28,412 nucleotides of DNA from a virus, in IMG/VR virus record IMGVR_UViG_3300003322_000706, positions 1 through 28,412 of that record, one strand, 5' to 3'. Below the pieces are notes generated by a model, which saw only the letters and a list, made by a program, of their open reading frames with translations, had not been told where the DNA came from and ran no database searches. The translations under genes were made by a program, and so were the position numbers. Numbering within the stretch: the stretch's first letter is position 1; each line of letters starts with the position of its first letter. Positions 1-28,412 of this stretch are shown piece by piece.

Positions 1-1537
1 TGCCAGGCATTCTCTATCGCTGGTCTACGCGAGTCGCTGGCCGACCCACGCGGCCAGCTCACCTTATCTTTTGTGGATCTCGCTAATGCAATCGACACAG
101 CTCGACATGTTCGCGGAGACGACGAGTGCATCGTTGTTTGGGAAAACGTACCTGGGGTGCTCAGCACCAGGGACAACGCCTTCGGCTGCCTTTTGGGAGC
201 GCTTGCCGGCGAGGATAGCTCGCTGCTCCCGCCAGGGGGTAAATGGCCGAACGCTGGTTGTGTGTATGGACCGCAAAGGCGTATTGCCTGGCGAGTCCTT
301 GATGCCCAATATTTCGGAGTGGCCCAACGACGCCGTCGTGTCATTCTTGTCGCAACTGCTCGAAAAGGGTTCGATCCCGCCACAGTACTTTTTGAGTTCG
401 ACGGCGTGCGCCGGGACACTCCGCCGAGCCGAGAAACGGGGCAAGGCGTTACCGGAACCCTTAGCTCGCGCACTTCGGGCGGTGGCGGCTTAGGCACTGA
501 TTTTGAGTGCCAGGGCGGCCTTCTGCCGTTCGACCCGATAGCGGGGGGGGCAACTAGCGCGCTGCCTCGCCACGAGGACGCGGATCGATGCCGAGACGGA
601 GACGCTGATTCCTACAATCGGGGGGGGCTTTGTCGACGCAACTGCCACGCTCGACGCCAGTTACGGCCGCCTACAAGGCTGCTCCGGGCAAGATGCGAAT
701 CACGGACATAGCCACCTGGTGCCGTTGTCGGTCGCACTGCGCGGCCGTGATGGTGGCGCCAAGGCAGAACTTGGCGACGAGGTTGCGGGCTGCTTGCGTG
801 CTAGTGGCGGCGGTGGCGACAAGGCGCATATCCTTGCGCCGATCGCATTCGACACACGCCAGGACCCCGTCAGCAGCACTTCGGTATTCGGCGCGCTGGG
901 TTCAAGCAGCCCGCAGGCGCAGGCGGTGTGCTTTGCCGAAAACAGCCGCGGCGAGATCCGGCTGGAGGGCGGCGATGGCCAGCGCACCGGTGCACTCTCT
1001 ACTGGTGGTGGCAAGCCTGGTCAGGGCATGCCGGTGGTGTGCGTCACTGGAGAAGTTGCGCACACGCTAAAGGCTGAAGACTTCGACGCAAGCGAAGACG
1101 GCACCGGACGCGGACAGCCGATTATCAACACCACCGGTGCGCTCTGTGCGCACACGTACTCTGGCGGCATGGGTGGGCGCGTGGATATGGCCGTACAGGG
1201 CTATGCCATCCCATCGGCCATGGCCGTGCGCCGGCTCACGCCAAGGGAATGTGAACGCCTTCAGTCATTCCCCGACTTCTACACCCTGATCCCAATGAGC
1301 AAAGTGAAGGCAAGCCGCGCTGAGACGATGCTGGTGCGCGGCGAACCTGTTATCGAGATCGATGGTCAGTGGTGGAAGCTGTCCGCCGATGGCCCGCGCT
1401 ACAAGTCCCTGGGCAACAGCATGTGCGTCTACAAGATGCGCTGGCTCGGCCGCCGCATTCACTTCGCGCTGACCGGCTCCTGGCCGGCCTGCGGGAACTT
1501 CACGCACGAGCGTGAGATGGGGCTGGTGGCCGCGTGA
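1..1537 (+). CDS. C5-cytosine DNA methyltransferase, 5' partial, with apparent frameshift
   Basis: Transfers a methyl group from S-adenosylmethionine to cytosine in DNA; in phages this usually protects against host restriction. The window opens inside motif IV (CQAFSIAG; the preceding Pro is off the edge). ENVPG (motif VI) is at 142-156, QYFGVAQRRRRV (motif VIII) near 307-345, RLTPRECERLQSFPDFY (motif IX) near 1231-1281 and RYKSLGNSM (motif X) near 1397-1423. The first part is in frame 1 and the rest in frame 2. The switch falls at a run of eight G (543-550): removing one G joins PFDPIAGG to QLARCLATRTRIDAETETLIP, which looks like normal family sequence, whereas frame 1 beyond the run looks random and stops near 711. 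As written the catalytic half lacks motifs IX-X. The long region between motifs VIII and IX is the target-recognition part. This may be a real inactivating mutation, a phase-variable tract or a sequencing error. Confidence 0.88.
543..550. repeat. G8 homopolymer at methyltransferase frameshift
   Basis: Eight consecutive G residues mark where the methyltransferase reading frame passes from frame 1 to frame 2. Seven G would restore one continuous frame. A second G8 run at 620-627 lies a little downstream, but recognisable protein sequence (ETETLIPT) already reads in frame 2 before it, so the first tract is the likelier shift point. Confidence 0.75.
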
Positions 1538-1539
1538 TA

Positions 1540-1953
1540 TCAGCCTTCGTCAGGAATGTTATAGATGCGCTGAAGCCTGAGCAATACCGGCATGATGCCA
1601 TCCAGGCAGCCTTGCGGATCTGGTCCGTTGCCGCTCGTGAGTTCCCAGTTGCAGCCGTTCTCATCTTGCTCATGCCAGCGCAGCATCGTCAGTTCAACGC
1701 CTTGGCAATCGGCGCATGTTTGCATTGCCTGCCCAAGAAGTCCATGGATTTCTCCTTTGGTCCGGATCTTGCGCCCGTCTTGGCTGCGTGCGGCAATATG
1801 CATTTCGTGATCAATGATCGCGTTCTCTTTCGTGTCGAACGTAACCACGGACTGGGATGCAATTCTACCAGTCTGGCCCGGCGCGACATCGTCGATGACC
1901 GCCCAATACCACCGCTCATCAGCACCCAGAGCAACTTGCAATCTCGTAACCAT
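1540..1953 (-). CDS. Hypothetical protein on the minus strand
   Basis: A 137-residue protein and the only convincing minus-strand gene here. The ATG at 1951-1953 is preceded on its own strand by GGGAGGCG ending four bases upstream, a good ribosome binding site, so it is preferred to an upstream TTG. The protein is acidic and soluble, has an internal CADC pair and ends in a well-formed C-terminus (LQRIYNIPDEG). I cannot assign a function. It converges on the methyltransferase (two bases between the stops) and diverges from the YbcO-like gene 32 bases away, so it needs its own promoter or antisense transcription. The + strand frame over the same bases (1534-1989) gives a less protein-like product and is taken as its shadow. 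It may be a lysogeny-expressed cargo gene; that is inference. Confidence 0.7.
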   Translation of the reverse strand: MVTRLQVALGADERWYWAVIDDVAPGQTGRIASQSVVTFDTKENAIIDHEMHIAARSQDGRKIRTKGEIHGLLGQAMQTCADCQGVELTMLRWHEQDENGCNWELTSGNGPDPQGCLDGIMPVLLRLQRIYNIPDEG

Positions 1954-1985
1954 GGTCGCCTCCCTCAATTTGACAGGATCTTAGC

Positions 1986-2432
1986 ATGATGCGGCGAACT
2001 TGCATTAAGCGAAGCACCAAACTGATGAAGCGCGGAGGCTTCGCACGCCCAGAGCGAATTGAGGAACGGGAAATCAAGAAGCTAAGAACGGAACTTGCGC
2101 GCAAGAGCTATTTGAAGTCAAGCGGCCCAAAGATGACGCCGATCCGCAAGGCTGCGCGCGGGGAAGACTGCACCATAAATTTGCTCGGAGTTTGCAATCA
2201 CACGAGCGAAACGACTGTGCTTTGCCATAGCAACAGCCTGGCCGACGGTAAGGGAATGGGATTGAAGGCCCCGGACACCGCAGCTGCGTTCGGTTGCAGC
2301 GCCTGCCATGCGGTTCTGGATGGCCAGCTCGCGCGCCCCGCTTGGCTGACGAAAGAAGACGTCGATGCCGCATTCCGCGCTGGCATCGAGCGCACACACG
2401 CCAAATTGCGAGCGAAAGGACTGATCGAATGA
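1986..2432 (+). CDS. YbcO-like nuclease (DUF1364)
   Basis: A 148-residue protein that resembles the YbcO/DUF1364 family, lambdoid prophage proteins considered putative HNH-type nucleases. The lysine- and arginine-rich N-terminal third is followed by the family core from about residue 52: IRKAARGEDC, then GVCNHTSETTVLCHSN, then GCSACHAVLDG. Candidate metal ligands are C62, C70, C80-H81 and the C104-x2-C107-H108 cluster. The start is ATGATG at 1986; the second ATG is equally possible. It overlaps the next gene by an ATGA junction, so the two nuclease genes are probably translationally coupled. In lambdoid phages the family sits in the early recombination block, consistent with the position here just upstream of replication genes. 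Substrate and activity are not visible from sequence. Confidence 0.82.
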   Translation: MMRRTCIKRSTKLMKRGGFARPERIEEREIKKLRTELARKSYLKSSGPKMTPIRKAARGEDCTINLLGVCNHTSETTVLCHSNSLADGKGMGLKAPDTAAAFGCSACHAVLDGQLARPAWLTKEDVDAAFRAGIERTHAKLRAKGLIE

Positions 2433-2776
2433 TGCAGCGACGCATACAGGCGCTCGGCCGCCTGAAGGCCGGTGCCATGAATAAGACTGAGCAAGCCTAC
2501 GCGGCCACGCTGGAGCTGCGCCGCCGCACCGGCGAGGTGGCCTGGTTCAAGTTCGAAGGCCTGAAATTCCGGCTGGCCGACAACACGTTCTACACACCTG
2601 ACTTTGCGGTGATGCTGGCCAGCGGCGCGCTGGAGGCGCACGAAGTGAAAGGACACTGGGTAGACGACGCGCGGGCGAAGATCAAGATCGCCGCCGACAT
2701 GTACCCACTGAGGTTTATCGCCGTCCAGGCGCGCCCTAAGAAGGATGGGGGCGGTTGGAAGATCGAAGAATTCTAA
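2429..2776 (+). CDS. DUF1064 phage endonuclease-like protein (PD-(D/E)XK)
   Basis: A 115-residue protein matching the DUF1064 family of small phage proteins with a restriction-endonuclease-like fold. The PD-(D/E)XK signature is readable: P57-D58 in FYTPDF and E72-x-K74 in HEVKGHW, followed by a helix with KIKIAADMYP and the closing strand FIAVQARPKK. The start is placed at 2429, where ATGATG overlaps the TGA of the YbcO-like gene; an internal ATG at 2477 (MNKTEQAY) would also give a full core. Longer upstream readings of this frame are low in protein character. Next to a second nuclease it suggests a role in phage recombination, such as processing branched DNA; that role is inference. Confidence 0.82.
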   Translation: MMQRRIQALGRLKAGAMNKTEQAYAATLELRRRTGEVAWFKFEGLKFRLADNTFYTPDFAVMLASGALEAHEVKGHWVDDARAKIKIAADMYPLRFIAVQARPKKDGGGWKIEEF

Positions 2777-2790
2777 AACAGGGAGACTCC

Positions 2791-3204
2791 ATGAGCGCAT
2801 TTTGTGTCTTCGGCGTCAGCCGGGAAATCTGCAGGACCGCAGTCGCTAAACAACAGCCGGTGTTCTTGGTCGGCCCATTCGGACGTCGTGATCTAACGCC
2901 TCAGGAATGGGGCGCCGAAGTTGAGCGTATCGCTGATCGCGTATTCAACGAAACTACGAAGATCGGACGCATCAGTCCGGAATTCGATTCGCCGCAATTC
3001 TGCAATGATTGGATAGCAGTATCTCCTGACCAGGTAAAGCTGACGCAGATCATGGTGCGGATCCCTGCCACCGACAAGCAGGGGGGGGTAAAGATGCGAA
3101 AGGGCGTCCCAGTCATGGCATGGACGCCCTACAACGGAACCGAAAACGGAGCATCGCATCCGTTGCTGGACGCAGCCTTCGCGCAGGAGGCGACCAATGA
3201 GTAA
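2791..3204 (+). CDS. Hypothetical phage protein
   Basis: A 137-residue protein of unknown function. The ATG at 2791 follows a clear CAGGGAGA ribosome binding site, which decides it over an upstream in-frame ATG at 2755 inside the preceding gene. The sequence is soluble, without signal peptide or membrane segment, and has features such as VFLVGPFGRRDLTPQEWG and VPVMAWTPYNG but no motif I recognise. A G8 run at 3081-3088 lies in frame and the gene reads through it (KQGGVK). It overlaps the next gene by eight bases, so it belongs to the early operon. Confidence 0.7.
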   Translation: MSAFCVFGVSREICRTAVAKQQPVFLVGPFGRRDLTPQEWGAEVERIADRVFNETTKIGRISPEFDSPQFCNDWIAVSPDQVKLTQIMVRIPATDKQGGVKMRKGVPVMAWTPYNGTENGASHPLLDAAFAQEATNE

Positions 3205-3976
3205 GCGACGTAAACCGGTGATTACGACCTGCAGGCATTGCGGAAAAGAGTTCGCGGCGTGCCAAGCCAAGCTCGAACGTGGGGAGGCGAAATTCTGCTC
3301 GATGAGTTGCCGGTATCTGGGTAGCGGCTTCATTGAGCGCGTAATGGCATTGCTGCCGTCCACGCCATCTGAGCTATCGCAGCGTATGAATCTACCAGTG
3401 CGCTCGATCGGCCGTGTGCTATCCAAGGCAGTCAGCGAGCAGCGCTGCCATATCGTGAAGTATGTTCGCGGTCCCGAAGTCCGTAGCAATAACCACTCGC
3501 CATTCGAGCTGTATTACAAGCCAGGGCCGGCGCCAATCGTCTGCAGCGAACTTCGGATGCCGCGCGAGGTCCAGGCTGCCCTGACACTTCACGCTGTGCT
3601 TGGGGCGATGCCGGCGAACCAGGCGACGATCACCGAGATTACAGGCCTGTCGCGCTGCAGCGTTACGCTGGCAGTGCGCGAGCTTCATGCGACTGGCAGG
3701 TGCCATATCGTCGCATGGCGCCGTGGCGTTACCGGCGGCCCTGTTCCGACCTACAAGGCGGGCAATCGACGAGACATGGTTTGCAATGTCGAGAAGCTCA
3801 CCCAAAAAGAGCGGACCGAGCGTTTCCTGAAGAAGGCTCGCAAATCCGGGCGCATCAAAGAGCTGCGGGAAACCTGGTGCCGAAACGTCGCTGCATCGAA
3901 GGTCAGGAAGAACGGTGATCGCCTAATCAATGCATTGTTTGGTCAGCCAGGCAATCGTATCAAAGAAGCCGCTTGA
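3197..3976 (+). CDS. Zinc-ribbon and helix-turn-helix protein, probable DNA-binding
   Basis: A 259-residue basic protein. The N-terminus holds a treble-clef-like zinc site, C12-x2-C15 then C34-x3-C38 (FCSMSCR), as in small phage HNH or DNA-binding proteins, but no HNH catalytic signature follows. Two winged-helix-like segments come next: one around residues 47-90 (LPSTPSELSQRMNLPVRSIG) and one around 130-170 (ANQATITEITGLSRCSVTLA), each ending in a CHIV strand. The C-terminal quarter is strongly basic. It starts at 3197 overlapping the previous stop, with GGAGG just upstream at 3187-3191. Placed directly ahead of the replication initiator, it could be an early-region regulator or replication accessory protein; I do not recognise a named family. 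Confidence 0.65.
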   Translation: MSKRRKPVITTCRHCGKEFAACQAKLERGEAKFCSMSCRYLGSGFIERVMALLPSTPSELSQRMNLPVRSIGRVLSKAVSEQRCHIVKYVRGPEVRSNNHSPFELYYKPGPAPIVCSELRMPREVQAALTLHAVLGAMPANQATITEITGLSRCSVTLAVRELHATGRCHIVAWRRGVTGGPVPTYKAGNRRDMVCNVEKLTQKERTERFLKKARKSGRIKELRETWCRNVAASKVRKNGDRLINALFGQPGNRIKEAA

Positions 3977-3991
3977 GGCACAGGGGACAAC

Positions 3992-4822
3992 ATGGCGCGC
4001 ATTCGCACAATCAAACCTGACTTCTTCCGGCATGAGGGGTTGCAGGACTTGGAGGTCGCCAGGCCCGGCCTGTTCATCATGCTCGTATTCGCGGGGCTAT
4101 GGGGGCATTGCGACAAATCTGGTCGCTTCGAATGGAAGCCACGTTCGCTGAAACTGGATATCCTCCCGTTTCTCAATTTCGATATGGCACTGTCGCTTAC
4201 AGCTTTGGAAGAAGGTGGATTCATTGGGCGCTACCAGGTCGACGGAAAGGAATACGGCGAGATCCTGACTTTTGAGAAGCACCAGAGAATTAATGGGAAG
4301 GAAGCGCAGGAACCTGAGAAGCATCCAGCGCCGCCAGAGAAGCAAGCAGATATTTCTGTGAACAAGATGGGAAGCACTGGGGAAGCACCGGGGAATAAAC
4401 AGGACAGCATCGGGGAAGCAGTCTCCCGCCCAGGAAGGGAAGAGGAAGGGAAGAGGAAGGGAAAGGAAGGGAATGGAGAGGCACGCGGAACGCGGCTCCC
4501 GGCCGATTGGTACCCAACCGCCGCAGACATTCAGTTCTGCAAGACAGAACGTCCCGATCTTCGCCCATCTGAGGTCGCCCAACGGTTCTACGATCACTGG
4601 ATTGCCAAACCCGGGAAGGACGGCAGGAAAACGGATTGGTCGGCCACTTGGCGCAACTGGGTGCGCAATGAAAAACGCCTCGCGCCCCAGAGCGGCGCTC
4701 CGCCTGGAAAGTTTGACCTCTCCAATGCTGACCATTCGAGCAGCGAGGCAGCGATGGCGGCCAGTGTGGAGAAGCAGGGAACAGTAGTCCCGGAAGGCGG
4801 CACAGTATCCTTCGACGATTGA
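3992..4822 (+). CDS. Phage replication initiator / DnaT-like primosomal protein
   Basis: A 276-residue protein equivalent in place and architecture to lambda O. The N-terminus (MARIRTIKPDFFRHEGLQDL, residues 1-20) and the following winged-helix-like domain to about residue 100 are typical of phage replication initiators. Residues about 105-165 are a hydrophilic, repetitive linker. Residues about 167-226 (LPADWYPTAADIQF ... WIAKPGKDGRKTDWSATW ... WVRNEK) match the C-terminal DnaT-like domain that contacts helicase-loading proteins. An AGGGGA ribosome binding site precedes the ATG. The next gene is a DnaC-like loader, so the pair probably melts the phage origin and loads host DnaB. The DNA encoding the linker holds tandem purine-rich repeats that may be the origin. 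Confidence 0.85.
   Translation: MARIRTIKPDFFRHEGLQDLEVARPGLFIMLVFAGLWGHCDKSGRFEWKPRSLKLDILPFLNFDMALSLTALEEGGFIGRYQVDGKEYGEILTFEKHQRINGKEAQEPEKHPAPPEKQADISVNKMGSTGEAPGNKQDSIGEAVSRPGREEEGKRKGKEGNGEARGTRLPADWYPTAADIQFCKTERPDLRPSEVAQRFYDHWIAKPGKDGRKTDWSATWRNWVRNEKRLAPQSGAPPGKFDLSNADHSSSEAAMAASVEKQGTVVPEGGTVSFDD
4369..4474 (+). repeat. Purine-rich iteron-like repeats in the initiator gene, possible replication origin
   Basis: Four tandem copies of GGAAGGGAA plus one or two bases occupy 4433-4443, 4444-4454, 4455-4464 and 4465-4474 (spacing 11, 11, 10). A related unit, GGGGAAGCA, occurs just upstream at about 4369, 4379 and 4412, with a variant (GGGGAATAA) at 4390. In lambda the origin is a set of direct repeats inside gene O, and the position here is the same. 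No strong AT-rich melting segment follows, and the repeats also encode a charged linker, so low-complexity coding is the alternative. Confidence 0.5.
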
Positions 4823-4829
4823 GGTGATC

Positions 4830-5591
4830 ATGACATTCCAAGCCGTAAGTGAGTTCGTAGGGGCATCAAAACTGAAATCCTTCAGTGGCGCGTGCCCTCA
4901 GCATGGCGAAAGCACGGTGCAAATCTTCCCTGCGCAGAAGGCCCAGGAATGGTTTTGCACCGAATGCATGCAAGCGGAGATCTCGGCTGCTGAGGGAACG
5001 CGCCAGCAGGCCGAGCGCCGCGCCGCTATCTATGGCGCCGCAATGCTGCCAGAGAAGTATCTTGGCAAGACGTTTCCAGCGACTACGGCCGCCATGCGGA
5101 CCGCGAGGGCGCAAGCGAAGGCGTTCCTGGAGCAGTTGAAGCGCGAGCGTCGATGGGCATCGCTGCTGATGATCGGAGCCAACGGCACAGGTAAGACGCT
5201 GCTCGCGACTGAGCTTGCCGAACACATGATTAACAAGATGTCGCTCTCAGTGCGGTTTTGCACTGCGAATCAGATGGTGTCGGAGATCCAGGCGTCATAC
5301 GGGACGGACGGAAAATCTCAAGAGAGTGAAATTCTTCGCTTTGTGAATGTCGACATTCTCATCATTGACGAGATCGACGCCAAGGCGGATCGGGAAAACG
5401 CAAATCTTCTCCTGACAGATATCGTGAATCGTCGATATCACGCAATGCGACCTGTAATCGCAATTTCAAACCAGCCGTTGGACCAGTTGGTCCGATATGT
5501 AGGAAATCGCGTGGATTCCAGGCTGCACGAAAATTCGTTTATTTGCGCTTTCACCTGGCCCGATTTTAGGAAGGCGCACGCTGGGAAATGA
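4830..5591 (+). CDS. DnaC-like helicase loader, AAA+ ATPase
   Basis: A 253-residue ATPase of the DnaC/IstB type that would deliver the replicative helicase to the phage origin. The N-terminal domain has a small zinc site, C22-x2-H25 (CPQHG) and C43-x2-C46 (FCTEC). The Walker A motif GANGTGKT begins at about residue 116 and Walker B (ILIIDEID) at about 176; sensor-1-like ISNQP and the Arg-containing GNRVDSRLHE follow near the C-terminus. The ATG at 4830 is preferred to the in-frame GTG at 4824, because GAGGTG at 4821-4826 serves as its ribosome binding site. It directly follows the initiator gene (seven bases after its stop), as in the lambda O-P arrangement. Confidence 0.9.
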   Translation: MTFQAVSEFVGASKLKSFSGACPQHGESTVQIFPAQKAQEWFCTECMQAEISAAEGTRQQAERRAAIYGAAMLPEKYLGKTFPATTAAMRTARAQAKAFLEQLKRERRWASLLMIGANGTGKTLLATELAEHMINKMSLSVRFCTANQMVSEIQASYGTDGKSQESEILRFVNVDILIIDEIDAKADRENANLLLTDIVNRRYHAMRPVIAISNQPLDQLVRYVGNRVDSRLHENSFICAFTWPDFRKAHAGK

Positions 5592-5647
5592 AGCAGATAA
5601 ACAACATAAGTTGCGCGCCCCTGCAAGGTTCGCGGGCTGCTGATACG

Positions 5648-5666
5648 CTCCTCGAATACTGAGGAG
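5648..5666 (+). promoter_or_regulatory. Hairpin sequestering a ribosome binding site
   Basis: CTCCTC (5648-5653) can pair with GAGGAG (5661-5666) across a 7-base loop. The GAGGAG arm is the Shine-Dalgarno sequence of the gene starting at 5674, eight bases downstream, so folding would hide it. The stem is only six base pairs and its effect is inferred. Confidence 0.45.
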
Positions 5667-5673
5667 ACCGCAT

Positions 5674-6216
5674 ATGGGTTTTATCGACCGGTACGTCTAT
5701 TCCGTCAATTCGAGCGACTTACGCGATGACGAGCATCACCGCGCCACGGAGGCGCTAATCGCATCCGCGCTTGCTGATTTAGGGGGGAATCTTGGTGCAC
5801 TGCTGGCAAGAGTCAAATTTGCGGATGGAACGTCACGCGAATTTTTCGAGGCTGGCAGTAAGAACTTGGGTTCGCTGCTTCGGGCATGGGAAGTCATCGT
5901 ACGTGAGCGTGGAATTGCCCGCGAATGGCTTCCAATGAAGAGCACCGCGTGGGACATCCAGGCCGCCGAGACACTCTATAAGCGAGTGGCCCATGCATCG
6001 CTCGCGTTTTGGATAGATCCTCGATGCACGGCGTGCCAGGGTGCGCGGCAGACAAGTGACCGGCGAGTCTGTGAAACGTGTAAGGGTACTGGGCGCGGCG
6101 ACATCGCTCTCCGCGGTATCGAGCGCGAACATACGCTGGATATGCTGTCCGAACTCGAAGGAATATACCTGTCATATAACCGGCGCGCATCTGGCGCACT
6201 AAGGAGGGAGAAATGA
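5674..6216 (+). CDS. Zinc-finger phage protein, possible Q-like late antiterminator
   Basis: A 180-residue, mostly helical protein with a DnaJ-type four-cysteine zinc site near its C-terminus: C118-x2-C121 (CTACQG) and C133-x2-C136 (CETCKGTGRG). Lambda-type Q antiterminators carry a comparable four-cysteine zinc site and sit at the end of the early operon, upstream of the late promoter. This gene lies after the replication genes and just before a terminator-rich leader ahead of the terminase genes. On that basis it could let RNA polymerase read through the terminators into the late operon. I do not see enough sequence identity to name it Q with certainty; another small zinc-binding phage regulator is possible. 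GAGGAG is the ribosome binding site, inside a small hairpin. The stop overlaps the next start (ATGA). Confidence 0.6.
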   Translation: MGFIDRYVYSVNSSDLRDDEHHRATEALIASALADLGGNLGALLARVKFADGTSREFFEAGSKNLGSLLRAWEVIVRERGIAREWLPMKSTAWDIQAAETLYKRVAHASLAFWIDPRCTACQGARQTSDRRVCETCKGTGRGDIALRGIEREHTLDMLSELEGIYLSYNRRASGALRREK

Positions 6217-6917
6217 CGAACGATCAGCAAATCATCGATTTCATTGCCAGTAAGGGAAAAGTTCGCGTCGTGGAGATCGCGGACAAGTTCGACATGGAGT
6301 TGGAGGATGCGCGTTCCAGAGTGCTTGCACTGCTTGAATCTGGTGACTTGTTCGAATCAAACGGTTTTTCTCCCGCTGGTATTGCGTGCAAAGTCTATGA
6401 TGCGAAGCGGGCGGTTCCTGCGTCCGTCGTTAAGGCCGTGCCAAGCTTTCCAGCACCGGCTACCAGGGGGGGCGATGCCTCGCAACGTCGATTGCAAGAT
6501 AGTGGGCGATCGAAAGTCGAGATTGCTGTCAACTACATCATCGACAAAGGCGAAGCGACAAGCGCCGAATTGCGCGAACTGCTAGGCCTCACTGGTGGTC
6601 AGGCGGCATCAGGTTATCTCTCGTCGGCGATCAAGAGTGGTCGCATTGTAAAAGATGGCCTGATATTCCGTATCGGCGATGGAAAGCCGATCGGGAAGGT
6701 GGAGGAAAAAAAACAAACTGAAGTCGTGCATCAGCCAACCGCGATCCCGGCGCCACCGACAAAGGTCCCGAAGGCCTCGAATTTCCGAATTGGGATTTGG
6801 TCTGATGGGGTGATCGAATTGCAGCGTGACGGCATGACGGTAGCTTCAATCAGCCAGGATGAACGCGATCACCTTATGCAGTTCATATCATCTACGAAAA
6901 TTCCGTCATTTGGCTGA
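6213..6917 (+). CDS. Winged-helix DNA-binding phage protein
   Basis: A 234-residue protein with two helix-turn-helix-like domains. The first spans about residues 3-50 (IIDFIASKGKVRVVEIADKF) and the second about 101-155 (AVNYIIDKGEATSAELRELL, then KSGRIVKDGLIFRI). A proline- and lysine-rich linker follows, then a compact C-terminal module from about residue 190 (FRIGIWSDGVIELQRDGMTV). AAGGAGG immediately precedes the start, which overlaps the previous stop by ATGA, so it is probably co-translated with the Q-like gene. Its place at the end of the early operon suggests a regulator of late transcription or replication, but I cannot name it. A run of seven G (6466-6472) lies in frame. Confidence 0.7.
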   Translation: MTNDQQIIDFIASKGKVRVVEIADKFDMELEDARSRVLALLESGDLFESNGFSPAGIACKVYDAKRAVPASVVKAVPSFPAPATRGGDASQRRLQDSGRSKVEIAVNYIIDKGEATSAELRELLGLTGGQAASGYLSSAIKSGRIVKDGLIFRIGDGKPIGKVEEKKQTEVVHQPTAIPAPPTKVPKASNFRIGIWSDGVIELQRDGMTVASISQDERDHLMQFISSTKIPSFG

Positions 6918-6930
6918 AAATTGAAATCCA

Positions 6931-6962
6931 GTCAAATATTTTTCTTTTGGATTGGTTATACT
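6931..6962 (+). promoter_or_regulatory. Possible late promoter (-10 TATACT)
   Basis: An AT-rich stretch directly after the winged-helix gene contains TATACT at 6957-6962, close to the sigma-70 -10 consensus. No convincing -35 box lies 15-19 bases upstream, so the call is weak. Its place, downstream of a Q-like gene and about 160 bases ahead of a strong terminator, matches the layout of lambda pR'. Confidence 0.3.
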
Positions 6963-6968
6963 CACGAC

Positions 6969-7144
6969 TTACATGCTTCTAGTCCACGTAATGCGGGCCA
7001 CAAACCCCACCGAGCGCTAGATTCCGATAAGGCACCATGCTTACCAGTCGCGTAAGCCTCGCTCGCCCATACGGAACGCATAGTTCACTGCGCACTATAG
7101 CCGCAGGAGCTTTTGATCTAAGCCCGCCTCTGCGCGGGCTTTTT
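6969..7144 (+). ncRNA. Untranslated late leader, possible 6S-like terminated RNA
   Basis: About 300 bases (6918-7225) hold no convincing gene or tRNA. If transcription starts just after the candidate -10 box and stops at the first terminator, it would yield an RNA of roughly 175 bases. Lambda makes a similar terminated leader (194 bases) from pR' to tR' when Q is absent. This is inferred from layout only; the start point is approximate. Confidence 0.3.
7121..7144 (+). terminator. Intrinsic terminator upstream of late genes
   Basis: AGCCCGC (7121-7127) pairs with GCGGGCT (7134-7140) around a six-base loop, followed by TTTTC. It lies between the early genes and the packaging genes, so late transcription coming from upstream must pass it. 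Confidence 0.8.
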
Positions 7145-7185
7145 CATTTTACCGAGTCTCCAATGCTAGCCTCGGCTGGCATTTC

Positions 7186-7210
7186 GCCGCTCTGACCGAG
7201 CGGCTTTTTT
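7186..7210 (+). terminator. Second intrinsic terminator upstream of late genes
   Basis: GCCGCTC (7186-7192) pairs with GAGCGGC (7198-7204) around TGACC and is followed by six T. Two strong terminators within 90 bases, just ahead of the late operon, suggest tight blocking that is relieved by antitermination. Confidence 0.8.
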
Positions 7211-7225
7211 ATTCTGGGGTATGCA

Positions 7226-7360
7226 ATGAGGCTACCGCGATTCCGCCGCCAAGTCGACCACATGGCGCTTGCGCTCCTCTTCGGCGCTGCGGTGGCCACG
7301 GCCTTGGCATGTGTGGTCCTGGCCGAGCTTGCCCCAATCATCGAGCGGATAGCTGCATAG
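7226..7360 (+). CDS. Small single-pass membrane protein
   Basis: A short frame of 44 residues. The N-terminus is basic (MRLPRFRRQ) and is followed by one hydrophobic helix at about residues 13-33 (MALALLFGAAVATALACVVL), then a short tail ending ERIAA. This gives a positive-inside single-pass topology. It starts 16 bases after the second terminator and ends two bases before the HNH gene, so it would be the first gene of the late operon. The ribosome binding site is weak (CTGGGG at 7215-7220). Function unknown; small membrane proteins are common next to packaging genes. A lone holin-like role cannot be excluded, but no endolysin is nearby. Confidence 0.5.
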   Translation: MRLPRFRRQVDHMALALLFGAAVATALACVVLAELAPIIERIAA

Positions 7361-7362
7361 GT

Positions 7363-7794
7363 ATGGCGCGAAGGGCGAAGTCGATCTGTCGCTCGGCAGG
7401 ATGCAACGTGCTGCTCGATGCACCAGGCTATTGTGTGAAGCACCTGCGTGCGACGCGAAAGGAGCAGGACCGCGAGCGTGGAAGCGCCCAGGAGCGCGGC
7501 TATACAAGCGCCTGGACGAAAGCACGAGGGCACTACCTCCGGAAGCATCCGCTGTGCGAATATTGCCGGCGCGCCGACCTCGTCGTGGCGGCGACGGTAG
7601 TTGACCATATCATTCCGCACCGTCTTAAGGAGGCGGTCGACAGCGGCGATGAGGCCAGGATCGCTCTGGCACGCGAGCGATTCTGGAATTCAAATAATTG
7701 GCAGTCGCTATGTAAGCAGTGTCACGACAGTGTGAAGCAGTCGGAGGAAAGGATGGTTACGGCCACCCAATCTGGCATAGGGGTAGGGGGATAA
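7363..7794 (+). CDS. HNH endonuclease
   Basis: A 143-residue HNH nuclease of the kind encoded beside terminase genes in cos-type, HK97-like phages, where it assists specific DNA cleavage during packaging. Features in order: an N-terminal cysteine cluster (C9, C14, C24 with H27), C65-x2-C68 (CEYC), the catalytic VVDHIIPHR with D81-H82, then NNWQSLCKQCHD with C117-x2-C120-H121. The start MARRAKSICR at 7363 matches the usual family start; an upstream in-frame ATG at 7309 lies inside the preceding small gene and adds unlikely sequence. The downstream neighbour is the small terminase, which supports a packaging role. Confidence 0.9.
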   Translation: MARRAKSICRSAGCNVLLDAPGYCVKHLRATRKEQDRERGSAQERGYTSAWTKARGHYLRKHPLCEYCRRADLVVAATVVDHIIPHRLKEAVDSGDEARIALARERFWNSNNWQSLCKQCHDSVKQSEERMVTATQSGIGVGG

Positions 7795-7880
7795 AAATCT
7801 CTATGGAAACGTTCCTCGAAAACCGGCTGCTCAAGCTTTTTTTTACTTCCACAAAATTTAAGTTTCGGATCGATTGCTAA

Positions 7881-8285
7881 ATGGCAAGAAACCGCACCCC
7901 GACGAACGTGCTTGAAATGCGCGGGGCCTACAAAAAAAATCCGCAGCGCAAACGTGTCGACGAGCCCGAGGTGGTCGCCGGCATTGGTGATGCGCCGGAC
8001 TACTTCAGCCCCGAACAAGCAGACGCCTGGAACGTCATTGTCAAGCAGTGTCATGTGGGCGTGCTGTGCCATGCCGATGGGATTGCTGTCGAGATCGCCG
8101 CTGTTTTGCTGGCGCAATTCCGTGCGGATCCAATCGAAATGGCCGGCGCGAAGCTGGCGCGCCTGGATTCTTTGCTCGCCCGATTCGGGATGACTCCAGC
8201 CGACCGCTCCAAGGTCACTGGCGCCAAAAAACGAGAGGATGCAAACCCCTTCGCCAAGCTCGTCAAACAGAAGGGCGCTGCATGA
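7881..8285 (+). CDS. terS: Terminase small subunit, P27 family
   Basis: A 134-residue DNA-recognition subunit of the packaging motor. It has the typical P27-family N-terminus MARNRTPTNVLEMRGAYKKN, then APDYFSPEQADAWNVIV and a long helical middle, and it ends with a basic tail (KKREDANPFAKLVKQK). The length fits the family. The start ATG has no strong Shine-Dalgarno sequence. The 86 bases upstream include an eight-T run (7837-7844) and hold no gene. It is followed after five bases by the large subunit. Confidence 0.88.
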   Translation: MARNRTPTNVLEMRGAYKKNPQRKRVDEPEVVAGIGDAPDYFSPEQADAWNVIVKQCHVGVLCHADGIAVEIAAVLLAQFRADPIEMAGAKLARLDSLLARFGMTPADRSKVTGAKKREDANPFAKLVKQKGAA

Positions 8286-8290
8286 GTTAG

Positions 8291-9994
8291 ATGGAACATC
8301 CCCATGTCAATGCAGCCAACAAATATGCCAAGGACGTCGTCGCCGGCAAAGTGGTGGCCTGCAAATGGGTACAGTTGGCGTGCAAACGCCATTTAGATGA
8401 TCTGATTGCGAATAAGTCGCAGCGGTCGAAATACATTTTTGATGCTGATGCTGCCGAGATCGTCTGTCAGTTCATCGAAATGCTTCCCCATACGAAGGGA
8501 AAGTGGGGGCAAAAAAAGGAACTGATCACGCTGCAGTCCTGGCAGTCGTTCATTTTCTGCACAATATTCGGGTGGAAGCACCGGGTCAAAAAGACGAAAT
8601 GCGGGCGACGTCGATTTCGTAAGGCGTATATCGCTGTCCCTAGGAAGAATGGAAAGTCCATCATCGCCGCTGGGATCGGTCTGTTCATGTTTGCTGCCGA
8701 TGGCGAGTTCGGCGCAGAAGTGTATTCCGGTGCGACGACCGAAAAGCAGGCATGGGAAGTGTTTCGGCCGGCGAAGCAGATGGTCGAGCGCACGCCGGAG
8801 CTGCGCGAGCTAATCGGCGCCGAGGTATGGGCGAAGATGCTGGTCACGCCGCAGGACGGCAGCAGGTTTGAGCCAGTCATCGGTAAGCCGGGCGACGGTG
8901 CTTCTCCGTCATGCGCGATCGTGGACGAATACCACGAGCACGATACGTCGGACCTGGTCGACACGATGGAAACCGGCATGGGCTCGCGCGACCAGCCATT
9001 GATGGTCGAGATCACCACGGCTGGGTTTAATATCGCCGGCCCATGTTATGACCAGGAACTGGATTGCAAGAAGGTCCTGGAGGGCGTCCTCGAAGATGAT
9101 GAGCTTTTCGCCATCATCTATACGATTGACGAACAGGATGCATGGGACGATCCAAAGTCGTTGCGAAAGGCGAATCCCAACATGGGGATCTCGGTGGATG
9201 CAGACTTTCTGCTTAGCCAGCAGCGCCAGGCAGTAAATAGTGCTTCGAAGCAGACGCGCTTTAAGACCAAGCATCTGAACGTCTGGTGTTCGGCGAAATC
9301 GGCCTGGTTGAATATCCTGGACTGGAACAAATGCGCCGACTTTTCCTTGCGGCCAGAGCAGTTCAAGGATTGCGAAAACTGGGTGACGCTGGATCTGGCA
9401 AGTACATCGGACGTCTGCGTAGTGATGCAGGTTTTCAAAAAGCGGATCGATAACAAGGATCATTACTACCTGTTTGGCAAGTATTTTTTGCCCGAAAACG
9501 CGATAGAGAATGATCCAAAAAATCGGGACGCCTATCGAAAATGGGTGATCGAGGGCTTCCTTGAGCAGCACGAGGGCGCCGAAATCGATTATGACTTGGT
9601 CCGCGAGTATGTTGAGGGAACGCTGGCCGAATACCAGCCGACAGAGGTCGCCTTCGATCCCTGGCGCGCCGCACACATGGCGCAGCAGTTAATGAAGGAT
9701 GGTGCTGAACTCGTTGAGTTCCGGCAGACCGTCCAGAACATGAGCTTGCCGATGAAGGAATTGGAAAGCGCAGTCAAAGCGGGGCGATTACACCACGATG
9801 GAAATCCGGTGCTGACCTGGATGGCATCGAACGTGGTTGCAAAAGTGGATGCGAAGGACAACATCTACCCGCGAAAAGAAAAGCCTGAATTAAAAATTGA
9901 CGGCATCGTCGCGGCGATCATGGGGATCGGGCGCGGCATGGCGGGTGATCAGAGCCCACAAATGCCGGACGATTACACACTTTTGGTGGTATGA
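8291..9994 (+). CDS. terL: Terminase large subunit (Terminase_1 / HK97-like)
   Basis: A 567-residue packaging ATPase and nuclease that pumps DNA into the prohead and cuts it. The ATPase domain shows the Walker A-like VPRKNGKS at about residues 115-122 and Walker B AIVDEYHEH at about 208-216, followed by the coupling segment MVEITTAGFN. The nuclease domain begins near residue 365 with the first acidic residue in VTLDLASTSD, a second in TEVAFDPWRAAHM (about 455) and a third in LKIDGIVAAIMG (about 537). Length and order match the family. The start ATG at 8291 lies five bases past the small-subunit stop with a weak ribosome binding site, so translation may be coupled. Confidence 0.95.
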   Translation: MEHPHVNAANKYAKDVVAGKVVACKWVQLACKRHLDDLIANKSQRSKYIFDADAAEIVCQFIEMLPHTKGKWGQKKELITLQSWQSFIFCTIFGWKHRVKKTKCGRRRFRKAYIAVPRKNGKSIIAAGIGLFMFAADGEFGAEVYSGATTEKQAWEVFRPAKQMVERTPELRELIGAEVWAKMLVTPQDGSRFEPVIGKPGDGASPSCAIVDEYHEHDTSDLVDTMETGMGSRDQPLMVEITTAGFNIAGPCYDQELDCKKVLEGVLEDDELFAIIYTIDEQDAWDDPKSLRKANPNMGISVDADFLLSQQRQAVNSASKQTRFKTKHLNVWCSAKSAWLNILDWNKCADFSLRPEQFKDCENWVTLDLASTSDVCVVMQVFKKRIDNKDHYYLFGKYFLPENAIENDPKNRDAYRKWVIEGFLEQHEGAEIDYDLVREYVEGTLAEYQPTEVAFDPWRAAHMAQQLMKDGAELVEFRQTVQNMSLPMKELESAVKAGRLHHDGNPVLTWMASNVVAKVDAKDNIYPRKEKPELKIDGIVAAIMGIGRGMAGDQSPQMPDDYTLLVV

Positions 9995-9995
9995 C

Positions 9996-10151
9996 ATGAA
10001 CGCACTCACCTATAACCTGTCGCTACTGGCCGGACTGGCTCTAATTGGCGCAGGCCTCGCCTTGGTTAGCGTACCGGCAGCGCTGGTAGCGGTTGGTGTG
10101 TTGGTGATCAGCTTGACGCTTTTCGGCGCACATATCGCACGGAAACGCTAA
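9996..10151 (+). CDS. Small two-helix membrane protein
   Basis: A 51-residue hydrophobic protein with two predicted membrane helices, about residues 8-27 and 29-46, and a basic C-terminus (HIARKR). The start is set at ATG 9996, one base after the terminase stop; a longer reading from 9897 would lie inside the terminase gene. The portal start follows directly after its stop. Small membrane proteins of unknown role often lie between terminase and portal genes in HK97-like phages. Confidence 0.65.
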   Translation: MNALTYNLSLLAGLALIGAGLALVSVPAALVAVGVLVISLTLFGAHIARKR

Positions 10152-11741
10152 ATGTTCCTATCTGCACCCAGCGCCGACAATGGCGACCGCTCGCCGTGGG
10201 GTTCGTTCTGGTTTAATCCGGTCCCATTCAACGGGATGAATGTAACGGCTGACTCTTCGCTCCAGTTGACCGCTGTATATGCCTGCGTTCGCTACTTGGC
10301 CTATACCGTGGCCAAGCTGCCGTTCGTGCTTTACGAAGAGCGCGAAGATGGTGGAAAAACGAAGATCAAGAAGCATTGGCTCTATCGGCTGTTCGCCAGG
10401 CGCCCAAATGAATTCCAAAATCCTTCGGAATTCCGTGCGATGATGCAAGGGCATTTGTCTTTGCGTGGTAATGCATTTGCCTGCATTTTTGGGAACGGTC
10501 GCGGAGAAGTCACTGATCTGATCCCCATTCATCCAGACCGGGTGACGGTGGAGATCCTGACTGATACGAACTGGCGCTTCCGCATCAAGAACAATGACGG
10601 TAGCGAGACATTGGTCGCGCGCCAGAACATGTTCCACCTGAAGGGGCTTTCTGGTGACGGCATCCTCGGGTACAGCCCGATTCAATTGGCCAGGAACGCT
10701 CTGGCCGGTGCCATCGCCGCCCAGAATTATGGGACTCGATACTTCCAAAACGATGCCGCTCCGACTGGTGGCTGGATTGAACATCCGACGCATTTTAAGG
10801 ATGCTGAAGCACGACGACTGTGGTCTGAATCCTGGCAGGAGCAGCAGGGGGGTAAGAACAAGGGCAAGGTGGCTGTGCTCGAATATGGATTGAAATATCA
10901 CCCGGGCGTGCCAATCAGTAATGGCGATGCACAGTTCATCGAAGCTCGCAAATACTCGGTTTCGGACATCGCGCGCCTCTTCGGTGTCCGGCCTCACAAG
11001 ATCGGTGACCTTGAAAAAGCTACATTCTCGAACATTGAGATGCAATCGCTGGACTCGGTCTGCGACGATATAGAGCCATGGGTCGACTGCTGGGAGGAGG
11101 CGATCCGGTTCATGTTCATCGATCACGACGACGATACGCTGCAGGTCGAATTTCCCCTGATTTCGCTATTGCGTGGCGATTCCGCTGCGCGCTCCCAGTA
11201 TTACAACAAGGGAATTACTGGCGGCTGGCTAACGCGCAATGAGGCGCGGATCGCCGAATCGTTCAATCCTTTGCCCGGATTGGATGATCCGCTTCGGCCG
11301 CTGAACATGATCAGCGATAGCGCTGCGGATGAAGAAGATGAAGAAATTGAGACCGGTGCCGCACTTCCGGTGAACGCGAATCCAGATGACCCGCCGCCGG
11401 CGGCTCCGGATAAGAGCAAGTCAAAAAAGCCCGCTGAGGCGGGCTTTTTTACGCCCGATCAAAGGCTCCTTGCGCTCGCTGGTGCCGCAGCAGAGCGGAT
11501 TGCGCGACGGGAGATTGAGGTTATGACGAAGGCTTATGCGGCCGGCGGCCCCGACGCTCTAGCGCGTGCATACGCGGCGCATTCGGCGTTTGTATCTGCG
11601 GCTCTCGGCGTCAGTTTGAAGAGTGCGCAGGCCTATTGCGAAGAACAATTGGCAAGCGTCGCTGGAACGCAAGGATTGAATAACGAGGAGCTGGCGGAGA
11701 TCGCCCGCTGCAAACTTGAACGACTCGCCATCAAAGGATAA
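10152..11741 (+). CDS. Portal protein, HK97 family, with C-terminal extension
   Basis: A 529-residue protein forming the dodecameric ring through which DNA enters and leaves the head. Family features are clear: SSLQLTAVYACVRYLAYTVA near the N-terminus, then LPFVLYEE, RRPNEFQNPSEFRAMMQGH, SLRGNAFACIFG, LIPIHPDRVTV and VRPHKIGDLEKATFSNIE. The core ends around residue 420, after an acidic and proline-rich linker. Residues 424-433 (SKKPAEAGFF) are encoded by a perfect terminator palindrome, after which about 96 more residues of Ala-rich helix continue. HK97-type portals are usually near 400-430 residues, so the last part looks like an extension acquired by loss of a stop codon or by fusion. Confidence 0.93.
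   Translation: MFLSAPSADNGDRSPWGSFWFNPVPFNGMNVTADSSLQLTAVYACVRYLAYTVAKLPFVLYEEREDGGKTKIKKHWLYRLFARRPNEFQNPSEFRAMMQGHLSLRGNAFACIFGNGRGEVTDLIPIHPDRVTVEILTDTNWRFRIKNNDGSETLVARQNMFHLKGLSGDGILGYSPIQLARNALAGAIAAQNYGTRYFQNDAAPTGGWIEHPTHFKDAEARRLWSESWQEQQGGKNKGKVAVLEYGLKYHPGVPISNGDAQFIEARKYSVSDIARLFGVRPHKIGDLEKATFSNIEMQSLDSVCDDIEPWVDCWEEAIRFMFIDHDDDTLQVEFPLISLLRGDSAARSQYYNKGITGGWLTRNEARIAESFNPLPGLDDPLRPLNMISDSAADEEDEEIETGAALPVNANPDDPPPAAPDKSKSKKPAEAGFFTPDQRLLALAGAAAERIARREIEVMTKAYAAGGPDALARAYAAHSAFVSAALGVSLKSAQAYCEEQLASVAGTQGLNNEELAEIARCKLERLAIKG
11423..11450. terminator. Terminator-like palindrome inside the portal reading frame
   Basis: AAAAAAGCCCGC (11423-11434) pairs perfectly over 12 bases with GCGGGCTTTTTT (11439-11450) around the loop TGAG. 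This is a textbook bidirectional intrinsic terminator, yet it is translated in frame. Under tight translation ribosomes would suppress it; otherwise it could reduce transcription of the protease and capsid genes. Confidence 0.8.
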
Positions 11742-11744
11742 GAC

Positions 11745-12773
11745 ATGCGCGGCTCTCTCATTCTCTCATCCCTGGCATCGCAGCCATGGGCGTTGGACAA
11801 GAATTATCTGGCCACCATGTCCGCGGTGCTGCATCGCTGGGCCGCTGGCCAGCCGGCTACGCCAGAAGCCATGGCCGAAGTTCAGGCTGCTCAAGCTGCG
11901 CGTGCGGCGCGCGCAAAGGCTGCCGCCAATGTCGGGGGCGGTATCATCGTCCTTCCACTTTATGGTGTGATGAGCCAGCGCGCCTCGATGGTCGACGATA
12001 TCTCCGGTAGTGGCGGCACGTCGACGCAAGCATTTTCGCAATCGCTACGTGCGGCGCTAGCCGACGACATGGTTGGCGGGATCATTCTGGACATCGACTC
12101 GCCAGGAGGTTCTGTCTTTGGCACTGCTGAACTGGCAGCAGAGATCATGAATGCGCGCGGCACGAAGCCAGTCTATGGTTTCGTGAATTCTATGTGTGCG
12201 TCGGCTGCCTATTGGGCGGGAAGCCAGTGCGAGCAGTTGTTCATCACGCCTGGAGGCCAAGCCGGCAGCCTCGGCGTGTACATGCAGCACGTCGACGAAT
12301 CGGCGGCGCTGGACCAGGAAGGCTACAAGATCAGCTTCATCTCGGCTGGCAAGTACAAGGTTGAAGGTAATAGCCTCGGACCACTGGATGAGGAAGCGCG
12401 GGCATTCCTGCAGAGCCAGGTTGATTCGTATTACCAGGCATTCACCTCGGCTGTGGCCAAGGGCCGCGCCGCGCCAGTCGCAACAGTGCGCGATGGCATG
12501 GGGCAGGGGCGCTGTCTGTTGGCTCAAGATGCGCTCGCCGCAGGCATGGTCGATGGAATTTGCACGTTTGATGATGTGATCTCGAAGATGCAGAAGGCGA
12601 TCAAATCGGCTACTGCGGCGCGCGCCGAAAGCGGTGCTCCGGCGGTCACGGCGGAACAAGCAGCGGCACCAATAGACGCTGCCGCACCCGAGTCGAATGA
12701 CGAATCCGCTCGTGCGTTACGCGCAGTTCGCATCGCAGCACGCCGCCGTGCCCTGGAGATCGCATCCGTCTAA
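11745..12773 (+). CDS. S49 family prohead protease (SppA-like)
   Basis: A 342-residue serine peptidase that matures the capsid, equivalent to lambda protein C. The core shows GIIVLPLYGVMSQR, then DIDSPGGSV (the oxyanion-hole glycines), the likely nucleophile S153 in MCASAAYW and the likely general base K203 in SAGKYKVEG, consistent with the S49 Ser-Lys dyad. The region after about residue 275 is Ala-rich and low complexity, then basic (RAVRIAARRRALEIASV); in related phages such a tail can act as scaffold. It lies between portal and capsid genes as expected. Confidence 0.9.
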   Translation: MRGSLILSSLASQPWALDKNYLATMSAVLHRWAAGQPATPEAMAEVQAAQAARAARAKAAANVGGGIIVLPLYGVMSQRASMVDDISGSGGTSTQAFSQSLRAALADDMVGGIILDIDSPGGSVFGTAELAAEIMNARGTKPVYGFVNSMCASAAYWAGSQCEQLFITPGGQAGSLGVYMQHVDESAALDQEGYKISFISAGKYKVEGNSLGPLDEEARAFLQSQVDSYYQAFTSAVAKGRAAPVATVRDGMGQGRCLLAQDALAAGMVDGICTFDDVISKMQKAIKSATAARAESGAPAVTAEQAAAPIDAAAPESNDESARALRAVRIAARRRALEIASV

Positions 12774-12786
12774 CAAGAATCAGTCT

Positions 12787-12840
12787 TGGGCCGGCACAGG
12801 CCCGCCGCCGTCAGTCCATTGATTGATGGCGCCCGGCCCA
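12787..12840 (+). other. Long-range stem in the capsid leader
   Basis: TGGGCCGG (12787-12794) is exactly complementary to CCGGCCCA (12833-12840), enclosing 38 bases that include the smaller inverted repeat CCAT/ATGG around TGATTG. It lies in the 143-base gap between protease and capsid genes, upstream of a terminator-like hairpin, and may be part of a structured leader. Confidence 0.5.
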
Positions 12841-12874
12841 TCGGTCGATATGTGCAACCCAGTAGCAATCAAGC

Positions 12875-12898
12875 GCCCGCCATCAAGCGGGCTTTTTT
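12875..12898 (+). terminator. Terminator-like hairpin just before the capsid gene
   Basis: GCCCGC (12875-12880) pairs with GCGGGC (12887-12892) around CATCAA, followed by six T. It ends 18 bases before the capsid start codon, so it either ends part of the upstream transcript or marks a processed 5' end for the capsid mRNA. Confidence 0.7.
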
Positions 12899-12916
12899 AT
12901 TTCTGAGGACAAAACC

Positions 12917-14218
12917 ATGAGCATTCGAATCCTGCAACAGAAAAAGGCGGCTGCGGTTGCCAAAGCCAAGCAAATCAACGATACCGCGAGCGCTGAAGAT
13001 CGCGATCTGACCGCCGACGAACTGGCGGCATATGATGCCGCAATGGCGGAGGTTTCCAGCCTGGAAGCGCGGATCAGCCGCGAACAGGCCATTGCCGCCG
13101 CCGAAGTATCGGAAGGCGTCCAGGTCGCTGAAGGCGCCCGCATCTCGGTCGAAGAAAACGTCGCGAAAGATCCCAAAGGCGGCTTCAACTTTGTCGGCGA
13201 ATTCATGAAGGCCGTCCACGGCGCCTCGCTGGCCAAGATCAATGGCGGCGGCGTCGACAAGCGGCTGCTGATCGGCGCTTCGGCTCCGAGCACCTTCGGC
13301 GGCGAGAGCAACGGCCAGGACGGTGGCTTCGTAATCCCGCCGCAGTTCAGCACTGAGATCTTCCAGTTGTCGTTGACCGACACCGCGCTGCTGCCGCTGA
13401 CCGACAACGTCGAAGTGACCGGCAATTCGATGGCCTTCCCGAAAGACGAGACCACCGCATGGGGCACCAACGGCATCCGCGCCTATTGGCAGGGCGAGGG
13501 CTCGGCCGCGACCGCGACCAAGCCGGTGCTGGGGCAATCCGTGCTGCGCCTAAAGAAACTGATGGCGTTGGTTCCTGTTTCCGATGAAATGCTGGAAGAC
13601 AGCTCAGCCATGGGCAGCTACCTGCCGAAGAAAATCGGCATGTCGATGCAGTGGAAGACCAACGAGGCAATCCTGAACGGCACCGGCGCCGGCCTTCCAC
13701 AGGGCGCACTGACCAGCGGTGCGGTCGTGGTCGTGGCCAAGGACTCCGGTCAGAGTACCGGCACCCTGTCCGCAACCAACCTGGCGAATATGGTCGCCCG
13801 CCTGCCTGAAGGTTCGTACGGCAACGCGGTGTGGCTGATTGCCCCCGACGTGCTGCCATACCTGTTCACCCTGACCCTGGGTAACTACCCGATCTATCTG
13901 CCGGCCGGCGCCAATGTCGGCGGTATCCAGGGCAGCCCTTACGGCATGCTGCTGGGCCGTCCGATCATCGTCACGCAACACGCCGCTGCGTTCAGCTCGC
14001 AGGGTGACGTTTCGCTGGTCGATCTGAGCTACTACCAGAGCATCACCAAGGCTGGCGGCATGCAAACGGCAACGTCGATGCACCTGTACTTCGACGCTGA
14101 CGCGACTGCGTTCCGGACGACCTTCCGCATGGACGGTCAGAGCAAGATCGCTGCGGCCATCTCCCAGGCCAAGGGCTCCAACAAGCTTTCCCCGTTCGTC
14201 CAGTTGGGCGCTCGCTGA
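12917..14218 (+). CDS. Major capsid protein, HK97 family
   Basis: A 433-residue shell protein of HK97 fold. The first hundred or so residues form a charged, coiled-coil delta/scaffold domain (QKKAAAVAKAKQINDTASAE and SSLEARISREQAIAAAE), normally removed by the prohead protease. The mature part includes GGFVIPPQFSTEIFQLSLTD, MAFPKDETTAWG, LKKLMALVPVSDEMLEDSSA, TNEAILNGTGAGLPQG and the C-terminal LVDLSYYQSITKAGGMQTAT. GAGGA lies upstream of the ATG as ribosome binding site. The gene is visibly richer in GC-ending codons than its neighbours, as expected for a highly expressed product. Confidence 0.95.
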   Translation: MSIRILQQKKAAAVAKAKQINDTASAEDRDLTADELAAYDAAMAEVSSLEARISREQAIAAAEVSEGVQVAEGARISVEENVAKDPKGGFNFVGEFMKAVHGASLAKINGGGVDKRLLIGASAPSTFGGESNGQDGGFVIPPQFSTEIFQLSLTDTALLPLTDNVEVTGNSMAFPKDETTAWGTNGIRAYWQGEGSAATATKPVLGQSVLRLKKLMALVPVSDEMLEDSSAMGSYLPKKIGMSMQWKTNEAILNGTGAGLPQGALTSGAVVVVAKDSGQSTGTLSATNLANMVARLPEGSYGNAVWLIAPDVLPYLFTLTLGNYPIYLPAGANVGGIQGSPYGMLLGRPIIVTQHAAAFSSQGDVSLVDLSYYQSITKAGGMQTATSMHLYFDADATAFRTTFRMDGQSKIAAAISQAKGSNKLSPFVQLGAR

Positions 14219-14226
14219 TGACAGCA

Positions 14227-14244
14227 GGGCGGCGCACGCCGCCC
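14227..14244 (+). other. Hairpin after the capsid gene, no U tract
   Basis: GGGCGGC (14227-14233) pairs with GCCGCCC (14238-14244) around GCAC, starting nine bases after the capsid stop. No run of T follows; the next bases are TCCA repeats. It is more likely an mRNA-stabilising or processing element than a terminator. Confidence 0.65.
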
Positions 14245-14274
14245 GTCCATCCATCCATTTACTGAGGAAAAGAC

Positions 14275-14721
14275 ATGAATCCGAATCTGAAAATGAGCGA
14301 TCGCACCGCGATTCTGGCGACCATGGATCCTGCCAGCGTGGCGGCCAGCACTGTGGTTTCCGCCTGGGTACCGGTTGCGAACTTCCATTCCATCGCAGCT
14401 CTGCTGCAAACTGGCGTCCTGGGCACGTCGGCGACGATCGATGCGAAACTGCGCCAAGCGACCGACGCATCCGGCACCAATGCCAAGGACGTCACTGGCA
14501 AAGCCATCACCCAGATCGTCAAGGCATCTGGCGACAACAAACAGGCAACCATCGAGGTGCGCGGCGAGGAGCTGGATGTCACCAACGGCTTTGCTTACGT
14601 CGCGTTGTCAGTGACCGTCGGTACTGCAGCGTCGATCTTCGGCGCGTCGATCTTCGGCGTGAATCCACGCTACGCTCCTGCCTCGGCCTTGAACCAGGCT
14701 GCAGTCGTCCAGCAAGTGTAA
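14275..14721 (+). CDS. Probable head decoration or capsid-associated protein
   Basis: A 148-residue protein directly after the capsid gene. It contains AWVPVANFHSIAALLQTGVL, then TSATIDAKLRQATDASGTNA, then a beta-rich segment with EVRGEELDV and AYVALSVTVGTAASIFGASI, and ends in an Ala-rich tail (NPRYAPASALNQAAVVQQV). I recall similar proteins after phage capsid genes but no firm function. Position, size and the flanking strong hairpins fit an abundant structural protein such as a decoration or cement protein. GAGGAAA precedes the ATG as ribosome binding site. A role in head-tail joining is an alternative. Confidence 0.6.
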   Translation: MNPNLKMSDRTAILATMDPASVAASTVVSAWVPVANFHSIAALLQTGVLGTSATIDAKLRQATDASGTNAKDVTGKAITQIVKASGDNKQATIEVRGEELDVTNGFAYVALSVTVGTAASIFGASIFGVNPRYAPASALNQAAVVQQV

Positions 14722-14727
14722 AACCTG

Positions 14728-14749
14728 GTGCCCGGCCCACGCCGGGCAC
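14728..14749 (+). other. Nine-base-pair hairpin after the decoration gene, no U tract
   Basis: GTGCCCGGC (14728-14736) pairs perfectly with GCCGGGCAC (14741-14749) around CCAC, six bases after the stop at 14721. Only two T follow, so intrinsic termination is unlikely; a stabilising or pausing hairpin is more plausible. Confidence 0.7.
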
Positions 14750-14765
14750 TTGCATGGAGTAGGAA

Positions 14766-15614
14766 ATGCCGGAAATCTACTTGATCCAGCCATCGGGCGA
14801 GCCAATTCACCTCGATGAGGCGAAGAATGACCGCCGTGTGATCGATTCGACCGACGATAGCAAGATCAAGTCTCTGATCGTAGCTGCACGCCTGGCGGCT
14901 GAATCAAAGACGCGCCGGCAACTGCTGCACGCACGCATCCAGCTTGTGCTTGACCGATTTCCTGGCGGTGCCGGCGTCGCGCTGGAAAACCAGTTCAATA
15001 TTCCGAGCTACGGTATCAAATTGCCCCGTTCGCCTGTGGTCGACGTGGTTTCCATTCAGTATACGGACATGGCGGGTGTACTACAGACGATGCCGCCAAC
15101 GGATTATGCCGTGAATCTGGCAATGGAGCCTGCGGTTATTACGCCCCGCTTCGGGAAGATCTGGCCGATTCCGCTGCCACAGATCGGATCTGTGATTGTG
15201 ACATATGACGCTGGCTATGCTTCACCGATTGCGGTCTCGCATGCTGCGGATGCGTCTCATTTCAAGGTGTCTGGACCGGTCACCTGGGCGGTTGGTGATC
15301 GCGTGCGCTTCTACAACAGCGGCGGGATTCTCCCGGCGCCACTAAATGCTGATGATACGTTCCTCATCGCCACTGCCGATGCAGGAACCTATTCGCTGAC
15401 AGACCTGGCCGGTAACCCGATCGCCTTCACCGACGACGGCACAGGCCGCAATTTTATCGGCGTCGTACCAGACGGCATTCGTAGCTGGATGCTTCTGCGG
15501 GTAGGTTCGCTGTATGAAAACAGGGAAGAGGTCGCCATCCTCAACCGCGGCAAGATGGAACTGCTGCCGTTCGTTGATGGCCTCCTGGATCCCTATCTGC
15601 CGGGCGTATACTGA
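14766..15614 (+). CDS. Head-tail connector protein, HK97 gp6-like, with inserted beta domain
   Basis: A 282-residue adaptor that forms a ring below the portal. The N-terminus (EPIHLDEAKNDRRV, DSKIKSLIVAARLAAE), the central SPVVDVVSIQYTD and AGYA, and the C-terminal VPDGIRSWMLLRVGSLYENR follow the gp6-like pattern, in which the second block normally follows the AGY strand closely. Here about 80 residues (roughly 152-236) are inserted, rich in beta strands and containing WAVGDRVRFYNSGGILPAPL and GTYSLTDLAGNPIAFTDDGT. This resembles the small beta domains often found in tail tube and fibre proteins. It overlaps the next gene by TGATG. Confidence 0.83.
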   Translation: MPEIYLIQPSGEPIHLDEAKNDRRVIDSTDDSKIKSLIVAARLAAESKTRRQLLHARIQLVLDRFPGGAGVALENQFNIPSYGIKLPRSPVVDVVSIQYTDMAGVLQTMPPTDYAVNLAMEPAVITPRFGKIWPIPLPQIGSVIVTYDAGYASPIAVSHAADASHFKVSGPVTWAVGDRVRFYNSGGILPAPLNADDTFLIATADAGTYSLTDLAGNPIAFTDDGTGRNFIGVVPDGIRSWMLLRVGSLYENREEVAILNRGKMELLPFVDGLLDPYLPGVY

Positions 15615-15943
15615 TGCGTGCGAGCGACCTGCGCCATCGGATCACGATCCAGAGGCGCACAACAACGCAGGACGATACTGGCGCACCAACACAGACGTGG
15701 GTCGACTTCGCGACGAACGTCCCGGCAGCGATCCGTCCGCTCTCAAGCCGCGAGCTGATGGCCGCACAGGCAGTGCAATCCGAAACGTCGCACGAAATCA
15801 CCATGCGTTATCTCCCTGGCGTCGTCGCCTCGATGCGAGCCGTATTTAACGGCCGCTACTTTAATCTCGCCCGCCCGCTGAATGTTGATGAACGCAACTT
15901 CGAACTGATCATTCCCGCGACAGAGGGCCTGAATGACGGTTGA
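15614..15943 (+). CDS. Head-tail joining protein (Phage_H_T_join / gp16-like)
   Basis: A 109-residue stopper-type protein. Diagnostic features are the start RASDLRHRITIQRRTTTQDD, then GAPTQTWVDFATNVPAAIRP, SRELMAAQAVQSETSHEITM and the closing RPLNVDERNFELII. Family length is about 100-115 residues. Its start is coupled to the connector stop (TGATG) and it overlaps the next gene by 11 bases, so all three are translated together. It would close the connector below the gp6-like ring. Confidence 0.88.
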   Translation: MRASDLRHRITIQRRTTTQDDTGAPTQTWVDFATNVPAAIRPLSSRELMAAQAVQSETSHEITMRYLPGVVASMRAVFNGRYFNLARPLNVDERNFELIIPATEGLNDG

Positions 15944-16367
15944 GATCAAGGTCGAAGGGCTCAAAGAGCTACAGGATCGGCTGCTCAAACTGCCAGAGAA
16001 GATCGGTAACAATGCCCTCGCTTCATGCCTCGGCTCTGCTGCGCTCGTTATCCAAAAAGAAGTCCAGAAGAATGTCCATATCGCTGCAAAGGACTATGAA
16101 ATACGCGGGAAGGTAAAAGTTTCGCCCGGGTGGCTGAAGAAGCAGGTTGTCAAGAAGCGTGTCAGGCAAACGAAGAGCAGCGCCGAAACGATCATCACGA
16201 TGAAGGACTCAAAGCACTCCTTCTTTTGGCGCTTTCTGGAGTTCGGAACTTCGAAGATGGCCGCAAAGCCCTTCATGCGGCCGAGTTTTGAGGCGGCAAA
16301 GCAGCGCGCAGTCGATCGCTTTGAGGAGCGACTCCGGGAGCGACTGGACAAAGAGGAGCAGAAGTGA
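15933..16367 (+). CDS. HK97 gp10-like tail-joining protein
   Basis: A 144-residue protein of the HK97 gp10 family, involved in joining heads to tails. Typical features are the N-terminal KVEGLKELQDRLLKLPEKIG, the middle KKQVVKKRVRQTK, the FWRFLEFGTSKMAAKPFMRP motif that marks the family, and the charged C-terminal helix. It overlaps both neighbours. Confidence 0.88.
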   Translation: MTVEIKVEGLKELQDRLLKLPEKIGNNALASCLGSAALVIQKEVQKNVHIAAKDYEIRGKVKVSPGWLKKQVVKKRVRQTKSSAETIITMKDSKHSFFWRFLEFGTSKMAAKPFMRPSFEAAKQRAVDRFEERLRERLDKEEQK

Positions 16368-16723
16368 ATTTCGACCAGGCGATCTACAGCGCGATGATCA
16401 CGTTTCCAGGGCTTGAGGGAGCGACGATCCGGCCTGATGTCGCGCTCGACACGGATATCGCGCCGTACATCGTGTATTCGATGGTCTTCAATGCCGCCAA
16501 TTGGACGCTGACGGGGCCATCGACGCTCGACAACGCGCATTTTCAGGTTGACGTCTATTCGAAGGTGCGCGCGGATGGAGTCGCGTTGGCGGATCTGGTA
16601 ACGCAGGCGATAACGCAATCCGCCGCGCTCACAGGCATACCGATCTCCAATCAATCAGGCTATGAGCCCGATACCAAGCTATATCGCCGGATGATGGTCT
16701 TCTCCGTCTGGCTGAACGCATAA
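16364..16723 (+). CDS. Tail completion/terminator protein, DUF3168-like
   Basis: A 119-residue protein with the size, place and pattern of DUF3168 tail terminators: YSAMITFPGLEGATIRP near the start, APYIVYSMVFN, LDNAHFQVDVYS and a C-terminal strand RRMMVFSVWLNA. It would cap the tail tube at the head-proximal end. The start is GTG at 16364, overlapping the previous TGA (GTGA). The gene closes the connector operon and a terminator follows. Confidence 0.8.
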   Translation: MNFDQAIYSAMITFPGLEGATIRPDVALDTDIAPYIVYSMVFNAANWTLTGPSTLDNAHFQVDVYSKVRADGVALADLVTQAITQSAALTGIPISNQSGYEPDTKLYRRMMVFSVWLNA

Positions 16724-16745
16724 AACTGTAGTTCGAGACGTTTTC

Positions 16746-16770
16746 AACCCGCCCGCTTCGGCGGGTTTTT
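16746..16770 (+). terminator. Intrinsic terminator before the tail tube gene
   Basis: AACCCGCC (16746-16753) pairs with GGCGGGTT (16760-16767) around CGCTTC, and the T run extends to 16770. It separates the connector genes from the tail tube gene, whose AGGAGG ribosome binding site follows almost at once. Confidence 0.8.
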
Positions 16771-16788
16771 CATTTCAGGAGGCATCAA

Positions 16789-17442
16789 ATGAGTTCGCAG
16801 GCGATCCGTTCCCAAGGAACGACCATCCAGCGCGGCGCTACTTCCGCCGTTACCCCACAAACTATTAGCAGCATCACGGCTTCTGGCTCAGTTGCGACCA
16901 TCACGATGGCTTCGGCGCACGGTCTGAACACGGGCGATACGATCGTCGTGACCGGCGCTACGCCGGCGGCCTACAACGGCACGTTCACGTTCACGAAGTT
17001 GTCTTCGACGACCGGTACCTACAATACCCTGACTGCACCAGGCGGCGCCGCATCCGTCGTCGGGACCTACACGGCCACCACAGCAGCTTACGCCGCGGTC
17101 GAAGAGGCCAATGACATCAAGTTGGGCGGTGTCAGCGTCAGCGCAATCGATGTGACCCATCTGCTTTCCAGCGCGATGGAGTACATCGCCGGCCTGAAGG
17201 ATAACGGCACCTGCGATATCACCGCCAACTTCATCAACGGCGCCGTGCAGACGCTGATGCGCACGGACTGCAACGATGGCGTTACTTCGCCATATCGCAT
17301 CGTGATCACTGGCGGGTCCAGCACCATCACGATGTCCTTCAACGCCTTCCTGACCAAGTACGACGGTCCCGAAGCCAAAGTCAACGGCAAGCTGGAAATC
17401 CAGATGAGCCTGAAGATCACCGGCGATATCACCCTGTCCTAA
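16789..17442 (+). CDS. Major tail tube protein with inserted beta domain
   Basis: A 217-residue tube subunit of a long non-contractile tail. The tube core is recognisable from about residue 98: AAVEEANDIKLGGVSVSAID, VTHLLSSAMEYIAGLKDNGT and DITANFINGAVQTLMR, and it ends LEIQMSLKITGDITL. Between the N-terminal strand (QGTTIQRGATSA) and that core lies an insert of about 70 residues (roughly 26-96). It is Thr/Ser/Gly-rich with ASAHGLNTGDTIVVTGATP and AAYNGTFTFT, a common beta-sandwich-like module in phage structural proteins. The AGGAGG ribosome binding site is strong, fitting high expression. Confidence 0.85.
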   Translation: MSSQAIRSQGTTIQRGATSAVTPQTISSITASGSVATITMASAHGLNTGDTIVVTGATPAAYNGTFTFTKLSSTTGTYNTLTAPGGAASVVGTYTATTAAYAAVEEANDIKLGGVSVSAIDVTHLLSSAMEYIAGLKDNGTCDITANFINGAVQTLMRTDCNDGVTSPYRIVITGGSSTITMSFNAFLTKYDGPEAKVNGKLEIQMSLKITGDITLS

Positions 17443-17457
17443 TAGGAGCACCAAAGC

Positions 17458-17784
17458 ATGACGATTCTGGATAAGGCCACCTTTCTGGCCGCCTTTGCGC
17501 CAAAGATCACGCAAGTCGAAATCGAAGGCGTTGGTAACATCTCCATCAGACAGCTCACCTTGAAAGAAGTTGAGGACATGCAGAAGGTGACTGAAGGAGA
17601 CAAGGAAAGCCTCGGACTACGTCTCGTAGCCGCATCCGTGGTGAATGATGCTGGTGAGCGGATGCTTGATGACGGAGATATCGAAGCGTTGCATACGTCT
17701 GCGAGCAACGCCATGAGCGACCTCGCGTTGGCGGTCATGAAAGTAAATGGTCTCGTCACAGGCACCGAAGAATCCCCAAACTGA
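17458..17784 (+). CDS. Tail assembly chaperone G
   Basis: A 108-residue protein equivalent to lambda gpG, which binds the tape measure and recruits tube subunits during tail assembly. It lies between the tail tube and tape measure genes, has a mixed helical sequence (RQLTLKEVEDMQKVTEGDKE, NAMSDLALAVMKVNGLV) and ends ESPN. AGGAG at 17444-17448 is the ribosome binding site. The last sense codons contain the slippery heptamer CCCAAAC, immediately before the TGA stop. A fraction of ribosomes should shift to -1 there and make a GT fusion. Confidence 0.85.
   Translation: MTILDKATFLAAFAPKITQVEIEGVGNISIRQLTLKEVEDMQKVTEGDKESLGLRLVAASVVNDAGERMLDDGDIEALHTSASNAMSDLALAVMKVNGLVTGTEESPN
17775..17781 (+). 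promoter_or_regulatory. Programmed -1 frameshift site CCCAAAC
   Basis: In the G frame the bases read C CCA AAC, a perfect X XXY YYZ slippery heptamer, directly followed by the TGA of G. After a one-base slip, reading resumes at 17781 as LIDDHRRRAKYRLALALG and continues without a stop to 18179. This is the conserved arrangement of lambda-type tail chaperones. No strong downstream pseudoknot was worked out. Confidence 0.88.
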
Positions 17785-18179
17785 TCGATGACCACAGGCG
17801 CCGGGCGAAGTATCGCCTGGCGCTTGCGCTGGGGATGACGCTTGGTCAGCTCGATGCGATGCCGTATGAAGAATACCTAGGGTGGCAAGAGTTCATTGCC
17901 CTTGAACCCGTGGGAATCCGCGCCCACGACGCAATGCATGCACACATTATCTCGGTCTTAGGAAACATCAATCGAGATCCCGATAAACGGCGTGAGCCGT
18001 ATCAAATTAAAGACTTCCTGTTGTTCGAAGATCCGGTCCGCGAACCGAAAGAAGAGCCGACCGTTGATGGGAAGACTGCCGCGCAATGGAAACTGATATT
18101 CGCGGCAGAAGCACTGAATGCACGTCGGCGCAGTGAGGTGGCCAGTAGTGCCGGTGCGATATCCGAAACGAAGGAGTAA
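17781..18179 (+). CDS. Tail assembly chaperone T domain (made as GT fusion by -1 frameshift)
   Basis: The T part of 132 residues after the shift; joined to the 108 residues of G it gives a GT protein of about 240. The sequence from about 17835 (MTLGQLDAMPYEEYLGWQEF, then NINRDPDKRREPYQIKDFLL) matches phage tail assembly protein T. The frame is open upstream to the slip site and lies -1 to G, and there is no convincing independent ribosome binding site for the ATG at 17835, so fusion is the likely route. GT holds the tape measure and tube subunits together during tail assembly and is absent from the finished virion. The gene ends three bases before the tape measure start. Confidence 0.83.
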   Translation: MIDDHRRRAKYRLALALGMTLGQLDAMPYEEYLGWQEFIALEPVGIRAHDAMHAHIISVLGNINRDPDKRREPYQIKDFLLFEDPVREPKEEPTVDGKTAAQWKLIFAAEALNARRRSEVASSAGAISETKE

Positions 18180-18181
18180 CC

Positions 18182-21100
18182 ATGTCCCTTGGCTCGCTGA
18201 ATATTGACCTGAACGCGAACATCATCAAGTTTCAGGCCGCATTCGAGAAGGCTGCTTACATCGCGAACCAGAATATGGAAGCGATAGCCAGGGCGGCCGG
18301 CAAGGCCGAGTCGGCGATGAAGTCGCTTGAGGGCATGTTCGAGAAGGCCGGGCTGGCGATGGGAACGCTTGGCCTCGTTGGAGGCGCCGCAGGTCTCATT
18401 AGTGTCGCCAAATCGTCGATCGAAGGCGCGGTGGAACTCAAGCACCTATCCGACCAGACCGGCGCCAGTGTAGAGGCCCTGTCGGCGCTAAAAGCGGTAT
18501 CTAAACTCGTTGGCATGGATATGCAAGATGCCGGGGCTGGCGCGGCGAAACTGTCGAAATCGATGTATGACGCGCAGGGAGGCGCGCAGAAACAGCAGGA
18601 CACGTTCAAAAAACTGGGCGTCACATATCTGGACTCGACTGGCAAACTGAAGCCAGTCGGAGACGTGATGCTTGAGGTGGGAAAGAAGTTCGCCGACATG
18701 ACCAGCGGTGCCGGAAAAACCGGCCTCGCGATTGATCTGATGGGAAAAAAGGGGGCCACGATGATCCCCTTGCTTCAGCAGCTTGCTGAACGAGGGAACG
18801 TGGAGGGGAAGGTTACAACAGACTTAGCAGAAAAGGCCGAACATCTGGAAATTACCTGGACGAAGATGGTCGGTAAGCTGAATGCCTGGAAGGGGAGCGC
18901 CCTCGTTACAGTGATTCCGATTCTTGAGAAGGTTATCCCGATCCTACCGCAACTGGCGACCGGGGTCGTCGGATTTTTCACGATCACCAAGGTTTTGCCG
19001 GCAGCGATTACAGGAGTCACGACAGCAATCACAGCGCTGGGCGCCGCTACGTCAGGGGCTGGTCTAGTAGGCCTGGGGATGTTCACGAAATTACGCACCG
19101 CCGTGATTGCACTGAATACGGCGGTTCTTGCAAATCCATTTGCGGCGATTGCTGTCGCTATAGCTGCTGCTGCCGCCGCCGCATACCTCTTCCAGGACAA
19201 ATTAGTAACGATTGGTGGCACTGAGGCATCCATCGGGAATTGGATTGGTGGGGCATGGGATACATTGAAGGAGGGGATTCTGTCCGCATGGGATGCGATC
19301 TCACAATTCTTCGGCAAGGTACGTGATGCTTGGAATTCCTTTAAAGACAAGGTATCCGGCATCGGCAAATCGGTTGGCGATACTCTGTCGTCGTCTGGCA
19401 AGACTGCGATGCAATTCGCTGAGTCATTGTTTGGGGGCTATCTGAAGGTCGTAACGAATACGATCAATTCTGTCATCGGAGTTTTTGTCGGCGTGGGCCG
19501 CGCTATAGGGACGGTATTCAGTTTCATCTCGGATAACTGGAAATCCACATTGGAAAACATGTCCAATCTAGCAAAGGCATTTGGGCAAGGCGTTGCTGGC
19601 GTCTTTTCCGGCGATTTCAGCTTCTCGGCATTTCATACTGAATTGGGAAGACTTGGGGCAAGTGCCAGCCAATTAGCCGGCAATATTAAGGCAGATTTTT
19701 CAAAGGCCCTCGCCGCCGATTACCTGGGCGATGCAGCTAAGGGGATCGGAGGTGCCCTGAGCGATATTTGGCGAAAGATCGAGGCGAATGCGTTGGCCAG
19801 GAAGAAGGCTGAAGCTGAAGCAGCCGCGAAGAAATTAGGCCCTCCGGGTCAAAATACCGGCGATAGTAACGGGCAACTCGACCCATACAACCAAGCAATG
19901 TTGGAAATGCAGCGTCAAGCTGTCGGCATCCAGTACGTGATTGACAATTTTGATCGCTTGGGAGGTAAGGTCCGCGAATCCAAGGCCGCAATGGCTCAGT
20001 TCGATGTCACCCTGGGTAAATTCTCCGATACCGAACGCATCGCAGCTAAACTCTCCCCGCTCTCGGCGGCGCAGAAACAGGCATATATTGATCAGGCGAC
20101 ATGGCTTGACAACTTGGAGATGGCTCAAAAACGGCTTATCTCGCTGAAGAAATTCGATGACAGCGTGGCAAAGCTGAATGCAGAAACCGAGGGGCTTAAG
20201 CAAAGCGCTGTGCAGCGTGAAATTAATGCCGCACTCATCGCGCTTGAAAATGACGGCATCAAGAAAGGTACCGAGGAGTATCTGAAACGCCAAGCGGCGA
20301 TGTCGGCCGCAGTCCAGAACAAGTTCAAGACCAACTTCAATCTGGGGATGGCGGAATATCTGGAGCAGCAGCAGCGCGCCATCGACAACGAAGCGTTCAT
20401 GTTCTCCCTGATCGGCAAGGACACCGTCGAAGTTCAGAAGCTCACCGAAGCCCATCGAATAGATGGCGAAGTCCAGGAGGCCATCCGTAGGGCGCAGAAA
20501 GATGGCGTTCAGTTCACCAGCGATGAGATCGCTGCGGAATACGCGAAAGCCGATGCAATCAAGAAGATCAGGATGGACCAGATTCAAGCCGTCGCCGACA
20601 AACAGCGAAGCGGATGGTTCGGCGCCCAGGAGGCAATTCGCAAATATGGCGAAGCGGCCAATGATGTTGGATCTCAAGTTGAGGGTGCTCTGTCCAATGC
20701 GTTTAGAGGATTGGAAGATGCGTTCGTGAATTTCACTTCAACTGGCAAACTCTCGTTTAAAGGCTTGGTAAATTCGATCAATGCCGATATCGCCAGGATC
20801 GCATTCAAGCAAACCTTTAGCGATTTATTCGACGGCGCCGGAAGCATGATCAAGGGCCTGTTCGGCGCGTCGGCGTCGGCGTCCGCCGGCAATGGGGCGG
20901 CGAGTGCCGCTTCCGGCGCATCTGCTATGGCGACACTTGGTGCATCGGTCAGCGCAACCACCGCGCCGCTAGCAAGTCTCGCCGCATCGACGACTGGCCT
21001 GAATGCCGTTACCAGCGGCCTGGCCGCATCATTTGCCGCGCTAAACGGTGCCGTGCAGATCGCTGCGACCTCAATGTCTACCATGGGCGGGGCATCAGCC

Positions 21101-21415
21101 GTAGGCGATCTCGGCAGCGCGGCTGGGGCATTCGGAAGCTTCGGTGGCTTCTTCGCCGATGGTGGCGATCCTCCGGTAGGGAAGGTATCGGTCGTGGGTG
21201 AGCGTGGTCCGGAACTCTTTGTCCCGAAGGCCGCCGGCACAATCCTGCCCAATGAACTGTTTAGCCGCGGAAGCGATAGCGACCAGAAGCCATCCCAGAC
21301 CAACGTGATCAATCTGCATATCAACGTACCTTCTGGAACGTCGAGGGCGACTGCCGATCAGATCGCCGCCATGTCGGGCAATGCGGTGAACCGCGCCCTT
21401 CGGAGGAACGGATGA
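18182..21415 (+). CDS. Tail tape measure protein
   Basis: A 1077-residue protein that sets tail length and sits in the tube lumen. The N-terminal third is helical (KFQAAFEKAAYIANQNMEAI and GAVELKHLSDQTGASVEALS). Residues about 258-335 form a very hydrophobic, Ala-rich segment that may enter the host membrane. A long coiled-coil middle follows, and the C-terminal part, from about residue 815 (WFGAQEAIRKYGEAANDVGS, FTSTGKLSFKGLVNSINADI), is the lambda tape measure C-terminal domain. The tail end FADGGDPPVGKVSVVGERGP is common to this family. AAGGAG at 18170-18175 is the ribosome binding site. At roughly 1.5 angstrom per residue the tail would be about 160 nm. Confidence 0.93.
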   Translation: MSLGSLNIDLNANIIKFQAAFEKAAYIANQNMEAIARAAGKAESAMKSLEGMFEKAGLAMGTLGLVGGAAGLISVAKSSIEGAVELKHLSDQTGASVEALSALKAVSKLVGMDMQDAGAGAAKLSKSMYDAQGGAQKQQDTFKKLGVTYLDSTGKLKPVGDVMLEVGKKFADMTSGAGKTGLAIDLMGKKGATMIPLLQQLAERGNVEGKVTTDLAEKAEHLEITWTKMVGKLNAWKGSALVTVIPILEKVIPILPQLATGVVGFFTITKVLPAAITGVTTAITALGAATSGAGLVGLGMFTKLRTAVIALNTAVLANPFAAIAVAIAAAAAAAYLFQDKLVTIGGTEASIGNWIGGAWDTLKEGILSAWDAISQFFGKVRDAWNSFKDKVSGIGKSVGDTLSSSGKTAMQFAESLFGGYLKVVTNTINSVIGVFVGVGRAIGTVFSFISDNWKSTLENMSNLAKAFGQGVAGVFSGDFSFSAFHTELGRLGASASQLAGNIKADFSKALAADYLGDAAKGIGGALSDIWRKIEANALARKKAEAEAAAKKLGPPGQNTGDSNGQLDPYNQAMLEMQRQAVGIQYVIDNFDRLGGKVRESKAAMAQFDVTLGKFSDTERIAAKLSPLSAAQKQAYIDQATWLDNLEMAQKRLISLKKFDDSVAKLNAETEGLKQSAVQREINAALIALENDGIKKGTEEYLKRQAAMSAAVQNKFKTNFNLGMAEYLEQQQRAIDNEAFMFSLIGKDTVEVQKLTEAHRIDGEVQEAIRRAQKDGVQFTSDEIAAEYAKADAIKKIRMDQIQAVADKQRSGWFGAQEAIRKYGEAANDVGSQVEGALSNAFRGLEDAFVNFTSTGKLSFKGLVNSINADIARIAFKQTFSDLFDGAGSMIKGLFGASASASAGNGAASAASGASAMATLGASVSATTAPLASLAASTTGLNAVTSGLAASFAALNGAVQIAATSMSTMGGASAVGDLGSAAGAFGSFGGFFADGGDPPVGKVSVVGERGPELFVPKAAGTILPNELFSRGSDSDQKPSQTNVINLHINVPSGTSRATADQIAAMSGNAVNRALRRNG

Positions 21416-22002
21416 GCTTCAACGAGACCGCTCGATTTCCGCTGCAGATCGCGCTTGGGGCTCAAGGCGGCCCGGAATATACGACCAATATCATCACGGT
21501 GGATAACGGGTTTGAGAGCCGCACCGCTGTCTGGTCTGCGTCAAGGCTGAAGTTTGATATCGGCACCAGGCCGATGACGAAAGCAGATACCGACGCACTG
21601 ATCGCGTTCTTCCGATCTGTGAAGGGGCGGGCATACGGGTTCCGTTTCCGCGACTGGTCCGACTATCAGGCCACGACCGATAACGGCGGATTTACAGCCA
21701 TCGCTGGCGCGACATATCAGATGGTGAAAACGTATGCCTCGGGCTCGCTTTCGGAGGTGCGTAGCATCTCCAAGCCGGTTGCTGGCACCGTTTCGGTATC
21801 AGGATCCGGCGTATATTCGATCGACTACACGACGGGCATTCTGACTGTTGCATCTGGCGCGGCGCCGACGGCGTGGTCGGGTGAGTTCGACGTCCCTGTG
21901 CGTTTCGATACCGATACGATGCAGCTCGATGCCATTAACAAGAACGGCGAGAGCTTACTGATCCAATGGGGGCAAATCCCCATTCTTGAGGTAAGGGTAT
22001 GA
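21412..22002 (+). CDS. Distal tail protein, DUF2460 family
   Basis: A 196-residue protein of the DUF2460 family, also found in Rhodobacter gene transfer agents, where it forms the ring below the tube. Features are the N-terminal FNETARFPLQIALGAQGGPE, TIITVDNGFE-type strands (here NIITVDNGFESRT), the strongly conserved FFRSVKGRAYGFRFRDWSDY and a closing IPILEVRV. It starts in the ATGA overlap with the tape measure stop and overlaps the next gene likewise. Confidence 0.88.
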   Translation: MSFNETARFPLQIALGAQGGPEYTTNIITVDNGFESRTAVWSASRLKFDIGTRPMTKADTDALIAFFRSVKGRAYGFRFRDWSDYQATTDNGGFTAIAGATYQMVKTYASGSLSEVRSISKPVAGTVSVSGSGVYSIDYTTGILTVASGAAPTAWSGEFDVPVRFDTDTMQLDAINKNGESLLIQWGQIPILEVRV

Positions 22003-22850
22003 AGACGATCAGCGATGCGCTGAAGGCACATTATGCGCAGTCGGTAACCACTGTCGCGCACCTGGTGAAAATGACGCGTCGTGACGGAACGGTGTTGGCG
22101 GTAACGCCGGACCACGATCAAGACCTGACGTTTGATGGCGTCGTATATAAGTCGGCCTTCGGTGTCATCCCGACAGATGCCGAGACTTCTGCGGCGATGA
22201 ACGTCGATACAATGAGCGCAAAGGGTGCCCTCTTGGCGCTCGGGATCAGCGAGGCGGACATCGCTGCCGGACTGTGGGATCTGTGCGACGTCCGCGTACT
22301 TCGTGTGAATTATGCGGACCTCACCATGGGGGCGGAAAAGCTTAAGCGATATACCTTTGGAGAGATTTCCCTTGATCGCAATTCATTCACCTCAGAATTC
22401 CGGGGCATTACCCAGAAGCTGCAGCAGAACCTGGGCGACCTTGTAACGCCGACATGCAACGCGAATCTATTCGATGCCAGATGCGGCGTGCCGGAGACGG
22501 AGGGGCTGTATAAGTTCTCATCCCAGAGTGTCACGGCGGTCAGCAGTCAGCGGCTTTTTACTGTGGCAGCGCTCATGCAGCCGGCCGACTTCTTCACCGC
22601 GGGGAAGGTCCAGTTCACGTCTGGCGAAAATTCCGGCCTCTCGATGGAGATCAAGCAGCACCTGTACGGCGGCGAACTGATACTGCAGGAGCCAATGCCT
22701 TACCCAATCGCGATCTCTGACAATGTGACGGTATGGTCTGGTTGCTCGAAGAGGTCTGCAGAGGATTGCCAATCCAAGTATGACAACGTGATCCGGTTTA
22801 GGGGATTCCCGAAAATACCTGGTCAGGATCAGATGTACAAGGGCGTGTGA
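21999..22850 (+). CDS. Tail hub protein, DUF2163 / phage_BR0599 family
   Basis: A 283-residue tail tip hub protein, the counterpart of lambda gpL and of the gene transfer agent hub. Residues 1-150 correspond to DUF2163 and the rest to the phage_BR0599 domain (LFDARCGVPETEG to the end). Four cysteines, C153, C162, C249 and C257, sit in the pattern TPTCNANLFDARCG and SGCSKRSAEDCQSK. In lambda gpL and in gene transfer agent hubs the equivalent cysteines bind an iron-sulphur cluster, so the same is expected here. It overlaps the distal tail gene by ATGA. Confidence 0.88.
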   Translation: MKTISDALKAHYAQSVTTVAHLVKMTRRDGTVLAVTPDHDQDLTFDGVVYKSAFGVIPTDAETSAAMNVDTMSAKGALLALGISEADIAAGLWDLCDVRVLRVNYADLTMGAEKLKRYTFGEISLDRNSFTSEFRGITQKLQQNLGDLVTPTCNANLFDARCGVPETEGLYKFSSQSVTAVSSQRLFTVAALMQPADFFTAGKVQFTSGENSGLSMEIKQHLYGGELILQEPMPYPIAISDNVTVWSGCSKRSAEDCQSKYDNVIRFRGFPKIPGQDQMYKGV

Positions 22851-22908
22851 TGCGGCTGCCAGTTGATGGCATTCAAGCCAGACATGAATGTGCGGGATAG
22901 GGAAGCTA

Positions 22909-23322
22909 ATGGCGACACGTGAACAGCTTGTGCGCGAGGCCCTGGAATGGGTGGGAACACCGTTCCATGCGAATCAGGCGGCAAAAGGGCTGGGAGCCGA
23001 CTGCGTGGGCACCGTCGCTGGCATTGCGACTGCATGCGGCATCGCGCTCCACGACGTGAAGCGGGCATATCCATTGCGCCCTGACGGGACACTGAAGCCG
23101 TATATGGAAAGCCACCTCGAACGCATCGAGGGTAGCCCGGCACCGGGGGATGTGCTGTTGATGGCATTCGACGGGAATGAGCCGCATCATTTGGCAATGT
23201 ATGTTGGCGATGGAAAGATCGTTCATGCATATGTTGGAGCGCGGCGCGTAGCAGTGCAGGCATATACCGAACATTGGAAGAATATGGTCGTCGGTGCTTA
23301 TCGATTCCCGGGAGTTGAGTAA
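22909..23322 (+). CDS. NlpC/P60 family tail peptidase
   Basis: A 137-residue cell-wall peptidase of the NlpC/P60 fold that sits at the tail tip and cuts peptide cross-links during DNA entry (lambda gpK and gene transfer agent counterparts). The catalytic cysteine is C32 in GADCVG. The histidine is probably H94 in HHLAMYVGDGKIVHAY and the third polar residue is probably H106. MATREQLVREALEWVGTPFH is the usual family start and a GGGAAG ribosome binding site lies upstream, so 22909 is preferred to the in-frame ATG at 22888. The 58-base gap before it holds only a 16-codon frame of no clear merit. The stop overlaps the next start. Confidence 0.92.
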   Translation: MATREQLVREALEWVGTPFHANQAAKGLGADCVGTVAGIATACGIALHDVKRAYPLRPDGTLKPYMESHLERIEGSPAPGDVLLMAFDGNEPHHLAMYVGDGKIVHAYVGARRVAVQAYTEHWKNMVVGAYRFPGVE

Positions 23323-26300
23323 TGTCGTTACTTGGCGCTGCAGCGGCGGCGGTTACATACGCCTTCACTTACAACCCCCAGTTCGCGGCGATTGCCTATT
23401 CCATCGGTTCGGGCGTTGATGCGGCTTTGCACCAGCCAGATCGCATCGGGCCGCGTTTAAATGATCTGAGTACTCAGATGTCCGTTTATGGGAATCCGAT
23501 CCCATTCGAATACGGTTGTAACCGTCACGCCGGAACAGTGATGTGGCCGCAGACTCTGAAGGCAGTCGAGCACGAAACCACGCAAAGCGCGAAGGGCGGG
23601 GGCGAGCAGAAGACATTTACGTACACGATGTCATTCGCAATCCTGGTTTGCGAAGGCCCGATAGCTGGAATCCGGCGCGTCTGGGCAAACAAGAAGCTGG
23701 TCTATGATGTCTCCGCAAGCAATACGGGGGCGACAATGGATCCGGCCATCGGCCAAATCCGGTTCTATCTCGGCACGGAAGATCAGGAAGTAGACCCTCT
23801 GATCGAGGCTACAGATGGTGCGAGCCCGGCTTATCTTGGCTATGCCTACGTGGTCTTTGAAGATTACGACGTCACGGAGATGAATGGCCGGCCGCCGCAA
23901 TTTGAATTCGAAGTCATCACATCTGGCTCGCCGGAATTCGCCGAACCGGTAAACATCGGCGACGGTGAGTTGATGGCGCTATTTTCTGATCCGGTATCCG
24001 GTGCTACCACGCTTCATGCTGTATATGGAAGCACCGACTACATATATGACCCAGAAACATGTGAGTTGATTGGTGAGGTTGGGTTCCCGACCGGAGTCTC
24101 GTCAATTGTTGCCGCTGATGGTGGCCTCTGGGTTGGACACTCCGAGTCGGGCGCCGTCTATGGCCGCTGCGCGACCTTCCTCGCCGTCCAGGCAGACGGT
24201 ACCTTCAGGATCGGCGAGACCATCAATTTCAGTTATGCCGGAGCGGTCAGCAAGTTAGCAACAGTCGCATACAATTCTGGCGATCACACGGTCTATGGCT
24301 TCGTCAACAACGGGCTTGGCTCAGGGGCCATCCATCATCTTGGCCCAAACAACGATGCTGATGCCGGAATTCCTGCGCCGAACTGGGTTTACTATGTCGT
24401 GGAAATGCCGGATCGCGGGCAGATCGCAGTTGCTGGCTACGGCAATTGGTTATTGGTCACCTCTTTCGGAGGCGGCACCCCTGTCTACAATGGTGACTGG
24501 GGTTCGAATGTAGAAGGTCACCGGTTCTGCTATGACCAGGTCAGGGCGTGCATCTACTGGGCCTGCATACTAAATTCTAACGTCTACAAACTTGATCTTG
24601 CGTCCAATACTCTTTCCAGGATCGTCACGACGGCGCCGCTGCAAGGTATGCATTATGACCCCCATACCGACCTGATTTATGTGGATAACGGCGGCGATCT
24701 TCTTGTATATGGCCTCGACGGAACGTTGATGGAAACGCGGACTGGCGCAGGAGTGTTGGCTGGACAAACCCGCGGCAACAGTGTTCCTTATAACGACCGG
24801 TACTATTTCGTCGCTGAAAGTGGCGTGGTATGGAAAATCCCTATCGGAGGCAGGCTTGCCCCCAACACGGTCCTCTTGGGCGACATCGTATCCGATATTT
24901 GCCAGCGCGGCGGCCTTACCACCGGGGATCTGAACGTGTCGCAGCTCACCGACGAGGTGATCGGATATCCCGTGCCACACCAGATGGCGGGGCGGGCCGC
25001 GATCGAGCCATTGCAGCAGGCATTTTACTTTGACGCGGTCGAGTCGGAGGACCAGATCAAGTTTGTGAAGCGGGGATCTACGGTGGTCACAACCATCCCT
25101 GCTGTAGATCGTGCCGCGCATGAGCATGGACAGGAGATGCCGGCAAACCTGCAGGTGACCCGGGCGTTTCAAACCGAATTGCCCATCCAATGCGACGTGC
25201 AATACCCCGATATCGATGCGGACCATCAGATCGGAAACCAATATGACCGCCGCATCACCAAAGACACACGGCAGCATCTGACGGTGCAATTGGCCATCGT
25301 CATGAATGCAGTAAAGGCTAAGGAGGTTGCCAGGACCATGTTGTACCAGGCATGGCAGAACAATACTTTTAAATGGACCACCACCCGGAAGTACGCATAT
25401 TTGGAGCCGACCGATATCGTCAGTCTCCCCACGGACGATGCAACGTATCGAGCCAGGATTACGCTCCGCCGTGATCAGCCCAATGGGATCATTCAATGGG
25501 AAGGTGCGATGGAATCGGCGGAGGTATTCACGCAGTCTGGCGCCGATGGCGTTACGCCTCCATACGCTTCGCAGACGATCTTCCAGCCCTCCACAACCGT
25601 CCTGGAGCTGATGGATATTCCTATCCTGCGCGACGAGGATCAGAACAAGGGATTCTATGTCGCCATGTGCGGCACTGAGCAGAGCTGGCCAGGTGCAGAA
25701 GTATTCCGCAGTGAGGATGAAGGCAGCACATATAACTCGATCCTCGCATTTTCTGATAAATCGGCGATAGGGACCGCGATATCATTGCTACCGAATTTCA
25801 CTGGTGGGAATATATTCGATGAAGGTAACACCGTAACCATCGTGATGGCGCGCGGCACTACGCTTCCAAGCTATACCGAAACGCAGGTACTGAACGGCTA
25901 TGGCGTAGCCGCACTCGGCCGCGATGGCATATGGGAGATCATTCACTACAAGAATGCAACTCTTATTGGACCGAATACCTATGAGCTATCGGGGTTGTTG
26001 CGCGGCTGTCGGGGAACGGAATGGGCGATGTCCCTCCATAAGGTCGATGATTCCTTCATACTCGGGTCTGATGTGGCGTGGCGCATATACAACCCACCTT
26101 CGCGCGACCTGAATCAGGAGCGACTGTATAAGGCACCTGCATTCCGCACGAAGCTTTCGGATGCTGCCTCTCAGACATTCACGGATCGCGCCGCGCGGCG
26201 CCGGCCATATTCCGTTGCTAACCTCAAAGCTGAGGCGCTGAACGATGGAGGATTTGTATTTTCATGGGCGCATCGGAGTCTCGTTGGCGGAGAATGGTTA

Positions 26301-27815
26301 AGCGGTACGGATGTGGCGCTCGACGGTACATTCACAACCTTTAGTATTACGATCAGCACCGTCGACGGAGACGTCTCGAAGAGCTATACAACGGCCGATG
26401 AATTCTTCGTCTACTCGCCGGGCTCGATAACCGCTGATTTTGGCGGTATCCCGCCTGTATTGAAATTCAGGGTGGCGCAGAAGAACAGCGACTATGGGGA
26501 TGGCATTGGCGTCAGCATCAGGACTGACAACCAGACACCGTTCTATGATTTCTCGGCACCTGGCGCAGATCCGTATGCGCCACCGCCGGTCATTGATCCG
26601 GTTCAGGCGGCCAATCCCGGGAACCCAACTCAAACTGATAATACTGTCACGGGCAACCCATGGGGGGCGCCGCGGCTGTGGAATGGCACCCATTTCATCG
26701 CGCCATCTGTATATGAGCTGGTGGTCGACGGTACTCCGAGCCCGCTCTGGCTCAGCACTGACGGACTGACTTATACGGCAATGTCGCCAAATAATCTTCC
26801 ATCCGGCGTTCCTTTCGATAAGGTTTGCTTTGACGGGACGACGTATGCTGTTGCGACGCCGGGCGAAGGGAACCCTTACCGCATCCATTACAGCACGGAT
26901 CTCACAAACTGGACGCAGGCTGTCTACGGCGCTTATCCGTCCGGCTTCCCAAATGACAGCGGCGACGCGATCGTGAAGATTATCAAAGCTGATGGACGAT
27001 TTATCGCGCTGCGTAAGAAGGGCGAGATCATGTCTAGCACCGATGGGGCGCACACATGGCAACATGACTGTTGCATCTCACGCCCAGGCGACTTGAGCGA
27101 CGCACTGATGGATCCGAACCAAACAACTGAGCTATTTGACATAGCTTATGGTGGCGGGATGTACGTGGCGGTCGGCATGGTAGTAAAAAATCTCTATTAC
27201 TCATCAAGCTATGACGGGCCGTACACGAGCTTGTACCTTAACTTCACGACTGATTCACGCGTTGCCACTGAATTGCAATCGGTCGAATATATCGGCGGAA
27301 AATTCTACGCCATAGGCGGGAAGAGGTACTTCTTTGCGCCGCCGCCGAGCACATATTTCGTCGCTACTCCTGTAGTACTGCGCAGCTCTGATGGGGTGAC
27401 ATGGGAGGATATTTCTCCTGCGCCTACGCTCGCTGCGGACTATTGGAAAGGCAATGACGCTCTGAGGATATTCTCGCTATCCAGTGGCCGCCTGGTCGTT
27501 ATAGGGGAAAACGCGGACTATACGAGCGACGATGGCGGCGATACATGGACGATGATCTCTCGCTTGGATCCGAATGAAACAGGCTACGACCCGGTGACCC
27601 GTGTATTCAAGGGATATATTTCGCGATTGCTTGGAGGGGCGACTAACGGCACGTTCATTGCGGTCCGCGAGGAGCACTGGCGCGCAGTCAAGCAGGCGCT
27701 CGCTGCCGGTGTGCCGCCCAACGAAGTGCAATATGTTTACGACTTGTATTTGAAGCCGCTGATATTTGACGGCGTGACCTATACGCCTGGTCTCTGGACG
27801 CCTTACACGCCGTAA
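23322..27815 (+). CDS. Tail tip / host-specificity protein with two beta-propellers
   Basis: A 1497-residue protein at the position of lambda gpJ and of the gene transfer agent megatron. Residues 1-200 are the conserved hub start (PIPFEYGCNRHAGTVMWPQT, FTYTMSFAILVCEGPIAGIR). Residues about 203-507 are an insert with YncE/NHL-like propeller repeats (GGLWVGHSESGAVYG, YDPHTDLIYVDNGGDLLVYG). The Phage-tail_3-type core resumes at about 508 (VLLGDIVSDICQRGGL) and runs through TYELSGLLRGCRGTEWA near 890-906. A fibronectin-III-like domain covers about 967-1080. The C-terminal 410 residues carry Asp-box repeats at about 1144 (STDGLTYT), 1190 (STDLTNWT), 1238 (STDGAHTW), 1292 (divergent), 1354 (SSDGVTWE) and 1401 (SDDGGDTW), as in a six-bladed sialidase-like propeller. 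The last is probably the receptor-binding head; no sialidase active site was identified. Confidence 0.88.
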   Translation: MSLLGAAAAAVTYAFTYNPQFAAIAYSIGSGVDAALHQPDRIGPRLNDLSTQMSVYGNPIPFEYGCNRHAGTVMWPQTLKAVEHETTQSAKGGGEQKTFTYTMSFAILVCEGPIAGIRRVWANKKLVYDVSASNTGATMDPAIGQIRFYLGTEDQEVDPLIEATDGASPAYLGYAYVVFEDYDVTEMNGRPPQFEFEVITSGSPEFAEPVNIGDGELMALFSDPVSGATTLHAVYGSTDYIYDPETCELIGEVGFPTGVSSIVAADGGLWVGHSESGAVYGRCATFLAVQADGTFRIGETINFSYAGAVSKLATVAYNSGDHTVYGFVNNGLGSGAIHHLGPNNDADAGIPAPNWVYYVVEMPDRGQIAVAGYGNWLLVTSFGGGTPVYNGDWGSNVEGHRFCYDQVRACIYWACILNSNVYKLDLASNTLSRIVTTAPLQGMHYDPHTDLIYVDNGGDLLVYGLDGTLMETRTGAGVLAGQTRGNSVPYNDRYYFVAESGVVWKIPIGGRLAPNTVLLGDIVSDICQRGGLTTGDLNVSQLTDEVIGYPVPHQMAGRAAIEPLQQAFYFDAVESEDQIKFVKRGSTVVTTIPAVDRAAHEHGQEMPANLQVTRAFQTELPIQCDVQYPDIDADHQIGNQYDRRITKDTRQHLTVQLAIVMNAVKAKEVARTMLYQAWQNNTFKWTTTRKYAYLEPTDIVSLPTDDATYRARITLRRDQPNGIIQWEGAMESAEVFTQSGADGVTPPYASQTIFQPSTTVLELMDIPILRDEDQNKGFYVAMCGTEQSWPGAEVFRSEDEGSTYNSILAFSDKSAIGTAISLLPNFTGGNIFDEGNTVTIVMARGTTLPSYTETQVLNGYGVAALGRDGIWEIIHYKNATLIGPNTYELSGLLRGCRGTEWAMSLHKVDDSFILGSDVAWRIYNPPSRDLNQERLYKAPAFRTKLSDAASQTFTDRAARRRPYSVANLKAEALNDGGFVFSWAHRSLVGGEWLSGTDVALDGTFTTFSITISTVDGDVSKSYTTADEFFVYSPGSITADFGGIPPVLKFRVAQKNSDYGDGIGVSIRTDNQTPFYDFSAPGADPYAPPPVIDPVQAANPGNPTQTDNTVTGNPWGAPRLWNGTHFIAPSVYELVVDGTPSPLWLSTDGLTYTAMSPNNLPSGVPFDKVCFDGTTYAVATPGEGNPYRIHYSTDLTNWTQAVYGAYPSGFPNDSGDAIVKIIKADGRFIALRKKGEIMSSTDGAHTWQHDCCISRPGDLSDALMDPNQTTELFDIAYGGGMYVAVGMVVKNLYYSSSYDGPYTSLYLNFTTDSRVATELQSVEYIGGKFYAIGGKRYFFAPPPSTYFVATPVVLRSSDGVTWEDISPAPTLAADYWKGNDALRIFSLSSGRLVVIGENADYTSDDGGDTWTMISRLDPNETGYDPVTRVFKGYISRLLGGATNGTFIAVREEHWRAVKQALAAGVPPNEVQYVYDLYLKPLIFDGVTYTPGLWTPYTP

Positions 27816-27840
27816 TTCAAACCCATAACAGGTAGATCAC

Positions 27841-28412
27841 ATGACCACAGAAATTCTGGGGCTGGACGAGCTTTCGTCTTCGCAAAGCGGAAAAGAGGTG
27901 ACGCACAACACTGCACTGCGTCAGATCGAGGGCAAGCTTGTCCGCGCGCTGAGCAAGACGCTCACCGCCGCGCCATCGACACCGGCTAACGGCGACGTTT
28001 ATATCGTCGCGGCGAGTGCTACGGGAGCATGGTCGGGGAAGGACAACAACATCGCGCACTTCTTCGGCGGGAGCTGGAAATACTACGTACCGATCCACGG
28101 CAATAGCCTATGGGTCTGCGCCGACGACAAGCGATATGTGTTCAATGGTACCAACTGGATTGTTGAATCGGGCGCGGTGCTGGCCGATGGAGATTATGGG
28201 GACATAATCGTATCGGGCAGCGGCACAGCGATGTCGCTCGACATTAATGGCGCAGCAGCAAAGACGACTCCTGTCGACGCCGACTGCGTTGCGCTGATGG
28301 ACAGCGCTGCCTCGAACGTGCTGAAAAAGCTGAGCTGGGCCAACATCAAGGCGACCCTCAAGACATATTTCGACACGCTCTACGCCCCGCAGGCACAACC
28401 GTTTGATCTGAC
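27841..28412 (+). CDS. DUF2793 tail fibre protein, 3' partial
   Basis: An open frame from ATG 27841 to the window edge, 190 residues visible. The N-terminus (EILGLDELSSSQSGKEVTHN) and PANGDVYIVAASATGAWSGK, then FFGGSWKYYVP and YVFNGTNWIVESG, match DUF2793, a module at the N-terminus of tail fibre proteins that attaches them to the tail tip. The following VALMDSAASNVLKKLSWANI and KTYFDTLYAPQAQP is a linker common in phage fibres. The receptor-binding end lies beyond the window. AGG about ten bases upstream is a weak ribosome binding site. Confidence 0.85.
   Translation, partial: MTTEILGLDELSSSQSGKEVTHNTALRQIEGKLVRALSKTLTAAPSTPANGDVYIVAASATGAWSGKDNNIAHFFGGSWKYYVPIHGNSLWVCADDKRYVFNGTNWIVESGAVLADGDYGDIIVSGSGTAMSLDINGAAAKTTPVDADCVALMDSAASNVLKKLSWANIKATLKTYFDTLYAPQAQPFDL

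Follow-up and report, generated by a model that had tools for sequence, protein, structure and literature searches.

The tail-tip gene and its neighbours

The window, meaning the whole 28,412-nucleotide stretch of IMG/VR virus record IMGVR_UViG_3300003322_000706 that we analysed, encodes a long tail-tip protein (Table 1). Profile and sequence matches identify this protein as a member of the RcGTA "megatron" family (g15). The Pfam profiles Phage-tail_3 (1.9e-29) and Rcc01698_C (6.9e-22) both score above their gathering cut-offs within the C-terminal core, phrog_4271 matches at 2e-163, and PDB sequence searches return 6tba (1.5e-49) and 8gtc (5.5e-39). The NCBIfam profile GTA_megatron (NF048004) matches at 3e-123 with 412.9 bits, below its equivalog cut-off of 800; the protein is therefore a megatron homologue and not an RcGTA equivalog. 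The domains come in megatron order, adhesin-like at the N-terminus and then central and fibre-binding, and the upstream genes (Dit, hub, NlpC/P60) match the RcGTA-type order (PMC8265664). The original prediction spoke of a conserved "hub core". This name proved misplaced, as the core is that of an RcGTA-type megatron and the GTA "hub" is the product of the neighbouring gene at 21999-22850.

Table 1. Features of the tail-tip locus, with positions in the window
Feature	Position	Strand	Basis
Distal-tail-like protein (DUF2460), RcGTA Dit position	21412-22002	+	Pfam DUF2460 4.6e-50
GTA-type "hub", phiJL001 Gp84 N-terminal + BR0599	21999-22850	+	Pfam 2.1e-48, 2.5e-23
NlpC/P60 tail peptidase, RcGTA g14 position	22888-23322	+	Pfam NLPC_P60 2.5e-9
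Megatron-type tail-tip protein	23322-27815	+	1497 aa, one open frame
Residues 1-42, iris/penetration segment equivalent	23322-23447	+	Position relative to RcGTA iris/penetration 1-46 (PMC7296036); alignment
Residues 43-202, adhesin-like domain	23448-23927	+	Alignment to RcGTA 63-212
Residues 203-515, slot module replacing RcGTA peripheral/TIM domain, probable beta-propeller	23928-24866	+	Alignment, PDB mapping, Foldseek, low-confidence model
Residues 516-1062, central and fibre-binding domains	24867-26507	+	Alignment to RcGTA 766-1300; Pfam
Residues 1063-1110, Pro/Asn-rich linker	26508-26651	+	Sequence
Residues 1111-1497, C-terminal Asp-box (sialidase-type) beta-propeller	26652-27812	+	Asp boxes, AlphaFold, Foldseek, internal repeat
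Stretch with six Asp-box motifs	26754-27548	+	Motif pattern search
DUF2793 protein, tail-fibre-like, incomplete at window end	27841-28410	+	Pfam DUF2793 2.8e-21; PHROG tail fibre families

The internal slot and the C-terminal domain

The alignment to 6tba falls into two blocks, pairing residues 51-209 with RcGTA 63-212 and residues 519-1066 with RcGTA 766-1300. Between them lies a foreign segment (residues ~203 to ~515), which homologues such as that of Tetraselmis virus S20 lack; position 23928, residue 203, is the start of this insert and not of the gene. Given the two-block alignment, the "interruption" coincides exactly with the position of the peripheral (TIM-barrel) domain of RcGTA. The predicted insert of some 300 residues after residue 200 is thus real, but it occupies a variable slot rather than breaking up a continuous core. 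No Pfam match to the GTA_TIM peripheral domain was found in the protein and the module in the slot is unrelated to it, which makes this a megatron homologue of the non-TIM kind.

We consider it probable, from modelling, that residues 203-515 form a beta-propeller. The AlphaFold model has low confidence (pLDDT 43, pTM 0.44), and no Pfam, PHROG or NCBIfam profile matches the module. Searching PDB sequences with a profile of the module gave non-significant matches, a repeat test detected no significant internal sequence repeat, and HHalign against the other slots gave a strong match only to L013, itself part of the query, with L020 at 38%, a match that we left out of the assessment. In addition, a relative (L125) carries a ConA/LamG lectin fold in its slot. 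This occupant, the low model confidence and the lack of a propeller profile match would suit a different all-beta module, such as stacked beta-sandwiches or a ConA-like lectin, but we regard this as rather unlikely. The 50 Foldseek matches listed for the model are all propeller-containing chains judging by their names (E 2e-5 to 4e-4), among them WD40 proteins and YncE (3vgz, rank 15, TM about 0.35). Moreover, the C-terminal half of the modelled module (model residues ~160-278, pLDDT about 45-73) consists of successive four-strand units, a length of ~310 aa suits 6-7 blades, and propellers of several families occupy the slots of relatives.

The second module, fused in the same frame, begins at ~1083/1111 and runs to residue 1497; a megatron normally ends ~430 residues earlier. 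It contains six Asp boxes (repeated S-x-D-x-G-x-x-W, one per blade) at residues 1145, 1191, 1239, 1296, 1355 and 1402, spaced 46-59 residues apart. The search pattern, composed post hoc from the sequence, gave 7 overlapping matches, compared with 0.24 on average and at most 4 across 2000 shuffles, and the domain has a significant internal repeat (self score 79 versus a shuffle mean of 42 and maximum of 59). Its AlphaFold model is of moderate confidence (pLDDT 60, with core blocks at 70-90) and unreliable in its side-chain geometry, and Foldseek matches it in the PDB to YCF48 (E=6e-10, prob 1.00, TM-score by target length 0.55-0.60), GH74 and sortilin. No Pfam BNR/sialidase profile scored above cut-off on residues 1111-1497, where only DUF6242 appeared (1.7e-4, below cut-off). 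Motifs and model together make a six-Asp-box propeller fold well supported here, in agreement with the original prediction; its broader picture of a two-propeller tail-tip protein is well supported for the terminal propeller and probable for the internal one. Both AlphaFold models rest on shallow alignments, since each module has only three or four homologues.

Could these modules be enzymes? The Foldseek matches of the C-terminal model include GH74 xyloglucanases and GH43/GH117 hydrolases, and relatives carry the glycoside-hydrolase-like GTA_TIM barrel in the slot. On this view the C-terminal propeller would be a GH74/GH33-like depolymerase of capsule or exopolysaccharide, analogous to the TIM-barrel hydrolase-like domain that was replaced, and the slot module might be one as well. 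We find this improbable. The commonest top matches are to YCF48, which is a non-enzymatic Asp-box propeller; GH74 enzymes have two propellers forming a cleft, whereas the C-terminal domain is a single one; and no glycoside hydrolase family scored above the Pfam cut-off.

Distribution of the modules

Two relatives have the same two-module architecture: L002 (IMGVR_UViG_3300005513_000187; 91% full-length identity) and L013 (IMGVR_UViG_3300003323_000052; 44%). The adhesin-like domain (residues 43-202) is 99% identical to that of L002 and 63.5% to that of L013; towards L013, identity is only 27% in the slot, 42.5% in the tail and 31.6% in the poorly conserved linker (residues 1063-1100). Divergence is quickest in the terminal domain (dN/dS 0.076 versus 0.009-0.030 in other parts), and since all values are well below 1, positive selection is not indicated. 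An artificial fusion of two genes in sequencing or assembly was rejected because the same continuous frame exists in L002 and L013.

Across 160 megatrons, the slot is empty in 31 (for example L005), holds a TIM barrel in 31 (including L008-L010; GTA_TIM scores 1.2e-143 in one aligned relative) and holds something else in 98, a mixed class in which a fold is assigned for a minority only. Besides the LamG fold noted above, this class includes LVIVD propellers (L028, L039), a BNR/sortilin propeller (L100) and Asp boxes (L014); profiles of other slot clusters gave at best marginal matches to SMP-30 and "stabilization protein" among PDB sequences, which we left out of the evidence. Within the clade of this protein, every one of the 20 members holds a module of 272-347 aa in the slot, so a slot module is standard there. 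C-terminal extensions, in contrast, are rare, being found in 13 of the 160 and absent from 147. Elsewhere, C-terminal or inserted modules are of LamG (L028, L051), F5/8 type C (L030) or beta-helix (L044) type, and L037 has LamG-like repeats inserted in its fibre-binding domain. Recognisable propellers and lectin-like or tailspike-like modules recur in the slots and tails of relatives, which speaks for the idea of two binding pads.

Asp-box extensions of the present type occur in three megatrons, and the same fraction (3/160, all in one clade) carries both modules. The pairing is thus uncommon, as had been predicted. The suggestion that modules are swapped between phages fared less well: slot class (empty, TIM or other) switches 5 times on the core tree compared with a shuffled mean of 52, implying that wholesale exchange is rare, yet megatrons with 45-57% core identity can have slot sequences that are unrelated.

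Searches of viral contigs with insert, tail or core separately matched only L002, alignment queries of tail and insert returned nothing beyond L002 and L013, and tblastn of the two against isolated phages gave no match. The nearest slot homologue is L096, in a Rhodocyclaceae MAG. Among 299 genomes of L096's family, the insert module was found in L096's own genome only and the tail module as two weak partial matches; no tail module was found elsewhere in the genomes of L096-L098. Terminase matches are scattered and below 60% identity, and together with the Rhodocyclaceae homologue they make a host in Betaproteobacteria only a guess.

Proposed role and comparison with known systems

Many phages of Proteobacteria from water and soil have RcGTA-like baseplates, as do gene transfer agents. 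The parts described here are familiar and their combination is rare: a known megatron core with two probable adhesive modules. We propose, as the reading we favour while leaving considerable room for others, that this is a two-propeller megatron of an RcGTA-like siphophage baseplate, encoded in the order Dit, hub, NlpC/P60 peptidase, megatron and fibre-like gene, with both modules acting as non-catalytic surface binders. The baseplate tip would probably be built from three copies in threefold symmetry, as it is in RcGTA and R4C. The iris helix and the adhesin-like, central and fibre-binding domains would seal the tail channel and anchor the fibres, following the domain roles described in the structures of RcGTA (PMC7296036) and R4C (PMC10276861). 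The probable propeller of ~310 aa takes the place of the TIM barrel, and the Asp-box propeller follows the fibre-binding domain on a flexible linker. Displayed around the tip and below it, both would most likely bind a surface glycan or outer-membrane receptor; such contact would position the baseplate and contribute to triggering iris opening.

Alternatively, both modules might be structural, bracing the baseplate or docking other tail proteins such as fibres without touching the host. Indeed, the RcGTA fibre-binding domain is held in place partly through contact with the peripheral domain (PMC7296036), and the YCF48 matches include complexes with peptide. This seems to us quite improbable, as the slot module is missing in 31 of 160 relatives and the tail in 147, and other occupants of these positions are lectin-like. 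Extending the surface-binding interpretation, the megatron may be a general chassis on which interchangeable surface-recognition modules dock at three or more positions (the peripheral slot, an insertion in the fibre-binding domain as in L037, and the C-terminus), most slots being fast-diverging beta-propellers, with the two propellers of the present protein binding different ligands and jointly gating DNA release. We offer this wider scheme tentatively and hold it more doubtful than not.

In the RcGTA and R4C structures the slot position is taken by a peripheral domain, with one variation in R4C. Across megatrons, one and the same position may be left empty or carry a TIM barrel, a lectin fold or a probable propeller, and the C-terminus can receive a second module. 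A variable slot plus a terminal module offers a simple hypothesis for how phages and GTAs are matched to host surfaces, and the modules make a small set of domains for expression and testing. Among the papers searched, only the RcGTA structure paper (PMC7296036) brings megatron, propeller and phage together, and there the propeller is in the fibre.

The RcGTA megatron (Rcc01698/g15; PDB 6tba, 6teh) shares the iris, adhesin-like, central and fibre-binding domains in identical order, and the same neighbours Dit, hub and NlpC/P60. It differs in having the peripheral (TIM) domain at 230-744, where our protein has its probable propeller, and in ending ~430 aa earlier, before the Asp-box propeller. 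The R4C megatron (vBDshSR4C_016; PDB 8gtc) shares the core and likewise shows variation in the peripheral region, where a carbohydrate-binding domain sits within the peripheral domain (PMC10276861); R4C thus retains and enlarges that domain, whereas the present protein replaces it and adds a C-terminal module. The YCF48, sortilin Vps10 and GH74 propellers have fold and Asp-box repeats in common with the C-terminal domain, which differs in its phage context and in belonging to none of these families above cut-offs. Among megatrons, L014 and L100 carry an Asp-box propeller in the internal slot and lack a C-terminal module. L028 and L039, like our protein, combine an internal propeller (LVIVD) with a C-terminal module of surface-binding type; theirs, however, is LamG/ConA-like and not a propeller (a LamG Pfam match in L028, with a homologous tail in L039).

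The tail-tip gene and its megatron core

The genes around P0001, the megatron-type tail-tip protein of the window, are ordered as is normal for siphophage tails: tape measure, DUF2460 Dit-like gene, GTA-type hub, NlpC/P60 peptidase, P0001, and a DUF2793 fibre-like gene that is incomplete at the window end. The feature as originally predicted begins at residue 203 of this protein. The window covers the virus record in full, and since genes run up to its end, this 28,412-base record is probably a genome fragment.

Coordinates of tail genes in the window
Feature	Position	Strand	Basis
P0001 tail-tip gene, 1497 aa	23322-27815	+	ORF
Tape measure	18182-21415		

P0001 carries the Pfam domains Phage-tail_3 (residues 554-714) and Rcc01698_C (815-912), and matches NCBIfam GTA_megatron with E 3e-123 (413 bits, below the 800-bit cut-off) and the solved megatrons of RcGTA (6tba, 1.5e-49) and phage R4C (8gtc, 5.5e-39). 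The 6tba alignment forms two blocks, 51-209 against RcGTA 63-212 and 519-1066 against RcGTA 766-1300 (of 1304). The RcGTA megatron comprises iris/penetration (1-46), adhesin-like (47-229), peripheral (230-744), central (745-984) and fibre-binding (985-1304) domains (PMC7296036). The core had been described as broken after about residue 200, with an insert from 203; by this alignment the "interruption" sits at the place of the peripheral domain (hereafter the slot); P0001 beyond residue ~1066 is an addition past the usual end.

Slot modules and other insertions among relatives

In an alignment with isolated phages, Tetraselmis virus S20 has nothing in the slot, Rhodobacter and Desulfofustis phages have a TIM barrel there, and Lacusarx, Mwe-JY26, EliS-L02 and CcrPW carry other modules of ~380-430 aa. 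We also took relatives from viral contigs and prokaryote genomes, excising slots by profile at conserved borders. Among 160 proteins, the slot was 40 residues or shorter in 31, held a TIM barrel in 31 and a different module (216-676 aa) in 98; these shares are not population frequencies, the sample being biased towards best matches to P0001 found via patterns from few seeds. The majority of the 98 had no profile match; those recognised included LVIVD propellers (loci L028, L039), Asp-box propellers (L100 by profile, L014 by motif), a single regulator-propeller match (L043) and a LamG/ConA domain (L125). The Asp-box propellers (L014:1358-2257, L100:5574-6500) occupy the internal slot, the fold assigned to P0001 at its C-terminus instead. 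Caulobacter phage CcrPW (L012:2-7016) has two neighbouring megatron paralogues with 54% core identity and unrelated slot modules, and one empty-slot megatron (L116:5001-7241) comes from a short contig that binning assigned to an Archaeoglobales archaeon but that is probably phage DNA placed in the wrong bin.

Elsewhere in the protein, a 1719 aa megatron (L037:4974-10130) bears a ~650 aa insertion inside the fibre-binding domain, judged from sequence alone to be three tandem LamG/ConA-like repeats, which reads as a third position for added modules. In a Neoroseomonas prophage-like locus (L138:4941-9377), ~260 residues separate the last part of the core match from the rest (model position ~504-525); they may be an insertion close to where the fibre-binding domain ends.

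On a tree of 147 usable megatron cores, P0001 clusters with IMGVR_UViG_3300005513_000187 (L002), IMGVR_UViG_3300003323_000052 (L013) and a Rhodocyclaceae MAG (L096), inside a clade of 20 (support 0.80), each with a slot module of 272-347 aa. Slot class switches only 5 times along this tree, whereas shuffled classes switch 52 times on average; exchange between classes is therefore rare. This speaks against wholesale swapping of modules between phages, although cores 45-57% identical can go with unrelated or absent slot sequences (the L059 slot module versus the empty L171 slot, core identity 45.6%); inside the "other" class, such differences may reflect either replacement or fast divergence.

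The two propeller candidates of P0001

The C-terminal domain (residues 1111-1497) contains six Asp boxes spaced 46-59 residues apart and a significant internal sequence repeat. Its AlphaFold model (core blocks mostly pLDDT 65-90) best matches YCF48, GH74 and sortilin in the PDB and, among viral structures, phage proteins, some labelled DUF6242, BNR or tail fibre. Together, motifs, repeat and model matches are good evidence for the predicted six-repeat Asp-box propeller. Among the 160 proteins, a C-terminal extension longer than 60 aa is present in 13, and this domain only in P0001, L002 and L013; the remaining extensions that could be classified belong to the LamG, F5/8 type C and beta-helix types. 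The Asp-box domain is missing from the sister lineage L096, and no copy was found elsewhere in the genomes of L096, L097 and L098, which points to a single gain. Another megatron (L044:1892-7021) has a proline-rich linker and a tailspike-like C-terminal right-handed beta-helix (Pfam Beta_helix, 3.2e-6), together with a 489 aa slot module.

Slot sequence related to the insert (residues 203-515) was present only in L002 (92% identical), L013 (27%) and L096 (about 21%). The AlphaFold model from P0001 and these three sequences is all-beta (pLDDT 43, pTM 0.44), with repeated four-strand units at model residues ~160-278 (pLDDT mostly 50-73). Judging by names, all 50 PDB matches listed are propeller-bearing chains (TM-scores about 0.35), among which YncE ranks 15th (E 1.3e-4). 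These matches are in line with the predicted YncE/NHL resemblance, but the pLDDT is low, and neither an internal sequence repeat nor a profile match in Pfam, PHROGs or NCBIfam was found; we consider a beta-propeller of some kind probable.

Between P0001 and L002, with dS near saturation, dN/dS was 0.009 (adhesin-like), 0.021 (insert), 0.030 (central/fibre-binding) and 0.076 (C-terminal domain), which makes the C-terminal module the least constrained part, with all parts under purifying selection.

A proposed role and comparison with known megatrons

In the solved relatives, three megatrons, which also bear the fibres, shut the tail channel by an iris made of their N-terminal helices; the iris is proposed to open when the baseplate touches the surface, and both papers propose that variable baseplate domains bind sugars (PMC7296036, PMC10276861). 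On the simplest reading, the P0001 propellers would be two kinds of binding pad, each present three times: one kind close to the adhesin-like ring, the other on a linker that follows the fibre-binding domain. For P0001 we infer binding, valency and triggering; it is possible that the propellers are enzymatic, or purely structural.

The architecture of P0001 is real and slightly unusual. A probable internal propeller plus a terminal one is indeed an uncommon design, and the pair is not standard in the family, the Asp-box tail being found in 3 of 160 proteins. The megatron chassis and this kind of variation point are known and the slot propeller is probable; what is rare is the second propeller at the end.
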